Origin: an uncultured Thermofilaceae archaeon
GTDB taxonomy: Archaea > Thermoproteota > Thermoprotei > Thermofilales > Thermofilaceae
Length of the DNA: 64,000 nucleotides
Assembly: GCA_938036345.1 (NCBI GenBank)
Contig: CALHPJ010000001.1
Span: 1-64,000, forward strand
Direction: 5' to 3'
A program made the translations under genes and the position numbers. The notes beneath the pieces are model-generated. The model saw nothing but the letters and a program-made list of their open reading frames with translations, had not been told where the DNA came from and searched no databases. Below, one piece after another: positions 1 to 64,000 of this stretch. Each line of letters begins with the position of its first letter. Within the stretch, counting starts at the first letter, position 1.

Positions 1-546
1 CCGGTACCTGGCGATGCTGATTACGCGCTCGGGCCTGAACGTCCCCTCAGCGTCGATGTAGAGGGCCTTACCCGACAAACCACCCCGCTCACGCGGAAGC
101 TGAACCATGACAGCGAGCTGGTGGCAAAGCTGAGTCTTACCAGCCCCAAACTCCCCTATGAGCTCTGTAATAGCCTTTGTTTCGATGCCGCCTTCAAGCA
201 AGTCGTCGAGGGCTTTTACCCCGGTTGAAATATAGGCGATGTTCTTCCTTTCCTCGTAAAACTCTCTGGCTGTGACGAAGATTTTCCCGTAGCCGAGTAG
301 TTTCTGGGCTGATCGGATGATGCTCATTGCCCGCTCCTCTGAACCCAGAATCTCGGCAAGGTCATGGGCCGATGCGAAAGCTATGTCTTTCACTGAATAG
401 AAGCCGGCCTGCTTTAACTTCTGAGCCGTAATTTTTCCCACTCCCTCGAGGTCTTCTAGTTCAAGCTCTTCTAAGCCGGCATCTCTCTCGCTTATGCTTT
501 CGAGCTCTTCTTCATCCTCCACAGATGGTCTCTCGCGAGTGCCCAT
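1..546 (-). CDS. radA: DNA repair and recombination protein RadA, 3' end cut by the window
   Basis: Archaeal RecA/Rad51-family recombinase that forms ATP-dependent filaments on single-stranded DNA and drives strand exchange. The visible 182 residues hold an acidic N-terminus, a helix-hairpin-helix DNA-binding domain (about 25-70), the start of the ATPase core with Walker A GEFGAGKT at 131-138, and the [14 protein letters not shown] segment at 161-174. Reading continues off the left edge at position 1, so the Walker B and C-terminal parts are missing from the window only. An A/T box on the minus strand at 576-583 lies about 33 bases before the ATG, so the message is probably leaderless. It is divergent from the dehydratase gene. 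Confidence 0.97.
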
Positions 547-570
547 TAACACCGAACTAGCGTGCGCTCT

Positions 571-641
571 AATGACTTAAAGGTTTCGGACAATTAATGG
601 AGCGAAAGTGAAACATCTAACTGACAGGCAAAACATATATG
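571..641. promoter_or_regulatory. Divergent promoters of radA and the PMDh operon
   Basis: The gap between the two genes holds a minus-strand box cctttaag (583 to 576), about 33 bases before the radA ATG, and a plus-strand box aaacatatat (631-640), about 29 bases before the GTG at 665. Both spacings fit archaeal TATA boxes of leaderless transcripts. Read from sequence only; no start site is mapped. Confidence 0.55.
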
Positions 642-664
642 GCCGGTCTTCAGCGTAAGCGGCA

Positions 665-1849
665 GTGGTAGAGCTAACCAAGGACGAAGAGCGCATCCTT
701 AACGGGGAGAGAGGGGAGTGGCTAGCTAAAGCCATGCAAACCATTGTTAAGGTGGCGGAAGCCCTTGAAGCTGAGAGGCTTGTGGAAATTTCAGGCGCGC
801 ACATCTCGGGTATATCATACAAGAACCTGGGTTTAGAAGGAGTGGACTTCATCGAAGAAATGGCCGGAAGCGGATTAAGGTTCACAGTTCCAACAACGCT
901 TAACCCTGCCGGTTTTGATATAGCCAACTACCGGGACATGGGGGTAAGCGACGAGGTTTATACACTGCAGCTGCGTGTCATTAAGGCCTTTGAATGTATG
1001 GGTGCGCGCGCTATGCTTACGTGCACACCATACCTATACTCGCCTCCAAGATTCGGGGAGCACCTAGCTTGGGCTGAGAGCAACGCCGTACTCTACGCAA
1101 ATAGTGTATTGGGAGCTAGAACGAACCGCGAGGGAGGGCCGCTGGCACTTATGGAGGCTGTTGTGGGTCGGGCACCTTGTACAGGTCTTCACCTCAAAGA
1201 GGAGCGGCTGCCAACGATATCCGTCGACTTGGGCGAAGTTAAGCGAGAGGTGGAAAGAAAAGGCTACTACTCCGTTCTGGGGTACGTAGTAGGAGATTTG
1301 GTTGGATCCGGAGTTCCAGTTGTGCTTAACCCCCCGGCCGGACTGCGTGAGCCGAAACTGCAGAGGTTGTTCCTTTCGGCAGTTGGAGCCTCGAGCTCTG
1401 TGGGTTTACTGTTGATTGAGGGAGTGTCGCCTGAGTTTAAGCAGCCAAGGGGGGTAGAGGTTATACGCCTGGGGGTGGAAGACCTTCGAGAAGCTGTGGA
1501 TAGGTGGAACGCAGAGGAAACCGATGCTATCGTCTTGGGGTGCCCCCATTTATCCCCTAGCGAATTGGCTGAAGTGTGCGCACGTGTAAAGGGCAGACGG
1601 GTCAAGCGCCGGGTAATCCTCTTCACTTCGAGGTCCTGTGTATCCAAAGTGCCTTGGGTGCTTCGGAAGCTTCGGGAATCTGGAGTAGAGGTGTACACTG
1701 ATACGTGCATGGTGGTATGCGACTTGAGAAGAATGGGCATTCTTTCGTGCTCAACAGATTCTGCTAAGGCTGCGTACTACCTGAGTAGTCAGGGCTATGC
1801 CGTTTCCTTGGCTCCTCGAGAGGTTTTAATGAGTAATCTTCTCTCCTAG
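665..1849 (+). CDS. Phosphomevalonate dehydratase large subunit (aconitase X family, DUF521)
   Basis: Large subunit of the AcnX-type iron-sulfur dehydratase. In the modified archaeal mevalonate pathway it converts (R)-mevalonate 5-phosphate to trans-anhydromevalonate 5-phosphate. The 394 residues show the family's layout, with Cys-containing segments LTCTPYL, LGCPHLS and the late TDTCMVVCDL that can supply cluster ligands. The GTG at 665 is the first start after a TATA-like box, and the small subunit follows 20 bases downstream as in characterised PMDh pairs. AcnX proteins can also be proline-related dehydratases, but IPK and GGPP synthase in the same window favour PMDh. Confidence 0.88.
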   Translation: MVELTKDEERILNGERGEWLAKAMQTIVKVAEALEAERLVEISGAHISGISYKNLGLEGVDFIEEMAGSGLRFTVPTTLNPAGFDIANYRDMGVSDEVYTLQLRVIKAFECMGARAMLTCTPYLYSPPRFGEHLAWAESNAVLYANSVLGARTNREGGPLALMEAVVGRAPCTGLHLKEERLPTISVDLGEVKREVERKGYYSVLGYVVGDLVGSGVPVVLNPPAGLREPKLQRLFLSAVGASSSVGLLLIEGVSPEFKQPRGVEVIRLGVEDLREAVDRWNAEETDAIVLGCPHLSPSELAEVCARVKGRRVKRRVILFTSRSCVSKVPWVLRKLRESGVEVYTDTCMVVCDLRRMGILSCSTDSAKAAYYLSSQGYAVSLAPREVLMSNLLS

Positions 1850-1869
1850 CTCGACGCCCATCACTACGG

Positions 1870-2376
1870 GTGCAAACTAACATTAAAGAAGCACCGTTAC
1901 TAGGACAGCTTAGGCGAGTTCAGGTGGAGCAGCTGATCAAGGTGCACGGCAGGGGTTTAGTTGAAGGTAAAGCAATAGCCTCCCTGTTAATCAGCGAAGA
2001 GCCAATTTCTTTCTACGGCGGAGTCGATCCCGATTCAGGCAAGATAGTTGAAAGAGGGCATGAACTCCACGGTGAGAGCGTAGCTGGGCGATTGCTCGTA
2101 TTCCCCTATGGCAAAGGAAGCACGGTGGGGTCATACACACTGCTCAGGCTCGCTAAGAGAGGTAAAGCGCCGGCGGGAATAGTTAATCTGCAAAGCGAGC
2201 CGATAATAATCATTGGCTGCATGCTCGGAGGGATTCCCTTGATGGATAGGCCTTCTCCAAACCCGTTAAAACTAAAAAAGTTGCTACAGGGGAGAACAGC
2301 AAAGATAACTGTTAAGGGGAAGGAAGGTTTACTGGAGGTGTCCCTAGATGTGCGAAGTAAGGAAGGCGATTCTTGA
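1870..2376 (+). CDS. Phosphomevalonate dehydratase small subunit (DUF126 swivel domain)
   Basis: Small subunit partner of the preceding gene, 168 residues, equivalent to the aconitase swivel domain. The segment KGSTVGSYTLLRL near residues 78-90 carries the conserved GSxxGS stretch in which the family places its catalytic serine. The start is GTG, 20 bases after the large-subunit stop, and the 3' end overlaps the UDG gene by 29 bases, so the three genes look like one operon. Function follows from the family and pairing. Confidence 0.87.
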   Translation: MQTNIKEAPLLGQLRRVQVEQLIKVHGRGLVEGKAIASLLISEEPISFYGGVDPDSGKIVERGHELHGESVAGRLLVFPYGKGSTVGSYTLLRLAKRGKAPAGIVNLQSEPIIIIGCMLGGIPLMDRPSPNPLKLKKLLQGRTAKITVKGKEGLLEVSLDVRSKEGDS

Positions 2377-2965
2377 GCGAATAGCAGAGGAGGTGCGCAG
2401 GTGCACTCGCTGCCCCCTCCAAGCATATAGAACTCGCGCGGTACCGGGAGAGGGGAACCCGTGTACCAATGTCGTGTTAGTTGGAGAAGCGCCCGGCTTT
2501 AACGAGGATCTACAGGGGAAACCATTTGTCGGAGCTGCGGGTAACCTGCTAAATGAGCTGCTCAAAGTGGCTGGGCTAAGCAGGCAAGAAGTGTTCATAA
2601 CGAATGTTGTGAAATGCAGACCTCCCGGTAACAGGGACCCTGAGGATTCCGAAATCGCCGCCTGCGAGCCCTACTTGATAGCCCAGCTTAAAGCTATCGA
2701 GCCTAAAATAATTGTAAGCCTGGGAAGGCACAGTACTCGCCTGTTTTTCCGGTTAGCTGGTTTAGATTTTTCCTCTATTATGCAAGTAAGGGGTGAAGTG
2801 AGAAGAGTGGCTTTCAATGGAAGCGAATATCTGCTGCTGCCGACTCTGCACCCTGCTGCGGCACTGTACAACCCACGCTTGAGGGGTTTAGTAGAGGAGG
2901 ATTTTCGCCTCCTCGGTGAACTGAGTGGGAAGGGGAGGGGGCTTGAAAGGTGGCTATATGGATAG
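2348..2965 (+). CDS. Family 4 uracil-DNA glycosylase (4Fe-4S)
   Basis: Removes uracil from DNA, the product of cytosine deamination that is frequent at high temperature. The 205 residues carry the catalytic motif GEAPG (46-50), the HPAA motif of the DNA-binding loop (168-171), and four cysteines (19, 22, 90, 106) placed as the 4Fe-4S ligands of thermophilic UDGs. The length is normal for the family. It overlaps the dehydratase small subunit, so translation may be coupled. The mix of lipid and repair genes in one operon looks like compaction, not a shared pathway. Confidence 0.93.
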   Translation: MCEVRKAILERIAEEVRRCTRCPLQAYRTRAVPGEGNPCTNVVLVGEAPGFNEDLQGKPFVGAAGNLLNELLKVAGLSRQEVFITNVVKCRPPGNRDPEDSEIAACEPYLIAQLKAIEPKIIVSLGRHSTRLFFRLAGLDFSSIMQVRGEVRRVAFNGSEYLLLPTLHPAAALYNPRLRGLVEEDFRLLGELSGKGRGLERWLYG

Positions 2966-3584
2966 CTCGGTTGAAAAAGCCAAAAAGCTAAGAGCGCTTG
3001 TGGAGATGCTAGATGGCTTTAGGGTTGGGCGTGTTACAGACCCTGGCAAAGTTGAACGGCTACTCCGGGAACTAAGCATAAGGCTTCCTTACTCGTGGGA
3101 TGACTTGAGAAGCGATATGGAGGCCATCATCAAGCTTCCAACAACCTCCGAAGATTATGGAAGGATTTCTAAAATGGATAGCATTTCGAAAAAGCTGAGC
3201 TTTATTAACGTGGTACTGCTTATCAGCGCGATCGCAGTTTACATACTCGCCCTCAGGTACAATAGCGCCACTATGTATGCAGCCGCGCTATCCGTTATAG
3301 CTACTTCGCTCGTGCTTGTTTACGTCGCTTACTACTTCAGGGTCTATGCGAACTACAAAATGCTGGCGATTTACGTCGAAAAAGCAGACGAGTTGGAGAA
3401 GCTGGGTGTTAGGATTAAAGCATGCGTCGAATACCTTTTGCGGCTGTTAAAAAGGGAATTAAAAGCATCCGGCTATAGGCTTGAAAGATACAGCTTAAAA
3501 CTATGGCTAGCCGACTACGCGGGTATCCGAGTGATAAAAAAACCCGCGCGTTTTTCCCCCCGTTACGAAGTTTCCCTGGTTTAG
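2958..3584 (+). CDS. Hypothetical protein with two membrane segments
   Basis: I do not recognise the family. I take ATG 2958 over an in-frame start at 2925 because GAAAGGTGG stands 5-10 bases before it and the overlap with the UDG gene shrinks to 8 bases. The 208-residue product has a charged helical N-terminus, two hydrophobic spans (about 81-100 and 104-127) with a short loop, and a basic helical C-terminus near 150-205. This suggests a membrane-anchored protein with both ends in the cytoplasm. It probably ends the operon begun at 665, and its stop abuts the convergent zinc protein. Confidence 0.75.
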   Translation: MDSSVEKAKKLRALVEMLDGFRVGRVTDPGKVERLLRELSIRLPYSWDDLRSDMEAIIKLPTTSEDYGRISKMDSISKKLSFINVVLLISAIAVYILALRYNSATMYAAALSVIATSLVLVYVAYYFRVYANYKMLAIYVEKADELEKLGVRIKACVEYLLRLLKRELKASGYRLERYSLKLWLADYAGIRVIKKPARFSPRYEVSLV

Positions 3585-3895
3585 CCTGGTTCGGCCAACT
3601 TGGACAGGCACTGTAGGCAAACTAAAGCTGCACCGACCTCCTTTGAACAGGAACCGCATACGAGCTTCCCGCATGTGGTGCAGTAGCCTAAGGACAGCCT
3701 CTCGCCGCAGCTTTCGCATATAGTTGCTTCACATATTTCGCACATTCCATTTCTCCAGTGATTGCCGCATACTCTCCTGCCGCATACTTCGCAGGCTCGA
3801 GTTGCTTCTCTTTCACGACAAATCTCACATAAGTTTTTTAACACCTTAATCGTTTGGCTGACTTGCGGTATGGTTAGCAGTTCCCCCCAAGACAT
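3581..3895 (-). CDS. Small protein with about four zinc-binding knuckle sites
   Basis: A 104-residue protein with cysteines at 23, 26, 35, 38, 43, 52, 55, 60, 63, 72, 75, 80, 83, 93 and 96 plus His46. These are 16 potential ligands, enough for four zinc ions, in serial CxxC pairs recalling B-box or double-zinc-ribbon proteins. No catalytic residues are evident, so a scaffold or nucleic-acid role is only a guess. ATG 3895 is preferred because a minus-strand TATA-like box (3921-3935) lies about 31 bases upstream; GTG 3844 is an alternative. With ATG 3895, the first 26 bases overlap the divergent winged-helix gene. Confidence 0.72.
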   Translation of the reverse strand: MSWGELLTIPQVSQTIKVLKNLCEICREREATRACEVCGRRVCGNHWRNGMCEICEATICESCGERLSLGYCTTCGKLVCGSCSKEVGAALVCLQCLSKLAEPG

Positions 3896-3935
3896 TGACT
3901 ACCTGATACTGCTCGCACTCAAATATAAAAATAAG
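3831..3935. promoter_or_regulatory. Interleaved divergent promoters inside overlapping gene starts
   Basis: A plus-strand box aagttttttaac at 3831-3842 sits about 32 bases before ATG 3870 but inside the minus-strand zinc-protein gene. A minus-strand box (plus strand aaatataaaaataag, 3921-3935) sits about 31 bases before ATG 3895 but inside the plus-strand gene. The two leaderless transcripts would overlap head to head by about 26 bases. Confidence 0.5.
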
Positions 3936-4280
3936 CCTGTGGAAAGGAGGCTTCTGCACAAATGGCTATATCGTTTAACATCCAATAATTTAAATTTAAG
4001 AGAAAAGCTAGCCTTCTTCGGGGGATCTCAGCCCTTTTCCCCATTGGTCGAGAGTCGACTTAAAGAGCTGGTAAAGGAGGGATTCGTTAAACCGCTTTAC
4101 ATCGTCGGCCCGCTTTACACTGAACTTTACAGAGATTACTATGTGCTGACCGAAAAGGGAGCGGAGCTTTTATCATCGCAGAGAGAGAAACTGAAGGAGA
4201 TTGAGGATTTAATTAAACGGTGCGCGGGGGATTTGGAACCGGAAACCGGTGAAGGCATTGAGCGCGGCGCTGAGGCTTAG
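3870..4280 (+). CDS. Winged-helix-like hypothetical protein
   Basis: A 136-residue protein starting at ATG 3870, the first ATG after the A/T box at 3831-3842. The reading frame stays open further upstream, but that stretch lies inside the zinc-protein gene and has no promoter. Residues about 60-100 read like recognition-helix and wing sequence with a TEKGAELL stretch typical of PadR/MarR-like winged helices; the C-terminus is an acidic helix. DNA binding is an inference. It overlaps the next gene by 32 bases, so the pair is likely cotranscribed. Confidence 0.72.
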   Translation: MVSSSPQDIDYLILLALKYKNKPVERRLLHKWLYRLTSNNLNLREKLAFFGGSQPFSPLVESRLKELVKEGFVKPLYIVGPLYTELYRDYYVLTEKGAELLSSQREKLKEIEDLIKRCAGDLEPETGEGIERGAEA

Positions 4281-4974
4281 CTTAACAGTTATCGTAGATG
4301 ACCTCCTATCCGAGAGCGGTGTCGAAGCTGGCGCATTCCCGGCGCACGGCATCGGTGCGCTAGTTGAACTCCATCTGGAGGAGGGGAGTAGGATTAGGTT
4401 ACTGCTCGACGGAGGCCCGCGTCCAGATGTACTGGTACATAATGCTGAAGCTCTGCACGTGGACCTGGATAATGTTGACGCAGCAATCGCAATGCTTTGG
4501 AGTTCGCACCATATATACGCTCTTCTTCATTTAACGCGGGACAAGAAGATCGGATCGGTTTACCTTCCTCCATTGCCGAAAACTAGGTGCGATACATTGG
4601 AAAAGTTAACCGGAATTCCGGTGGTTTTAGTGCCTTTCCAGTCGCCGGTCTACAACGAGAGGGCTGCTTTAATTGGGAGCCCCAGAGGCTACGTAGCGTT
4701 TATCGCTTGCTCGGTCTACGGAGTGGATGTCGCGTTGCAGGCCATCGATAGGGCTTTACAGAAGCTGAACGGCAAGCTAGTAAGCATTGTAGGAGGATTC
4801 AACTTAAGCTCTTTCGACGTTTGCGGTTTGAGATTGCTAGTGAAGTTTGCCAGGTCTCGAAAAGCCGACGTGATTCCGCTTCACTCTACCTCTATCGAGG
4901 CACGGGAAAAGATCGCTAAAGCTTTTGAATCGCAAGAACTAGCGGGAGTGGGTACGAGGGTGGTTTACGAGTGA
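4249..4974 (+). CDS. Metallo-beta-lactamase-fold protein that has lost its metal site
   Basis: The 241 residues align by eye with MBL-fold hydrolases of the dihydropterin/RFAP-synthase-like group: an opening VIVDD, then HGIGALVE, LLLDGG, the VLVHNAEALHVDLDNVD segment, and late VGGFNL and VIPLHSTS. Where that family has the metal-binding HxHxDH (usually SHGHxDHTGG) this protein reads LWSSHHIYALLHL (83-95), and the later histidines of the GCSH and GGFH segments are Val156 and Asn185. It should not bind the usual metal pair. GTG 4249 overlaps the upstream gene; the downstream membrane protein overlaps its stop. Confidence 0.72.
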   Translation: MKALSAALRLSLTVIVDDLLSESGVEAGAFPAHGIGALVELHLEEGSRIRLLLDGGPRPDVLVHNAEALHVDLDNVDAAIAMLWSSHHIYALLHLTRDKKIGSVYLPPLPKTRCDTLEKLTGIPVVLVPFQSPVYNERAALIGSPRGYVAFIACSVYGVDVALQAIDRALQKLNGKLVSIVGGFNLSSFDVCGLRLLVKFARSRKADVIPLHSTSIEAREKIAKAFESQELAGVGTRVVYE

Positions 4975-5429
4975 AGCGCACCAGAGAGTTAAGGCACGTC
5001 CTGGTTGCTATCGCAGTGACAGCAGCTATCGCCGGCCTAGCTGTTTTAATTCCTCTCGAAAACTATTTGAGTAAGTACAGGTTCACCGTTTTTTACCCAT
5101 GGTACGCACCTTGGCGCGTGGGCACCGTAATGGTTATCCTGTGGATTGCAGCCTCTCTCCTCTCGTCCGGCAAGCGACCCCTTGCCAACTGGGTTATGCT
5201 GACAAGCGCTGTAGCCGTTGCTGCTGCTTATTATGCAATGGTCTCGATAGAAGTGCAAAATGGCTTAAGGGTGAAGGTTTTACCGTTACTCAACCTGGTT
5301 GAAGCGAATGAAGGGAGTTTCTACAGGCTGGACGTGGCGCAGCTGCTCCTTCTACTTTCCGCCATTCAGTACTACTCTATTTTAAGAACTTCTCCTCGTA
5401 CTCTCTCAAATAAGCGGAGGACTCCTTAA
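4971..5429 (+). CDS. Hypothetical four-span membrane protein
   Basis: A 152-residue protein of unknown family. Hydrophobic spans lie near residues 9-28, 50-65, 72-92 and 118-137, and the termini are basic. The GTG start shares bases with the TGA of the preceding gene (GTGA), which implies translational coupling with the degenerate MBL protein. The 3' end runs 53 bases into the convergent TIP49 gene. Position in the 3870-5429 operon is the only functional hint. Confidence 0.72.
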   Translation: MKRTRELRHVLVAIAVTAAIAGLAVLIPLENYLSKYRFTVFYPWYAPWRVGTVMVILWIAASLLSSGKRPLANWVMLTSAVAVAAAYYAMVSIEVQNGLRVKVLPLLNLVEANEGSFYRLDVAQLLLLLSAIQYYSILRTSPRTLSNKRRTP

Positions 5430-6717
5430 CGCTGACAAACAGTGAAGCGGCGTACCTTACAATTTCAGCTGTTACCACCTTGCTCCCCCTCTCCTCAGCA
5501 ACTATCTTGCTAGGCGTCAGTAGCTGTGCCGCATAGCGGAGGCTGCGCTCAGCTCCTATCTCGGTGAGCTGCTCGAGCGCCTCTTCATCAAGCTCCACTC
5601 CCTCCTCCTTAGCCCTAATGCGTAGCACTTCCCTGATCTCATCCTTGGTGTAGGGTTTAGTCTCTATTATGAGGAGCCTATCTAAGAGGTCGAGGGGGAT
5701 GCCGTGCGGCGACTCGTAATCCGTACCCCTTATCTTCGCAAAGCCTCTATTGCTGGCTAAAATTAGTATTGGCGCAAGCTCGCTTTCCATTGCTCGCGAT
5801 AAAAAGCTGAAGGCCTCTATGTCCAGCATGTGAACGTCGTCTATGAACAAGACGCCCGGCAGCAGCTCTGCTCTACCCTCATCGATCCACCTCTTTACGT
5901 TTTCGTCAACTGCTCTTCGCACCTCCGGCGATATCTCCCTTTCCTCCCCTCCTCCGAATAGCATCGAGAATAAACTCCCGCTGCGCGAGTTCATCAGATC
6001 CAATTCGTGCAGTGTAACAGTGTGTATGAATTCCTTCTCCTTAAGTATTGGGCCGCCAGGGACCTCGACAAGTCTAGAGGAGCTTAAATCGTATTTCCGC
6101 TCAGCTGAGCTGGCCCGCCCCAGCTTGTAAACTCTCCCCGTTTCGGCGTCGATCCAGACGACATCACCCTCTGAAATGCCCTTAGAAAGCATTTCGGAAA
6201 TCACGCTCCCATCCACCGTAAATGTACGTTCTTCGCTGCTGGTCTTCAGCGTAACTAAGCCCTCGACAGGCACCTGCGTCCAAGGGTTGTACGGGTGCTT
6301 GTCAAACCTAATCTCCAACCTTTTAACCATACCCTCGTAAACCCGCCTGTACTCCTTTACCCTGACGCCTAGAGCACTCCTAAGAGCTCTCATCAGCACC
6401 TCCGTCTTTTTAACCTCAGCGCTGTATATTTCTGAGCCGGAGATCGCCACAAATGGGGTATCCTCACCCAGCTCGCGTGCAATTGCTACAGCTAAAGCTG
6501 TTTTCCCGGTACCAGGGGGGCCGGCTAAAAGTACGCCCCGTCCAGCCATTTTTCCAGCCTTAATCATTTGAACAACGATGTAGGCCGCGCGCCTGGCCTC
6601 CACCTGACCCACAAAGCCATCCGCAACCGGCTGGGGTTTCCCATTCCTGACTCCCAACCCCTTAATGTGGGAGTGAGCACCTATGCGCTCAAAACGTCGA
6701 ACTGACAAGGATACCAC
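5377..6717 (-). CDS. TIP49 (RuvB-like, RuvBL1/2) AAA+ ATPase
   Basis: Archaeal homologue of eukaryotic RuvBL1/RuvBL2, AAA+ proteins of chromatin-remodelling and snoRNP-assembly complexes; the archaeal role is not settled. The 446 residues hold the N-terminal TIP49 motif, Walker A GPPGTGKT (66-73), a family-typical beta-rich insertion (about 115-270), Walker B FIDDVHML near 300, sensor-1 ILASNRG, and a C-terminal sensor-2/lid region. Length is normal. It lies 41 bases downstream of hjc on the same strand, so the pair probably forms one operon. Confidence 0.92.
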   Translation of the reverse strand: MVSLSVRRFERIGAHSHIKGLGVRNGKPQPVADGFVGQVEARRAAYIVVQMIKAGKMAGRGVLLAGPPGTGKTALAVAIARELGEDTPFVAISGSEIYSAEVKKTEVLMRALRSALGVRVKEYRRVYEGMVKRLEIRFDKHPYNPWTQVPVEGLVTLKTSSEERTFTVDGSVISEMLSKGISEGDVVWIDAETGRVYKLGRASSAERKYDLSSSRLVEVPGGPILKEKEFIHTVTLHELDLMNSRSGSLFSMLFGGGEEREISPEVRRAVDENVKRWIDEGRAELLPGVLFIDDVHMLDIEAFSFLSRAMESELAPILILASNRGFAKIRGTDYESPHGIPLDLLDRLLIIETKPYTKDEIREVLRIRAKEEGVELDEEALEQLTEIGAERSLRYAAQLLTPSKIVAEERGSKVVTAEIVRYAASLFVSVKESSAYLREYEEKFLK

Positions 6718-6758
6718 CTGGCCCTCCTTTTCCCGCTGTCCAATTTAAAACCTTGTCT

Positions 6759-7166
6759 TCAAAGATCCCAGTCGGATTCATCGTTGCACGTAATTACCAA
6801 ATCGGAGTATTGAAGGGAGTCCTCAACACGCTTAAAGAGCCACTTTCCCTCTCTCGAAAACCAAACGGCGATAACAGCGGTGCGTTTTTCGTATTTTTTG
6901 AACGCGTCCAGGAACCTAAAGAGCTTCGATATTTGCTCAGTACCCACTACCACCTTCGTCTTGCTCGTGGCTTTAACTTCGAACGCTACAATCTCCCCTC
7001 TCGTGTTATCCACCATGAAAACATCCGGTAATGCGACTCGCGAGCCAGGTGACGCCCTCCCGCCGCTAACCGGTATCCTAAATACGTACGCAGAAGCGCG
7101 CATAGATAGCAGCTTAACAAGTCTGCGCTCCGCGTCAAATCCTTTCCGTCTCCATTTAAGGGGCAT
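6759..7166 (-). CDS. hjc: Holliday junction resolvase Hjc
   Basis: Archaeal structure-specific endonuclease that cuts four-way DNA junctions in recombination. The 135-residue protein shows the order KGFDAERRLVKLL, RIPVSGG, PDVFMVD and FEVKA. Glu13, Asp48, Glu63 and Lys65 match the PD-(D/E)xK catalytic set. The A/T box at 7187-7204 lies about 30 bases before the ATG and also faces the plus-strand sRNA. Cotranscription with TIP49 hints at a shared role in recombination or chromatin. Confidence 0.95.
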   Translation of the reverse strand: MPLKWRRKGFDAERRLVKLLSMRASAYVFRIPVSGGRASPGSRVALPDVFMVDNTRGEIVAFEVKATSKTKVVVGTEQISKLFRFLDAFKKYEKRTAVIAVWFSREGKWLFKRVEDSLQYSDLVITCNDESDWDL

Positions 7167-7186
7167 CTCGCGCCTAACCTTCCGAT

Positions 7187-7204
7187 GAAAAGTTAAAAAT
7201 TAAA
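7187..7204. promoter_or_regulatory. Shared A/T-rich promoter between hjc and a C/D sRNA
   Basis: The stretch gaaaagttaaaaattaaa reads as a TATA-like box on both strands. Its centre is about 30 bases from the hjc ATG (7166) on the minus strand and about 27-30 bases from the predicted 5' end of the C/D box sRNA on the plus strand. Confidence 0.5.
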
Positions 7205-7225
7205 GCTTACATCCGGTTGCTAACG

Positions 7226-7290
7226 TGCCCCTGTGATGAAAGTTATGCCGACTGAGCGGTGAGCGTTTCCTGGGGTAGCTGAGCGGGGCA
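7226..7290 (+). ncRNA. C/D box sRNA (2'-O-methylation guide)
   Basis: All four boxes are in the right order: C box GTGATGA (7233-7239), D' CTGA (7252-7255), a degenerate C' GTGAGCG (7259-7265) and D CTGA (7279-7282). The guides are 12 bases (7240-7251) and 13 bases (7266-7278), standard lengths for archaeal sRNAs. TGCCCC (7226-7231) and GGGGCA (7285-7290) form a perfect 6-bp terminal stem. The region between hjc and the 68-residue gene is otherwise empty and has a TATA-like box at the right distance. Such RNAs guide Nop5, L7Ae and fibrillarin. I could not assign the methylated targets. Confidence 0.75.
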
Positions 7291-7310
7291 TTAAGCTGCA
7301 CGCTTCCGTC

Positions 7311-7517
7311 TTAATCGGAGCCCTCTCCGCGCAAAGCTCTAGACAAATTATCAAGGGCTTCTCCAGCGTCTTCTAGTAAAGCAATTACATCTTCAACTTC
7401 CTCCAGCTTGCGAGGCTGCAACTTGGCGAAAGTGCGGAGCAAGTGTATCGCAGAATCAATATGGTCTACTGCCTCCTCTAGGATTTTTCTACTATTGCTT
7501 TCCTTAGGGGATTGCAT
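7311..7517 (-). CDS. Small helical hypothetical protein
   Basis: A 68-residue acidic protein, predicted nearly all helical, with heptad-like leucines from about residue 12 to 63. I recognise no family. ATG 7517 is chosen because the minus-strand A/T box at 7540-7553 is about 29 bases upstream; a longer in-frame reading would run into the peptidase gene. It is divergent from the M28 peptidase and shares its promoter region. Confidence 0.6.
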   Translation of the reverse strand: MQSPKESNSRKILEEAVDHIDSAIHLLRTFAKLQPRKLEEVEDVIALLEDAGEALDNLSRALRGEGSD

Positions 7518-7539
7518 ACGCAGGTAAATGGTATCAGGG

Positions 7540-7553
7540 GAAAAATTTAACTT
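7540..7553. promoter_or_regulatory. Two-way TATA region between small helical gene and M28 peptidase
   Basis: The near-palindromic gaaaaatttaactt can act as a TATA box in both directions. Its centre is about 29 bases from ATG 7517 (minus) and about 27 bases from GTG 7573 (plus). This is the main reason I place the peptidase start at 7573 instead of the upstream ATG 7528, which lies before the box. Confidence 0.5.
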
Positions 7554-7572
7554 GTGCTTGGAGCGCAGCCCC

Positions 7573-9252
7573 GTGCTTGATTTCGGCTTTTTAAAGCAGA
7601 AAATCGCAGAGATAACAGCACACGGCGAAGCCCCGCCGGGGACGCGCCCTGAGCAGTTTTTATCGGCTTGGTTAGCCGAAGAGTTTGAGAACCTAGGCCT
7701 AAGCGTTGAAGTGCAAAAATTTACCTGCGCTAGCTGGCTAGAGAAAGGAGTAGAGCTGCTAATCGATGGAAAGCGCGTGCAGGCCATTGCGATGCCAAAC
7801 TCGCCAAGCGGTTATGTTGAAGGAGAGCTTGTACACGCTGGCGTAGGTTCCAGCCTGAATCTTTCAAAGGTAGAAGGCAAGATAGCGCTCGCCGGCATGG
7901 TTCCTGAGGATCCCGACTTTGTGGCATCCCAGTACACAGCGCTGGTGGAGGCAGGGGCTCTGGGCGTCGTTTTCTACGACTTCGCTACAGATGTGTTCCG
8001 TAGAATCGTGATAGGCTACTGGCCGAGCCATTCGGAGGGCCCTTATGCCCCCGCTCCCATACCGGCGGTAGCCATTAAACGTGAATCGGCTTTACAGCTG
8101 CTCGGGAACGATAACCACCATGCTCAGCTGAGCGTGAAGACCGAGTACCTAGGGGACGCCGAATCGAGCAACGTGATAGCTTTAAACGGCGAACCGAGCA
8201 TGCTTCTTACTGCCCATTACGATCGCTGGCTCAGCGGTGTTGCAGACGACGCGGTCGGTGTTGCGCTGCTCCTCCTGCTGGCCGGCGAAATGCTTGACCG
8301 GCGTGACGTGGGCTTCGTGGCTTTTGGCGCCGAGGAATATGGTGCGCCGGGCTACAGTGCGTGGTATTGGTCCTGGGGATCCCGTAAGTACGTGGAGTTC
8401 GCGGAGAGGCGGGGCGAGCTTGACGGCATTATGGCAGTAGTCAACCTGGATTTACCGGTGCGTAAGCCTTTAACCATCAGCGCGAGTGGTCCTGAGTATC
8501 GCGACGCAGTGAGAGAGCTGCTGGGTCCCGATAAATTATACGAACTTGACTCGGCCTATTTCGATAGCTTCTCTTTCAGTAGAGTTGGTGTTCCAGCGCT
8601 CACCATCCACTCCATGTGGAAGTACATCGAGTACTACCACTCGGATAAGGATACGATTCGCAGTATCGAGTGGGACGCCGGTAAGCTGGCTAGGGAGTGC
8701 GCGTCGAAGATTGTAAAGTCGCTAGCAGATAAAAAGCTGAGGTTCTTTAAATACGAGTCGCTGCGCGCAGAGCTTCTAGAACTACTAAAGCGAGCTTCTG
8801 CATTTTCTGAGCCCCCACAGCAATTACTCGAAGTGCTGAATACGCTGGAACCCAGCGAGAAATTGTATAGAGAACTCCGGAGAAGACTGATAGGAGTGGT
8901 TTCTGGCCAGATATCTAGGCCTAAGCCTCTAGCAACGGTGCTAGTACCTCAGTTGCTGATAGTTGACGACCTGGAAGCGGTTAAGCGCGTGCTAGAAGGA
9001 AGCGCTACAGTAGAAGCTTTGTCAGCTGTTGAGAAGAGGTGGTTAGCGTATAAGGGTTACGAGCTACCTGCGCTTAACTTAGCACCGCTAGCAAGCTTTC
9101 TAGCGAGGATGGATCCAGGGGCTCGAAGGGCTTACCTTGAGGAGGTTTTGCGGTCGACACGCTACTGGCTCGACAGAGTTTACGTGGGATTGTGTAGCGA
9201 GATCCAGGCAGCGCTTTCTTCAGAAATGCGGTTAAGGGTTGAAAAGGGTTAA
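7573..9252 (+). CDS. M28-family aminopeptidase with PA domain and C-terminal extension
   Basis: Zinc aminopeptidase of the M28 family. With GTG 7573 as start (559 residues), a protease-associated domain sits at about 55-195 and the M28 core at about 200-385. The metal set is His215, Asp225 or Asp226, Glu254/Glu255, Asp293 and His356 (from HYD, DDAVG, AEEYG, NLDLP and YYHSDKD). About 170 helical residues follow that are not part of the core and have no motif I recognise. There is no clear signal peptide, so peptide degradation in the cytoplasm is likely. ATG 7528 is the alternative start. The 3' end overlaps the DHH gene by 21 bases. Confidence 0.88.
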   Translation: MLDFGFLKQKIAEITAHGEAPPGTRPEQFLSAWLAEEFENLGLSVEVQKFTCASWLEKGVELLIDGKRVQAIAMPNSPSGYVEGELVHAGVGSSLNLSKVEGKIALAGMVPEDPDFVASQYTALVEAGALGVVFYDFATDVFRRIVIGYWPSHSEGPYAPAPIPAVAIKRESALQLLGNDNHHAQLSVKTEYLGDAESSNVIALNGEPSMLLTAHYDRWLSGVADDAVGVALLLLLAGEMLDRRDVGFVAFGAEEYGAPGYSAWYWSWGSRKYVEFAERRGELDGIMAVVNLDLPVRKPLTISASGPEYRDAVRELLGPDKLYELDSAYFDSFSFSRVGVPALTIHSMWKYIEYYHSDKDTIRSIEWDAGKLARECASKIVKSLADKKLRFFKYESLRAELLELLKRASAFSEPPQQLLEVLNTLEPSEKLYRELRRRLIGVVSGQISRPKPLATVLVPQLLIVDDLEAVKRVLEGSATVEALSAVEKRWLAYKGYELPALNLAPLASFLARMDPGARRAYLEEVLRSTRYWLDRVYVGLCSEIQAALSSEMRLRVEKG

Positions 9253-10185
9253 CTTAAACCCGTGTTTTCCGACTACGTATACTTTAAGCTCCCTCTGTCC
9301 CGTGAACACGGCTACTTCCCTCAATACTCTCTTAACAATTTCACGTACGGGGTACCCTCTGATAGAGGCACCGGCTGCGAATGGATGCCCTCCCCCTCCC
9401 AGCTTTTCCGCTAGCTTCGACACATCGTGAACTTGATCTGAAGATCCGAGGTATACTCTGGTTAGGAAGAAGCCCTTGGGCACTATAATCGCAGTAAACT
9501 TTGCGCCTTTTCTCTCCATGAGTATCGAGAGATGCCTGTAGGAGATTCGCATATCCTTTTCGAAAACCGCGACGAAATATTCTACAACTGGCAACTCAGA
9601 AGCGAGCTTCTCAGTTGCGAGCCTTATCTTACTGTACCTCTCTATCCACTTTTTTACTTCCCTGCTAGATAACACTCTTTCTAGCTCCATGGTTGAAAGC
9701 ATTTCAGCCAGCTTGAGCTTACCCCGGTATCCTGCACCCTTCACTGCGTCGTTCAACGCTAGGGCTTCGCCGGATTCGATTTTTGCCGTATCGGTCTCAA
9801 CGGCTAACTCAACCAGCCTTTCCGCTTGCCTAAAACCCTCCAAACCGAGAGCCTTGAGGGCTAGAACCGCCGCCGCTGGCGCTTTGGGGTCGTAAAATTC
9901 CTCCTTAGCGCACGGTGTATTACTGGCGTGGTGATCTGCCCGCAGCATAGCTTTCCCGGGGCACGGTAAGTCAGCCACGAATGTCCACTCCACGGCCCGT
10001 AGTACTCTGCTACTTCTCACGTCGGAGGGTGACGCTAAAACCACGACGCCTCTCCTGTACTTCATTTTAAAGAGTGCAGCGCAAACTAAGCCGTCTAAAT
10101 CGCCGATGTCGCATAGGGCTAGGGGTTTCCCCGCGATCAGCGCGTTGCAAATCGAAAGCGCTCGGTAGACGGAACTCCCAAACAT
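9232..10185 (-). CDS. DHH/DHHA1-family phosphoesterase
   Basis: Member of the RecJ/NrnA-like superfamily acting on phosphodiester bonds of DNA, RNA or dinucleotides. The 317 residues contain the metal-binding DxDxxG-like DLDGL (29-33), the DHH motif (84-86, in ADHHASN), the middle Asp of ETDTA, and the DHHA1 signature GGGGHPFAAG near 276-285. It is shorter than bacterial RecJ and close to archaeal NrnA-like or GAN-type proteins. Exact substrate cannot be told. A box at about 10213-10222 (minus strand) lies about 33 bases before the ATG. Confidence 0.85.
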   Translation of the reverse strand: MFGSSVYRALSICNALIAGKPLALCDIGDLDGLVCAALFKMKYRRGVVVLASPSDVRSSRVLRAVEWTFVADLPCPGKAMLRADHHASNTPCAKEEFYDPKAPAAAVLALKALGLEGFRQAERLVELAVETDTAKIESGEALALNDAVKGAGYRGKLKLAEMLSTMELERVLSSREVKKWIERYSKIRLATEKLASELPVVEYFVAVFEKDMRISYRHLSILMERKGAKFTAIIVPKGFFLTRVYLGSSDQVHDVSKLAEKLGGGGHPFAAGASIRGYPVREIVKRVLREVAVFTGQRELKVYVVGKHGFKLTLFNP

Positions 10186-10276
10186 GCTTTTCGGTAGGCG
10201 TGCCGATTTACGAACTTAAAATACTCTACTCCTCCGGAACTTATAAATAGGGTCAAGCGCCGCTGGCCTTAAGCAA

Positions 10277-10399
10277 GTGAGGCGCTTTACGCCCTCTGTG
10301 CGGGTGGCACTGCCCCACGCTGCCAGCGGTTTCGCCCCTGCGTTCACTTCCATTGAGGGTTATATAGTTTTTGCCGATATTTTTACCTCTAAAGTTTAG
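10277..10399 (+). CDS. Possible 40-codon gene (or structured RNA) with its own TATA box
   Basis: The 253-base gap between the DHH and XTPase genes has a good plus-strand TATA box (cttataaatag, 10240-10250). The first GTG 32 bases further on opens 40 codons without a stop, ending at TAG 10397-10399. The peptide starts MRRFTPSVRVALPHAASGF, loosely like the N-terminus of archaeal pantoate/GHMP kinases, so it could be a small protein or a gene remnant. The same DNA also folds strongly (GGCG/CGCC, TGGCA/TGCCA, AAGTGA/TCACTT), so a non-coding RNA is equally possible. Confidence 0.3.
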   Translation: MRRFTPSVRVALPHAASGFAPAFTSIEGYIVFADIFTSKV

Positions 10400-10438
10400 A
10401 AATCAGCACTTCCTAAGGGCATCTAAGTAATTTTCGGC

Positions 10439-11032
10439 CTACACGTAACCCGGTTTAAAGTTGCTCGAAAAATCCCTTACTCTCAGTAAATGATTGGCTA
10501 ACGCTGATAACGACCTCGCCCTGTGGGAGATCTCGCATTTCAGCTGCAAAGCCATTTCGGCAAAGGTTAAATCGTAACCATCCGGTATGAATATAGGGTC
10601 GAAACCGAACCCTGCAGAACCCCTGGCCTCGAAAGATATCGTTCCTTCAATCTCGCCTTTAAAAGTGCGGGTCTCTCCTTGAAAGCAGAGAGCGCTCACG
10701 CTTACAAACTTTGCTCTCCTGTCCTCTACACCCTCGAGCAACTTAAGTACTCCTTTAACCCCCAGTGTTCTGTACACGTAGGAGGAGTAGGGTCCGGGGA
10801 AGCCGCCAAGGCTTTGGATAAACAACCCTGCGTCCTCAACTACAAATGGCTCAGCCACTTTGCCGACCAACTGCGCCGCTGCAAAGCTCACTACTTCCTC
10901 CAGGCTCTCCGACTGAAGCTCAAGCTTCCTAGCATTTACCGCCTCTACACGGAACCCGTACTTTCCGAGCACTATGCGAGCCTCGCGTAGTTTACCCTCA
11001 TTAGTTGTGACAAAGTACACCCTCCTTTCCAC
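10439..11032 (-). CDS. XTP/dITP diphosphatase (Ham1/RdgB family)
   Basis: Cleans the nucleotide pool by hydrolysing deaminated purine nucleotides (XTP, ITP and deoxy forms) to monophosphates and pyrophosphate. The 197 residues start with the family signature TTNEGKLREA (9-18), then the acidic VVEDAGLFI segment (64-72), the substrate loop GFGFDPIF (142-149) and the late SHR triplet. Length is normal. It is on the same strand as the cyclophilin-like and AGOG genes, a plausible deaminated/oxidised-base defence neighbourhood. Confidence 0.93.
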   Translation of the reverse strand: MERRVYFVTTNEGKLREARIVLGKYGFRVEAVNARKLELQSESLEEVVSFAAAQLVGKVAEPFVVEDAGLFIQSLGGFPGPYSSYVYRTLGVKGVLKLLEGVEDRRAKFVSVSALCFQGETRTFKGEIEGTISFEARGSAGFGFDPIFIPDGYDLTFAEMALQLKCEISHRARSLSALANHLLRVRDFSSNFKPGYV

Positions 11033-11070
11033 GAGGCTCCCTCCCCCTTATGCTCCAAAAATATTGCGAG

Positions 11071-11433
11071 TTAACCGTTAAAACCTAGCGTTATCCTAAG
11101 TGTTTCTCCGGACTTCAGATATCGAAGCTCGTCAGCCATGTTGACAAGGTGTCCTAGGGGGTTTACAGGGCTGCCGAGGCTGGTGGAACCTCTCAGGGCG
11201 ATAACCAGTGCAGCCGCCGGCGGCCAGTAGGCAAGTTCCCCCTCGCAAAGCAAAGTCCTGTGGGATTCAACCGCAACCTCGATTCCCGTAACCGCTATTA
11301 ACACGTCCTCGTCAACGTGAGCGCGCAGGCTCAAGGGCAATCGCCCCACCAACTCGGAGAAAGTCTTAGGGGAGAAGTATGGTGTTAAGTAAGCGCGGAG
11401 CTTTAAGTCGTTGATTTTAAGCGCTACGATCAC
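11071..11433 (-). CDS. Cyclophilin-like fold protein (TM1367-type)
   Basis: A 120-residue beta-barrel protein with the end-region signature GELAYWPPAAALVIALRG followed by SPVNPLGHL, as in the cyclophilin-like family with structural representative TM1367. Residues of true peptidyl-prolyl isomerases are not obvious; the function is unknown. I place the start at GTG 11433, where the domain's first strand begins. The frame is open further up, but that part would overlap the AGOG gene, and its residues do not look like this domain. Confidence 0.7.
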   Translation of the reverse strand: MIVALKINDLKLRAYLTPYFSPKTFSELVGRLPLSLRAHVDEDVLIAVTGIEVAVESHRTLLCEGELAYWPPAAALVIALRGSTSLGSPVNPLGHLVNMADELRYLKSGETLRITLGFNG

Positions 11434-11516
11434 CGGAGCACCAGGCTGAACATTGCCTCCAGAGAGATAAGCCTTGCCTATCTTGAGCGTCTGGGTTAGT
11501 TGGATGTGCCGTAACG

Positions 11517-12353
11517 CTACTCGAATCCCAACAGCAGTTGAAGCGCTAAAAGGGCTCGTGGGGACTTGGGCGAAAGCATGCGGGATGCCGCCTCCAAAGC
11601 TCGCCCGGCTTCTCTCCGCTCCTCGTAGCACCCACCCAATAACCAGAGCAAAGCATCTATCCTTAGTGGCGGCATCCCGCTTTCCCTTCCCACAATGTCC
11701 CACGCCTGCCTCACCAGGCCAGGGGCTTTTGACAGCAGCAATCTAGCACTCTGCAAAGTTGGCTCGCCTCCCCTAACCACGCCACTTAGAAGACTGATTA
11801 AGCACACTCTTCTATCCACTGGTATAGGTATTTCAAGAGGAACTTTAACATTGATTCCGGCCTTTTTCGCAGAGTAGTAGAACATTTTCACAGCAAAGAC
11901 TACAGTTTTAGCATCTCTGTCTGCCTTTAAAATGCCAGCGAGGTCGTTTCTCAGCACGCTTAAGTCCGCAGAGTACTGGTCGATCCTGCTGTAAAAGAAA
12001 CGTTCGTACTCGAGAAGCTTTTTTACGCGCTTAAGTCTGGCCTCCCTACCAAAGTTAACGCTAGGCGAAGAGCTGACAAATTTCAAGAGGTCTGTTGCGG
12101 GATCGGAGGAAGCCTGCTGAGCAGCTAACGTCCAGTGCTCCTCACCTTTAACCGAAAGCATATAACTAATCGCGGCAATACCAGTTACGTAGAGCGCAGC
12201 TTTCTTAAAAGAACGGTATCTCTCCAGTATGCTTTCCACCGCTCTGGCCTGCGGGTCGACTTCCTCAGCAACGTCGACCAGCTGTTGCACGTCTGGATAC
12301 CTGAAGAGCGAGGCCAGCCTCCCTACACTTGCGTGGTCAATAGCGTATCCCAC
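11517..12353 (-). CDS. AGOG 8-oxoguanine DNA glycosylase/lyase
   Basis: Archaeal GO glycosylase (N-glycosylase/DNA lyase) removing 8-oxoguanine. The 278-residue protein has the family segments KTVVFAVKM (149-157), EIPIPVD (174-180), and AWDIVGRESGMPPLRIDALLW near 217-237. The catalytic lysine is expected in the first and the aspartate in the second segment, following characterised AGOGs. The A/T box ctttttatctttt (minus strand, around 12378) is about 26 bases before the ATG. Start and length fit the family. Confidence 0.85.
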   Translation of the reverse strand: MGYAIDHASVGRLASLFRYPDVQQLVDVAEEVDPQARAVESILERYRSFKKAALYVTGIAAISYMLSVKGEEHWTLAAQQASSDPATDLLKFVSSSPSVNFGREARLKRVKKLLEYERFFYSRIDQYSADLSVLRNDLAGILKADRDAKTVVFAVKMFYYSAKKAGINVKVPLEIPIPVDRRVCLISLLSGVVRGGEPTLQSARLLLSKAPGLVRQAWDIVGRESGMPPLRIDALLWLLGGCYEERREAGRALEAASRMLSPKSPRALLALQLLLGFE

Positions 12354-12392
12354 GGGTCAGCGCGCAAGGTAAAAGATAAAAAGAAAACTATT

Positions 12393-12435
12393 CCCGTAGT
12401 ACGGGGGTGAAATGCCTCAGGGAGTATAAACTCCC
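12393..12435 (+). repeat. Two small inverted repeats in the valS leader
   Basis: Upstream of valS lie cccgtagtacggg (12393-12405, arms of six around one base) and gggagtataaactccc (12420-12435, arms of six around ATAA). Between them is ATG CCT CAG GGA GTA TAA, a five-codon reading frame. They could be operators, RNA hairpins or chance. The TATA-like box that best fits valS, gcaagtttttac at 12446-12457, is downstream of both. Confidence 0.4.
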
Positions 12436-12479
12436 AACATAAGGGCAAGTTTTTACTAGGCCAGCAACTAGGGTCGACT

Positions 12480-14915
12480 ATGGGGCATCTGCCGAAAAGG
12501 TATGATTTCGAGGGGGTTGAAGCTAAATGGCAGAGGTTCTGGGAAGATCGGCACATATACAAATTCGATCGCAGCGATTGCAGCAAGCCGGTTTACAGCA
12601 TAGATACCCCTCCCCCATATCCTAGCGGAGAGCTCCATGTCGGCAACGCATTGAATTTCGCTTACATAGATTTCGCTGCGAGATTTAAGCGTATGAGGGG
12701 CTACAATGTCTTCTTCCCTATAGGCTGGGACTGCCACGGTCTCCCCACCGAGGTTCGCGTTGAGAGAACTTTGGGTAAAACCAAGAGAGAGTTACCCATT
12801 GAAGAGTTCCTCAAGTTATGCCGGGAATACACACTAAAGTGGATTGAGCCCATGCGCGCCTCGCTCAAGGCTATGGGCTGCAGTATAGATTGGACCACCG
12901 AATACGTGACGATGGATCCAGACTACTGGAGGAGAACGCAGCTGAGCTTTATTCTGATGTACAAGAAAGGTCTGGTGTACAGGGAGGAGCATCCGGTTAT
13001 ATGGTGCCCTCGTTGCGAAACGGCTATAGCCGAAGCCGAGGTTGAGTACGTGGAAACTAGTAGAGAACTCCACTACTTCAAGTTCCCGCTAAAGAGGGGG
13101 GGCGAGGTAGTCGTTGCATCAACGCGTCCCGAGCTTGTCGCAGCTTGCGTGGCTCTGGCTGTGCATCCGGACGACGAGCGCTATAAAGCGTTGATCGGAG
13201 ATGCCGCTCTGACGCCGATTTACGGCAAAGAAGTACCAATCGTAGCGGAGGAGGAGATAGATCCCACATTTGGGACAGGAGTTGTCATGGTATGCACCTA
13301 CGGGGATAAGGAGGATGTAAAGTGGCAGAAGAAGCACTCACTGCCCGTCAGGATAGTTGTTAACGAGAGAGGTGAAATGACCGAGGAAGCTGGCCCGCTG
13401 AAGGGATTGAACGTGAAAGAGGCTAGGAGCAAAATGGTCGAACTTCTGAAGCAGCACGGCCTGTACGTTAAGTCGGAAAGCGTGGAGAGCAGTGTAGGCA
13501 CTTGCTGGAGGTGCCACACGCCAGTCGAGATCATACCCAAGACACAATGGTTTGTCAAAACGAAGGAGCTGGCGCCCCTCGTCCTAGAGAAAGCTAAATC
13601 GATTACATGGATCCCGCCTCACGCTTACAAGAGACTGGAGGACTGGGTTAACTCCCTTGACTGGGATTGGGTTATCTCAAGGCAAAGGGTGTTTGCCACC
13701 CCAATTCCCGCATGGTACTGCAGGAATTGTAAAGAGGTTATAGTGGCCGAGCCCGATTGGCTACCCATCGACCCCAGAAGGGAAGCCCCAAGAATCGAAA
13801 AGTGCCCGCGCTGCGGTTCACGGGAGTTTACAGGGGAAAGCGACGTTATGGACACATGGATGGACTCCAGTATAACAGCAGCCGTACACGCCGGATGGCC
13901 GGATGCCACGGACAGGCGGCTTTTCCCTGCAGATTTACAACCAAACGGCTACGACATTATAAGGACCTGGGACTACTACCTCATAGTCCGGGGAATCGCG
14001 CTTTTTGGTGAACCCCAATTCAAGACTGCGTTGATCAATGGAATGGTAAGGGGTACAGACGGTAGGATGATGCATAAAAGCTATGGGAACTATGTCAGTC
14101 TAGCCGAGGTGATCAATAAGTACGGGGCTGACGCTTTTAGGCTGTGGGCTGCCTTAGCTGCCGCTACGGGGTCGGATGTCAGGTTCACTTGGGAGGGAGT
14201 CGAATTCGCTAAAAGGTTCCTCACAAAGCTTTGGAATGCGGCGAGGTTTGTTAAAATGTCTTTGGAGGGCTTCAGCCCGACTTCTCCAACCGCTGACATT
14301 GATTTCAGGCTTCTAGATAAATGGATATATGGGAAATTGCAGATGCTGATAAGAACCGTAACAGAGAGACTTGAGGAGTACAATTACATAGGCGCAGCTA
14401 GCGAGTTAGTTGAGTTCACTTGGCACGTGTTTTGCGACCACTACCTTGAAGCGGTTAAGTACAGGGTAGCAGGTGGGCCGGGTAGGGAGGCTGCCCTAAA
14501 AACCATGTACGACGTCCTCCTTAGGGTTCTGCAAATGCTCTCCGTCTTTACACCCCATATAGCCGAAGAGCTTCACGAGAACATATATGCGAAGTATACG
14601 GGGTGGGAAAGCATAGCTACTTCACCGTGGCCAGAGCCCGAACCCTACGATGAGGCCGCTACCCGGAAGGGTGAAGTAGTTATTAGGACGATTGCGGCGA
14701 TTAGGCGAATTAAGAGCAAGATGGGCATTTCCCTTAACATGCAAATTTCCCAGGCGATCATATACGCGCCCCCGGATCTAGCCGATTGCCTGAAAGCCTG
14801 CGTCGAGGACATAGCCGGTACGCTAAGAGTACGGGAAGTTGAAATAAGAGAGCACGGCAAAGGCAAAGAGGAGGTTCCGGAGTACCCCGAGGTCACCTTC
14901 ACTTTGAGAATCTAG
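12480..14915 (+). CDS. valS: Valyl-tRNA synthetase
   Basis: Class I synthetase that charges tRNA-Val and edits mischarged threonine. The 811 residues contain the HIGH-equivalent HVGN (53-56) after DTPPPYPSGEL, the archaeal ValRS stretch GWDCHGLPTE, the CP1 editing insertion (about 175-340), zinc-type cysteine pairs (CPRC, CWRC, CRNC, CPRC), and an anticodon-binding helical domain (about 610-760). The KMSKS loop reads MMHKSYGN (about 530-537), so only the last K-S is kept. The ATG lies about 28 bases after the gttttta box. The 3' end overlaps the convergent coiled-coil gene by four bases. Confidence 0.93.
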   Translation: MGHLPKRYDFEGVEAKWQRFWEDRHIYKFDRSDCSKPVYSIDTPPPYPSGELHVGNALNFAYIDFAARFKRMRGYNVFFPIGWDCHGLPTEVRVERTLGKTKRELPIEEFLKLCREYTLKWIEPMRASLKAMGCSIDWTTEYVTMDPDYWRRTQLSFILMYKKGLVYREEHPVIWCPRCETAIAEAEVEYVETSRELHYFKFPLKRGGEVVVASTRPELVAACVALAVHPDDERYKALIGDAALTPIYGKEVPIVAEEEIDPTFGTGVVMVCTYGDKEDVKWQKKHSLPVRIVVNERGEMTEEAGPLKGLNVKEARSKMVELLKQHGLYVKSESVESSVGTCWRCHTPVEIIPKTQWFVKTKELAPLVLEKAKSITWIPPHAYKRLEDWVNSLDWDWVISRQRVFATPIPAWYCRNCKEVIVAEPDWLPIDPRREAPRIEKCPRCGSREFTGESDVMDTWMDSSITAAVHAGWPDATDRRLFPADLQPNGYDIIRTWDYYLIVRGIALFGEPQFKTALINGMVRGTDGRMMHKSYGNYVSLAEVINKYGADAFRLWAALAAATGSDVRFTWEGVEFAKRFLTKLWNAARFVKMSLEGFSPTSPTADIDFRLLDKWIYGKLQMLIRTVTERLEEYNYIGAASELVEFTWHVFCDHYLEAVKYRVAGGPGREAALKTMYDVLLRVLQMLSVFTPHIAEELHENIYAKYTGWESIATSPWPEPEPYDEAATRKGEVVIRTIAAIRRIKSKMGISLNMQISQAIIYAPPDLADCLKACVEDIAGTLRVREVEIREHGKGKEEVPEYPEVTFTLRI

Positions 14916-15883
14916 GGGCTTAACCGGACCTGGAGAGTTATCAGCCCACGTTTTTCCAATACGTACAACATGTACGCTGTTCGATCCACTGGTATGCCTG
15001 TTCTCCTCGAAAGGAGTTCGAGTAGCGTAAAATAGTTAACGGGCCTACTATCCAGCGACCTAGCGAGTTTCTCCAGCTCTTTAATAAGGGAGTTTTCCTC
15101 ATTGCTAAGCGAGCCCTCAGCGAGCTTCGAAATTTCCTTCTCAATTTGCTCGATTTCTCTTTTAACGGAGACTATACTTAGTTTTTCTTCTAACGGCTTC
15201 CGGTTAACTGCTTCGAGTTTTTCAACAAGCTTCCTAAGGCTTTCCTCATAGGATCTGATTTCACCCGCTCCTAGAAATGGCTGAGCCTTAACTATTCTTT
15301 TAACTGCTTTATACAGCTGCGAGGCCGAACTTAAAAGTTCGTTTACGCGATTAAGGTATACCGATTTACAAACCCTATTCTGGTTCCCAATCTCCCTGGA
15401 GAGTAGCAAGATCTCGTCCAGGAATCTTTCGATGTCGTCAAAGGGTGGTTGCTGGATAAGCCTATGAGCGCTGAAAAGCAGCCTAGCGGCTTCTGCTGAT
15501 AGGTGCGGTGCAAGTTCTCTCAACAACTCCTCCCACTTCTTTAGTTCTTCTACCTCCCTCTCCAACTTTTCAATCTCGCTGTAAACCCTATCCAAGGCTA
15601 CCGCGTATTCTGCTAAAGTTTTCACCCTTCGTTCAAGTTCCGCGACATATCCTTCGAGACTGCTAGAGGCTTCAATTAAGCTCTCGTTTACGGGTTCTGG
15701 GATGTGCACAGTCCTTAGCAGGTTCTTAACAAGGCTACCGAAACGCGAATCCGATGAGTACTTGGACTCTATGGCCCTTAGCAAAGCGTTAAGATTAGCC
15801 CTTAGCTCGTTAGCTTTCCGCGTAAGCGCTTCGAGCCTCTCCAGTGAGAATTCCCTTTTGTTTTCCAGCAAAACCTCAGACAC
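14912..15883 (-). CDS. Coiled-coil protein with C-terminal winged-helix-like domain
   Basis: A 323-residue protein of unknown family. Heptad-rich, Glu/Lys/Leu-rich stretches near residues 70-130 and 210-265 predict coiled coils. The last 45 residues (YFTLLELLSRRTGIPVDRTA onward, then VLEKRGLITLQ) resemble a winged helix. No transmembrane span is present. It follows the JAMM protease gene by 36 bases on the same strand, so the two are probably cotranscribed. Architecture suggests a dimeric DNA- or complex-binding protein, by inference only. Confidence 0.75.
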   Translation of the reverse strand: MSEVLLENKREFSLERLEALTRKANELRANLNALLRAIESKYSSDSRFGSLVKNLLRTVHIPEPVNESLIEASSSLEGYVAELERRVKTLAEYAVALDRVYSEIEKLEREVEELKKWEELLRELAPHLSAEAARLLFSAHRLIQQPPFDDIERFLDEILLLSREIGNQNRVCKSVYLNRVNELLSSASQLYKAVKRIVKAQPFLGAGEIRSYEESLRKLVEKLEAVNRKPLEEKLSIVSVKREIEQIEKEISKLAEGSLSNEENSLIKELEKLARSLDSRPVNYFTLLELLSRRTGIPVDRTAYMLYVLEKRGLITLQVRLSP

Positions 15884-15919
15884 AATATCCCGTATCGGGC
15901 GGACATATCCTTTTAACGT

Positions 15920-16384
15920 TTAAAAATCGCTCACGATAGGTATCGATGTAATCGAGGAGCCGTAGTCATCCACTCTATAAGCCGCGAACTTCGTGGGATA
16001 ACCGGGCTTGTAAGCCACGATTAACCAGCATTCGCCCGGACATTCCATCATCCTGTGCCTATCACTTAGCGATGGAAGCGGTTCGTCACGCGCATGGCTG
16101 TGGTAAAGTCCGATGTACTCCATCCCCGCTTTACCGGCATCAATTATTACCTGCATCCACTCACGGACGTCAAACCAGAAGGAGGTGCTCGAGGCCAGTA
16201 TGTTTCTCAGGGGAACCGTCTTAGTGATAGAGCACAAGCCACCTGTTACGTAGCCAAACAGGGCTCCGCAAGCCTCGATAGGGTACTCTCTTCTTATGTG
16301 CTCTATGACAGAGCCAGCTACAGATTTGGGGAGGATAAGCTTGTATATCCTCTCGATTGGCTGGACAGAGACGCTTGCCTCCAC
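15920..16384 (-). CDS. JAMM/MPN+ metalloprotease
   Basis: Zinc isopeptidase-like protein of the JAB1/MPN+ family; archaeal relatives cleave ubiquitin-like SAMP modifiers. With GTG 16384 as start (154 residues), the JAMM set is complete: Glu37 (PIEACG), His95 and His97 (HSH), Ser105 and Asp108, with the exact H-x-H-x7-S-x2-D spacing. The start is chosen because a minus-strand TATA-like cttataac (near 16410) is about 26 bases upstream; an in-frame GTG at 16429 is upstream of that box. It heads a probable operon with the coiled-coil gene. Confidence 0.88.
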   Translation of the reverse strand: MEASVSVQPIERIYKLILPKSVAGSVIEHIRREYPIEACGALFGYVTGGLCSITKTVPLRNILASSTSFWFDVREWMQVIIDAGKAGMEYIGLYHSHARDEPLPSLSDRHRMMECPGECWLIVAYKPGYPTKFAAYRVDDYGSSITSIPIVSDF

Positions 16385-16483
16385 CAGTTGGGAATTGCTT
16401 AGAAGAGTTATAAGGGTTCCCGCGCTCACGCTTATTTTCAGTGGTTTCGGAACGTTTTTTTCGATGCTATAGAGGTTGCGTTG

Positions 16484-17173
16484 ATGACCAGCAAGCTGTG
16501 GAAGTTAGCCTACGAAAAGGGGAGCAGGGTTATCGTAGCATTTGACACGATATCGGCTGAACCAGATTTAATCGCCGAGTCCATCGAGGAGTACGCGGTT
16601 GGCCTTAAAATAGGGCTTCCCTTCCTACTTCGATGGGGGTCCGAGGCAATCAGAAACTTATGCAGAAAGTACGGCGAGAGTCTTTACATGTTGTGCGATA
16701 TGAAATTGGCTGATATACCCTACGTGGTGTCCGAGGCGCTTATTCTGATTAAGGAACTGGGTTTCGACGGTGCAATAGCGCACGTTTTTCAAGGCGGAAT
16801 ACAGGAGTTCTCTAAACTGCCTGGTAGGCCGGACCTCTTCGGGTTAATAGCCATGAGCCATCCCCAATCCACGCTAATCGATGCCCACTTCGAAGACTTG
16901 CTCAAGGCGGTTGTTGACGCCGGAGCCGAGGGTTGTGTAGTGCCGGCAACTAAACCCGACATTATTAGGAGGGCCCGCAGGCTTGCACCTGGGCTAACGC
17001 TGCTAGCACCCGGGATTGGAGCTCAAGGGCCGCAGCCAGGCTCAGCTATAGGAGCTGGAGCAGACTTTGAGATAATCGGTAGATCCGTGACGCTGAGCGA
17101 AGATCCAGGTAGCGCATGCAAGGCCGCACGCGACGCGATAAACGCCATAATTAAAAAACAGCTCTTGAGGTAG
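16484..17173 (+). CDS. pyrF: Orotidine 5'-phosphate decarboxylase
   Basis: Decarboxylates OMP to UMP, last step of UMP synthesis. The 229 residues hold the catalytic DMKLADIP (72-79, Asp72, Lys74 and Asp77), the N-terminal VIVAFD strand and the phosphate-binding IGRSVT loop near the C-terminus. ATG 16484 is chosen over the adjoining TTG 16481. It is the first gene of pyrF-pyrE-pyrB-pyrI; pyrE starts within 14 bases of its stop. Confidence 0.95.
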   Translation: MTSKLWKLAYEKGSRVIVAFDTISAEPDLIAESIEEYAVGLKIGLPFLLRWGSEAIRNLCRKYGESLYMLCDMKLADIPYVVSEALILIKELGFDGAIAHVFQGGIQEFSKLPGRPDLFGLIAMSHPQSTLIDAHFEDLLKAVVDAGAEGCVVPATKPDIIRRARRLAPGLTLLAPGIGAQGPQPGSAIGAGADFEIIGRSVTLSEDPGSACKAARDAINAIIKKQLLR

Positions 17174-17186
17174 CTTGGGTGTCCGA

Positions 17187-17729
17187 ATGGGTAAGACCGA
17201 GGTTATAGAAGCCTTGACTAAGGCAGGGTGCCTACTTCGCGGCACTTTCAAGCTGAGCTCTGGAAAAATCAGTGATGTGTACGTTGACGTGAGAAGATTG
17301 TACTCCCACCCAGCAGAGCTTAAAGTAGTAGTTGCGGATCTTGTTGAGATCGTTAGGCAGCTCGGCTGCGGTTACATAGCTGGCGTGGAGAGCGGTGGAA
17401 TACCCTTAGCCACCCTATGCTCCTACATCCTCGGCAAGCCCTTGATTTACGTTAGGAAAAAACCTAAGGAGCACGGTACCCAGAAAATGATTGAGGGCCA
17501 TGTAGAGGGCAAAGGAGCAATAGCGGTAGTGATCGATGATGTGGCAACAACCGGCCTTTCGATACTTAGAGCCGTAGCGGTGCTGAGAGAGGCTGGACTC
17601 GAGGTTAGGGACGCGCTGGTCGTTATAGATAGGGAAGAGGGAGCGGAATCTACCCTAAAAGGTAGCGGAGTTACCCTGCACTCGCTACTTAAGCTCAAAG
17701 AGCTCCTGAATGCCTCTACACAAGCTTAA
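17187..17729 (+). CDS. pyrE: Orotate phosphoribosyltransferase
   Basis: Joins orotate and PRPP to form OMP. The PRPP-binding signature [10 protein letters not shown] lies near residues 116-125 of 180, and the RKKPKEHG segment near 90-97 matches the flexible catalytic loop. ATG 17187 has GGGTG five bases upstream; TTG 17175 is an alternative. It overlaps the longest reading of pyrB, and PRPP would come from the prs gene at 54 kb. Confidence 0.94.
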
Positions 17730-17760
17730 ATTACCTGCAGAGTTAGAAAGGGGGGTTACA

Positions 17761-18684
17761 GTGTTCGCCGACAAAGACGTATTAACGATAACGGATTTCT
17801 CGAGAGAGGCGCTAGAGAGGTTATTTGAAGAAACCGATGTGATTCTGAACGCGCTAACAAGTGGGAAAAAATTGGATGCACTCAACGGTTACATAATGGC
17901 AACGGCGTTCTTCGAGCCGAGTACAAGGACAAAGATGAGCTTCCAAACGGCTATGCTGAGGCTCGGGGGAGCTTGCGTGGACCTGCCGCCCGAGGAAATA
18001 TCCTCCAGGGCGAAGGGGGAAAGTTTAGCAGATACCATAAGGATGCTCGACTCCTATGCAGACGTCATAGTGATAAGGCATCGCTTAGAGGGGGCGGCGA
18101 AGTTTGCAGCTGAGATTGCCGAGCACCCGGTTATAAACGGGGGGGATGGAACGCGGGATCATCCCACACAAACGATGATAGACCTTTACACGATTAAACG
18201 GGCTCACGGTAGCATAGATGGCTTGACGGTGGGAGTTCTGGGGGATCTTAAGTATGGGCGCGCGGCTAGATCCTTCATACTGGGTTTAAGCATATTTAAG
18301 CCCAAGAAGATCTACCTGATTTCGCCTCCACAGCTTTCATGTAGACCTGAAGTCCTTCATTTTCTCGAGGAAAAGGGGATTTGCTACGAGGAAGCTTCTA
18401 CTGTTACGAAGGTTTTACCCGAGTTGGATGTATTGTACGTGACTAGAATTCAGAGGGAGCGTTTCCCTGACCCGGTGGAGTACGAGAAAGTTAGGGGTAG
18501 CTACGTAGTGAATGAGCTTCTTCTCAAGAGCGCGAAGGAGAATTTAGCCGTGCTTCACCCTCTCCCTAGGGTTGACGAACTAGCGTATAGCTTGGACCAG
18601 ACAAGTCACGCATGGTACTTTAAGCAGGCCTACTTCGGTGTCCCGGTGAGAATGGCCCTGCTTAAACTCATATTAAAGGGCTGA
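17761..18684 (+). CDS. pyrB: Aspartate carbamoyltransferase catalytic chain
   Basis: Makes N-carbamoyl-aspartate from carbamoyl phosphate and aspartate. The 307 residues show [11 protein letters not shown] (51-61, carbamoyl phosphate loop), DHPTQT, and HPLPRVDE near the end, all active-site signatures. I choose GTG 17761 because aaaggggggtt stands four bases before it and it gives the usual family length; ATG 17710 would add 17 residues inside pyrE. It is paired with a regulatory chain gene downstream, as in allosteric ATCases. Confidence 0.94.
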
Positions 18685-18694
18685 GAAAGGGGGA

Positions 18695-18704
18695 GATTTT
18701 TAAC
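18695..18704 (+). promoter_or_regulatory. Internal promoter candidate before pyrI
   Basis: The sequence gatttttaac between pyrB and pyrI is centred about 27 bases before ATG 18727, the usual spacing for leaderless archaeal transcripts. It suggests pyrI and the following HTH gene can be transcribed apart from pyrFEB. Confidence 0.4.
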
Positions 18705-18726
18705 CTTCGATAGGTTGCTTAGATGT

Positions 18727-19203
18727 ATGGAGAAGGAGCTCAAGGTAAGTAAGATTAGGAATGGAACAGTGATAGACCACATAGACGCTGGCAGGGCGCT
18801 TCACGTCCTCAATATACTTGGGTTAAACGGCAGTGAGGGTTTAACGATAGCCGTGGTTATGAACGTGCCCAGCAGCAAGTTAGGCAGGAAAGATATAGTT
18901 AAGATCGAGGGTGTTGAGCTTCGGCAAGACCAGGTTAGCAAGATAGCTTTGATAGCTCCCTCTGCCACGATCAACATCATCAAAGATTACGAAGTCGCGG
19001 AGAAGGTTAAGGTCCGGGTTCCACCCGTAATAGAGGGGCTTTTAAAGTGCGCTAACCCAAACTGTATAACGAACCAGCCGAGGGAGCCTGTGAAACCTAG
19101 GTTCATAGTGAGGTCTCTGAGACCCCTCAGAATGTTTTGCTCCTTCTGTGGAGTTGAACTGAGTCAAGAGGACGTGATTCAGCAGCTTACCAAGGGAGGT
19201 TGA
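18727..19203 (+). CDS. pyrI: Aspartate carbamoyltransferase regulatory chain
   Basis: Binds nucleotide effectors and zinc and bridges the catalytic trimers. The 158 residues contain the allosteric domain (about 1-95, with NGTVIDHIDAGRAL near 11-24) and a zinc domain with CANPNC and CSFC, the normal C-x4-C and C-x2-C ligand pairs. ATG 18727 lies 27 bases after an A/T box; an upstream TTG 18715 is less likely. The HTH gene begins two bases after its stop. Confidence 0.94.
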   Translation: MEKELKVSKIRNGTVIDHIDAGRALHVLNILGLNGSEGLTIAVVMNVPSSKLGRKDIVKIEGVELRQDQVSKIALIAPSATINIIKDYEVAEKVKVRVPPVIEGLLKCANPNCITNQPREPVKPRFIVRSLRPLRMFCSFCGVELSQEDVIQQLTKGG

Positions 19204-19204
19204 C

Positions 19205-19513
19205 TTGAGTAGGCGAGAGCGAATTATTGAGCTAATTTCCTCGGTGGATAAGCCGCTTGATGTCAAAGAGATAGCCAAAGCGCTGGGCATTAAACCGAGC
19301 GAGGCTAAAACCATTTACGAAGACCTCGCTCATATCGCGCGCAGCTTACGTGGCACCAGTAGCGTGCTGCTGATGGAACCCCCTTCATGCTTAAGTTGCG
19401 GGTACGTCTTTAAAGACCTAGACAGTCCGAGAAGACCCTCCAGGTGTCCAAAATGCAAGAGCGAACGTATAAGCAACCCTCGGTTTATCATCCGGGATAG
19501 GGGGTCGGTTTAG
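19205..19513 (+). CDS. HTH plus zinc-ribbon predicted transcription factor
   Basis: A 102-residue protein: an N-terminal helix-turn-helix (about 5-45, with LDVKEIAKALGIKPSEAKTI) and a C-terminal zinc ribbon with CLSCG near 62 and CPKCKS near 81. This architecture is common in archaeal regulators. The start is TTG 19205 with GGGAGGT upstream in the end of pyrI. Its place at the end of the pyr cluster makes a pyrimidine regulator tempting but unproven. Confidence 0.82.
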   Translation: MSRRERIIELISSVDKPLDVKEIAKALGIKPSEAKTIYEDLAHIARSLRGTSSVLLMEPPSCLSCGYVFKDLDSPRRPSRCPKCKSERISNPRFIIRDRGSV

Positions 19514-19517
19514 GAGC

Positions 19518-20321
19518 ATGCACGAGTTGGAAAAAGTAAAGCAAGTACCCGAAATGGTGATAGACCACAGGATATCAATTGTCGGCCACGCCCTATTCCT
19601 AGGGGATATTGGCGCTCTCGTAGTCGCAGACCTGCACCTAGGGTACGAGCAGGCCTTGGAAGATGCAGGAGTTTTTATACCGGCTGTCCAGTACAGGCTC
19701 ATCAAGAGCTTCATTTTAGAGGCTCTCCAGGAAACAGGAGCTGAGGAGTTGATCGTTCTGGGAGATGTAAAACACGAGTTCGGTAGCGCACTTAGGCAAG
19801 AGTGGAGCGAGACCCTGGACCTTTTTTCCGAGCTGAAGTCCAGGAACTTGAAAGTGCGTGTGGTAAGGGGGAACCACGACAACTTCCTTATACCGATCCT
19901 TAAACGTCTGGAGATCCCACTTCATGACCCCTACTACATAGAGGAGGGGCACCTCTTTACCCATGGGCATAAAGAGCTACCGCTTGATGCTTGGAGTCGG
20001 GATATCAAGTACACGATAATCGCGCACGAGCACCCAGCCATAATCCTGAGAGATGAGTTGGGAGTCACCGTAAAGCTGAAGTGTTTCCTCAAGGGTAGTA
20101 TTGAAAAATCTGAGATGCTAGTCCTTCCAGCTTCCTCGCCTTTGATGCCCGGCACCGAGGTAAATGTCCCTAGGACACGGTTCCTGTCCCCGTTCCTAAA
20201 GCGTGTTGATGTGGACTCCATGAGGGTCTACGCTGTGGATTTGAGCGCCGGCGTATACGACTTTGGCACTGTAGGTTTACTGAGGCGCTTGATCCAGAGG
20301 GCCACCAGCTCAACTGATTGA
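19518..20321 (+). CDS. SbcD/Mre11-related archaeal metallophosphoesterase
   Basis: Calcineurin-like phosphoesterase of the archaeal SbcD-related group. The 267 residues have the metal motifs in order: ADLHLGYE (39-46), LGDVKHEF (about 75-82), RGNHD (about 115-119), THGH and EHP. The true nuclease Mre11 is longer and has capping domains, so this is a separate family of uncertain substrate. It follows the HTH gene by four bases and may share its transcript. The end overlaps the convergent transferase gene by 12 bases. Confidence 0.87.
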   Translation: MHELEKVKQVPEMVIDHRISIVGHALFLGDIGALVVADLHLGYEQALEDAGVFIPAVQYRLIKSFILEALQETGAEELIVLGDVKHEFGSALRQEWSETLDLFSELKSRNLKVRVVRGNHDNFLIPILKRLEIPLHDPYYIEEGHLFTHGHKELPLDAWSRDIKYTIIAHEHPAIILRDELGVTVKLKCFLKGSIEKSEMLVLPASSPLMPGTEVNVPRTRFLSPFLKRVDVDSMRVYAVDLSAGVYDFGTVGLLRRLIQRATSSTD

Positions 20322-20915
20322 TTTTTCAACGATCAATCTAAGATAATCGGCCATGGGGATCTCGACTTCCTTCCCGCAGTGCTTGCACTTGAATACCACG
20401 TGTTGCCCCCTTATTGCCACCAGTTTCCGGAGTGTCCTACCGCAGTAGCAAACAAAACCCCGCAGCCTGGCGGGATTTCCTAAAACTAGACCGTGCGGCG
20501 GAACGTCCTTTGTCACTACTGAACCGGCCCCCACCATTGCGTATTTACCGACTCTAACTCCGCACACTATCGTGGCGTTAGCACCTATGGACGCCCCTTC
20601 TTCAATTAGAGTGGGAACCAACTCCCACGATTCGTTGAAGGCTCGCGGGTACCGGTCATTTGTAAGAGTGGCGCTGGGCCCTAGGAAAGCCTTTTCCTTC
20701 ACAGTGACACCCCTGTACACTGAAACGAAATTCTGTATTTTAACGCCCTCCCCCACTGAGGCTCCGCTGTCTATGTAAACGCACTTACCCACATTGCAAT
20801 TAGAGCCTAGCTTAGCTCCCTTTCTCACGTGCACAAAATGCCAGATTCTAGTGCCGACGCCCACGTCAGCCCCTTCCTCCACGATGGCTGTTGGGTGAAC
20901 GTAGTAATCAGCCAT
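20310..20915 (-). CDS. Hexapeptide-repeat acyltransferase with C-terminal zinc ribbon
   Basis: Left-handed beta-helix transferase, similar to sugar O- or N-acetyltransferases of surface polysaccharide synthesis. Hexapeptide repeats run from about residue 5 to 150 (AIVEEG, VGVGTR, IGANAT, VGAGSV). The last 50 residues add CYCGR and CKHCGK, a probable zinc ribbon not needed for the helix fold. The acceptor cannot be deduced. Its first bases overlap the end of the YhbY gene by eight. Confidence 0.83.
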   Translation of the reverse strand: MADYYVHPTAIVEEGADVGVGTRIWHFVHVRKGAKLGSNCNVGKCVYIDSGASVGEGVKIQNFVSVYRGVTVKEKAFLGPSATLTNDRYPRAFNESWELVPTLIEEGASIGANATIVCGVRVGKYAMVGAGSVVTKDVPPHGLVLGNPARLRGFVCYCGRTLRKLVAIRGQHVVFKCKHCGKEVEIPMADYLRLIVEKSIS

Positions 20916-21168
20916 GCTTTTTCACCCTTTGCAAGAGTATTGTGTAACCCCTCACTTGGACCACCTGGGCCCTAAGGGCTTGAGCAAGCTCGGCAGCAAT
21001 TGCGGCCTTATTTTCGCGGTTAACCCCGTGCGCATCTCGGAAGTTCTTCAAAAGCTGTACCTTTACAAGGCTACGGACTCGGAGCACGTTATCAATTTCT
21101 TTAAGTAGGGCGTCGGTAATGCCTTTCTTTCCAATCCTTACTGTGACAATCTCCTCCGGGTTTACCAT
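20908..21168 (-). CDS. YhbY/CRS1-domain RNA-binding protein
   Basis: An 86-residue stand-alone CRM (YhbY) domain. The signature VRIGKKGITDALLKEID (10-26), then LVKVQLL and a conserved late VVQVRGYTILLQR strand, match archaeal and bacterial YhbY proteins linked to ribosome assembly. Length is normal for a single domain. It is cotranscribed with the hexapeptide transferase and divergent from the TtuA-like gene. Confidence 0.9.
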   Translation of the reverse strand: MVNPEEIVTVRIGKKGITDALLKEIDNVLRVRSLVKVQLLKNFRDAHGVNRENKAAIAAELAQALRAQVVQVRGYTILLQRVKKHG

Positions 21169-21224
21169 CAGGCAAGTATCTACAACTACGTTTTTAACGT
21201 CTGCTATGGAAACAGGGGGGCCAT

Positions 21225-22163
21225 CTGGTTAAGTGCGACATTTGCTCCAAGGAGGCAGCGGTTAAATCGGCCTACCTAGGGCTGCACCTCTGCGACTACC
21301 ACTTTTCCCAGTACTTCGAGCGCAGGTTTCTCAAGACGGTGGAGAGGTTCAAGCTTTTCAAACCCGGCGATAGGGTTGCGGTCGCCGTATCAGGGGGTAA
21401 GGATAGCCTGACGCTGCTTTACCTGCTTTCCAAGTACAGGGACCAGTTAGGAGTTGAGTTGGTAGCCGTCCTCGTGGACGAAGGCATAAGCGGGTACCGG
21501 GAGTACAAGCGGTTCACCGCCGAAAAGTACGCGCGCGCATGGGGGGTTGAGCTACGCATTGCATCTTTCAAGGAGAGATTCGGTTTTACGCTAGACGAGG
21601 CGGTTTTTGCGCTGATGATGGAGGGGCTATCGGTAAAGCCCTGCTCGGTCTGCGGTGTTCTTAGGCGGTACTTGCTCAATCGCACAGCGCTTGAAGTCGG
21701 GGCCGATAAACTGGCCACTGCCCACAACCTAGACGACGAGGCCCAAGCTTTTCTAATGAACGCCATCCAGGCCAATCTGACCGCTTTCTCAAGAGAGGGG
21801 ATTGCCGATACGAAGGCTCACGAGCTTCTGGTACCGCGAGTTAAACCGCTCTACTTTGCACCCGAAAAAGAAGTGATGGCGTACGCTCTTCTCAATTCGA
21901 TTGAAAGCCCCTACGTTGAGTGTCCCTACATAGTCTACTCCATGCGCAATGTGGTGCGCAGATGGCTTAACTACGTCGAGCTTGAGGACCCCCTGGTTAA
22001 GTACAGGGTACTCGCTTCTAAAGAGCTCTTGGCCGGGGTATACAAGGAAGCGGGCGAATTCAAGTTATGCAAGCTTTGCGGCATGCCTTCTTCGGGGGAT
22101 TTATGCAAGGCGTGCGAGGTTTCAGAGGAAGTAAGAAGGATTTATAAATTAAAAAGGTCGTAA
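21225..22163 (+). CDS. TtuA-like tRNA 2-thiolation protein, start probably CTG
   Basis: PP-loop ATPase of the TtuA/TIGR00269 group, which thiolates U54 of tRNA in thermophiles. Read from CTG 21225 (312 residues) it has N-terminal zinc ligands C4, C7, C23 and H26 (CDIC, LCDYH), PP-loop SGGKDS (56-61), Cys pair CSVC near 140 and Cys near 232 placed like the 4Fe-4S ligands, and C-terminal CKLC/CKAC zinc ligands. The first ATG/GTG/TTG in this frame is GTG 21339, which would delete the N-terminal finger. An in-frame TAA at 21195 bounds the start. GGGGGG at 21215-21220 and a tttttaacg box about 30 bases upstream support a start near 21225. Confidence 0.82.
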   Translation: MVKCDICSKEAAVKSAYLGLHLCDYHFSQYFERRFLKTVERFKLFKPGDRVAVAVSGGKDSLTLLYLLSKYRDQLGVELVAVLVDEGISGYREYKRFTAEKYARAWGVELRIASFKERFGFTLDEAVFALMMEGLSVKPCSVCGVLRRYLLNRTALEVGADKLATAHNLDDEAQAFLMNAIQANLTAFSREGIADTKAHELLVPRVKPLYFAPEKEVMAYALLNSIESPYVECPYIVYSMRNVVRRWLNYVELEDPLVKYRVLASKELLAGVYKEAGEFKLCKLCGMPSSGDLCKACEVSEEVRRIYKLKRS

Positions 22164-22201
22164 AATATTTTAACGTGAAAATCGTCCACTAACGAGAGAG
22201 C

Positions 22202-22585
22202 ATGTTCATTCCCAGATACCTCCTCAGGCAGCTATACGTCAAAGGCAGCTTAGAGAACGTGGATATCAACGGCGATGGGGTGCTTGATGGCGCTAAGATA
22301 AAGCTCAGGAATACTTTGGGTGGTGGAACCGTACGGGGTAGGTTGCGGGCCATAATCGACGGTGAAGAAGTACCTCCTGAGAAGATACTAATCGAGTTTA
22401 AGGGAGAGAGAATGAGAGCATCTGAGGCAGCAGGGAGATCGATGTACGTTGCTGTCGGGGATGAAATCGATATTTTCTTCGAGCTTGGTAAAGCGCTCGC
22501 CCCCGGCGAACACAAGATAGAGTTAGAACTCGATGTGCAAGAGCTAGGACCAGTAGGCTTCGACTTCACAGATGTAGTGAAATAA
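22202..22585 (+). CDS. Small conserved beta-rich archaeal protein
   Basis: A 127-residue protein that opens FIPRYLLRQLYVKGSLENV and continues with alternating strands, ending in a PGEHKIELELDVQELGPVGFDF pattern. I think it belongs to a small archaeal family found alone or at the end of larger enzymes (possibly DUF6379), but I cannot confirm this. A DxNxDG-like DINGDGVLDG near 22-31 could be a calcium loop. A frame open on the opposite strand is a shadow. No signal peptide. Confidence 0.7.
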   Translation: MFIPRYLLRQLYVKGSLENVDINGDGVLDGAKIKLRNTLGGGTVRGRLRAIIDGEEVPPEKILIEFKGERMRASEAAGRSMYVAVGDEIDIFFELGKALAPGEHKIELELDVQELGPVGFDFTDVVK

Positions 22586-23402
22586 CTGTAGCCAAAAGAG
22601 CTAAAGCTGCTTCGCTCATCAGGTTAACTGTCTCATTTTTTATAAAGGGTAACCCCAACACCGCTCTAGTCTTAGAGCCGCAGACGTGAATTGATTTATC
22701 CGAAAATGCACCGCACTTAGGACATAGGTACTTTATCTGCGCTACTGCACCGAGCACGCTGTCTAGGATCTCCCCGCCCCACCCTAAAAGGAGAACTAGG
22801 GCACCGAAGCTAAACGGGTCGATTCTAACCGAAGCCCAGCTCCACCCGTAATTTCTAGCAAGAGCTAACAGCAGACTAGCCGGGACAGCTATGAAAGCAG
22901 AGCCCATCACTGCTCCTAGCTCGCCTAAAAGCGTGACACCCCCCGACACGCCGTGTGGGACTTTCCTGCGAAGGTTTGTTATAAGGCGAGGTTCCACTGA
23001 GCTTAGGGACCCAAGTTCGGAGGCCCATGTATCCGCGTTCGAGAAAGCTATGGTTGAAGCTACAGCCAACGCGGCGGCTTCCCGCAGTCCGTTAACAGTG
23101 TAGCATAAGCCGGAAACCACGGCCGGTACACCGCCGCTGCACAGCACTTGGCTAAGGCTCCTTCCCCCCTCCCTCTCAGATGCTCCACGCTCTTTTTTCT
23201 TCCTATAGCCGATTCGAGTAAAAGCCGATGATGAGGAGAAGAACAGAAACATTAGGACAAAGCCCTCCCAGCTTGTGGCTATAAGCACCAAGGCTAACAG
23301 CACCGCCGCTGCGATTCCGCTGCTACTCAGTGCCTTGTACTTCTTGGCGAGAAAAGCGGTTACCGCAGTCAAAAGCAAACCCAGTGCAATTTGTGCGGTC
23401 AA
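22566..23402 (-). CDS. DUF92/TMEM19-family integral membrane protein
   Basis: Polytopic membrane protein of the DUF92 family, whose plant member VTE6 is a phytyl-phosphate kinase; the archaeal substrate is unknown. The 278 residues have six or seven spans and the family core near 105-165, with STIAFSNADTWASELG, LITNLRRKVPHGVSGGVT, and WGGEILDSVLGA later. A soluble loop CPKCGAFSDKSIHVCGS near 228-244 adds three cysteines and a histidine. The start is TTG 23402; the stop overlaps the convergent gene by 20 bases. Confidence 0.85.
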   Translation of the reverse strand: MTAQIALGLLLTAVTAFLAKKYKALSSSGIAAAVLLALVLIATSWEGFVLMFLFFSSSSAFTRIGYRKKKERGASEREGGRSLSQVLCSGGVPAVVSGLCYTVNGLREAAALAVASTIAFSNADTWASELGSLSSVEPRLITNLRRKVPHGVSGGVTLLGELGAVMGSAFIAVPASLLLALARNYGWSWASVRIDPFSFGALVLLLGWGGEILDSVLGAVAQIKYLCPKCGAFSDKSIHVCGSKTRAVLGLPFIKNETVNLMSEAALALLATVISLHL

Positions 23403-23496
23403 GATAGCCCACCCTCGCTAGAGTAGCTGCGTTTCAAGGCTGTTCTAAGACCCCAGATACGTTTAAATTTAAACGTATGGTAAGATCGGTGATTCC

Positions 23497-24180
23497 ATGC
23501 CAATAGAGTATAGCGATGATTTAGTGAGGGAGCTACGTGAAGCGCTCAGAACCTTAGTCAACCCTGTAAAACTGCTTTTCTTTACTAACCCCCAGGAGGA
23601 GTGTGAGCACTGCGACGATATAAGGGAGATCCTAAACCTCTTATCAAAGGTCTCTGACAAGGTTAAAGTTGAAGAGTACACCAACGAATCTAAAGAAGCC
23701 CTCCGACTGGAGGTTCCTATGTACCCGGCTTTAATTGTACACGGGGCCGAAGAGTACAATATCCGCTTCTTCGGAACCCCTGCAGGATACGAGTTTGCGG
23801 CGTTAATTGAGGATATTCAGGATGCTTCTAGAGGCGAGCCGCGCAACCTCTCTCCCAGGCTTAGCGAGGCACTAAGAAAATATGTTACAATGAAAACTAG
23901 GATAAAAGTGTTCGTAACCCCCTCGTGCCCCTACTGCCCGCTAGCGGTTAGAGCCGCCCATCGGTTCGCAATGGTGAACCGAATGATTTACGGCGACATG
24001 ATTGAGGCTCTAGAATTCTCCGACTTGGCAGGTAAGTACGGAGTCTACGCTGTACCGAAGGTGGTTATCGAGGTTAATGGGGAGGATAGGGTTCAATTTG
24101 AGGGGGCAGCCCCCGACGCGCACTTTGTATCATATGTCTTGAAGGCTAACGGAGTGGAACTTGGCTCTCTAGGGGGATGA
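23497..24180 (+). CDS. Protein disulfide oxidoreductase (two thioredoxin folds)
   Basis: PDO of hyperthermophiles, a cytoplasmic protein with two thioredoxin-fold units. Redox motifs are CEHC (36-39) and CPYC (144-147), with the matching cis-proline segments VPMYP (about 73-77) and AVPKV. The 227-residue length is typical. It makes or shuffles intracellular disulfides that stabilise proteins. The A/T box tttaaatttaaacg (23462-23475) lies upstream. The following unknown gene starts two bases after its stop. Confidence 0.94.
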   Translation: MPIEYSDDLVRELREALRTLVNPVKLLFFTNPQEECEHCDDIREILNLLSKVSDKVKVEEYTNESKEALRLEVPMYPALIVHGAEEYNIRFFGTPAGYEFAALIEDIQDASRGEPRNLSPRLSEALRKYVTMKTRIKVFVTPSCPYCPLAVRAAHRFAMVNRMIYGDMIEALEFSDLAGKYGVYAVPKVVIEVNGEDRVQFEGAAPDAHFVSYVLKANGVELGSLGG

Positions 24181-24181
24181 A

Positions 24182-24709
24182 TTGAGCAGGGGGTCTGTAG
24201 AGCCAATCCACGCATACGGTTTTTTCACCGTAAGCGAAAACCTGGAGTTCAACCAAATTGTGGTTTTCGAATACCTGGATTACGACAGGTATTACGCGGG
24301 AGTAAGCAAGAACATAGAGCGCCTGAACAAAGAGCTTTCAGAGCTGGCCTATAACATGCAAGCGTACCTGGATGGGGAAGAAGTTGTAGTTAACGGTGAA
24401 CGCGTAAGGCCGCTAGTGATCGGGGCGAGCTTAGGGTTTAAAGGTAATCCGGAAGAACCCTACCTAGTATTCTTCATATACTTTAGAGGCAAGCCCCGGA
24501 GAGGCGTTAATTACTACGAAAACGTATACGAAGCTGAGGTTTCTGAATACCCCTATGAAGTGTACTGGATATTTCCGCCCAACTCGAAGGTCAGCGGGGT
24601 CGAGTGCTCTGGAGTTTCCGAGATAATTGGTGACAGGATAGTAGTTATGCGTGTGGATGAAGGCGAAAGGGTGACTGGTTACGAGAAAATTATTTTTCAC
24701 CTACACTGA
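24182..24709 (+). CDS. Hypothetical protein downstream of PDO
   Basis: A 175-residue soluble protein I do not recognise, starting at TTG 24182 with GGGGGATGA immediately upstream. It is rich in Tyr, Glu and Val, with strand-like segments such as NQIVVFEYL, LVFFIYFRGK and YEVYWIFPP, so mixed alpha/beta is likely. Only Cys141 (VECSGVSE) is present, so it is not a thiol partner by sequence. Tight linkage to the PDO gene is the only clue. Confidence 0.68.
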   Translation: MSRGSVEPIHAYGFFTVSENLEFNQIVVFEYLDYDRYYAGVSKNIERLNKELSELAYNMQAYLDGEEVVVNGERVRPLVIGASLGFKGNPEEPYLVFFIYFRGKPRRGVNYYENVYEAEVSEYPYEVYWIFPPNSKVSGVECSGVSEIIGDRIVVMRVDEGERVTGYEKIIFHLH

Positions 24710-24780
24710 CAAGAGGGGCTGTGGCTCCAGGCGCAGCACTTATAAGCTGATTCCGCGGTCTTTAATGGTGGTGTAGTGGA

Positions 24781-25884
24781 ATGCGATTGCTGCCTTTCCC
24801 AGCATACGTCGGAATGGAAGACCTAAAGACAGCGCTCCTCGTCTTAGCCGTTGACCCATCGATCGGGGGCTTACTGATAATGGGTCCCAAGGGCACCGGC
24901 AAGTCCAGTATAGTAAGAAGCTTCGCCAAGCTTCTACCGCTCGTAAAAGTAGTAAAAGGCTGTCCATTCAATTGCGATCCTGAATCGCCTGAGAATATGT
25001 GCGACGTGTGCAGGTCAAAGTGGGAGCGCGGGGAGAAGCTACCTATTGATAGAGTACCGATGTCAATAGTCGAGTTACCAATAGGTGTTACGGAGGATAT
25101 GGTTTTAGGTACGATAAACATAGAAAGAACACTTAAGGAGGGTAAGTTGGTCTTCGAGCCGGGTCTGCTTGGCAGAGCCAATAGGCAGATACTTTACATC
25201 GATGAAGTTAACCTACTTCCGGATCACGTGGTAGACGCGATCCTCGATGCAGCCGCCTTTGGTTGGAATGTTGTGGAAAGGGAGGGGGTATCTCTCAGGC
25301 ATCCCGCGAAATTCATACTGGTGGGAACGATGAATCCAGAGGAGGGCGAGCTTAGGCCTCAGCTCTTGGACAGGTTTGCCATAAGCGTGAAACTGGATAC
25401 CCTATACGACCCCAAGTTAAGGATGGAGATAGTGAAGAGGAATTTAGAGCTGGAAACTGATTCACAATCGTTCACCAGTAAATGGGCGCCTGTAGAGGAA
25501 GAGCTGAAAGCCAGAATAGCCGCCGCAAAACATCTTCTCCCCAAGGTAAAGGTTGACGATCCGGCAATAGAGTTAATTTCGAGGGTCTGCGCAAGATTGG
25601 AAGTTGACGGTTACAGGCCGGATATTGTAGCTGTAAAAGTTGCTAGAGCTATAGCGGCGCTGAACGGGAGGTGCGAGGTTACCGAAGAGGACGCGATAGA
25701 GGGGCTGCGGTTAGCATTAGGGCACCGAACGAGGGCGGAGGGATTAAAGCCGCCGCCCACTAGAGAGGAGGTTCGAGCTGCTTTTAGCGAGGTTTCAGGT
25801 AAAAAACTTCCCGTACAGAAGGTGGAAAAAACCGGAGAGGAGAAGAAAGAGCAGGTAAGGTTTTTTCCCAGGTGGAGTTTCTAA
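24781..25884 (+). CDS. Magnesium-chelatase subunit I-like AAA+ ATPase
   Basis: ChlI/BchI-type AAA+ protein (MoxR clade). The 367 residues have Walker A GPKGTGKS (35-42), the ChlI-specific cysteines 61, 65, 74 and 77 in a GCPFNCDP...CDVC loop, Walker B ILYIDEVNLL (about 137-146), sensor-1 VGTMNPEEG, and the arginine finger segment LLDRF. Archaea without chlorophyll use such ATPases with VWA partners for metal insertion or complex remodelling; the next gene is a VWA protein. GGTGGTG precedes the ATG. Confidence 0.9.
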   Translation: MRLLPFPAYVGMEDLKTALLVLAVDPSIGGLLIMGPKGTGKSSIVRSFAKLLPLVKVVKGCPFNCDPESPENMCDVCRSKWERGEKLPIDRVPMSIVELPIGVTEDMVLGTINIERTLKEGKLVFEPGLLGRANRQILYIDEVNLLPDHVVDAILDAAAFGWNVVEREGVSLRHPAKFILVGTMNPEEGELRPQLLDRFAISVKLDTLYDPKLRMEIVKRNLELETDSQSFTSKWAPVEEELKARIAAAKHLLPKVKVDDPAIELISRVCARLEVDGYRPDIVAVKVARAIAALNGRCEVTEEDAIEGLRLALGHRTRAEGLKPPPTREEVRAAFSEVSGKKLPVQKVEKTGEEKKEQVRFFPRWSF

Positions 25885-25927
25885 CGTCAGGTTATCGAGG
25901 AAGGCCGACATACTGCTAACGCTCATC

Positions 25928-26944
25928 ATGGGGGCGCTTTTAATAGCCCTGGCTTTCATAGACCTAACTCTGGCCGCACTTGCGGCCATAGTATGGTTCA
26001 TCCTGAACGCGCTCCTCAACAAGGATGCGATATACTCGGGTAAAAAGGCTCTGCTTAAGACTCGCAAGGCTGTTTACGTGGCCTTTTCCTCCTCCATAGA
26101 CTTCAAGAGGAACTTCTTATCTCTCTCTAGGGGTTTAAAGATCCTTAGGGGATGGGTTGAGCCAAGCCAGCTGACGGAGTTGGCGATTAACGTCTCGCGT
26201 AAAAGCGCAAGGTATAGAGGTAAGAGAAGGATGAGAGGGGCTTCCTTTACGATTGATTTTACCTTGCCGAGGAAGCGGTACTTCAAGGTACACTTTCCCG
26301 CGACTCTTAGGAAGAGTGCTTCCCGAAGGGAGTTCCCCACTATAAGCTGGGAGTCGCTCATGGCTAAGCTGCTTAGCGGCAGGGCCAGGGTCTCGCTTGT
26401 GGTAGTTCTAGACTCCAGCGCCTCGATGGCGTACTCCATAAGGGGGATAATGACCGCGCTTAAAGCTATAGAGAGGGAGGCTCGCAGGTACAGGGACCGC
26501 GTGGCATTGATCGTATGTAAGGGTTCTAGTGCAGCTATTATTCAGCACCCCACCACAAACTTCAATCTGATGCTGGGCAAAATAGCACGCGTTGGGTTGG
26601 ATGATTTCACACCCCTAGCCGCCGGAATGTACCTGGGCTACAATATGGCTCTAAGGGAGAGGCGGAAGGGTTACGAGCCAGTTCTTGTAATCATCAGCGA
26701 TGGTAACGCGAATGTGCCTCTTGAGAGGAGAAGGGGTGGCTCGAGCCAGCTCTCGCTGGATCCGGCAGTGCGCTCAGTGCTAGATGTCGCTTCGCTGATT
26801 GCCAGGAAGAAAATTGAAACAGTCATAATAAACACTAGACATAGAGTGTCGGCCGAGGAGGTTGAACCATTGATAAGCGGCACAAAGCTTCTCATCAGCG
26901 TGGCTAGGCTTACAAAGGGAAACTACGTTGGAATTATGGGCTGA
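25928..26944 (+). CDS. Membrane-anchored VWA-domain protein (ChlD-like partner)
   Basis: The 338-residue protein starts with a hydrophobic segment (about 1-30), then a basic linker rich in Arg and Lys, then a VWA domain with a complete MIDAS site: DSSAS (162-166), a Thr in DDFTPLAAG near 215, and IISDG near 249. ChlD proteins usually carry a degenerate AAA+ domain before the VWA; here that is replaced by a membrane anchor. Codons upstream of ATG 25928 stay open and encode Arg/Lys-rich then hydrophobic residues but have no normal start. It follows the ATPase by 43 bases. Confidence 0.82.
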   Translation: MGALLIALAFIDLTLAALAAIVWFILNALLNKDAIYSGKKALLKTRKAVYVAFSSSIDFKRNFLSLSRGLKILRGWVEPSQLTELAINVSRKSARYRGKRRMRGASFTIDFTLPRKRYFKVHFPATLRKSASRREFPTISWESLMAKLLSGRARVSLVVVLDSSASMAYSIRGIMTALKAIEREARRYRDRVALIVCKGSSAAIIQHPTTNFNLMLGKIARVGLDDFTPLAAGMYLGYNMALRERRKGYEPVLVIISDGNANVPLERRRGGSSQLSLDPAVRSVLDVASLIARKKIETVIINTRHRVSAEEVEPLISGTKLLISVARLTKGNYVGIMG

Positions 26945-26999
26945 CCAGCACGCTCCTGCACGGGTGTCAAAAGCCCTTAGGTGCGGCTCAATGGTCAGC
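26940..26999 (+). other. Nested hairpin after the VWA gene
   Basis: GCTGACCA (26940-26947) pairs perfectly with TGGTCAGC (26992-26999). Inside, GCAC/GTGC (26958-26961, 26981-26984) and GGG/CCC (26962-26964, 26974-26976) can stack, leaving a nine-base loop. It begins at the VWA stop codon. It may be a transcript-end structure or a small RNA; no tRNA T-arm or ACA box is present. Confidence 0.35.
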
Positions 27000-27054
27000 G
27001 AAAGTTTGATTCTAAGCGTTATAGTTTTTCCGGGTTGGTAGATCTGTAGGTGCT

Positions 27055-27324
27055 ATGCAAGGGTTTTCCGAGTTTCCGCTTATGGAGGAGGAAATACTGG
27101 TGTTAAGGGAGAGGGGTTTCCTGATCTTCAACATGCACCGCAATTTTTACGAGAAAGCGGTGAAAAAGGTAATAGGGGCTTTAAGCCCTTTACTGGTTGA
27201 GGGAAGGGGCGATAGGGTTATCGTGAAGTTCAGGTCCGAAGAAGGAGAGGAGTTTAGGGCATGGCTGCTTCTAAACCTGGATAAGGGCTTCTACATTACG
27301 GAGCTGGATAGCCTAGAGCTGTAG
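27055..27324 (+). CDS. Small hypothetical protein
   Basis: An 89-residue acidic protein with a predicted alpha-beta pattern (FEKAVKKVIGAL-type helix, then two strands). I recognise no family. The gttatagttttt box (27020-27031) is about 29 bases before ATG 27055, so it appears to have its own promoter. It is the last plus-strand gene before the convergent oxidoreductase. Confidence 0.62.
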   Translation: MQGFSEFPLMEEEILVLRERGFLIFNMHRNFYEKAVKKVIGALSPLLVEGRGDRVIVKFRSEEGEEFRAWLLLNLDKGFYITELDSLEL

Positions 27325-27363
27325 TGGGAAAAGGTGGTAAAAATTTAAAAATGTCGGCTGCCT

Positions 27364-27428
27364 GTAGGCGGGGATGAGCTAGCAAGTGAGGCCTGAGGCG
27401 TGATGAACGCTGGACCTGCGACTGCTAC
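27364..27428 (+). ncRNA. C/D box sRNA candidate
   Basis: Order of boxes: C GGGATGA (27371-27377, one mismatch), D' CTGA (27393-27396), a perfect C' GTGATGA (27400-27406) and D CTGC (27422-27425, one mismatch). Guides are 15 bases each. GTAG (27364-27367) and CTAC (27425-27428) may close a short stem. A TATA-like taaaaatttaaaaa (27338-27351) lies about 27 bases before the expected 5' end. The 3' end touches the stop of the convergent oxidoreductase gene. Confidence 0.5.
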
Positions 27429-28774
27429 GTTATTCTGGTTTTCCTCTGAAGCCTCCTGAGTAATGCGTCAGCGGCTGTGTATACCGGGTGGACAACTTCG
27501 TTGAGCGAAGGTGCGTAAGCGAACTCCAGATAAGGTAGATCGGAGACTGTTACACCTTTGTAAATCGAAACCGATAAAAGATTCAGCTTTTCGACGACAT
27601 TACCTCCTCCGGCGACCTGCGCGCCAATTAGCCTCCCCTCGCCATCTGCCACTAGCTTAACGGTGACGCTTTCGGAGTCGGGGTAAAACTGGGGTTTATC
27701 CGTGGCAGTCACGGATACGGAGAGGGTATCTATTCCAGCTTTCTTGGCAGCCTCTTCGGTTAAACCCACGCCTCCAAACTTAAAGCCTTCCAGGTTGACC
27801 ACCCAGTTTTGCAGCACCCCCTTTATGTGCGAGTCGCCGCCGACGGCATTTATCCCAGCTACCCGTCCCATGATCAATGCCGTGCTTGCAAACAGGCTGA
27901 GAGTGGGTTTACCGGTAATTAGATCCTTAACCTCAGCCGCGTCGCCTGCCGCATAGACACCTTCAATACTTGTTCGCATGTGATCGTCGACTTTGATACC
28001 GCCCGTCGGCCCTACTTCGGCGCCGATCTGCTTGGCGAGATCGGTGTTCGGTTTAACGCCGGTTGCAAATACGACGAACCCAGCCTCCAGCTCCCTACCT
28101 GTAGAGGTAACTATTTTCTTTGCCCCCGGTGCACCGCTTACCTCGGCTGCTGCTTCGCCGAGCACAAGGTTGATTCCCTTAGAGCTCAGCCTCTCGGCGA
28201 CTATCTTAGCTATCTCGAAATCCAGCTTACCGGGCATTAGTTGCTGGAAGTATTCTACAAGTGTTACATTTAAGCCCCTTGCCCTTAGCGCGTAGGCGGT
28301 TTCGATCCCGAGAGCACTTCCACCAACTACCACTGCTGAGTTGTACTTCGCGGCAGCCTCTATGATAAATTTAGCATCTTCCACTAACCGGAGTGTGTAA
28401 ACGCAGCTGCTGTCCAGTATATTCACTGATCTGGGAATAAACGGTCTTGAACCGGTTGCCAGGATCAGGACATCGTAGTCCCTGTAGAAAACCTCCCCCC
28501 TCCTTAAATCCCGAGCTTTAAGCTTTCTATTATCGACGTCAATCTCTTCGACTATAGTTGAAGTTCGAACATTAACGCCGGGTACTGCGGCTGCAGCCTC
28601 CACAACGGAATCAAGCGGTATTAAGCCAGCTATAGCGTCAGGCAAAGAGCATGGGTGGTATACAGCGTAAGGTCTTTTCTCGAAAACTTCAACCTCGCTT
28701 TCCCTGCGTGTTAGCTTAGCGTAGCTCGCTGCGGTCATACCAGCGGTTCCGTAGCCTACGATGGCTACTTTCAT
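27425..28774 (-). CDS. FAD-dependent NAD(P)H:disulfide oxidoreductase (CoA-disulfide reductase/NADH oxidase type)
   Basis: Pyridine-nucleotide disulfide oxidoreductase of 449 residues. It has the FAD GxGxxG-like VGYGTAGMTAA (6-16), the single redox cysteine Cys42 in YHPCSLP that matches the active Cys of CoA-disulfide reductases and NADH oxidases, an NAD-binding VVGGSALGIETA near 149-160, the YAAGDAAE flavin motif, and a dimerisation domain. Substrate could be CoA disulfide, polysulfide or oxygen. The gene is convergent with the 27 kb sRNA and divergent from acetyl-CoA synthetase. Confidence 0.88.
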   Translation of the reverse strand: MKVAIVGYGTAGMTAASYAKLTRRESEVEVFEKRPYAVYHPCSLPDAIAGLIPLDSVVEAAAAVPGVNVRTSTIVEEIDVDNRKLKARDLRRGEVFYRDYDVLILATGSRPFIPRSVNILDSSCVYTLRLVEDAKFIIEAAAKYNSAVVVGGSALGIETAYALRARGLNVTLVEYFQQLMPGKLDFEIAKIVAERLSSKGINLVLGEAAAEVSGAPGAKKIVTSTGRELEAGFVVFATGVKPNTDLAKQIGAEVGPTGGIKVDDHMRTSIEGVYAAGDAAEVKDLITGKPTLSLFASTALIMGRVAGINAVGGDSHIKGVLQNWVVNLEGFKFGGVGLTEEAAKKAGIDTLSVSVTATDKPQFYPDSESVTVKLVADGEGRLIGAQVAGGGNVVEKLNLLSVSIYKGVTVSDLPYLEFAYAPSLNEVVHPVYTAADALLRRLQRKTRIT

Positions 28775-28864
28775 ATCCTGTGTAAGGTTAGCTGACTTAA
28801 TTTATTTTTTAGCTTCCTCAGTAAGTACTCAAGGTTTAAAAACGGTCTAGCGTGCAGCACTTCG

Positions 28865-30991
28865 ATGGGAATGGATGCTGCTACTGTCGAAGTTATCGAG
28901 AGGTTGCTGAGGCCTAAAGCTGTAGCTGTGATAGGCGCCTCTCGCGATCCCAAGAAGGTAGGCTACCAGGTGGTTAGGAACTTAATCGAGGGGGGTTTTC
29001 CACGCGAACGCATTTTCCCGGTCAATCCTAATGCCAACGAAATCTTAGGTTTACACTGCTATCCCAGCATACTGGAGGTACCGGTTCCCGTAGACTTAGC
29101 TGTTATCGTCGTACCGGCCCCTCTCGTGCTGCAGGTTCTAGAGGAGTGTGGAAAGAAGGGGGTGAAATCTGTAGCCATTATTTCTTCGGGCTTCAAGGAA
29201 GTCGGTCAAGTCGACGCCGAAAGGAGGCTCGTTGAAACAGCCAGGAAGTATAGCTTCAGAATTCTTGGCCCCAACATCGTGGGGGTTTGCGACACCGTAA
29301 GTAGCATGAATGCGAGTTTCTGCCAGGGTTTACCTCTCAAAGGCGAGATCGCCTTTATTTCCCAAAGCGGTGCGCTCGGCATAGCGCTTGTGGGTTGGAC
29401 CATACTCAAGGGAGTCGGGCTATCCGACCTGGTCAGCCTCGGCAACAAAGCCGATTTAAACGAGGTTGACTTTATCGAGTACTTCGGCAACGATCCGCAT
29501 ACCAAGGTTATCACAGCGTACTTGGAGGGCATAGAGAGTGGTAGAGCCTTCATGGAAGTGGCTTCAAAGGTCTCGCTGAAGAAACCGTTGCTTGTTCTCA
29601 AAGTGGGCCGGAGCGAGCGGGCGCTGGGAGCGATTAAATCCCACACAGGCTCGCTGGCCGGCTCCGACGCTGTGGTTGACTCGGCACTAGCCCAATGCGG
29701 CGTGATAAGAGCTCCGACTTTCATTGAGCTATTCGACTGGGCCGTGGCCTTAGCTAAGGCGCCGCAACCTAAAGGCGAGAATGTGGTGATCCTGACGAAC
29801 GGGGGTGGGGCAGGAGTGATGGCCACCGATGCGGCTGAGGCCTACGGTGTTAAGCTGGTGGATATACCGGGAGATTTAGCAGAGAGGTTAAGGAAGTATA
29901 TGCCACCTTTCGGCAGCGTATACAATCCAGTTGACTTAACCGGAATGGCGTTGAAAGAGCAGTATAAGGGTGCTCTGGCTGAACTTTTAAAGGATGACCG
30001 AGTAGATGCTGTAGTAGTTCTGTACTGCCATACGGCTGTGACCAATCCGAGAGAGATAGCGGATGCCATAATTGAGGCAAGGGCCGAAACCGCTGCGCAA
30101 AAGCCAATTACAGTTAGCCTGATCGGCGGCGAAGAATGCCTAAAGGAAATGCAGCGCTTAACCGCCGAGGGCGTGCCGGCGTACGAGTCCCCTGAGAAAG
30201 CCCTAGCCGCGATGGGCGCCATCTACAGGTATAAGAGACTTAAGGAGAAGCTAGCTAAACCGAAAAAGTTCCTGGAGGTGAAAGCCGATCCGATTGCTAG
30301 GGAGATCATAAAGAAGGCTTTAGAGGAGGGGAGGAAGACCCTAACGCCCTTCGAAGCCGCTCGCATAGCTAAGGCCTACGGTATACCGGTGTTGGAGAAA
30401 CAGTTGGCCCGGTCTCCAGAAGAAGCTGCGAAAATAGCGGACGGGATAGGATACCCGGTAGTCCTCGAGATCGAATCCCCCCAGGTAATTCACAAAACTG
30501 AAGTAGGAGGTATAATATTGGGGCTAAACAACGCTGAGGAGGTAGCCGAGGCTTACAAAAGGATAGTGGAGAACGTGAGGTCAAAGGTCCCCGGTGCGGA
30601 GATTAAGGGTGTAGTGGTGAGGAAGATGGCTCCAAAGGGCTTTGAAAGCATAGTAGGAATGCATAGGGATCCATTCTTCGGACCTGTCATTGCGTTCGGC
30701 AGTGGAGGTATACTTGTTGAAGTGATCAAGGATGTGGCATTTAGGGTTGCCCCCTTGTCGCTTGAGGACGCCAGAGAGATGATAGAGGAAACAAAGGCCT
30801 ACAGGCTGCTTAAGGGCTACAGGGATCAACCCGAATGTGACATCGAAGCTGTCATCGACACTTTGGTGAGGGTCTCGCAGCTCGCAACAGACATCCCCGA
30901 GATAAGCGACATAGATATCAACCCATTCTTTGTGTACGAAAAAGGCAAAGGGGGTCTAGCGATAGACGTAAAAATACTTTTGGCAGGTTAG
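28865..30991 (+). CDS. ADP-forming acetyl-CoA synthetase, fused alpha and beta subunits
   Basis: Converts acyl-CoA, ADP and phosphate to acid, CoA and ATP, the main substrate-level energy step of fermenting archaea. The 708 residues join the CoA-binding and ligase domains (about 1-465, with VAVIGASRDP, SQSGALG, and the phosphohistidine KSHTGSLAGSD near 258) to the ATP-grasp beta part (about 475-708, with YPVVLEIESPQVIHKTEVGG). In some archaea the subunits are separate genes. The ggtttaaaaac box (28832-28842) is about 28 bases before the ATG; ATG 28871 is also possible. Confidence 0.93.
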   Translation: MGMDAATVEVIERLLRPKAVAVIGASRDPKKVGYQVVRNLIEGGFPRERIFPVNPNANEILGLHCYPSILEVPVPVDLAVIVVPAPLVLQVLEECGKKGVKSVAIISSGFKEVGQVDAERRLVETARKYSFRILGPNIVGVCDTVSSMNASFCQGLPLKGEIAFISQSGALGIALVGWTILKGVGLSDLVSLGNKADLNEVDFIEYFGNDPHTKVITAYLEGIESGRAFMEVASKVSLKKPLLVLKVGRSERALGAIKSHTGSLAGSDAVVDSALAQCGVIRAPTFIELFDWAVALAKAPQPKGENVVILTNGGGAGVMATDAAEAYGVKLVDIPGDLAERLRKYMPPFGSVYNPVDLTGMALKEQYKGALAELLKDDRVDAVVVLYCHTAVTNPREIADAIIEARAETAAQKPITVSLIGGEECLKEMQRLTAEGVPAYESPEKALAAMGAIYRYKRLKEKLAKPKKFLEVKADPIAREIIKKALEEGRKTLTPFEAARIAKAYGIPVLEKQLARSPEEAAKIADGIGYPVVLEIESPQVIHKTEVGGIILGLNNAEEVAEAYKRIVENVRSKVPGAEIKGVVVRKMAPKGFESIVGMHRDPFFGPVIAFGSGGILVEVIKDVAFRVAPLSLEDAREMIEETKAYRLLKGYRDQPECDIEAVIDTLVRVSQLATDIPEISDIDINPFFVYEKGKGGLAIDVKILLAG

Positions 30992-31446
30992 CTTTCCTCC
31001 TTTTTAACTACTCTCTCTACGTACTCGTCTGCGTTCAGCAATTTTTCAGTGTCTGCAGGGTTATCGGGCTTAATCTCGGCTATCCATCCCTCGCCATAGG
31101 GATCCCGGTTAAGTAAACCGGGATCGTCGTCAAGTTTCGAGTTGTAAGCTACCACGGTGCCGCTCAGCGGTGCGTATACTTCGCCAACCGCCTTGATCGA
31201 TTCTAGCGTTGCTAGAAGGTCTCCGGCTTTAAGGTGAGCACCAACCTCCGGCGGCTCTACGAAAACTACAGCCTTTAGCTTCTTCTGTGCGTAATCTGTT
31301 ATACCCACTTTAATACTACCTTTTTCGAGTACTTTAACCCATGCGTGCTTTTCGCTATACTTTCGGTCACGTGGAAAGCTGTAGCCTTTGTATGTCAGAG
31401 GTTCCACAGTAACACTTTCGCCAACTATAATAAAAACGTGTTGCAT
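30988..31446 (-). CDS. gcvH: Glycine cleavage system H protein (lipoyl carrier)
   Basis: Lipoyl-domain carrier protein of 152 residues. The lipoylation site is the lysine in TLESIKAVGEV, preceded by the typical VGITDYAQKKL segment and followed by YAPLSGTVVAYN and DPYGEGWIAEI. Length is slightly longer than usual owing to about 20 extra N-terminal residues. No gcvT, gcvP or lipoate ligase lies in the window. It overlaps the acetyl-CoA synthetase end by four bases and shares an A/T promoter region with the next gene. Confidence 0.93.
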   Translation of the reverse strand: MQHVFIIVGESVTVEPLTYKGYSFPRDRKYSEKHAWVKVLEKGSIKVGITDYAQKKLKAVVFVEPPEVGAHLKAGDLLATLESIKAVGEVYAPLSGTVVAYNSKLDDDPGLLNRDPYGEGWIAEIKPDNPADTEKLLNADEYVERVVKKEES

Positions 31447-31480
31447 CCAGTCGAGAGGCCCTCGGAGTTGCTATTCGCAT

Positions 31481-31493
31481 AAATTTTTAAAGG
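31481..31493. promoter_or_regulatory. A/T box between gcvH and the Lrp-type gene
   Basis: aaatttttaaagg is centred 27 bases before ATG 31514 on the plus strand. On the minus strand it reads cctttaaaaattt, about 40 bases before the gcvH ATG 31446, which would give a short leader. One sequence may serve both directions. Confidence 0.45.
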
Positions 31494-31513
31494 TAAGTTA
31501 AGGTTTCCATTGT

Positions 31514-31756
31514 ATGGCCTCAAGCGAGGCTAAAGTGGTAGCTTACCTTATCTTAATTGTAGAAGCCGGTAGAGAGTACGAAGTTTTAAGAAAGCTTTAC
31601 GAGATGGAACCGGTGGTCGAGGCCCATATAGTTTATGGTGAGTACGACGTCGTAGCTAAGCTAGAGGTGCCTGACCTGAAGACATTGGAGGAAGTGGTAA
31701 TGTCTATAAGGAGAATCCCAGGAGTGTCTAAGAGCACGACATTAATATCCGCTTAA
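31514..31756 (+). CDS. Stand-alone Lrp/AsnC ligand-binding (RAM) domain protein
   Basis: An 80-residue protein made only of the regulation-of-amino-acid-metabolism domain: AYLILIVEAG, then the conserved VVEAHIVYGEYDVVAKLEV and a closing IPGVSKSTTLIS. There is no helix-turn-helix, so it should sense amino acids or oligomerise with full Lrp-like regulators and not bind DNA alone. The ATG is 27 bases after an A/T box. A likely sRNA follows. Confidence 0.9.
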   Translation: MASSEAKVVAYLILIVEAGREYEVLRKLYEMEPVVEAHIVYGEYDVVAKLEVPDLKTLEEVVMSIRRIPGVSKSTTLISA

Positions 31757-31766
31757 CGTGGTAGCT

Positions 31767-31831
31767 TTGGGGATGAGGAACGCGTTGGTGGCTGAAGGGT
31801 AGATGTGGTCTATCGATGGGCGGTCTGACCC
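31767..31831 (+). ncRNA. C/D box sRNA candidate
   Basis: C-like GGGATGA (31770-31776), D' CTGA (31792-31795) and D CTGA (31825-31828) are spaced like an archaeal C/D sRNA, with a 15-base guide before D'. The C' box is weak (GTAGATG at 31799-31805). attaatatcc (31741-31750) is a TATA-like sequence about 26 bases before the C box. It lies in the gap between two convergent genes. Confidence 0.42.
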
Positions 31832-32685
31832 TAACTTTTGACCAGGTTGTATAGGGTATAAGCGGCTACCGATATCGCAATGGGTAATGGGAGAGCTGGA
31901 GCATAACGTTGTTTTTCAAGCAATTTAAAGGTAAGCCGTAGCCCCACGAACATCGATGCGAGCACCAGCGTAAACCTAGCCGGGTCTAAACTGGGGGTCG
32001 TCAAAGCAAGGGAGCTCAGAGAGCTGTAAAATACTACATCCCCCATACCGATCGCAGCATCCCCTAGGTTGATGGTAAAGGGTATCAGCGGGGATGTGCG
32101 GGTTTTCTTTTCCACCGATTCCTCACGATGTTCGGTAAACTGATCCAGTAAAGCCTTTAGAGGGCCTTTGTACACAGAGAAAACGTCGTAGAGAGCTGCA
32201 GCAACTAGCATTGCCAGAAGACTTGAGCTGGGGACCATCGAGGCTATGAGAGGCCCTAGGAGTGAGCCAATGCACATTTGCGCAGCGGCGGTCGCAGGGG
32301 AGAGGGGGTGGGCCGCCACTAAGTACAGAGTCATGACGGCTATCAGCAGCGAAATTGGCTCAGGAACGTACGGAGGCGCGCTTAAAGCGTAGAGGTAGGT
32401 TAGGCAGACGATAAAGGTTGCCGTAAAGAAGGAGAAGAAGCCTAGGATTTTCATGAACATCAGCTTAACCCTGGATATCGTGATCAGCAGCAAAGCCCCT
32501 ATGAGGAGAAGCGCCACCAGAATCAGAGCATTTAAGGCTGCAGGAGCGGCACCTTCCTCTTTGATGAACGGACCCTCTATGATCTCCGACATCCCGCTAA
32601 CGTGAAGCAGCAACCCCCCAATCCCTCCAAGGAGCCCTGCGCCTAAAACTACGCTCAGCTGAGTTTTAAACACGTTTTTCCTCAT
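31831..32685 (-). CDS. Presenilin/signal-peptide-peptidase-like intramembrane aspartyl protease
   Basis: Membrane aspartyl protease of the A22 type. Read from ATG 32685 (284 residues) it has about nine hydrophobic spans, the YD motif (ALYDVFSVYKGP, Asp167), the GxGD motif (GMGDVVFYSS, Asp216) and the PAL motif (APALPLPI, 263-265), the three hallmarks of presenilins. ATG 32685 is 28 bases after a minus-strand TTTAAA box and starts with basic residues before the first span; ATG 32721 and 32751 are alternatives. Such archaeal proteases cut membrane-spanning helices. Confidence 0.87.
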   Translation of the reverse strand: MRKNVFKTQLSVVLGAGLLGGIGGLLLHVSGMSEIIEGPFIKEEGAAPAALNALILVALLLIGALLLITISRVKLMFMKILGFFSFFTATFIVCLTYLYALSAPPYVPEPISLLIAVMTLYLVAAHPLSPATAAAQMCIGSLLGPLIASMVPSSSLLAMLVAAALYDVFSVYKGPLKALLDQFTEHREESVEKKTRTSPLIPFTINLGDAAIGMGDVVFYSSLSSLALTTPSLDPARFTLVLASMFVGLRLTFKLLEKQRYAPALPLPIAISVAAYTLYNLVKS

Positions 32686-32737
32686 CCTACCCTTAGCTGC
32701 TACTGTAACGTTTAAAGACATTACCGCTGAACAGGTA

Positions 32738-32748
32738 ACATATTTTAG
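32738..32748 (+). promoter_or_regulatory. TATA-like box for GGPP synthase
   Basis: catattttagc is centred about 27 bases before the GTG at 32770. On the other strand a separate box, gtctttaaac (plus 32710-32719), is about 28 bases before ATG 32685 of the presenilin-like gene. Confidence 0.45.
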
Positions 32749-32769
32749 CATGCAGTTTACCCCGCTGCT

Positions 32770-33783
32770 GTGGAGATAATAGACAAGCTCGCAGAGCTTG
32801 GAAGCCGAGTGGAGCCTGCCCTTGAAAAATATCTTCTAAAGGATACTGATGCCGAGTTTCGCGAAGCGGTCCTCTACCAGATTAAAACGGGAGGCAAGAG
32901 GCTGAGGCCTGCGCTCACGCTCGCGGCCTCGCTTGCAGTGGGCGGTGATGTGGATAGCGCAATACCAGCTGCAGCAGCTGTAGAGCTTGCCCACAACTAC
33001 TCGCTGATATTCGATGACATCATAGACCATAGCGAGCTGCGGCGGGGTAAACCCACCTTATGGAAGAAGTACGGGATAACCACGGCTATACTTGTTGCCG
33101 TTCACTACCGCGAATCAATCGCCCAAGCGCTTAATGACACAAGGGATCCCGCAGCATTCCACGAAGTCATGGCTAGAACTCTGAAGTCGCTCGTGGAAGG
33201 CGAAAGGCTCGATGTGCTATTCGAGCAGGCCGGGAGAATGGACGAGCCATACGTCAAGGAGAAAAGGAGGAGCGACGTTAAGCTAAGCGATTACATGGAC
33301 ATGGTTTATAAAAAGACGGGCGCGCTGATAGAAACCGCTTGTGTGTTCGGGGCTATGTCGGCGGGCGCCGATTCCCGGGCAATTAGTATGCTAGGTGGGT
33401 ACGGCAGAAACCTAGGCCTAGCTTTCCAAATCGGCGATGATATCATAGATGTTTTTGGACATGAAGAGGTTACAGGCAAGCGCGTGGGCAAGGATGTCGA
33501 GGAGCACAAGCTAGGCAACGTCGTCGTATTACTGGCTCTAGAAGAGCTTGAACAGGATGAGCGGAGCGAATTCCTCTCCATCCTGCGCAAGAGTTCCATA
33601 GGTACTAGCGAGTTGAAGAGGGCTATCGAACTGATAACCTGCACGAAGGCTAGAGAGCAAGCCGAGATGCTTAGAAACCGCTACGCTTATGAAGCGGTAA
33701 AGTCCATCGAGGAGCTCCCTGGCACGGAGGGTAAAGCTTTGCTAAAAGCTCTGGCAGAGTTTATAGCTACAAGGGAGTTTTAA
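32770..33783 (+). CDS. Geranylgeranyl/short-chain polyprenyl diphosphate synthase
   Basis: Trans-prenyltransferase that builds the isoprenoid chains of archaeal membrane lipids. The 337 residues contain GGKRLRP (41-47), the first aspartate motif DDIID (82-86) and the second GDDIID near 222-227. Tyr77 at the fifth position before the first motif suggests a limited chain length (C15 to C20). The GTG start is 27 bases after a TATA-like box. The isopentenyl phosphate kinase gene is 60 bases downstream. Confidence 0.92.
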   Translation: MEIIDKLAELGSRVEPALEKYLLKDTDAEFREAVLYQIKTGGKRLRPALTLAASLAVGGDVDSAIPAAAAVELAHNYSLIFDDIIDHSELRRGKPTLWKKYGITTAILVAVHYRESIAQALNDTRDPAAFHEVMARTLKSLVEGERLDVLFEQAGRMDEPYVKEKRRSDVKLSDYMDMVYKKTGALIETACVFGAMSAGADSRAISMLGGYGRNLGLAFQIGDDIIDVFGHEEVTGKRVGKDVEEHKLGNVVVLLALEELEQDERSEFLSILRKSSIGTSELKRAIELITCTKAREQAEMLRNRYAYEAVKSIEELPGTEGKALLKALAEFIATREF

Positions 33784-33810
33784 CTCTACCTGCGCCTTAA
33801 AGTAGGGTGC

Positions 33811-33822
33811 CCTTTTATATAC
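33811..33822 (+). promoter_or_regulatory. TATA box for isopentenyl phosphate kinase
   Basis: cttttatatacc is centred about 27 bases before GTG 33843 and overlaps an in-frame GTG at 33807, so the latter cannot be the start of a leaderless message. Confidence 0.5.
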
Positions 33823-33842
33823 CTGCTCTAGGGGCAGCGACG

Positions 33843-34631
33843 GTGAAAGCGAGTCAAGTTGATGAAGGGCGCGAGCTAGTGGTGGTCAAGCTAGGGGGTT
33901 CTCTGATAACGGATAAAGAGAAACCTTTTACTCTCAGGGGAGACGCTTTAGAGGAGGCGTCTGTAAAGCTAGCAGAGGTCGCCGAATCTTCTAGGTTGCT
34001 GGTGGTGCACGGAGGCGGTAGCTATGGCCACTACGCGGTTGCTCTCTCCACCGGGTCCCAGCTAAAACTCGTAGCGAATGTAGCTTACTGGATGAGTTTG
34101 CTCAATTTAGAGGTTATCGCAGCGATGCGTAAACACGGCCTGCCGGCAGTGGGGTTACCGACGTACGCCGTTGCCAAGCTTGATGAGCACGGCAATTGCT
34201 TGCTAAATTTGGAGCTGGTTAAAGCCTTCCTATGCGTAGGAGCTATTCCGGTAACCCACGGCGGTCTAGCCAGAAAAGGCGAAGGCCTCGCAATCGTATC
34301 CGGGGATACTTTGGCGAGCGAGCTGGCGATACGGCTCGGGGCCTCGAAGCTAATTTTCCTGATGGATGTAGACGGCGTATATACTTCGGATCCTCGAGTT
34401 GATCCCCACTCATCGTTCATTAGGAACTTCACCCGCGACGACCTCGAATCAGTAAGGCAGGGTAGTCGAGGTCTGGACGTGACTGGCGGCATAGGTTTAA
34501 AGCTGAAGGAAGCCCTGCGGGCAGCTGAGGCGGGGGTCAAGGTAACGTTGGGGGCGCTCGATGCGCTGCCTGCGATGCTGAAGGGTCTCGAGGGTCATTA
34601 TACTACGGTTTCCCCTGCTGGACGCATTTGA
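33843..34631 (+). CDS. Isopentenyl phosphate kinase
   Basis: Phosphorylates isopentenyl phosphate to isopentenyl diphosphate, the last step of the archaeal mevalonate branch. The 262-residue amino-acid-kinase fold has VVVKLGGSLIT at the N-terminus, HGGGSYGHY, whose histidine matches the catalytic His of IPKs, GDTLASELAI, and MDVDGVYTSDP. GTG 33843 is chosen from the TATA spacing. Next to GGPP synthase and with PMDh at the window start, it supports the decarboxylase-type pathway. Confidence 0.92.
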   Translation: MKASQVDEGRELVVVKLGGSLITDKEKPFTLRGDALEEASVKLAEVAESSRLLVVHGGGSYGHYAVALSTGSQLKLVANVAYWMSLLNLEVIAAMRKHGLPAVGLPTYAVAKLDEHGNCLLNLELVKAFLCVGAIPVTHGGLARKGEGLAIVSGDTLASELAIRLGASKLIFLMDVDGVYTSDPRVDPHSSFIRNFTRDDLESVRQGSRGLDVTGGIGLKLKEALRAAEAGVKVTLGALDALPAMLKGLEGHYTTVSPAGRI

Positions 34632-34684
34632 GGCCGCATAACTTTTTTAAGTAGTAGGCCTTACCCAGCTGCGAGACCGCGACG

Positions 34685-35110
34685 GTGGTGGTTGCCTTGA
34701 AAGTTTATTTTAAGGAGCTACTACTTAATACACGCTTGAAACGGGAGCTCGTCGACATAACGGCGGAGGTCGAGAAAGCGGTTTCTGAAAGCGGTGTAAA
34801 GAATGGCTTATGCCTTGTCTTCGCTCCGCACGCGACGGCGGCTATTATAGCTAACGAGCACGAACGCGGACTCAAAAACGATATCCTCAGGAAGCTTGAG
34901 GAGGAGTACCCATCTGATGGGGGCTGGGAGCACAACAGGATAGACGACAACGCGGCCGCGCACTTGGCATCAGCTTTCGTGGCAGCAAGCAGGATATTCC
35001 CTGTGATGAACGGGAACCTAGTACGGGGCACATGGCAGAATATATTCCTGGTTGAACTAGACGGGCCTAGGAGTCGTAGGAGAGTGTTGATCGAGGTGAT
35101 GGGTGAATAG
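34685..35110 (+). CDS. YjbQ/UPF0047 family protein
   Basis: A 141-residue member of UPF0047, small beta-barrel proteins of uncertain function (weak thiamine-phosphate-synthase activity is reported for relatives). It shows LVDITAEVEKAV, LVFAPHATAAIIANE (family HTTA region), the DGGWEHNRIDDNAAAHL stretch that carries the metal-binding His cluster, and GTWQNIFLVELDGPR. The start is GTG 34685; GTG 34688 and TTG 34697 are close alternatives. It overlaps the kinase gene after it by a few bases. Confidence 0.87.
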   Translation: MVVALKVYFKELLLNTRLKRELVDITAEVEKAVSESGVKNGLCLVFAPHATAAIIANEHERGLKNDILRKLEEEYPSDGGWEHNRIDDNAAAHLASAFVAASRIFPVMNGNLVRGTWQNIFLVELDGPRSRRRVLIEVMGE

Positions 35111-36041
35111 TATGTCGGAGATAATCTTGGTAGGTCACATAGCGATCGACACCATAGTTAGGGGTAGCAGAAGGTGGCAGAGCCTGGGAGGCACGGTCGT
35201 GTATGGGTCCCTCGCTGCCCTTAGGCATGGGGCGAAGCCGATTGTGGTTTCCAAGGTTGGTGAAGATTTCCCGGATGAATACTTGCTTTTCTTAGCCAGA
35301 AATGGTGTGGACATTTCGTACGTGAGGGTTGTCAGGGGGACTAAAAGTACTCGCTTTAAGCTGGCGTACAAGGATAGCGATAGAGAGCTAACTTTACTGG
35401 CAAAAGCAGAGAACATAAGGCGGGTTGATGTTGATCTCGTAGATTTCGAGGGGAGAATAGCTCTAGTGGGTCCGGTCGCGGGCGAGGTTGACGTCGAGGC
35501 GCTTGAGTCCATACGTTCGAGGGCGGCTCTCACGGCAGTGGACCTTCAGGGTTACCTCAGGCCGCCTAAAGTGAGGGAGCCTCTGAAGCTGGTTAAAAGC
35601 GATGCAGCACTTAGGGCGCTTAGCCACGCGAATATAATTCACGCGGATGCCGAGGAAGCTAGGGTGCTTACGGGTTTAGAACCACCTCTCAGTGCAAAGT
35701 GGATATCGGAGCGTGGTTCAAGCATAGCGCTTGTTACTATGGGAAGTAGCGGCGCCTATGTAGCTTGGAAAGACAACCTAGTCTATGTCCCCGCGGCTGA
35801 GCCGTCTCAGGTAGTTGACGCCACTGGTGCTGGCGACGTATTCCTCACAGTATTCACTATCGAGTATAACCAGGGATTATCGGTTGAGGAAGCCGCTGCC
35901 ATGGCTGCGGCAGCAGTATCCTTCCGGGTTGAGCGGCGGGGTTTTGAAGGCTTAAGGGAAAGATGGAGGGTTAGAAGCAGGGCCCGCGAAATAATGGATG
36001 GAATTAAGCCCGTGGAGGCGACGGAGGCCAAAGCTATTTAA
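35103..36041 (+). CDS. PfkB-family carbohydrate or nucleoside kinase
   Basis: Ribokinase-fold kinase of 312 residues. The substrate-side signature LGGTVVYGSLAALRHGA (about 29-45) and the catalytic DATGAGDVF near 241-249, with Asp as base, are intact, and a HADAEEARVLTG segment lies in between. The sugar cannot be named; archaeal relatives phosphorylate sugars, inositol or nucleosides. GTG 35103 overlaps the previous stop by eight bases; ATG 35112 is an equally good start. It ends close to the RidA gene. Confidence 0.86.
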   Translation: MNSMSEIILVGHIAIDTIVRGSRRWQSLGGTVVYGSLAALRHGAKPIVVSKVGEDFPDEYLLFLARNGVDISYVRVVRGTKSTRFKLAYKDSDRELTLLAKAENIRRVDVDLVDFEGRIALVGPVAGEVDVEALESIRSRAALTAVDLQGYLRPPKVREPLKLVKSDAALRALSHANIIHADAEEARVLTGLEPPLSAKWISERGSSIALVTMGSSGAYVAWKDNLVYVPAAEPSQVVDATGAGDVFLTVFTIEYNQGLSVEEAAAMAAAAVSFRVERRGFEGLRERWRVRSRAREIMDGIKPVEATEAKAI

Positions 36042-36062
36042 ACTTCTAACGAAGTCCGCAAT

Positions 36063-36461
36063 GTGGCCAGTAGGGTTTACACGGAGAGGGCTCCCAAACC
36101 TATTGGACCGTATTCACAAGCTGTAAAGGCCGGAAACCTTCTCTTTGTCTCCGGGCAGATAGGTCTAGACCCGACCACAGGTAAGCTCGTAGAGGGCGGT
36201 GTACGGGAGCAGGCGCAGAAGGCCCTCCAAAACCTTAAGGCGATAATCGAGGAGGCAGGCTTTTCGATGGATGACGTGGTATGGGTCCTGGCTTTCCTGC
36301 GCGACATAAGCCAGTACAAGGAGTTCAACGAAGTGTACTCGCAGTTCTTTAAGAATTCTCCAGCTCGTGCGCTGGTGGAGGTTAGCGCCCTACCCGGGGG
36401 CGCGCTAGTTGAGGTAGCCGCTGTAGCCTTTAAGGGGTTCGAGGCTTCCCGGATTTCATAA
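36063..36461 (+). CDS. RidA family enamine/imine deaminase
   Basis: Hydrolyses reactive enamine/imine intermediates such as 2-aminoacrylate. The 132 residues show PIGPYSQAVKAGNLLFVSGQ (13-32), the catalytic arginine in PARALVEVSALP, and the closing LVEVAAVA strand with its Glu. GTG start with gctatttaaac (36032-36042) about 26 bases upstream. The 3' end overlaps the convergent VTT gene by 32 bases. Confidence 0.93.
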   Translation: MASRVYTERAPKPIGPYSQAVKAGNLLFVSGQIGLDPTTGKLVEGGVREQAQKALQNLKAIIEEAGFSMDDVVWVLAFLRDISQYKEFNEVYSQFFKNSPARALVEVSALPGGALVEVAAVAFKGFEASRIS

Positions 36462-37092
36462 AAGTCCGGAGGCCGTTCTTCCTTATTTCTTTTAGGAAGC
36501 CCCGAATCCCTCTTTCTCCAACAAGTTCAAAGGCGACTTCCCAGTCAATGAGAACCAGGGCGACTATCACCACGGCAAACGCTACTACGCTTGTGAGAGT
36601 CCCCAAGATAAGGTCTTCAGTGAACATGAGAGCGATGAATCGCCCGCCGTAAGCGACGACTATACCTAGTACCGCTTTACCGGCAGTTACGCCTGCTAGA
36701 AACTTAACCATATCGTACTTCATAAGCCCCAGCGGAATGATGATGGCGTCATCGGGAGATGGCGTAGCCGCGAAGATAAAGGCCGCAAGCGCACCGTACC
36801 CTTTTAGTAGCTTGCCAAGCTTTTCATACTTGGCCGATGTTTCCTTCTTTAGAAACACCCTAACACTCCTACCCAAGAGGTAGACTATCAGCTTCCCGAG
36901 TCCAGCCCCGAGTCCACTAGCTATCCCCACTAGAAGAGGGCTGGAGGGAAGTAGAGCTGAGTAGAGTGCAACCCCAGCTAGGTAGGGAATCGGTATAAAA
37001 GGTATTAGGTTGCCGAACATCGAGACTAGGAACACGCCCAAGTAACCGGTGGGACCGGCCAAGTCGGCAATCCAGCGAAGAGATAGCGGCAT
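36430..37092 (-). CDS. VTT/DedA-like membrane protein
   Basis: A 220-residue integral membrane protein of the VTT (SNARE-associated, DedA-like) type, a group now linked to lipid scrambling. Features are GNLIPFIPIPYLAG near 28-41, basic KKETSAKYEKLGK linker, the re-entrant-like segment AATPSPDDAIIIPLGLMKY near 117-135, and four or more spans. ATG 37092 lies 28 bases after a minus-strand tataaat; a longer frame runs upstream through the promoter. Substrate unknown. Confidence 0.8.
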   Translation of the reverse strand: MPLSLRWIADLAGPTGYLGVFLVSMFGNLIPFIPIPYLAGVALYSALLPSSPLLVGIASGLGAGLGKLIVYLLGRSVRVFLKKETSAKYEKLGKLLKGYGALAAFIFAATPSPDDAIIIPLGLMKYDMVKFLAGVTAGKAVLGIVVAYGGRFIALMFTEDLILGTLTSVVAFAVVIVALVLIDWEVAFELVGERGIRGFLKEIRKNGLRTFMKSGKPRTP

Positions 37093-37112
37093 CCAACGAG
37101 CCTTGTACAACG

Positions 37113-37125
37113 CCATATTTATACT
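37113..37125. promoter_or_regulatory. Divergent promoter between VTT gene and Cys-rich small gene
   Basis: The plus-strand sequence ccatatttatact reads agtataaatatgg on the minus strand. It is 28 bases before ATG 37092 (minus) and about 38 bases before ATG 37157 (plus, allowing a short leader with AAGGGA ahead of the ATG). Confidence 0.45.
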
Positions 37126-37156
37126 TCTCCGCTCTTCAGCCCCTTTCTGAAGGGAA

Positions 37157-37396
37157 ATGCTGGACCATAAGTATGAGGTACAGGTAAAGGAATCTGGTAA
37201 ACCGATGAAAATCCCGACTGAGTTGAGGGAGAGGTTAAGCGGCATTTCCCCGAAGCTTCTCTCGAAAATGAAAGGGGAGATCGTTGAATGTCCAATCCTA
37301 GGAAAACCAGTATCTTTCATTCAATGCTATTTTTGTCTAAACTTTGTTAGACGCGTCAGAGGCACTGTGCACTGTCGAGGGAATCCTCTCAGCTAG
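37157..37396 (+). CDS. Small Cys-containing archaeal protein
   Basis: A 79-residue protein. The C-terminal half has the pattern CPILGKPVSFIQCYFC (44-59) and then VHCRG, that is Cys44, Cys57, Cys60 and His71/Cys72, a probable zinc site. I believe similar short proteins occur beside other archaeal genes but cannot name the family. The stop lies one base before the start of the phosphatase gene, so the two are a transcription pair. Confidence 0.7.
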   Translation: MLDHKYEVQVKESGKPMKIPTELRERLSGISPKLLSKMKGEIVECPILGKPVSFIQCYFCLNFVRRVRGTVHCRGNPLS

Positions 37397-37397
37397 C

Positions 37398-38213
37398 ATG
37401 TACGGTGGCATGTTAAAGGAGTTTTCAAAAGTAAAGCCCGGTAAACTCGTTGAACTAATAGAAAGTGCAGCTTCGATATTTGAGAGCGAGAAGCAGCTGG
37501 TAGAGCTTGAAGGAAGTGTGCTCATGGTGGGTGATACTCACGGGGATGCTATTTCGTCGGCTGCAGCTTTTAAAGTGGAGGCGGATGCCTATTTGTTCCT
37601 GGGCGATTATGTAGACAGAGGGCCTTACCAGATTGCTAACATCAACTTCCTGCTTTCGAGGAAAGTAGAGGAACCCGGGAAGGTTGTTCTCATAAGGGGT
37701 AACCATGAATCACCTTTAATGAACTACGAGTACGGTTTCTACTGGGAGGTGGTCCAGGAGTACGGCTCGGGAATATACGAACTGTATACCAAACTCTTCT
37801 CCCTCATGCCCTACGCTGTAATAGTCGATTCCTCAGTTTTCGCCGTACACGGCGGTATAGCCAGGGGCCTACACTCTGCAAAGGACGTGCTGAAGCTAGC
37901 TAAAGGCGACGTTATACCGTCAGACAGGCGGGCGTTCGAGCTCCTATGGAACGATCCGGACGAGAGCATCGATTTGTTCGCTCCCAGTCCCCGCGGTGGA
38001 AACGCGCAGCTGTTTGGAAGGGTGGCTTTGGAGAGCTTCCTCGAGAACAGCGGCCTCAGGGCTGTCATAAGGGCTCACGAGTATTTCCCCAGCGGCTTGC
38101 GCATCTACTTCGGCGGTAAGTTGGTATCGGTTTTCTCATGCCGCTACTACCCCTCTACTCAGCCTAAGGCGGTTCTTTACAGCGGCAGGGACTGGGAGGT
38201 TGTGCAGCTATAG
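37398..38213 (+). CDS. PP1/PP2A-type (PPP family) protein phosphatase
   Basis: Metal-dependent Ser/Thr phosphatase of the eukaryote-like PPP family. The 271 residues carry GDTHGD near 57-62, GDYVDRG near 84-90, IRGNHES near 115-121, a central HGG and the late RAHEYFPSG in place of the classic RAHQ. Length is that of a bare catalytic domain. ATG 37398 follows the stop of the Cys-rich gene at once; the in-frame TTG 37344 is within that gene. No Hanks-type kinase is in the window. Confidence 0.9.
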   Translation: MYGGMLKEFSKVKPGKLVELIESAASIFESEKQLVELEGSVLMVGDTHGDAISSAAAFKVEADAYLFLGDYVDRGPYQIANINFLLSRKVEEPGKVVLIRGNHESPLMNYEYGFYWEVVQEYGSGIYELYTKLFSLMPYAVIVDSSVFAVHGGIARGLHSAKDVLKLAKGDVIPSDRRAFELLWNDPDESIDLFAPSPRGGNAQLFGRVALESFLENSGLRAVIRAHEYFPSGLRIYFGGKLVSVFSCRYYPSTQPKAVLYSGRDWEVVQL

Positions 38214-38215
38214 CG

Positions 38216-38860
38216 TTACTTGCCCCCCCTTCTAGTCAAGCTACCGATAGCAGCGCCGGCGGCGAACCCTCCTACGTGAGCCCAGGCTGCAACGCCTAGG
38301 GGGAAGCCTAAGCTTATGACGCCTATTGCAAGCTGGTATATGAACCAGATTAGAACGTAAAAACGAGCCGGAATACGCAGGATCAGTAAGTAGTAGTACA
38401 CGACCACCGTTTTTATGCGCGCATAGGGGCGAAGCACGATGTAAGCACCTATGATACCCGAAATTGCGCCGGAAGCGCCGATAACCGGTTTAACCAGCTC
38501 AGCCTCTGGGAGCAGGTAAACGAAAGCTGTGTGCAGCAGGTTACCGGCTAAACCGCTTGCCAAGTACAGCACTATAAATCTCAGTGGAGCAACCTCATTC
38601 TCCACGCTCCTGCCGAAAACGTATAAAAATAACAGGTTTCCTACGAGGTGCTCTATGCCGCCGTGAAGGAAAAGTGAAGTGAACAGGGTTTCTAATCGCG
38701 CGAGTTGCGCAAGGTAGATGGGCCTGTACCCATACAAGTCAATGAGTACACTCATTCCCCGCGTAAGTGAGTATGCGAATACTAAAACGTTGCTTAGCGC
38801 TAAAAAATACGTTAAGATCGGGGTAGTTCTCCCTCTAATTTCATCGCCTATTGGGAACAT
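38216..38860 (-). CDS. Rhomboid-family intramembrane serine protease
   Basis: A 214-residue membrane protein with six hydrophobic spans. Catalytic Ser130 is in GASGAISG and His195 in AHVGGFAAG, and the oxyanion-region HGGIEHLVGN (66-75) is conserved. It should cut transmembrane substrates near the outer face of the membrane. It is convergent with the phosphatase gene (two-base gap). The ferredoxin gene lies just upstream on the same strand. Confidence 0.93.
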   Translation of the reverse strand: MFPIGDEIRGRTTPILTYFLALSNVLVFAYSLTRGMSVLIDLYGYRPIYLAQLARLETLFTSLFLHGGIEHLVGNLLFLYVFGRSVENEVAPLRFIVLYLASGLAGNLLHTAFVYLLPEAELVKPVIGASGAISGIIGAYIVLRPYARIKTVVVYYYLLILRIPARFYVLIWFIYQLAIGVISLGFPLGVAAWAHVGGFAAGAAIGSLTRRGGK

Positions 38861-38893
38861 TCCCGAATTCGCGTCTCAAGCATGGCTGTGCTG

Positions 38894-39142
38894 CTATGCA
38901 TCCTCCTCTCTAACCGTTATCACTTGCACTGGGCATGCTTCAGCAGCCACTTTAGCGCACTCTACGTATTGCTCGGGGATCGCGCCTTCTCCAAGGTTTT
39001 CATCCGATAAACGCCACTGCTTAGTAATTTGGGCTCTTCCGTCGTCCTCGTTTAACTCAAAGACTTCTGGGCATAGGGCCGCGCAAGCCCCGTCAGCTAT
39101 ACATGCTTCTCTTTCAATGTTAACTGTAAATTTTTTCGACAT
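38894..39142 (-). CDS. Single-cluster ferredoxin, Pyrococcus-like
   Basis: An 82-residue electron carrier. The cluster motif is C-I-A-D-G-A-C-A-A-L-CP, with Asp in the position of the second cysteine, as in Pyrococcus ferredoxin, and the fourth ligand is in EACPVQ; so it may interconvert 3Fe and 4Fe forms. A fifth cysteine (VECAKV) could form the known disulfide. ATG 39142 matches the family start; the frame is open 22 codons further up. A gtataaac box is about 38 bases upstream. Confidence 0.92.
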   Translation of the reverse strand: MSKKFTVNIEREACIADGACAALCPEVFELNEDDGRAQITKQWRLSDENLGEGAIPEQYVECAKVAAEACPVQVITVREEDA

Positions 39143-39221
39143 GTGGTTCGCATCTCGCAGGGAAAGCGCACCTATAAGTTTATACTCTATAGAGGGCTGC
39201 TTGTGCATAATGCCCGGCGGG

Positions 39222-39279
39222 AAAATCAGTCGCGACGGCCGCTTTCATCGCTCATTCCGGGTTTCGACTCATCATTCAA
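39222..39279 (-). ncRNA. C/D box sRNA candidate on the minus strand
   Basis: On the minus strand: C box ATGATGA (39275-39269), 13-base guide, D' ATGA (39255-39252), C' GCGATGA (39251-39245, one mismatch), 15-base guide, and D CTGA (39229-39226). A TATA-like cttataaact (around 39303 to 39296) is about 27 bases before the C box, placing the transcript start at its edge. The gap between ferredoxin and sufC is otherwise empty. The D'-C' spacer is unusually short. Confidence 0.58.
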
Positions 39280-39385
39280 GTGATCTATGCGCACGCAGTT
39301 TATAAGTTCTTTTTCAACTACCCCCGCTAAGCTGTAACACAGGTTGGAGGGAAAACAATAAAGGACTGTTTGGTATGCCAGTGGC

Positions 39386-40102
39386 GTGGGCTCTCCGCTG
39401 CTTAAACTGGAAGATTTGCATGTTCAAGTGGATGGGCGGGAAATAGTGAAGGGTGTCAATCTAAGTGTAAGAACGGGTGAGGTGCACGTTTTGCTGGGCC
39501 CTAACGGCAGCGGTAAAAGCACGCTGCTCAAAGCCATGGTTTCGATGCCCGGGTACCGCGTGACAAGGGGGAGCATAATCTTCGATGGGCGAGACATAAG
39601 GGACCTGAAGCCTTACGAAAAAGCTAGAATGGGAATAGCCTTAATGCACCAGCACTTCAGGCCCTTGAGCGTTAAGTTCTCAAGCCTGGCTACCGAGCTG
39701 TGCAGGACTTTCGGGTCATCGCTGGACCTGATTTCCGACTTACGGGTCGACGGCTTAATGGAAAGAGAGCTTTTCAGAGGGTTCAGCGGAGGGGAAGCTA
39801 AGCGGGCAGAGTTGGCGCTGATTCTCCTGCAGCGGCCTAGGTTGGCGCTACTCGATGAACCGGACAGCGGAGTTGATCTCGAGAGCCTGAAAACTGTTGG
39901 CAGGTCGATAAACACTTTAATCGATATGGGGGCATCCATCCTGCTGGTTACACATACCGGCTTAATAGCCGAACATCTGAAACGTGTGGATACTGCTCAC
40001 GTGATGGTTGACGGCAGGATAGTAGAGAGCGGCGATCTAACTTACATTTTGAACATTGTAAGGAAGAAAGGCTATGAGGTTTTCCGGGGTAGTAGGGCAT
40101 GA
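39386..40102 (+). CDS. sufC: SufC-type Fe-S assembly ABC ATPase
   Basis: Cytoplasmic ABC ATPase that powers the SufB scaffold. The 238 residues hold Walker A GPNGSGKST (38-46), the SufC signature RGFSGGEAKRAELA near 130-143, Walker B LALLDEPDSGVDLES, and the switch histidine in VTHTG. GTG 39386 follows acaataaagg by about 28 bases. It overlaps the sufB start by four bases (ATGA), so the two are made together. No sufS, sufD, sufE or sufU is present in the window. Confidence 0.93.
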   Translation: MGSPLLKLEDLHVQVDGREIVKGVNLSVRTGEVHVLLGPNGSGKSTLLKAMVSMPGYRVTRGSIIFDGRDIRDLKPYEKARMGIALMHQHFRPLSVKFSSLATELCRTFGSSLDLISDLRVDGLMERELFRGFSGGEAKRAELALILLQRPRLALLDEPDSGVDLESLKTVGRSINTLIDMGASILLVTHTGLIAEHLKRVDTAHVMVDGRIVESGDLTYILNIVRKKGYEVFRGSRA

Positions 40103-41133
40103 GTGTAGTCGAGGAAATTCTGAAATCCGGCAGCGTGGCGGTATACTTACAGAGAAACTACGAGGTTATACGGCAAGTTGTAGCCGAGAGCCTGGCTTCC
40201 AGGGGTTTCATCTTGGAGCCGCTTAGCAAAGCTACCAGCCGGGACTGGGTAAAGAAACTGCTGTGGACAGCCCTGCCGGAGAGGATAATGGAGGGGAGCG
40301 GAGCTTTCATTTACGTGCCCCCCGGCGTGAAAATCCACGCGCCCCTGACACTTTGTTTCGTCGTAAGCAAGGGTTCGCAGAAAGTCCACAATGTAGTAGT
40401 TATCGATAGAGGTAGCGAAGTTACTTTAACCTCAGCTTGCTCCAGTGTAGGATCCGGCACAGTCCACGAGGGTTACACGGAGGTTTTCTTGGGCTACGGT
40501 GCTAAGCTGCACTACTTCATGTCGCATAGCTGGATGAGGGAGACTGAAGTAGTAGCGGAAAGTGGGATCGTCGCCGAAGAGAACTCCAGCTTCGATTACC
40601 TGTACACATGCCTCAGGGCTCCGGCCACCATTTCCTCAGCAACCAGAGCCAGGCTTAAGAGAGGGGCCTCCGCCTCTCTCTCGACAATTTACGTTGCAAG
40701 CCCCAACTCTAAATCCAAGCTGGGTTCCAGCATAGTTCTAGCGGAGGAGGGGAGCACCGGAGAAATATCATCCAGAGTGGTCGCCGGTAGGGGGAGCTAC
40801 GTGAGTCTACCGGCGGAGATTGAGGCAGGGGCGCCGGACACGAGGGGGCACATAGAGTGTCGCAGCCTGCAGGTAGCCCCGGATGCTTATGTGGAGACAA
40901 TCCCGGTTCTCCGCTCGCTTAGCGGTGGATCACAGTTAACGCACGAGGCCGCTATTGGTAAAATATCGGACGAGGAGCTGGGCTATCTGATGTCTAAAGG
41001 CTTTACGGAGGAAGAGGCTACAACTCTCCTAGTTCGGGGTTTCCTCGAGCTGGGCGTGAAAAAGGTGCCTGAGCCACTGAAGCCGCAGGTGGAGGCTCTC
41101 GCACGGTTGCTAGCTAGGAAGGCGATAGGATAA
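40099..41133 (+). CDS. sufB: SufB/SufD-family Fe-S scaffold protein
   Basis: Scaffold component that forms a complex with SufC. The 344 residues have a short helical N-terminus, the long beta-helix core (about 70-270, including YVPPGVKIHAPL and the TLTSACSSVGS segment), and the C-terminal HEAAIGKISDEELGYLMSKGF typical of SufB/D. The length is below bacterial SufB (about 480-500), matching the short scaffold of minimal SUF-like (SMS) systems. The SufB versus SufD label is not certain. Confidence 0.88.
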   Translation: MSVVEEILKSGSVAVYLQRNYEVIRQVVAESLASRGFILEPLSKATSRDWVKKLLWTALPERIMEGSGAFIYVPPGVKIHAPLTLCFVVSKGSQKVHNVVVIDRGSEVTLTSACSSVGSGTVHEGYTEVFLGYGAKLHYFMSHSWMRETEVVAESGIVAEENSSFDYLYTCLRAPATISSATRARLKRGASASLSTIYVASPNSKSKLGSSIVLAEEGSTGEISSRVVAGRGSYVSLPAEIEAGAPDTRGHIECRSLQVAPDAYVETIPVLRSLSGGSQLTHEAAIGKISDEELGYLMSKGFTEEEATTLLVRGFLELGVKKVPEPLKPQVEALARLLARKAIG

Positions 41134-41159
41134 ATTTAGTTAAGGAACGCTGGGGTCCT

Positions 41160-41738
41160 ATGCCGCGCCCCCTGATATTCTCAAAAGAATACCTCAGGGA
41201 CCTGCTCGAGGGACGCAAAACCGGCACTATTAGGCTGGGCAGCGCTAGGTATAAGGTCGGCGACGTGGTGCTTGTATACTGCGGTGGCTTCATTCTTGGA
41301 AAGGCCAGGATAACCAGTGTTACGCACAAGAGGGTCGTAGATTTAACTGAGGAAGATGCCCTGCGCGACGGTTTCGACAGCTACGGAGACCTGATAAGGG
41401 CTTTAAAGCAGCATTACCCTAATCTTAAACCGGACACTCCGCTAACCGCACTAACTTTTGAATGGGTTGAGAAAGCGGATCAATTGCGCACTGACACCGA
41501 GTACAGCTGGAGATATGACAAAAGCCCTGCAGAGGTAGCCAGCCTAGCCATTGCGAATTTAAAGCTAGAACCGGAAGAGCTGAAAGTACTAAGGACATTT
41601 CTCGAATGCGGCAGTATAAGGGCTGCCGCGCGTAAGCTCGGGGCCCTCTCTCGAAGAGCCCTTATCCGTGCAGTGTTGAGAGATGCGGCCGAAAAGCTAG
41701 TAAGGAAAGGATTGGTAAATTACATTGACAAACTTTAA
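41160..41738 (+). CDS. ASCH-domain protein with C-terminal helix-turn-helix
   Basis: A 192-residue protein. Residues 1-110 match the ASCH (PUA-like) fold: FSKEYLRDLLEGRKTGTIRLG, VGDVVLVYCGG, then ITSVTHKRVVDLTEEDALRDGF and LTFEWV. ASCH domains bind RNA or nucleotides. The remaining 80 residues are helical and end in a helix-turn-helix-like segment (SIRAAARKLGALSRRALIRA). The start is ATG 41160, 27 bases after sufB. A combined RNA/DNA-binding regulator is an inference. Confidence 0.8.
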   Translation: MPRPLIFSKEYLRDLLEGRKTGTIRLGSARYKVGDVVLVYCGGFILGKARITSVTHKRVVDLTEEDALRDGFDSYGDLIRALKQHYPNLKPDTPLTALTFEWVEKADQLRTDTEYSWRYDKSPAEVASLAIANLKLEPEELKVLRTFLECGSIRAAARKLGALSRRALIRAVLRDAAEKLVRKGLVNYIDKL

Positions 41739-41865
41739 AACTAAATTGCTGCGAACGTAAAGTTTGTAAAAGAAACATATTAGTTATAATAGTCTTATAT
41801 CAAGTTAGTACTTCTACTTCTTAACAGATACTTTTTTAAGGAGTTATGTTGTTAGAGGCTAGACA
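41739..41865 (+). promoter_or_regulatory. A/T-rich upstream region of the Lhr helicase gene
   Basis: A 127-base gap unusually rich in A/T compared with the rest of the window. It contains several TATA-like words (ttataatagtc near 41795-41805, tacttttttaagg at 41827-41839). The last one is about 33 bases before ATG 41866. I see no sRNA boxes or inverted repeats worth naming. Confidence 0.4.
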
Positions 41866-44517
41866 ATGATCAGCTACGCTACAAAGGAGTGCTCTAAAGA
41901 GGAAGTTCTGAGCCTGCTTCATCCGCTCGTAGCCGAGTGGTTTTCCCGAAAGTACAAGGACTTAACACCTCCCCAAAGGCTTGGCGTGCTTCCCATTTAC
42001 TTGAGGAAGAACGTGTTGATATCAAGCCCCACCGGCACTGGGAAGACTTTGACAGCGTTCCTCGTCGTGATAAGCGAGCTCATCAGGCTGGCGCTGGAGG
42101 GGAGGCTCGAAGACGAGGTTTACGCAGTGTATGTCTCCCCGCTGAGAGCTTTGAACAACGATATCTACAGGAACCTTGAGGAGCCGCTGAGCGAGGTAAG
42201 GAGACTGGCTGAGGAGAAGGGAGTTGGGCTACCCGAGATCAGGCACGCAGTTAGAACGGGAGATACGCCTTCCAACGACCGGCAGAAGATGCTTAGGAAA
42301 CCCCCCCACATATTGATCACCACGCCGGAGACTTTGGCCATAACCCTTGTAGCGCCAAGGTTTAGGGAGAAGCTGAGAGGAGTTGAGTGGGTGATCGTGG
42401 ACGAGGTGCACAGTCTCGCCGAAAGTAAGAGGGGCGCACACCTGACTCTGAGCTTGGAGCGGCTTGAGGAGCTGGTTAGGCAGCCATTCACGCGCATAGG
42501 GCTTTCCGCAACTATAAACCCCTTAGAGGAGGTCGCGCTCTTCCTGGTGGGCTATAACGATGAGGGACGGCCGAGGGATTGCACGATAGTTGACGCCAGG
42601 TACGTGAAGAGGAAGGACATCAAGGTCCTCTGCCCGGTCCCCGACCTTGTGCACACGCCCTCGAACGTCTTGCAGGCGAGGATGTACGAGCTGCTCCACG
42701 CCCTGGTTAAAAGGTATAAGACGTCGCTGGTTTTCACTAACACACGCAGCGGTACCGAGAGAGTAGTTTTCCACCTGAAATTGCTTGCCAAGGAGAAGGG
42801 TGGTTTCGACGAGTCGCAGGTGATGGCCCATCACGGCTCTCTGTCTAGGCTCGTCAGGCATGAAGTTGAGGATAAACTGAAAGCCGGGCAGTTAAAGGCA
42901 GTAGTGAGTTCTACTTCGCTCGAACTTGGAATAGACATTGGCCATATAGACGTCGTTATACAACTGGGTTCTCCGAAATCGGTGACAAGGTGCCTGCAGC
43001 GCATAGGGCGCAGCGGGCACAGGCTGCACGATACGATTAGGGGGAGGATGGTTTGCGTTGACAGGGATGATTTAGTGGAGGTAGCGGTTATGGTTAGAGA
43101 GGCGTACAGAAACCACCTGGATAAAGTGCATATTCCGCAAAATTGCCTCGATGTGCTGGCGCAGCATATCGTGGGCATGGCTATAGAACGGAAATGGAGG
43201 CTTGACGAAGCATTCAGGCTGATAAAGCGTAGTTACTGCTACAGAAATATCTCCATGGATGACTTTATTAGAACGCTTAAGTATCTTTCAGGGAATTATT
43301 CGAATCTAGAAAGCCATAAAGTCTATGGGAAAATATGGTTTGACGAAAACGAGGGAGTATTCGGTAGGAGGGGGAAGTTCGCCAGAGTTATTTACACGTT
43401 GAATGTGGGTACTATACCAGAGGAAGTTAACATAAAGGTTTACACTACGGGGGGTAAGTACGTCGGTAATATTGAGGAGGAGTTCCTCGAAAGGCTTGTC
43501 CCTGGTGACCGGTTCGTACTAGGAGGTAAGGTCTACGAGTTCATCAGCTCTGAAGGAAACCGCGCACTGGTTAAACCGGCCTACGACATGAAGCCAACAG
43601 TACCGAGCTGGTTTTCGGAAATGCTTCCGTTAAGCTATGATTTAGCCGTTAAGATCGGGGAGTTCAGGGATAAAATGTTCAACTGGCTTAAAGAAGGTGT
43701 TCCGAAGGAGAAGATAATCAAGTACCTCCTTAAGAACTGTCACGCTGATGAGGTAGCAGCGGAGGCGGTCTACGAGTATTTTCTCGAAATGGTAAGGTTC
43801 CTTAGAGCGGTTGGCGTAGGCGAGCACCCCTCTCACAAGGTAATTCTAGTTGAGAAGTACATCGACGAGGAAGGGAGGCTCCACCACGTTTTCCACGCCC
43901 TTTACGGCCGCAAGACGAACGATGCCCTTTCCCACGCTTTAGCCTACCTGGCTACAGTTAAAGCTGGTGTTAACGTTGGAGTAGCTGTTCACGACAACGG
44001 TTTCGCCATAGTGTATCCGCCCGGAGTCAAACCTCCGGTGACGTTAAGCGATATAAAGAGTGACGAGCTTGAGGATCTGCTGAAGAAGTCCATTACCAAC
44101 ACCGAGCTTCTAAGGAGGAGGTTCAGGCATGTCGCTACGAGGGCTTTGATGATCCTCCGGAACTACAAGGGGCACGAGATCAGCGTGGAGAAGCAGCAGA
44201 CGAACGCACAGGCGCTGCTGAAGGTCGTGAAAGAGCTTGGCGACGACTTCCCTGTGCTTAAGGAGACATACAGGGAGATATTGGAGGATTATATGGATGT
44301 GGAACACGCAAAGGAGGTCCTGCGGCAAATCGAGAGCGGAAGGATAAGGCTTGTCGAAATGCCAAAGCTGAAAGTCCCATCACCTTTCGCGTACAATATT
44401 GTGTTAGAGGGACTCAGCGATGTTGTGCTCATGGAGGATAAAAGGCTGATGATGGCTAAGTTCCACGAGCGGCTAATGCAGATGCTCGCTGAAACGCGTG
44501 CATCTCACACTCGATGA
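41866..44517 (+). CDS. lhr: Lhr-family superfamily 2 DNA/RNA helicase
   Basis: Large helicase-related protein, linked to DNA repair and RNA metabolism in archaea. The 883 residues contain motif I SSPTGTGKT (53-61), VSPLRALNND, TTPETLA, motif II DEVHSLAESKRG near 179-190, motif III GLSATI, then VFTNTRSGTER, SLELGIDIG and QRIGRSGHR (motifs IV-VI), the Lhr winged-helix/core domains, and a C-terminal DUF-like region. Length fits archaeal aLhr. The end overlaps the convergent pyrD gene by 13 bases. Confidence 0.92.
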   Translation: MISYATKECSKEEVLSLLHPLVAEWFSRKYKDLTPPQRLGVLPIYLRKNVLISSPTGTGKTLTAFLVVISELIRLALEGRLEDEVYAVYVSPLRALNNDIYRNLEEPLSEVRRLAEEKGVGLPEIRHAVRTGDTPSNDRQKMLRKPPHILITTPETLAITLVAPRFREKLRGVEWVIVDEVHSLAESKRGAHLTLSLERLEELVRQPFTRIGLSATINPLEEVALFLVGYNDEGRPRDCTIVDARYVKRKDIKVLCPVPDLVHTPSNVLQARMYELLHALVKRYKTSLVFTNTRSGTERVVFHLKLLAKEKGGFDESQVMAHHGSLSRLVRHEVEDKLKAGQLKAVVSSTSLELGIDIGHIDVVIQLGSPKSVTRCLQRIGRSGHRLHDTIRGRMVCVDRDDLVEVAVMVREAYRNHLDKVHIPQNCLDVLAQHIVGMAIERKWRLDEAFRLIKRSYCYRNISMDDFIRTLKYLSGNYSNLESHKVYGKIWFDENEGVFGRRGKFARVIYTLNVGTIPEEVNIKVYTTGGKYVGNIEEEFLERLVPGDRFVLGGKVYEFISSEGNRALVKPAYDMKPTVPSWFSEMLPLSYDLAVKIGEFRDKMFNWLKEGVPKEKIIKYLLKNCHADEVAAEAVYEYFLEMVRFLRAVGVGEHPSHKVILVEKYIDEEGRLHHVFHALYGRKTNDALSHALAYLATVKAGVNVGVAVHDNGFAIVYPPGVKPPVTLSDIKSDELEDLLKKSITNTELLRRRFRHVATRALMILRNYKGHEISVEKQQTNAQALLKVVKELGDDFPVLKETYREILEDYMDVEHAKEVLRQIESGRIRLVEMPKLKVPSPFAYNIVLEGLSDVVLMEDKRLMMAKFHERLMQMLAETRASHTR

Positions 44518-45392
44518 GCTAATCCCACCATTTCCCTTACGCTCGCGAAACCCTCGTTAGCGAGGTACTCCCTTATGCCGCTTACGATTGAGCCTATTAC
44601 CTCGAAGCCTCGCCTAAGCGCCGATGCCACGCCTACCGCCGATGCACCAGCGAGCATAAACTCGACAGCTTCCTCCCAGCTTTCAACACCCCCGACGCCG
44701 ATTATTGGGAAACCTGGGAATTCCTCGTAGAGCTCGTATACGGCTCGAACGGCAACCGGATGAATCGCAGGGCCGGATAAACCCCCGTAAACCCCGCCCA
44801 GTACCGGTCTCCTTGCCCACACGTTGATAGCCATCCCCTTGAGCGTGTTTATGGCCACTAACACGTCAGCACCAGCTTCGATGGCCTTGCTCGCTACAAG
44901 CCTCAGGTCGCCATGGGCGGAGAGCTTAACGAAGACTGGGAGGGGGAGACTCTTCAATGCCGATACTATCTCGGCTACCAGGCCGGGATCGGACATTATC
45001 TCGATACCGTAACCCTTCGCGTGCGGGCATGAGGCGTTTAGCTCGATTGCGTCAGCCGCCAGTAGGTGTTCGGCTATTTTTACGGCCTCGTCTGGAGCAG
45101 CCGCCCCAATGCTGGCTATTACCGGGACCCTCAACACCTCCTTCGCCCTGCGTACCACCGTCCCCATCTCGGAGGCGCCCGGGTTCGGCAACCCCATCGA
45201 GTTCAGCAACCCATACTCCAGCTCGTAGATTACCGGGTTCGGGTGACCTGTTCTCTCCTTCAGGGTCGTGGTCTTCGTGGTCACGGCGGCGGCGCCAGCC
45301 TCCTCAGCCCTTTTCATAAGGCCCACGCTGACTCCAAGAACTCCTGAAGCAACTATAAGTGGGTTTTTAAGGTCCAAAGAAGCTATTCTCAC
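44505..45392 (-). CDS. pyrD: Dihydroorotate dehydrogenase (class 1B catalytic subunit)
   Basis: FMN enzyme oxidising dihydroorotate to orotate. The 295 residues show LKNPLIVASGVLG near the N-terminus, KTTT, the catalytic cysteine in ELNASCPHAKGYG, VKLSAHG, and GVGGVESWEEAVEFMLAGASAVGV. Pairing with PyrK marks class 1B, which uses NAD through PyrK. GTG 45392 gives the normal family start, with AGGAGGT about 12 bases upstream; in-frame ATGs at 45416 and 45425 overlap pyrC and are possible. Confidence 0.93.
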   Translation of the reverse strand: MRIASLDLKNPLIVASGVLGVSVGLMKRAEEAGAAAVTTKTTTLKERTGHPNPVIYELEYGLLNSMGLPNPGASEMGTVVRRAKEVLRVPVIASIGAAAPDEAVKIAEHLLAADAIELNASCPHAKGYGIEIMSDPGLVAEIVSALKSLPLPVFVKLSAHGDLRLVASKAIEAGADVLVAINTLKGMAINVWARRPVLGGVYGGLSGPAIHPVAVRAVYELYEEFPGFPIIGVGGVESWEEAVEFMLAGASAVGVASALRRGFEVIGSIVSGIREYLANEGFASVREMVGLAHRV

Positions 45393-46719
45393 TCCGAGAC
45401 CAATACCTCCTGCCATACCCCTCATTCACCAGCACGTCTTCATCTTCGAGAGCTTGCACCCCTCTTACGAAAACCTTTCTCACCTTTCCAACCACTTCAA
45501 AGCCTTCGAAAGGAGTGTACTTGGCTTTGCTCTTCATGTCCCCGCCCCTAACTCTCCATCTTTCTCCTAAATCCATGAGTACGAGGTCCGCGTCGGAGCC
45601 CACTTTAATCCGACCTTTTGGTACTCCGAGAAGTTTCGCCGGAGAGCTTGAATACAGCTCCAACACGCTTAGCGGCACTTCACAGCGAGCTACAAGCGTC
45701 ATCAGCAGGGGTAGGCAGAGTTCGAGACCCGGGAAACCCGCGGGTACTCTATCGTAATTTTCGGCTATCTTTTCCTCTAATTTATGAGGTGCATGGTCCG
45801 TAACGATTGCATCGAGAACGCCGCTCTTCAATGCCCGCTGCATCAATCTCACGTCGCGCTCCTTACGAAGCGGCGGGTTTACTTTCGCTATACCTTTGAA
45901 TTTCTCGACAGTACTCGAGTCGAGAAGGAGATAGTGAATAGCTGTATCAATGGATGCTCCAACCTTCAGCTTAGCTTTGAGAGCAGCTCTCAGAGCCGCT
46001 GCCGAGCTTAAGTGAGTCAAATGCAGCCTAAAACCTATCCTTGAGCTTAGCAAAGCTAACCTACGTATTGCTAGCGCCTCGCCCTCAGCTGGCCGCCTCA
46101 GGGAGTGACTCTCAAAGCTGTTCGACTCGAGCCTGCCAGCAAGGTTCAGCAGCAGGGGGTCCTCGGCGTGGGCAACTGCAAGAAGACCTAGCCGTTTAGC
46201 TTCTCTAAGCACGTCTACGAGCTCCTCGCGCAGCTGGTCCTCCGGGTAGATTTTTAGCCCAACTAACCCGAAGGCAGCCATACGCTCCAGTTCCCTGCTT
46301 TGGAACGGCACCCCAGCGTAAAAGCCGTAGTCCACCAAAGCCCTTTTGCTGGCAACCTCCTCTTTTGCCTTTAAAATCTCCAAATTGCGTGCAGGCGGCT
46401 GATTGTTTGGCATGTCAGCAACAAACGTTACGCCGCCGGCCAGTGCGGAGAGCGTACCAGTGTACCAGTCTTCTTTATCTGACTCGTTCAGATCCCTCAT
46501 GTGGACGTGCATGTCGACCATCCCTGGCAACACAAGGGTTTTCTCGCTCGCTTGGATCACTCTCTCCGCAAAGGGGGCGCGAGAGAGTTTTCCTATCCAC
46601 GCTATTTTCTCATCCTCGATTCCGACAGCCGCGTCGATTAAGCTACCTTCAACATAGATTTTACCTGAAATAATGAGGTCCAAGCTATGTGGGGAGGGGG
46701 ACTCTCTTTCCGGATGCAT
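45367..46719 (-). CDS. pyrC: Dihydroorotase
   Basis: Cyclises carbamoyl aspartate to dihydroorotate. Read from ATG 46719 (450 residues) it shows the metal motif HVHMRD (71-76), the carboxylated lysine in GLKIYPED near 155, further histidines in AHAED and HLTHLSS, and the catalytic Asp in VTDHAPH, so the binuclear site is complete. This is an amidohydrolase class I/III enzyme. Upstream in-frame starts up to 46782 lie inside pyrK; GGTGGCGGG stands just before ATG 46719. The stop overlaps pyrD. Confidence 0.92.
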   Translation of the reverse strand: MHPERESPSPHSLDLIISGKIYVEGSLIDAAVGIEDEKIAWIGKLSRAPFAERVIQASEKTLVLPGMVDMHVHMRDLNESDKEDWYTGTLSALAGGVTFVADMPNNQPPARNLEILKAKEEVASKRALVDYGFYAGVPFQSRELERMAAFGLVGLKIYPEDQLREELVDVLREAKRLGLLAVAHAEDPLLLNLAGRLESNSFESHSLRRPAEGEALAIRRLALLSSRIGFRLHLTHLSSAAALRAALKAKLKVGASIDTAIHYLLLDSSTVEKFKGIAKVNPPLRKERDVRLMQRALKSGVLDAIVTDHAPHKLEEKIAENYDRVPAGFPGLELCLPLLMTLVARCEVPLSVLELYSSSPAKLLGVPKGRIKVGSDADLVLMDLGERWRVRGGDMKSKAKYTPFEGFEVVGKVRKVFVRGVQALEDEDVLVNEGYGRRYWSRSENSFFGP

Positions 46720-47482
46720 CCCGCCACCACTTTCCAAAATCATCAACTTGGATAAGCTTGTAACCGTTAAAAACGGGACCATCCCAGCAGACCCGTAGAC
46801 CTTGCGGTTCTAAGGTGCACGACCCGCAAATCCCTATACCGCATTTTATTAACCTCTCCAGGGAGGCCTGTACTTCGATTCCGGCATTCATTGCCATGCG
46901 GACAACGCGCTCCATCATTTGCTCCCTACCGCAGGTGTAGACAATGTCGTAACGAGAACTCGATAGGATGCTAGAAACCAGCTCTGTCAACTGGCCTTTG
47001 AATCCCACACTTCCATCTTCCGTAGCCACGAACACTCGGTCCGCCAATTTCTCAAACTCCTCCACTAGCATGACATTGCGGTTCTCTCGGAAGCCTAGGG
47101 CCACTGTTACCCGAGAACCAGCTTCCCTGAGCATCGATGCCAGGTAGAGCATGGGGGCTGCTCCGTAACCTCCAGCTACAATCAACGCTTCGCCTTGCGT
47201 AATCTCAAATCCTTTCCCTAAAGGTCCCCGTAAGAAAAACCTGCAACCCTCTCTGATGTTGTTATGTATGTAGCTTGTTACAACCCCCTTCCTAGCTATT
47301 ATCAGCTTAAGCAGAGAGTCTTTCTCCCACGCGACGCTTATCGGTATTTCACCTACACGTGGCATCCAGACCATAACGAATTGGCCCGGTTTGGAGCCGA
47401 GCTTCCTATCGAGCCTGAGCAAGTACTCGTTAACATTCTCGCATAGCTTGGAAACCCTCTCCACGCGGGCTAGTAGATACAT
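46685..47482 (-). CDS. pyrK: Dihydroorotate dehydrogenase electron-transfer subunit
   Basis: FAD and 2Fe-2S protein that passes electrons from PyrD to NAD. The 265 residues have an N-terminal flavin domain (PGQFVMVWMPRVGEIPISV), an NAD domain (ALIVAGGYGAAPMLYLA) and the cluster cysteines KCGIGICGSC plus a later Cys in LRVCWDGP. ATG 47482 lies about 24 bases after a minus-strand gtattttaacc; a longer frame goes upstream through that box. It is the first gene of pyrK-pyrC-pyrD. Confidence 0.92.
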   Translation of the reverse strand: MYLLARVERVSKLCENVNEYLLRLDRKLGSKPGQFVMVWMPRVGEIPISVAWEKDSLLKLIIARKGVVTSYIHNNIREGCRFFLRGPLGKGFEITQGEALIVAGGYGAAPMLYLASMLREAGSRVTVALGFRENRNVMLVEEFEKLADRVFVATEDGSVGFKGQLTELVSSILSSSRYDIVYTCGREQMMERVVRMAMNAGIEVQASLERLIKCGIGICGSCTLEPQGLRVCWDGPVFNGYKLIQVDDFGKWWRDASGKRVPLPT

Positions 47483-47623
47483 CGGGCCCCCTCTTCCCCG
47501 GTTAAAATACAGTGACGCTTTAACAGTTTTATCAGGATGGGGGGAGTGCTGGGAGTGCCGCAAGCTGTCAGCACAGCCGGTTGGAGATTCATGGTAAAAG
47601 AGCGATTTTATGTAACCTTATGC

Positions 47624-48172
47624 TTATCTTTTGAAGGATATGCGCTGCTTTAATATGCTCTCTATTATTGCTGCGGCATCGCTGAAGTCTAGATTCGTAG
47701 TGTCGAGCATCATATCGTAAAGTGTTGGATCCATAAATGGCTTCTTGTAGTACCTCTCGGTAAGCCTCTCCCTATCGGCGTCGCTATGCTCGACTTCCCC
47801 TCGAGCTTCCTCTATGCTGATGTTCCTCCTCTTAGCAACTCTCTCCGTTCTTGTCTCCTTATCTGCGTACAGGAAAACTTTCAGCGTGACTGGCTGGTTG
47901 AGAACCATCAGGGCTGTGCGACCTTCAACAATGACGCCTCCCTCCCTCACATAATCGATGGCGATGTTCCTAACTAAATCCTCAAGGTCTATTTCACCAT
48001 CCCTAGCCATATAGGCGAGCTCTGCAAATGAGATACGTCTCTCATCCACTATTATCCTAATGATGCGCTCGCTATTGACTACTCGAAGGCCGGTACGCTT
48101 AGCAAGCTCCTGCGCAACTGAGGTGCAGCCCGCGCCCAGCATTCCCGGAATTAAAACTACCGCGCGCTCCAC
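47624..48172 (-). CDS. Cytidylate-kinase-like P-loop protein
   Basis: A 182-residue NMP-kinase-like protein resembling the cytidylate_kin2 group: PGMLGAGCTSVAQELAKRTG at the nucleotide loop, an IVEGRTALMVL segment near 78-88, and the YADKETRTERVAKRRNISIEEA lid. The canonical lysine of the P-loop is Cys16, so catalysis by the usual route is doubtful, though this group often departs from the consensus. A minus-strand taaatatattt box at about 48197-48209 is about 30 bases before the ATG. It lies next to the pyr genes. Confidence 0.75.
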   Translation of the reverse strand: MERAVVLIPGMLGAGCTSVAQELAKRTGLRVVNSERIIRIIVDERRISFAELAYMARDGEIDLEDLVRNIAIDYVREGGVIVEGRTALMVLNQPVTLKVFLYADKETRTERVAKRRNISIEEARGEVEHSDADRERLTERYYKKPFMDPTLYDMMLDTTNLDFSDAAAIIESILKQRISFKR

Positions 48173-48321
48173 GCCTATTTCCCCGCTAGTGAAGTAAATA
48201 TATTTGACGCACTGGGTCTGAACTACGCTGTCCTTAGTGGACTACATAGCTCTTGAGCTGCATCTTTCTCAGCTGGAGTCCTCGGCTCGGCACCCCCTCG
48301 GGGAACCCGTGGCCCCTGCAT
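48173..48321 (-). other. Presumed 3' flank of the decayed TnpB element
   Basis: Beyond the decayed tnpB stop lies a GC-rich stretch with short palindromes: GGGGTG-type ccccctcgggg (48290-48300), agctcttgagct (48249-48260) and gtccttagtggac (48231-48243). In IS605-type elements the right end and guide-RNA scaffold occupy this place, so a remnant is likely. The end boundary cannot be set from one copy. Confidence 0.35.
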
Positions 48322-49392
48322 TCAAAGGCTAAGCGCTGCTACGACGCCGCGGTCATGACCGCCTCGCACTTCCCGCACCTCACCAGCCTGCCCATAGGCA
48401 GCCGTGCCGCCTGAACAGAGAGGCAGGTCGGCGAGGCATCCCTCGGGTCTATATATTTCACGTCCGATCCAAAACACTTCGGCTTGTATTCCAGCGCGCG
48501 TGAAAGCTCCGGGCATTCCACTTCGCGGTCTTCTTCTTTCTGGAGCCGTTGAGCCTCTGCTCCTTGATATTTTTGGTCCTCGGGGATCGCTCTGCAGTTC
48601 TTCCCCTTGAGCCCCCTCGCTATCTGCGTCATCAACTTGTACATGGAGTCCCTGGCTCTATTCCTCCCTCGTTTCGAGTATCTCTCGGGCAGCCTTTTCG
48701 CGGTCTTCGGCTTGCGCTTCACCAGCTTCTGAATCCTCTGCCTCTTCATCTCTAGTATGCTCCTGGATGTGGTTCAGCTCACTAAGGTTGTAGCGCTTGA
48801 CCCCCCGGTCTGTGAGCGTAGTGACGTTCGTCAAGTTAATGTCGAATAATGCCCATTCGTCTACTTTCGGCTTAACTCCCCTGTTACTAGTCTTTTCCGT
48901 GAGGATCAGCCCTCCAACTTCTATCGAAGTCTTTTAGAAGCCACAGGTACTTCACCGGATCCACCTCTAGGTACCTTTCTCGCGGTGTGATACCTACCCT
49001 TAGTAGTGTCATTTCTAAAAGTGAAGAGCGCGCTTCTAAGTAGACCGTCCTCCTCGTCATTTGGGGCCTAGTTTTCGCTTTCCCACGGCTGTAAAGCGCC
49101 ACCCACCCCTTCACGAGGCTGAGAGTCGAGTTTATCACGGAGTCCACGTAATGCTTCGAAAACCTTCGGTCTTTCAAGAGCGCATCGCGAAGAGCCTTCC
49201 TCTCCTCGCTCGCGAACTTTAGGTATGCCTTCCCCTTTGACATCTTCACGCGGAGGAAAACTGCGGCTGGAGCCCGCTTCTTCAATTTGAAGTACGCGTT
49301 GATTACTCCCTTGGCTAAGCCCTGAGCATCTACCGGCAGCAGGACTTTGTAACTTCTGAAGGCCACCGTTCCTCTTTCTCGAGCTTGACCAT
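48322..49392 (-). pseudogene. Decayed IS605-family TnpB (RNA-guided nuclease) gene
   Basis: Pieces of a TnpB in different frames of the minus strand. The ancestral ATG at 49392 reads MVKLEKE and then shifts frame into TVAFRSYKVLLPVDAQGLAK (open 49373 to 48887). A second frame gives GVKPKVDEWALFDINLTNVT, with the RuvC-I Asp. A third gives RIQKLVKRKPKTAKRLPERYSKR to VKYIDPRD and a zinc-ribbon half (VRCGKC). A last shift gives DRGVVAALSL and the stop at 48322. At least four frameshifts make it inactive. No tnpA is adjacent. Confidence 0.85.
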
Positions 49393-49656
49393 CTGGGAGT
49401 GCGCAGCTGTTCATAGTTCTTCCGCTGGAGCGCTGGCGAAGCTAGCCGCGGGGCTTGGTGGGGAAAAGAGGAAGGTTGTACTCTCTGGAGCGTATAGGCA
49501 GCAGCCTTGAACCGGGGCGGGGAGCCACTGCCCGGGCTCTCCGGGCGACCTCTGAAACTCCGTAGCCGCCTCCCCCAGCGCGCGGAGTTCCCCCTTCGGC
49601 GCCACCACCTATGGGCATGTTACTTTTAAACTGCTGTTACCGGCTACCTTCTTGTC
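49393..49656. other. GC-rich remnant beside the TnpB wreck
   Basis: No supported gene. A plus-strand frame ending AKLAAGLGGEKRKVVLSGAYR then stops at 49508-49510, just before a strongly structured GC-rich stretch (49511-49600, including GGGGAGCC/GGGCTCTCC). This recalls the C-terminus and guide-RNA scaffold of another TnpB element in the opposite direction, but it is too short and decayed to be sure. The mix suggests nested or repeated insertion. Confidence 0.3.
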
Positions 49657-50337
49657 CTATTCTAAGGGCGGTGTGCTTAAGGGCCAGCCAGTACGCCATA
49701 GAAGAGATGCCGGTTTCTCGACAAAAAAGCTGTAGTACTCTCTAGCGGTAAGCTCGATCAATTGCAGGTTATCTACAAGGACCACGTAAACGTAGTGCAG
49801 CTTAGCTGTTATGAGTTCGTCGAAGTCTACAGGGGGTTTTGAGTAGTAAGAGTCTATCAGGTTTTTAAAATACTTTATCCCCCATCTATCGCGCTCCTCG
49901 GGTGGGAAGAAAAGCATGTAGGGAAGCTGGAGAATGTGGAAGGGAGGTATGGCCATCGCGAACTCGTCCGAATACTTGCTGTACCTCGCCACCTTGCTTA
50001 GCTCCCTGGCCATCCTGTAAGCCATAGGGTCTGTAGAATTCTCCGGAGGTACGAAGCCTGTTTCAACCTCCACTATCATTGTCTTGCTATTCCGAGTTGC
50101 AAATACGTCGCACACTAAGTTGGGCGCGAGCTCATATTCCACCTCAACCTCGTAGCCTCTCCCTAGGAGGTGTTTGGCCACCACGAGCTCCATAACCGTG
50201 TGGTTGGAGCTGACCATACGGCGAAGGGCAAGCTCCTTAAGTTTAGCCCCAAGAATTTCTAGCCTACTGCTCAACGGGGGCTCCAGCCCTGAGCTGAGGC
50301 GCGCGATGATTTCGCTGATATCTTCCGCTAAGCCCAC
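49657..50337 (-). CDS. PD-(D/E)xK nuclease-like hypothetical protein
   Basis: A 226-residue protein with the pattern ELVVAKHLLGRGYEVEVEYEL, then APNLVCDVFATRNSKTMIVEVETGF near 70-94. The Glu of the first helix, Asp in CDVFA and the ExE of VEVET match a restriction-nuclease-like core, with the usual lysine replaced. The C-terminal 100 residues are aromatic-rich (LPYMLFFPPEERDRWG) and unknown. It could be a repair or defence nuclease or an inactive relative. The gene lies at the edge of the insertion remnant. Confidence 0.65.
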   Translation of the reverse strand: MGLAEDISEIIARLSSGLEPPLSSRLEILGAKLKELALRRMVSSNHTVMELVVAKHLLGRGYEVEVEYELAPNLVCDVFATRNSKTMIVEVETGFVPPENSTDPMAYRMARELSKVARYSKYSDEFAMAIPPFHILQLPYMLFFPPEERDRWGIKYFKNLIDSYYSKPPVDFDELITAKLHYVYVVLVDNLQLIELTAREYYSFFVEKPASLLWRTGWPLSTPPLE

Positions 50338-50383
50338 GAGAACTTAAGTATAGTCTAAGGATAATTGAGCCCATCGCATAAAA

Positions 50384-51820
50384 TTAGGCCGAGGTTAAGC
50401 GCCGCAGGCGCCTAATCCCCCCTTTAAAACTGTAAGCGCTAATTCCGAGCCTCCTTAGGACATAGGCGGCTTCCAGGCTCAGCGCTCCTTCCTCGCACAC
50501 AAGCACATAGGTGGTGGAGGGGTCTAGTTTACCAATACTCTCAAGGAACTGGTCGAAACTCATTTGCACAGAGTTGGGTAGGTACTGCTTACCCCATCCA
50601 TCGACTCCAAGCGTGATTACAACGGCGCCTTCGGGGACACTATCAACCTCCAGACCCTCCAGTTTTTCCTCAACTTTTACACTTCTCAAGTCGTAAACTT
50701 TAACACATTCAAGCGCCCTGCTTAGCAGCTCGGGACTCAGCTTAGCCTCCTCCGCCTCCACCTCTTCTACGGATGCGCAGGTCTCCGGGTGCTCGCTAAA
50801 GGCACCGCAGTACTCCTTTACCCTGGCGGAGGCATCGTAAGTTCCTATTTCGCGAGCCGTCGCCACGATGTCGTCCTTATCGAAGCCGATGAGGGGTCTC
50901 AGTACCTGCAATCTCACAGCTAGCGAGGACACGTAAAGGTTCCTAAGAGTCTGCGAGGAGACTTGGCCCAGCGATTCGCCAGTGACTATAGCTTCAGCGC
51001 CTTCTCTAACGCTTATAGCTTCTGCCGCCCTATACATGTACCGCTTGAGTATTACATTGAGTAAGGAGGATTTGCACTTACTCCTTATCTCCCTCAGAAT
51101 TTCGCTAAAGTCTATAACGTAGAGTTTCGGCCCATAGCCGTAGCTCCACTTATCGGCTAGAACCTTTAGCACGTGTAACGTTAAGATTTCTTGAGTTATG
51201 CCTCCGATCCTGCAGAGGAGGTAATGCACTTCGGCCCCTCTGCGCAAGGCGTACCACGCCGCAACTGGGGAGTCAAAGCCGCCGGACACCAGCGCTATAA
51301 CCTTCCCCTCGCTTCCTATCGGTAGACCGCCGTAAGCCCTTACTGAGTCCGTATAGAAGTACGCCCTACGCCCCCTTATTTCGACGTAAGCCGTAATCCC
51401 TGGGTTTTCGAGGTCTACACCTGCGCTGAATCCAAGCAGCGCGGCTCCTAGAGCTTTTTCGACATCTAGGGAAGTGAAGCTGTGCTGCCCCACTCTCCTA
51501 GCCCTAACGGCGAACTTCTTACCCCTTACCTTATCAGCAAAGCACTCCTTCGCCTTGAGAACTAGATCGTCGAGCCCCTCGAACTCTGTTTCATGCGCTA
51601 TCGAGAGAGATTTAATACCGAAAACTCTCCTTAGAACTTCGACCGCTTTCTCCTCTGCATCGGTATAGATGAATATTCTCCCCCGTTCTCTCCTAACCTT
51701 GTGCTGTATGTTTTCCGAGCTGAGCGCATCCCTGATGTTCGCCAGCAGCAGCTTTTCGAACTTTTCCCGCGTTCTTTTCCCCTTCATTGTAATCTCTCCG
51801 AGCCGGAGTAACAGCACCAC
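50384..51820 (-). CDS. thiI: tRNA 4-thiouridine synthetase ThiI with rhodanese domain
   Basis: Makes 4-thiouridine in tRNA and can serve thiamine synthesis. The 478 residues comprise an N-terminal ferredoxin-like/THUMP region (about 1-160), the PP-loop ATPase with ALVSGGFDSPVA near 175-186, a CGAFSEHPETCA segment near 335-346, and a C-terminal rhodanese-like domain (about 370-478) with the candidate persulfide Cys in LVCEEGALS. Many archaeal ThiI proteins lack the rhodanese part. ATG 51820 is 61 bases from the divergent hypF start. Confidence 0.92.
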   Translation of the reverse strand: MVLLLRLGEITMKGKRTREKFEKLLLANIRDALSSENIQHKVRRERGRIFIYTDAEEKAVEVLRRVFGIKSLSIAHETEFEGLDDLVLKAKECFADKVRGKKFAVRARRVGQHSFTSLDVEKALGAALLGFSAGVDLENPGITAYVEIRGRRAYFYTDSVRAYGGLPIGSEGKVIALVSGGFDSPVAAWYALRRGAEVHYLLCRIGGITQEILTLHVLKVLADKWSYGYGPKLYVIDFSEILREIRSKCKSSLLNVILKRYMYRAAEAISVREGAEAIVTGESLGQVSSQTLRNLYVSSLAVRLQVLRPLIGFDKDDIVATAREIGTYDASARVKEYCGAFSEHPETCASVEEVEAEEAKLSPELLSRALECVKVYDLRSVKVEEKLEGLEVDSVPEGAVVITLGVDGWGKQYLPNSVQMSFDQFLESIGKLDPSTTYVLVCEEGALSLEAAYVLRRLGISAYSFKGGIRRLRRLTSA

Positions 51821-51881
51821 AAGCGAGGAAAGGGAGTCAGCTTAAAAAAGCTCGGTTTCTAGCGAGTCGGAGAAGCTCCGC

Positions 51882-54164
51882 ATGAGCCGAAAAGCCGCGG
51901 TAGTTAGGGTCACTGGCATTGTGCAGGGGGTCGGTTTCAGGCCCTTCATCTATAGGGTAGCCGTTAAACTCGGGATTACAGGTTACGTAAAGAATCTTGG
52001 CGGATCGGAGGTGGAGATTCTGGTCGAAGGTTCGGAGAGCGCAGTGGAGGAGTTCTTCCGTGTTTTAAAGTTAGAGCTCCCTCCGCCAGCGGAACTCGAA
52101 GGTATAGCAGTTCAGTATGCGGAGCCGCGGGGCTACACCTCCTTTAAAATTCTCGAAAGCGAGAGTTCGGTTACCGAGAGATCGCAAATACCCCCTGACA
52201 TAGGGATTTGCGATGAATGCCTAGCGGAGGTTCTGGACCCCCGATCCCGGTGGTATGGCTACCCCTTCAACTCCTGTGCTTGGTGCGGGCCCCGTTTCTC
52301 GATGATGTACGCCGCCCCCTACGATAGGGCGAATACCGCTATGAGGGATTTCCCAATGTGTGACGATTGCTTAAAAGAGTACAGCGACTGGAGCAATATC
52401 AGGCGCTTCCACGCGCAGGGCATCAGCTGCCCCAAGTGTGGGCCGAGCCTTAGGTTACTAAACTCCTCAGGTGAAGAGGTTCCCTGCAAGGATCCGATCG
52501 CGGAGGCCGCCCGGCTAATTGATGAAGGGAGTATAGTCGCGGTAAGGGGCTTAGGGGGCTTCCACCTAGCTGCTTTAGCTTCAGACGATGCCGTTGTGAG
52601 TGAGTTGAGGGTTAGGAAGCGCAGACCCCGCAAGCCCTTAGCCCTAATGGCGCTTAACTTGGATGTAGTTAGGGAAATCGCGTGTCCAACCGAAGGCCAT
52701 ATCAGGTTGCTGAAATCCCCCCAGCGACCCATAGTGCTGATACCGAAGAGAGAGGGGGCGCGAGTTTCCGACCTCGTAGCTCCAGGACTAGGGGACCTAG
52801 GCATCATGCTCCCCTATACTTCGCTCCACTACCTGCTATTAGCCAGCACTAGGGACAAGTTCCTTGTAATGACGAGCGGCAACAAGCCGGGCCTACCCAT
52901 ATGCACTGGCTTGGAAGCTGTAAGAGAGCTGAAGAGCGTCGCCGATTACTTCCTCCTCCACAATAGGGAGATCGTGAACAGGGTAGACGACAGCGTAGTG
53001 AGGCTGACCGAGGGCGAACCGCAAGTGCTCAGGAGGGCTAGGGGCTATGCCCCACGGTGGATTAAGATTCCCTTCAAGCTCGGGTGCGAGGTTGTAGCGC
53101 TCGGCGCTCACCTATCCAATGCCGGCGCTGTGGCGTTTGACGATAAAGTGGTCCTTACGCAGTACACAGGCGATATGGATTATAGGGAGAACGTTGACTT
53201 CCTCTTTTCATCTTTGAGTTTCCTGGAAAAAGTCTACGGGGTGAAGGCTCGCGCCATAGTCTCGGATAAGCACCCAGGCTACTCTACGACTCTCCTAGCA
53301 GCTAACCTGGCAGCTGAACGCGGCGTCGCCCACATCAAGGTCCAGCACCACTACGCCCACATTGTCTCGTGCATGGCGTCCAACGGTGTACCGCTTAACG
53401 AGGAGGTAATCGGCGTAGCCGTTGACGGGGCAGGCTACGGGGAAGACGGAACTGTGTGGGGAGGAGAAATCCTGCTAGCTACCTACACCGGTTATAAAAG
53501 GCTGGGACATTTAGACCACCTGCCCCTCCCAGGGGGCGACCGGGCCACTGTATACCCGGCACGTATACTCGCAGCGGCACTGTCCCTTGAAATTGGTGCG
53601 GAGGAAGCTATCAAAGCTTGCAGTAGGCTGGGTCTTAGCAGAGCAGTACCTGGAGGGCTATCTGAGTTAGTCGTAGCGGTGAAGAACGCCTCCTCCTCCC
53701 CCAAGGCCTCGAGCGCTGGGAGGTTCCTCGATGCCGTATCAGTAGCTTTAGGCGTTTGCCAGGAGAGGACGTACGAGGGCGAGCCGGCTATCATGCTCGA
53801 GGCGGCCGCTAGAGGGGGGTGCCTCCTGGATAACCTAAGGATCGAAGTGGAGGGTAGCAGAGTGCTTGTTAGGGATTTCCTCGTGAGGTTGATCGACGCG
53901 GTCGGAAAGCATAGCGTCAAGGATCTAGCTTGCACGGCACAGGTTAGGCTCGGCGAGGCCCTTGGCCTGCTAGCTCGGGAAGCCTCAGACCGCTCTAATC
54001 CGCAAGTCCCATTAGCGGGGGGCGCTGCGGTGAACGAGTACCTGATCAAGGGTTTAAAAAAGGTTTTAAGAGGAATCCTTCTTCCCCGCGGGATACCAGC
54101 GGGCGACGGCGGGATAGCCCTCGGGCAGGCGGTGGTCGCCGGATTAAGCTTATCTAGTATCTGA
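51882..54164 (+). CDS. hypF: Carbamoyltransferase HypF (NiFe-hydrogenase maturation)
   Basis: Makes the thiocarbamoyl on HypE used to build CN ligands of NiFe hydrogenases. The 760 residues have the acylphosphatase domain (GIVQGVGFRPFIYR, 12-25), two zinc fingers (CDECL, CAWCG, CDDCL, CPKCG), a YrdC-like domain (about 200-390, with KRRPRKPLALM and TSGNKPGLP) and a Kae1-like domain with VQHHYAHIVSCMASN and VAVDGAGYGEDG. Length is complete. It implies a hydrogenase elsewhere in the genome. The plus box cttaaaaaagc (51841-51851) lies about 36 bases before the ATG. Confidence 0.95.
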   Translation: MSRKAAVVRVTGIVQGVGFRPFIYRVAVKLGITGYVKNLGGSEVEILVEGSESAVEEFFRVLKLELPPPAELEGIAVQYAEPRGYTSFKILESESSVTERSQIPPDIGICDECLAEVLDPRSRWYGYPFNSCAWCGPRFSMMYAAPYDRANTAMRDFPMCDDCLKEYSDWSNIRRFHAQGISCPKCGPSLRLLNSSGEEVPCKDPIAEAARLIDEGSIVAVRGLGGFHLAALASDDAVVSELRVRKRRPRKPLALMALNLDVVREIACPTEGHIRLLKSPQRPIVLIPKREGARVSDLVAPGLGDLGIMLPYTSLHYLLLASTRDKFLVMTSGNKPGLPICTGLEAVRELKSVADYFLLHNREIVNRVDDSVVRLTEGEPQVLRRARGYAPRWIKIPFKLGCEVVALGAHLSNAGAVAFDDKVVLTQYTGDMDYRENVDFLFSSLSFLEKVYGVKARAIVSDKHPGYSTTLLAANLAAERGVAHIKVQHHYAHIVSCMASNGVPLNEEVIGVAVDGAGYGEDGTVWGGEILLATYTGYKRLGHLDHLPLPGGDRATVYPARILAAALSLEIGAEEAIKACSRLGLSRAVPGGLSELVVAVKNASSSPKASSAGRFLDAVSVALGVCQERTYEGEPAIMLEAAARGGCLLDNLRIEVEGSRVLVRDFLVRLIDAVGKHSVKDLACTAQVRLGEALGLLAREASDRSNPQVPLAGGAAVNEYLIKGLKKVLRGILLPRGIPAGDGGIALGQAVVAGLSLSSI

Positions 54165-54177
54165 ATGCAAGGTTTTC

Positions 54178-55053
54178 GTGGCAGTAATAGCTACGAGTTC
54201 ATCTCTGGGTTTGGCTGCCAGATTAGCTAAAACTCTATCCCAAGATATGATCCTGATTGAGGAGAAGTCTTTCCCGGACGGGGAGAGGTACGTAAGAGTT
54301 CCCCAAAGAATTGAAGGGGAGGCTGTCCTCGTGCATTCCACGCACCCCCCTCAAGATGAGCGCCTTATACAACTGCTTTTAGCGATTGACGCGGTAAAAA
54401 ACGCCGGGGCTTCCAAAGTTATAGTCGTCGTCCCCTACTTAGCTTATGCTCGCCAGGATAAGCGCTTCATGGAGGGGGAGCCCATCAGCGTTGGGGTCGT
54501 CCTGCGCTCCCTCCAAGCAGTCGGAGCCGATGCCTTTATCGCAGTAGATGTGCACAACCCCTCTTCCCTGGACGAATGGCTAAAAATACCCCACCTAAAC
54601 GTTCTGCCAGCGGCGCAGCTAGCCGAGTACTTCAAGGGGGTTTTACGCCACCCATTGGTGCTAGCTCCAGATAGAGGTGCTCTCCACAGGGCTCAGGCTG
54701 TAGCAGAAGTACTGGGTGCTAGCTACGACTACCTGGAAAAACGACGGGATCGGACTACGGGTGAACCCTCACTTTTACCTAAGAGTATCGAAGTCGAGGG
54801 TAACGACGTTCTCATAGTGGATGACATAATAAGCACTGGAGGCACCCTGGTGCTGGCAGCAAAGTCAATGCTGAGGAGCGGTGCGAGAAGAGTTTACGCC
54901 GCCTGTACGCACGCGATCCTAGCTTCGGGTGCGTTGGATAAACTCTACAGCGCGGGAGTGAGCGAGGTGGTGGCTACGGATACCGTACCCTCGCCTGTCT
55001 CGAAGGTGAGCGTAGCGGAGCGGCTCGCAGCCGCCATCACGTCCCTACTTTAA
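54178..55053 (+). CDS. prs: Ribose-phosphate diphosphokinase (PRPP synthetase)
   Basis: Makes PRPP from ribose 5-phosphate and ATP, feeding pyrE here. The 291 residues show FPDGERYVR (33-41), VVVPYLAYARQDKRF, the VDVHNPS metal segment and the PRPP loop VLIVDDIISTGGT near 216-228. The length is that of archaeal enzymes, shorter than bacterial ones. The start is GTG 54178, 13 bases after hypF, so it can be read from the hypF transcript. Confidence 0.94.
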   Translation: MAVIATSSSLGLAARLAKTLSQDMILIEEKSFPDGERYVRVPQRIEGEAVLVHSTHPPQDERLIQLLLAIDAVKNAGASKVIVVVPYLAYARQDKRFMEGEPISVGVVLRSLQAVGADAFIAVDVHNPSSLDEWLKIPHLNVLPAAQLAEYFKGVLRHPLVLAPDRGALHRAQAVAEVLGASYDYLEKRRDRTTGEPSLLPKSIEVEGNDVLIVDDIISTGGTLVLAAKSMLRSGARRVYAACTHAILASGALDKLYSAGVSEVVATDTVPSPVSKVSVAERLAAAITSLL

Positions 55054-55058
55054 TGCCT

Positions 55059-55595
55059 TCAAAGTTTCTCTATTCCGAAGGCTTTTCTTATCCTGGAAAT
55101 CACTAAGGTTGTAACCCCGGCTGTTAATGTCTCCGTTATGGGCCCCACCCCCACCATGTAGCCGCCCATGACCGGGAGAAATAAACCCACGAGCGCGTAA
55201 ATTAACGCATACCAGGCCTCCCGTATGAACAGCACGTAGAGAAGGAAGGAAGAGAGAACATCGTACGCAAACGTCGAAATAAAAGCTGAGATAAAGAGAG
55301 ATCGATCTGCAGGGCGGCTTTTGCGAATTACCCCCCAAGCAGCCCCAATGGCGGCTGCTAACGTGGAGTTAACTAGAGTCCAGGGGCCTAGCCCGAGTAG
55401 AAAGTCGCTTAAGTAGAAGGATAGTGCGCCAGTTAGCGCGCCCGCCAGCGATCCGGAAAAATAGCCAGCAACCATAGCAAATGTTAACGGGAAATTAAGT
55501 AGCTGAAAGGTTCCCACTAGCGCGTGTTTCGCAAGCCTAAATGACACTGCAAGTGCGGTGAAAAGCGAAACATTCGCGATTGTCTTCGGGTTCAT
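55059..55595 (-). CDS. ECF transporter S component, substrate unknown
   Basis: A 178-residue integral membrane protein with about six spans and the general shape of ECF S components: an opening ALAVSFRLAKHALVGTFQLLNFPL, YFSGSLAGALTGALSFYLSD, and two basic turns. S components bind a vitamin or metal and work with an EcfT/EcfA module; none is present here. It lies 28 bases after a large surface protein gene on the same strand, which is a likely cotranscribed partner. Confidence 0.8.
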   Translation of the reverse strand: MNPKTIANVSLFTALAVSFRLAKHALVGTFQLLNFPLTFAMVAGYFSGSLAGALTGALSFYLSDFLLGLGPWTLVNSTLAAAIGAAWGVIRKSRPADRSLFISAFISTFAYDVLSSFLLYVLFIREAWYALIYALVGLFLPVMGGYMVGVGPITETLTAGVTTLVISRIRKAFGIEKL

Positions 55596-55623
55596 AGCAG
55601 GGTTCCTCAGCCCTATCCCGTGC

Positions 55624-57564
55624 TTAACGTCTACCGCTACTGCGCGCCGTTTTCCCCCTTTTACTCACAAGAAGCAGGGAAACAACCACTGAACAGGCAG
55701 CGAGAACAAGGATTACGGCGTAAGCCGGGTCCAGAGGCAACACCCTCGTTTCCTCAACCTTAGTTAACACGAGCTTAACTTCAGTAGAGTTCGGTACTTC
55801 GATTTCGCTTCTAGCGCTGCTGTAGCCTGGAGCCACCGCCTCAATAGCGTACCTCCCCTGAGGAAGGGCTATTCGAATAGCTGATCCGTTCACTGTAGCT
55901 ATCCTACCGCTTTCGCTGCTAACAGTTACAGTAGCGGTGCAGGGCTTCCCCTCATCATCCTCAACCGTTATTTGCAGGGGGAATGTGCCCTTTAACGTTA
56001 ACTCGATCGCCGTATCATTGAGTAAACTGAGAGAGTGTTTCTCGCTTACACCTCCCGAAGCTATAAGGACGGTGTAATTCCCCTCAGGGAGCTTGACTTG
56101 GGTGGAGCAGCCTGGAGCTTCGCTAACCCACACGGGTGTATCCCCCTCAAGCACATGGATTTTGCAGCGTTTAAGGATCGTACCGTTGTCGAACCGTGCA
56201 CTCACGTTTAGGATGAAAATCTGCCGAAGTACCAAAGTTATGCCTCCGCTACCGCTAATGTTGATTGTCGTCGAGTACGGCGCGAATGCCTCGTGAAAAG
56301 CGGTAAGTGTAATGAGCCCCCTTGAGAGATTGAAGAGCACCGTGCCGCTAGCTGAAGTGAACCCGCAAGTATTGTTTACACAGATTAAAGCTCCCGGAAC
56401 CGGTGAGTAGTCACTCTTCAAGGTTTTCACATAAAATAGAAACCTCTCGGTAAGTGTCGGAGCTGTATGTTCTAAGATGAGAGCGCCTTTATCCGAAAAA
56501 ACTCCAGCGCGGCCGGCTGAAACGATGCCTTTGGCCTGCCCTGGCCATGTACCGCTCACCAGTACGTTTAGAGTGGAGTCCAGCAAGATGTAGCAGGTGG
56601 TCCCCGACGATGGATCCCGGTAGAGAATGAGCACGTCACCCGCGTCGTCAACTTTGCTCGTAAAAACAGCGTTTTGGAATTCGAGGCCTAGCTGACGTGA
56701 AGCTATAACCCCCAGCTTCAGGTCAAACAGGTATAAGTCCAAGCAGCTTCCGTTCAAATAGGTGTAGTGGAAGAACTTACCCTTAGGTGAGAAGCCCCAG
56801 CTTTTCCAGTACTTTGCCTGGTGCAAGAACTGTCTTCGATCCAAGATTCGGAATTCGCTCGCCTCCAAATCGCACACAAGCAGAGCGCTCCAATTAGCGA
56901 TGAACAGCTTTGCGCTCGTCCAGTCGACGGCCGCGTCTCTTACGTAGTCCTGAACATACTTCACTACGTTAGTGCCGGAGCTAACCCTTTTCACTACTAT
57001 CAGGCGTTGATCGACTCGAATGCAGGAAGAGCAAAAAGTGTTTATTCCCAGTAGAAAAACGAATTTACCGTCATCGCTTACGGAGCACTTTACATACCTG
57101 TTAACGACGCTGTCGGAGGCTGCTATATTGAGGTCCGGGATCTTCAAAGCGTAGGCTTTATTGCCGACAAATATCGCTGCTGTCCCATTGCTATAGTCCA
57201 GCGAGTAGTAACCTCTGCTTATGGGGTCTATTCCCACGGGTAGCATTTGCCAACCGCGGATTTCGCCCTCCGGCGAGATCAACCCGATCCAACCACTATT
57301 CGTAAGGACTAGAACGCCGTAAGGCTCCGACGCTTGCAGAAGAACCGGTAGCCCTTTATCGCCGATATCAACCCTCCAGAGAACTGCTTCCCTATAAAGG
57401 CGTACCAAGGTGCCGTTGCTAAAAGCTATGATGAACGAATTGCCGTAAGGGGCTATATCCGCAACCGCTCCCTCCAGTGCAATGCTCAAGCCGGAGCCCG
57501 AAGCCAAGCATACAGTAGCGCAGTAAACTGTCAGCAGAAATAGAGTCGCCACCTTGGTTGCCAT
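55624..57564 (-). CDS. Secreted, membrane-anchored surface protein with propeller-like and beta-sandwich domains
   Basis: A 646-residue protein. It has an N-terminal signal-like segment (about 3-21), a repeat-rich region (about 30-370) with short SNGTLVRLYRE/GNKAYALKI-type strands suggesting a WD40/PQQ-like propeller, then three Ig/carboxypeptidase-regulatory-like sandwiches (about 385-600, with GNYTVLIASGG and QGRYAIEAVAPGYSS), a C-terminal span (about 612-632) and a basic tail. N-glycosylation sequons are many. It should face outward. A tataagc box is 27 bases before the ATG. Confidence 0.78.
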   Translation of the reverse strand: MATKVATLFLLTVYCATVCLASGSGLSIALEGAVADIAPYGNSFIIAFSNGTLVRLYREAVLWRVDIGDKGLPVLLQASEPYGVLVLTNSGWIGLISPEGEIRGWQMLPVGIDPISRGYYSLDYSNGTAAIFVGNKAYALKIPDLNIAASDSVVNRYVKCSVSDDGKFVFLLGINTFCSSCIRVDQRLIVVKRVSSGTNVVKYVQDYVRDAAVDWTSAKLFIANWSALLVCDLEASEFRILDRRQFLHQAKYWKSWGFSPKGKFFHYTYLNGSCLDLYLFDLKLGVIASRQLGLEFQNAVFTSKVDDAGDVLILYRDPSSGTTCYILLDSTLNVLVSGTWPGQAKGIVSAGRAGVFSDKGALILEHTAPTLTERFLFYVKTLKSDYSPVPGALICVNNTCGFTSASGTVLFNLSRGLITLTAFHEAFAPYSTTINISGSGGITLVLRQIFILNVSARFDNGTILKRCKIHVLEGDTPVWVSEAPGCSTQVKLPEGNYTVLIASGGVSEKHSLSLLNDTAIELTLKGTFPLQITVEDDEGKPCTATVTVSSESGRIATVNGSAIRIALPQGRYAIEAVAPGYSSARSEIEVPNSTEVKLVLTKVEETRVLPLDPAYAVILVLAACSVVVSLLLVSKRGKTARSSGRR

Positions 57565-57624
57565 CGGTTGTAAGCTAGGCGCGAGATTATAAGCGCAACG
57601 CTAGGTTTATCCGTAGAGCAGGGC

Positions 57625-58248
57625 TTATGTTACCTTTAGCAGCGTTCTCCAGCTCTTCCTCACTATCGGGGGGTATTCAACCCGGCTCTCTGCGAGTTTT
57701 CGCAGAAACTCTATTGTTTTCGGGTCCGAAGGATAGCCCGAGCCGAAGTCGCCGTAAACGTCCCTGAGTTTAGCTATGAGCTTATCTCTTTCGACCTTAG
57801 CGATGATGGAGGCTGCGGCGACGTGCGGGTATAAGAGTTCGGCATTATTCGCAGCTACGACATCTACATCGCGGCGTGCTAGGAGGCTCTTGATTAAGGC
57901 GGCGTACCTGTCTGGCTGAGGGTCGGGTGAGTCTACGAAGACTAGCTCGATGTTCGATGTCAGCTGGTCTAAAAGCTCTGCCGTTACGCGAGCTTCCAGG
58001 CGATTCAGCCCCTTTGCGGCTACTGCAGCGTCGATCTCCGGAGGCTCTACTACACGAAATTTGACTTCGTCCGCAACTTCAAGAATCAACTGGTAAATCT
58101 TCTTACGGTTTCGCGGGGACAGTTTCTTGGAATCCCTTGCAACCCCTCTGAGTAGCTTTGCGCTGTTCGAGCTAAGCACAACACAGGCGATCACCATGGG
58201 GCCGATTACCGGCCCCCTGCCGGCCTCGTCAACCCCGGCTTGAACCAC
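57625..58248 (-). CDS. rnhB: Ribonuclease HII
   Basis: Cuts RNA in RNA-DNA hybrids and at single ribonucleotides in DNA. The 207 residues have the DEAGRGPVIGP motif (7-17, first two catalytic acids), RDSKKL near 38-43, a VDSPD segment near 105-109 and the late AASIIAKVERD. Length is normal for archaeal RNase HII. The ATG lies about 26 bases after a minus-strand acctttaacc box. It is upstream on the same strand as the surface-protein gene. Confidence 0.95.
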   Translation of the reverse strand: MVQAGVDEAGRGPVIGPMVIACVVLSSNSAKLLRGVARDSKKLSPRNRKKIYQLILEVADEVKFRVVEPPEIDAAVAAKGLNRLEARVTAELLDQLTSNIELVFVDSPDPQPDRYAALIKSLLARRDVDVVAANNAELLYPHVAAASIIAKVERDKLIAKLRDVYGDFGSGYPSDPKTIEFLRKLAESRVEYPPIVRKSWRTLLKVT

Positions 58249-58379
58249 ATGTACCCTACGCTGGGGTTAAAGGTATTCCTACCCACGTTGGATAACTCCC
58301 GGCTGGAAAGAGCTCTATGGCTCAGGTAAACATACCCTCCGAGGTTTTTCTTTGAAGTTTGTAAAGGTTATTCTGGGAC

Positions 58380-58384
58380 AAAAA
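58380..58384 (-). terminator. Oligo-T terminator for tRNA-Ala
   Basis: Five A residues on the plus strand give TTTTT on the tRNA strand, 23 bases after the tRNA 3' end, in a gene-free gap. T-runs are usual archaeal termination signals. Confidence 0.4.
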
Positions 58385-58406
58385 TTGCTGTAAAGGATCG
58401 GGTAAG

Positions 58407-58500
58407 TGGACCGGCCGGGACTTGAACCCGGGACCTCCCGCGCACTTGGCCGCTAAACTGCTTGCAAGGCGGGCGATCTCCCAGCCTGATCTACCGGCCC
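58407..58500 (-). tRNA. tRNA-Ala (anticodon TGC) with a 20-base intron
   Basis: The minus strand folds into a full cloverleaf: acceptor GGGCCGG/CCGGTCC with A73, D arm GATCAGGCTGGGAGATC, anticodon stem CCCGC/GCGGG, loop CTTGCAC after splicing, and T arm with GTTCAAG. The anticodon TGC gives alanine; G3-U70 is present, the classic alanine identity pair. A 20-base intron (plus 58443-58462) splits the loop at 37/38 and CTTG/CAAG can form the four-pair centre of a bulge-helix-bulge. CCA is not encoded. Confidence 0.95.
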
Positions 58501-58597
58501 GAAAGGGTTGCAGTTAACGGTGCTCTTAACTTTTTCTCGAGTAAGCAGCGCCGTTGCAGCGTAACGTTTAAGCGTAACTCATCGTAATCCTAAATGC

Positions 58598-59818
58598 GTG
58601 GATATCAGCTTAGTCGGAGAACTCTGTCGGTTGGTCAGAATTCGCTCAGAGGTCTCTGTATCGGAGAAAGGGGATATTGTACGGAGCGGCTACGTGGAAG
58701 CCGCTAAGGCGGTGGTTGAGCTAGCGGAGAAAGCTGGCCTGAGCGCGGAGCTCCTCGAGCTCGAGTATAATGGCGGCACCATACCCACAGTTTTCATCGA
58801 AGCTGGTGGTAGCGGTAAAACCCTGGCGCTGGTAAGCCACTACGACGTCGTTCCAGCTCGTGGGCCGTGGTGTGTCGAGGGCCGCTCGATAGACCCTTAC
58901 GAACCTTTCGTCAACAAAGATAGAGTTTACGGCCGGGGGGCGGCGGACGATAAATCCGCAATAGTAGCGAGTATTGCAGCGCTTGCCGAGCTCGTAGACT
59001 CCGGCGATAGGCTCAGGTACAGACCCTGCATAGTGGTGACCGGTGATGAGGAAGTCGGCGGCTACGGGGTTAGAGCGGTCTTAGAGGAGGGGTACCGGTG
59101 GGACAGAGCGGTGATACTCGACGCCGGAGCCGACTACGTTTCAGTGGGCGCTAGCGGCGTGATCCACGGGTGGATCAAGGTAAAGGGTAGGTCTGGACAC
59201 GCGGGGTACCCGCATAAAGCCGTTAACCCAGTTGAAGCTGCTATTAAGCTAGCGAACACCCTCCTAGAAGAATATAAACCACTTCGCTTTTCGAAAATTT
59301 CGCGCTACGATTCTCCACCGGGCTCACCTATTCAAAAAGTATGGGGGCGCTTTAGCATCACCATAGCTAAGCTGGGGCCGGGTGAACCCGAAAAGCATAA
59401 CCGCGTACCCTCAGAGGCTCTGCTAGGCTTCGATATCAGACTCCTCCCCGAGGAAGATTTAGAGGAAGCGTTAACCGAGCTTTACTCGTGCTTTTCGCGG
59501 GCCGCGGCTCAGTTGGCAGTCGAAGCCGAGATTAAAGCTTGGGGGCAAAGGGGTTGGTATACGCTGGATAGGGAATTAGCGGAGGAGGCCGTCGAGGCCG
59601 CCCAGAAATCATACACCGCCGGAGGGTTGGAGTACAGAGTTCCCACAGCGGCTGAACTAGGGGGCAATGATGGAACGTTCTTCTTTGAAGCCGGAATACC
59701 CGTGGTCGCCTTTGGGGCCATAAGATCGGATTGCAACGTTCACTCGGAGAACGAGTTCGTTTACATTAGAGATCTTTTCCTTTTGAAAGAATTTGTTAAA
59801 AATATGGTGAGGGGGTGA
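58598..59818 (+). CDS. M20-family metallopeptidase (ArgE/DapE/CPG2-like)
   Basis: Zinc amidohydrolase or dipeptidase of 406 residues. Metal and catalytic groups are visible: SHYDVVPA (79-86), YGRGAADDKSA near 110-120, TGDEEVGG near 148-155, and late NVHSENEF, with a lid/dimerisation domain at about 180-300 starting ASGVIHGWIKVKG. It could act on peptides or N-acyl amino acids. GTG 58598 is about 31 bases after aacgtttaagc. The stop overlaps the longer reading of pyrG. Confidence 0.86.
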   Translation: MDISLVGELCRLVRIRSEVSVSEKGDIVRSGYVEAAKAVVELAEKAGLSAELLELEYNGGTIPTVFIEAGGSGKTLALVSHYDVVPARGPWCVEGRSIDPYEPFVNKDRVYGRGAADDKSAIVASIAALAELVDSGDRLRYRPCIVVTGDEEVGGYGVRAVLEEGYRWDRAVILDAGADYVSVGASGVIHGWIKVKGRSGHAGYPHKAVNPVEAAIKLANTLLEEYKPLRFSKISRYDSPPGSPIQKVWGRFSITIAKLGPGEPEKHNRVPSEALLGFDIRLLPEEDLEEALTELYSCFSRAAAQLAVEAEIKAWGQRGWYTLDRELAEEAVEAAQKSYTAGGLEYRVPTAAELGGNDGTFFFEAGIPVVAFGAIRSDCNVHSENEFVYIRDLFLLKEFVKNMVRG

Positions 59819-59820
59819 TC

Positions 59821-61527
59821 ATGGACAAGGTTGAGGGAACCAGGTTCGTGTTTGTAACAGGTGGAGTGCTCAGCGGCATCGGTAAGGGTGTCGTCTCAGC
59901 ATCGATCGCGAAGCTCTTCCAGTTTCGAGGCTATAAAGTGGACATGATGAAGATTGATCCCTACTTAAACGTTGACCCAGGCACCCTGAATCCCATAGAG
60001 CACGGCGAGGTCTTCGTATGCGAGGATGTATGGATATTCGAACCAGCGCCTGGCTACAGCTTCCCTATCGCTGAACTGGATCAGGATTTCGGTACATATG
60101 AGCGTTTTCTCGGAGTCAACATGCACCCCTCTAACAACATTACGTCGGGGCAGGTCTACCTAACAGTCATTTTGCGCGAGAGAATAGGCGAGTACTTGGG
60201 TAAAACAATTCAGGTTATACCGCACGTTACAAATGAGATAAAGCGTAGGATACGCTTTGCGGCGGAGAGGAGTAACCCGGACGTAATGGTGGTGGAAGTC
60301 GGGGGAACAGTGGGGGACATAGAGGCCATGCCCTTCCTGGAGGCTATAAGGCAGTTTAGACTAGAGATGCCCCCGGGCCATACCGCGTTAGTGCACGTTA
60401 CTCTCGTTCCGTATTTAGAAACCGTCGGTCAGCAGAAGACAAAACCCACTCAACATAGCGTAAGGCAGCTTCAAAGCATGGGATTGCAACCCGACGTGAT
60501 AATTGGTAGGTCGAATGATTACCTCACTGAGGATGTTCGGCAGAAAATTGCGTTACACTGCAATGTGCCAGTGGAAGCCGTGGTATCGGATCCCGACATC
60601 GACGTAATATACGAGCTTCCGCTAATTTTCGAGCGGCAGGGTTTAGGCAGGTACCTGGCTAAGTTGCTCCAGCTCAGCGAGCACAAGCCCGGGCAGCATC
60701 TAAGCGAGTGGGAAAGTATAGTTTCTAAGTACACGCATCCAAGCGATACAGTAGTGATAGCCATGCCGGGCAAGTACACAAACATGCAGGATAGTTACAT
60801 AAGCATCAAGGAGGCGCTCAAGCACGCTGCTGCAAGTTTAGGTTTAGGCGTTAAAATCGAACCTATCGATTCGTGCAAGTTCGAGGAGGATCCAGGGACT
60901 ATAGATTCAACCTTGTCCAAATCGGATGGGATACTCTTAACCCCCGGTTTTGGGTCGAGAGGAGTAGAGGGTATGATACAAGCTGCCCGCTACGCCATAG
61001 AAAACGATAAAGTCTTCCTAGGGATATGCTTCGGAGCCCAGCTCTTCTTCGTGGCATTCTGCAGGTATGTGATGGGCTTAAGCTCGGCTCATTCAACAGA
61101 AGTTGATCCCCTCACCCCTTACCCCGTTGTTGATCTTTTACCAGAACAGAGAGGCGTTAGCGCTAAAGGGGGAACTATGAGGCTGGGAGCACACGAGGTG
61201 TTCCTAGTTAAGGGTTCCCGTCTTCACAGCGCCTACGGTAAGGAGGTTGTGAAGGAAAGGTTTAGGCATCGCTACCACATTATCAGGAAATACGCTGAAC
61301 TTGGGAAGGAGAAGGGTCTATTGATATCTGCGACAGACACATCGGGGAACGTGGTAAACGCTATAGAGCTCTCCGGGAGGAAATGGATAGTGGGTGTTCA
61401 ATTCCATCCGGAGTTTAAGAGCAGGGCCTCATCCCCCTCGCCAGTTTACCTGGCCTTCCTCAAAGCTGCGCACGAGGCGAAGCGCGGTAGGAGCGGTGCC
61501 GAAGGGCAATCGCTTATAACCGTGTAA
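59821..61527 (+). CDS. pyrG: CTP synthase
   Basis: Amidates UTP to CTP with glutamine and ATP. The 568 residues have the synthetase domain with [13 protein letters not shown] (11-23), [10 protein letters not shown], and the retained [12 protein letters not shown] (85-96), and the glutaminase domain with the nucleophile in GICFGAQL near 400 and the FHPEF histidine-glutamate pair. Compared with the usual sequence there are about 13 extra residues (70-83) before the Mg-binding loop. ATG 59821 follows GGGGGTGAT; GTG 59815 is an alternative. It overlaps the M20 gene end only in that reading. Confidence 0.95.
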
Positions 61528-61577
61528 CATGAAACCTTAAATAGCTAAAACTCCGTGAGAGCTGGTGGCAGAGCATT

Positions 61578-62996
61578 GTGTTGCAGGTTTACAATACCTT
61601 GAGCAGGAGGCTCGAAGTCTTTGAGCCGGTTAAACCCGGAAGTGTTTCAATGTATGTCTGCGGTCCCACGGTTTACGATTTCACGCATCTTGGACATGCG
61701 CGCACGTATGTAGCTTTTGACGTAGTTAAGCGCTACTTGAGGTTGCTAGGTTTCGATGTATTTCACGTTCAAAATATCACGGATATAGACGATAAAATTA
61801 TCCGCAGGTCAAGGGATGAGGGCAGGGATTGGAGGGAGATAGCTGATTACTATACGAGAGACTACTTGGAGACCTTATCAAAACTTAGGATAAAGGTCGA
61901 TCTCCATCCACGGGTAACCGCACACATTTCTGAAATTATAAACTTCGTGAGTATGCTTATCGAGAAGGGTTACGCCTATGTAGCGCCGAGCGGTAGCGTC
62001 TACTTCAATGTGGATTGCTACGACGATTACGGGAAACTAAGTGGGAGATTGTTGAAGGAGGAGTGGGAGCAAGAGCAGGAATTTGCCAAGGAGAAGAAGA
62101 ATCCCTATGATTTCGCGCTTTGGAAAGCGGCAAAACCCGGTGAGCCGTGGTGGGAGAGCCCATGGGGTCCTGGTAGACCGGGGTGGCATATAGAGTGCAG
62201 CGCGATGTCGAGCCTGTACTTGGGGGAGTCTTTCGATATACACGGCGGGGGCAGCGACCTTATATTCCCGCACCATGAGAACGAGAGAGCCCAAAGCGAG
62301 GCTGCGTTTAACCACAGGCCGTGGGTCAGGTACTGGTTGCACACTGGAATGCTCAACGTGAAGGGGGAGAAAATGTCCAAGAGCTTGGGGAATATACTTG
62401 TTCTTAGAGAACTTTTCAGGAAGTGGGAACCAGAAGTTGTCAGGCTTTGGCTCGCTACAGTTCACTACAGAAGCGTTATCGAGTTCTCCGAGGATGCATT
62501 GCACCAGGCACGGAGGAACTACGAGAGACTAGCTAATGCTGTACAGTCTCTTCGCGACGCTTTAAGGAAGGAGGACTACGACTTCAGGTTAAACGAGACT
62601 GGAAAACGGGAACTAGCTAGGCTGCTTGACATTAGAGCCGGTTTCCATGCCGCAATGCAAGACGATTTTAACACCAGCAAGGCATTCAGCTATGTGTATG
62701 AACTCTCCAACCTGGTTTTCTCCAACCTTGAGAGAGGCCGAATAGAGGCTGCTGTAGCATTGAAAGCTTACGCCTTGTTTGAAGAATTCAACAAAGTGCT
62801 AGGCGTGCTAGATAGGTTCTTCGCTGAAAGTCCGCAGATACCCGTTGAGAATTTAATCGAGCTGATAGTCGAGATCAGGAAAAAGTTGAGGCTGTCTGGA
62901 GATTACGCCTTCGCTGACTGGATTAGGGAGCAGTTGCTGAAACTCGGCATAAGGTTGCACGATCGAGGAGGAGAGACTACTTGGAGGTTGCTTTAG
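61578..62996 (+). CDS. cysS: Cysteinyl-tRNA synthetase
   Basis: Class I synthetase, 472 residues. It shows the zinc cysteine and HIGH-like region [20 protein letters not shown] (25-44), [25 protein letters not shown], the [15 protein letters not shown] zinc/adenylate segment, and intact KMSKSLGN near 265. The C-terminal DALR-like anticodon region is short. It is a direct charging enzyme, so the SepRS route is not required. Start GTG 61578. The end overlaps the ROK gene by 20 bases. Confidence 0.95.
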
Positions 62997-63969
62997 GGGC
63001 TACTCTCTCAAAGCCGAACGCTAAGGCTACTGCACCGTAGAGCCCAACATCGTCGCCTAGTGGAGTGATTTCTATCCGCGGCATCCTGTTTATCGCGTAG
63101 TTAGGTGCCATTCTAATTATGGGTTCCAAAACAAGTTCAGCGTTATTCAGCGTCACTGACCCTCCCATCGTTATGAGGGATGGGTCGTAGACGTTAACCA
63201 CATTCGCTATCCCAATCGCGTTGTAGCGGCCGGCTTCTTCGACAACTTTCAAGGCGAACGCGTCGCCCGATTTAGCTGCATCGTATACGTGCTTCGACGA
63301 TAAAGAGAGCGGGTCGCCTGCAGAAAGCCCGTAGAGGCTGCTACTCTCGTAGAGGCTCGGCTCTTTTGCCGCAATAAGCCGGGCAAGCTTAGGTATTCCA
63401 CTACCGGAGGAGTAAGCCTCCCAGTGACCTCTTTTTCCGCAGCCGCAAACTATCTTTCCTTCTTCGTCTACTACCATGTGGCCGATTTCGTGGGCGTTCC
63501 CGTCCTTACCTAAGAGGAGGTTTCCGTTCACGTAAACTCCACCGCCAATGCCTGTGCTAATAGTCACGTAAACCAGGTCATCGCAATCGCGCCCTAGCCC
63601 GAAGTACTTTTCACCTACCACCGCCGCTACGCAGTCGTTAACAAGGTATGTTGGAATACCGAACTCAGATTTTATGGGGTCGACTATGAATACATTTTCA
63701 ACTGGTAGATTCGCGGGTTTAATTAGAACACCCCTCTTCATGTCTAGCGGGCCTATCGAGCCAACACCGACCCCTACTAATTCTCTCTCGGAGATCCCAT
63801 GCATACGCAGCAATTTCCTAGAATTTTCGATTATTGACCTTGCGATTGCATAGCTGTCATGCGCTCTAGGAGTTTCGAACTTAATTCTACCGAGGAAATT
63901 GGCATCGCTATCCGCTAAAACTACTCTAGTGTAGGTCGCACCTATATCTACTCCGAGAGCGTACTTCAA
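62977..63969 (-). CDS. ROK-family sugar kinase
   Basis: A 330-residue kinase of the ROK family, most like archaeal glucokinases with broad sugar use. Features: ATP loop [16 protein letters not shown] (5-20), catalytic [11 protein letters not shown] near 110-120, TISTGIGGG near 136-144, the [11 protein letters not shown] segment, and the zinc motif [15 protein letters not shown], in which the third cysteine is replaced by His. The start is TTG 63969. A frame continues to the right edge on the same strand, so another gene may lie upstream beyond 64000. Confidence 0.88.
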
Positions 63970-64000
63970 CCTGGCTCCCGGATCCTCTTTTGAACTGCTG

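Follow-up and report, generated by a model that had tools for sequence, protein, structure and literature searches.

A candidate CTG start codon for an intact NcsA/Ncs6-like tRNA 2-thiolation gene in an uncultured Thermofilaceae archaeon

The question that this locus raises is where translation begins in a gene whose reading frame is intact and has no canonical start codon at the place where one is needed. The window, which is the whole stretch of DNA that was analysed, comprises 64,000 nucleotides (positions 1 to 64,000 of the forward strand of contig CALHPJ010000001.1), and all positions given here are positions of the window. A stop-to-stop frame on the plus strand, open from the TAA at 21195, runs from 21198 to 22163; its translation reads RLLWKQGGHLVKCDICSKEAA..., and its codons from 21198 are CGT CTG CTA TGG AAA CAG GGG GGC CAT CTG GTT AAG TGC. 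The sequence-only reading, that is, an earlier inspection of the letters of this DNA, had claimed that no ATG, GTG, or TTG lies in frame between TAA 21195 and GTG 21339 and that a zinc finger of the CxxC/CxxH type is nevertheless encoded in this frame. Reading the frame codon by codon showed that both claims hold and that the finger is intact. It had also predicted that ordinary gene callers would cut off about 38 residues together with the metal site, and this is what happens: an ORF lister that accepts ATG, GTG, and TTG starts the gene at GTG 21339 and returns 274 amino acids as against 312, with the loss of 38 residues that include C4, C7, C23, and H26. The features of the gene are as follows.

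21225 to 21227, plus strand: putative start codon CTG, three codons before the first zinc-finger Cys and aligned with the TTG start of the sister genome G001.
21225 to 22163, plus strand: NcsA/Ncs6-like tRNA 2-thiolation enzyme of 312 amino acids, with the PP-loop SGGKDS, PCSVC, VECPY, and a C-terminal zinc ribbon.
21234 to 21302, plus strand: N-terminal zinc finger, C4-x2-C7 ... C23-x2-H26, recognised by a PF22082 match just below the cut-off and by alignment to the solved TtuA PH0300.
21339 to 21341, plus strand: GTG, the first canonical in-frame start, at which ordinary callers would begin.

The SGGKDS, PCSVC, and VECPY motifs align with those of the solved structures TtuA 5MKO (190.7 bits, the best single match) and NcsA 6SCY (177.5 bits), and the catalytic and metal-binding cysteines are all kept. 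Because the PP-loop and these cysteines are intact, the ncsA-like gene looks functional as far as its sequence can tell. Pfam PF22082 (TtuA_LIM_N) matches residues 3-27 with 25.0 bits against a cut-off of 27 and with all four metal ligands present, and a finger of this type is common to the orthologs on the NcsA side too. The score against the NCBIfam TtuA model NF049949 is 187.9 bits, below its cut-off of 450, and that against the NcsA model NF047749 is 181.7 bits, below a cut-off of 500 that is set for close equivalogs, so that the proper label is NcsA-side member of the family and not certified NcsA. In a family tree of 52 proteins the window protein does not group with the Pyrococcus TtuA; it falls on the NcsA side, the clade that holds the Methanococcus reference, while the Pyrococcus reference falls in the TtuA clade together with the second paralogs that related genomes carry, and both sides of the split have a support of 100 (SH-aLRT). 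Its CGVLRR motif resembles the CGVIRR of NcsA, whereas the members of the TtuA clade in which the motif was seen carry CG..KR. Thus, the description of the gene as TtuA-like was right about the tRNA-thiolation family and the finger but not about the branch, since the tree puts the protein with NcsA/Ncs6 and the TtuA paralogs separately. From these comparisons the protein would belong to the NcsA/Ncs6 (U34 thiolase) side of the family and not to TtuA proper, and a role at the wobble uridine U34 of tRNA Lys, Glu, and Gln is predicted. The genomes G001, G002, G006, G008, and G009 each have a TtuA-type paralog; a search of the archaeon's own genome (G000, an assembly that is about 92% complete) found no second, TtuA-type copy.

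In the closest sister (G001, locus L082), with 69% identity, the frame is closed by a TAG 11 codons ahead of the first Cys and offers one canonical start only, a TTG at codon -3 relative to that Cys, which is exactly aligned to CTG 21225 of the window. The start position is therefore matched in the sister genome but the CTG itself is not kept there. The ortholog in G011 also has TTG at -3 and that in G002 has GTG at -3. When the homologues with a canonical start were counted, the nearest such codon was at -2 in 38 of 69, at -3 in 12, and at -4 in 7, and a further 26 homologue hits of the same class (about 25 distinct genes) all have a canonical start. When about 99 homologues of the family in which the finger could be recognised were scanned mechanically, four came out without a canonical start, namely, the window gene, G016, L052, and L030. 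The copy in L052 looks frameshifted and the L030 hit arose as an artefact of the search pattern; for L131 and L135, the stops flagged as in-frame turned out to be terminal ones only. A search of plasmids for close DNA found none. The identity to G001 is 71% over residues 2-38 and 70% over the rest, with third-position changes dominating, and in the ten in-frame codons upstream of CTG 21225 only 10 of 30 nucleotides match. By this comparison the N-terminus with its zinc finger is as constrained as the remainder of the protein. When codon usage was scored with start codons left out of account, the coding signal had its best 5' end at exactly 21225.

The region upstream of the CTG has the following features.

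20908 to 21168, minus strand: divergent CRM/YhbY-domain gene, which shares the intergenic region with the ncsA-like gene.
21191 to 21199, plus strand: TATA-like promoter box TTTTTAACG, 10.3 bits with a position weight matrix (PWM), its first base lying 34 nt before CTG 21225.
21206 to 21232, plus strand: out-of-frame mini-ORF, ATG...TAA, of 8 codons and a stop, read from the sequence, its ATG lying 15 nt from the box start.
21215 to 21220, plus strand: GGGGGG run, 4 nt before the CTG, a weak Shine-Dalgarno candidate, with about 30 such runs in the window.

The PWM was trained on the upstream regions of other genes of the same genome, in which the distance from the box start to the true start codon peaks at 28-32 nt and has a shoulder that reaches 38 nt. 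Measured from 21191, CTG 21225 lies at 34 nt, ATG 21206 at 15 nt, and GTG 21339 at 148 nt. The sequence-only reading had placed such a box about 30 bases before the CTG, which agrees with a spacing that falls within the range of the genome, and its coordinates are correct to a base or two except that four bases (CCAT) and not five separate GGGGGG from CTG 21225. The other in-frame CTG, at 21201, is implausible as a start, for a single base separates it from the box. A near-identical box, ATTTTAACG, precedes the neighbouring gene at 22202 at an almost equal distance. In G001 the box is 38 nt from the TTG, the leader being somewhat longer, and the TTG is preceded by GGGGAGG, for which a Shine-Dalgarno role is possible. 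Read on the minus strand, the box at 21191-21199 gives a weaker box 30 nt from ATG 21168, which suggests a shared bidirectional promoter region of the yhbY-like and ncsA-like genes.

If transcription starts about 26-31 nt from TTTTTAACG, then the mRNA would begin at about 21217-21224 and would have a few leader bases at most. The GGGGGG run would then probably coincide with the transcript start or precede it, and its use as a ribosome-binding site, which the sequence-only reading had implied, is doubtful because most of the run would be left out of the transcript and the window contains many runs of this kind. Similarly, ATG 21206, the sole ATG nearby, probably lies outside the transcript because no more than 15 nt separate it from the start of the box. 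Because the sister TTG is aligned with it, the promoter spacing fits, and residues 2-38 are constrained, CTG 21225 is the best-supported start for the ncsA-like gene, as the sequence-only reading had proposed.

These distances and alignments also bear on three other ways in which the gene could be expressed. Translation from GTG 21339, giving a protein without the finger, would use the first canonical start in the frame, but it is scarcely credible: the only strong box is 148 nt away from the GTG, the constraint on residues 2-38 matches that on the remainder of the protein, the orthologs keep the finger, and the product would lack 38 residues that the solved TtuA and NcsA have. A start at some other non-canonical codon, such as GTT 21228 or AAG 21231, has in its favour that the box predicts only an interval, about 21219-21229; the CTG, however, is the sole NTG in this interval and is the codon aligned with the sister start, and we consider such a start very improbable. 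An indel, for example an extra G in GGGGGG, or transcriptional or ribosomal slippage could join ATG 21206 to the frame and yield METGGHLVKC..., for removal of one base within 21209-21224 brings that ATG in frame and slipping could plausibly occur at the G run. Yet runs of six G are common in the window, an ATG 15 nt from the box start, where 28-38 nt is typical, would be upstream of the transcript start, and in the sister G001 a stop at codon -11 closes the frame and nothing like this extension is present. This route is thus very unlikely, and an upstream ATG with a shortened G run was rejected on promoter spacing and the sister sequences. The sequence-only reading had named a sequencing error as its alternative and had pointed to the G run. 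The alternative is a real one but does not lie mainly in the G run, since ATG 21206 is too near the box and the relatives lack the extension; a substitution in the start codon is more credible.

It may be asked whether CTG is a start codon in general use in this genome. The statistics come from the window and ten further stretches, 250 kb in all. For 69 genes with a strong box, at 27-38 nt, ATG was found 30 times against 4.3 expected and GTG 21 times against 5.3 (about 7 and 4 fold), whereas at the box-predicted positions the count of CTG was 7 and the expectation 7.8. The idea that CTG serves generally as a start codon was therefore rejected. Among about 257 gene-like ORFs in the 250 kb, no intact one other than the ncsA-like gene lacks a canonical start at the place that needs it. 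A Fe-ADH-like ORF on L111 was set aside as it has GTG/TTG directly before the domain, and a thioredoxin-like ORF on L117 was set aside as it sits amid broken ORFs. The latter region (L117, 10000-14300, contig C7 of the same genome) holds a cluster of broken-looking ORFs, with thioredoxin-like and ABC-transporter-like pieces and a long unlikely ORF, which suggests pseudogenes or local assembly errors. The GC content of the sampled contigs of this genome (L111-L120) ranges from 0.48 to 0.61 and the listed contamination is 0.38%.

A single exception means that the CTG is either a rare natural start that a single transition separates from TTG or else a wrong base. If the base is wrong, then the true codon is TTG (or ATG or GTG), the CTG is a single-base error or the base of a minority strain in a metagenome assembly, and the gene is an ordinary one. 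This is the most serious alternative, although we hold it to be unlikely. In its favour, TTG occupies this very codon in the nearest sister, CTG starts are very rare in nature, and CTG is not in general use in the genome. On the other hand, the reading frame is otherwise intact, and consensus substitution errors are rare in short-read assemblies. The assembly is a 24-contig draft, apparently a metagenome-assembled genome (MAG), of a genus without another genome. As for what is on record, about 0.024% of the start codons in bacteria are CUG, and expression from CUG is 0.86% of that obtained with AUG (PMC11497404), a leaderless CTG was ineffective in mycobacteria (PMC4633059), and a review gives AUG, GUG, and UUG as the archaeal start codons (PMC7531240). 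No example of a described archaeal CUG start was found in the literature searched. The points against the CTG reading are thus the missing enrichment of CTG in this genome, the rarity and weakness of CUG in bacteria, and the draft, apparently MAG, assembly.

The G016 homologue deserves separate consideration. This ortholog (L093, from the single-contig genome of a different species within the same family) has no ATG, GTG, TTG, or CTG between an in-frame stop at codon -25 and a GTG at +51. Its codon -3 is ACG, which follows by two bases the stop codon of a ThiS/MoaD-like sulfur-carrier gene; that upstream gene, named by eye from its sequence, encodes a product ending in SGG (Gly-Gly). The nearest sisters of G016 keep a GTG at -6, and G016 appears to be one base longer at the junction; its missing start may reflect an error or frameshifting, or the gene may be a second one with a non-canonical start. 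In several genomes of the genus g7 (L087-L093) the NcsA-like gene lies directly after a ubiquitin-like/ThiS-like sulfur-carrier gene or overlaps its end, an adjacency read directly in L092 and L093. The window gene, unlike these, is divergent from the CRM/YhbY gene.

Taking the evidence together, the locus probably holds an intact U34 2-thiolase of the NcsA/Ncs6 type that is translated from CTG 21225 as (M)VKCDIC... on an mRNA that is leaderless or has a leader of a few bases. We favour a genuine CTG start, with some confidence, over an error, to which we give a clearly smaller weight; these weights are matters of judgement and not of calculation. The CTG would most likely have arisen by one T-to-C change in a TTG start like the one retained in the sister lineage. 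If the base call is correct, as we infer, then the ribosome would initiate at CUG with the initiator Met-tRNA through a first-position mismatch, as it does at GUG and UUG but less efficiently. One may speculate further, and we do so with considerable doubt, that this is a natural archaeal gene initiated at CUG, leaderless or nearly so, in which a weak codon holds the enzyme at a low level, and that the ACG of G016 is a second case of a relaxed start. The CTG start is a small, annotation-relevant oddity. If real, it would be a clean natural case of archaeal CUG initiation with a short or absent leader and would offer a specific, testable codon; a caller that accepts only ATG, GTG, and TTG would return this tRNA-modification enzyme shortened and without its zinc finger. 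Should the CTG instead be an assembly error, the case illustrates that one base can equally truncate a gene call.

How does the locus compare with known systems? With NcsA/Ncs6 (Ctu1), the archaeal tRNA U34 2-thiolase, represented by 6SCY of Methanococcus maripaludis, the window protein shares the side of the tree, the Cys motifs, and the PP-loop; PCSFCGVIRR of NcsA and PCSVCGVLRR of the window protein are like motifs, and the length around them is equal. It differs from NcsA in that its gene starts with CTG, if the preferred reading is right, and not with ATG, GTG, or TTG, in its CxxC/CxxH finger, and in its sub-threshold NcsA score (181.7 against 500 bits). With TtuA, the tRNA m5U54 2-thiolase, represented by PH0300 of Pyrococcus horikoshii (5MKO), it shares the fold family and the CxxC/CxxH N-terminal finger, but it lies outside the TtuA clade, and related genomes carry a separate, true TtuA paralog. 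Finally, the CTG of the window is, like the natural CUG starts of prokaryotes, a first-position near-cognate of AUG at the start of an intact gene. The known bacterial cases are rare and weak (PMC11497404); the window CTG is one base away from the TTG of its sister and probably has a short or absent leader, the setting in which CTG failed in mycobacteria (PMC4633059).
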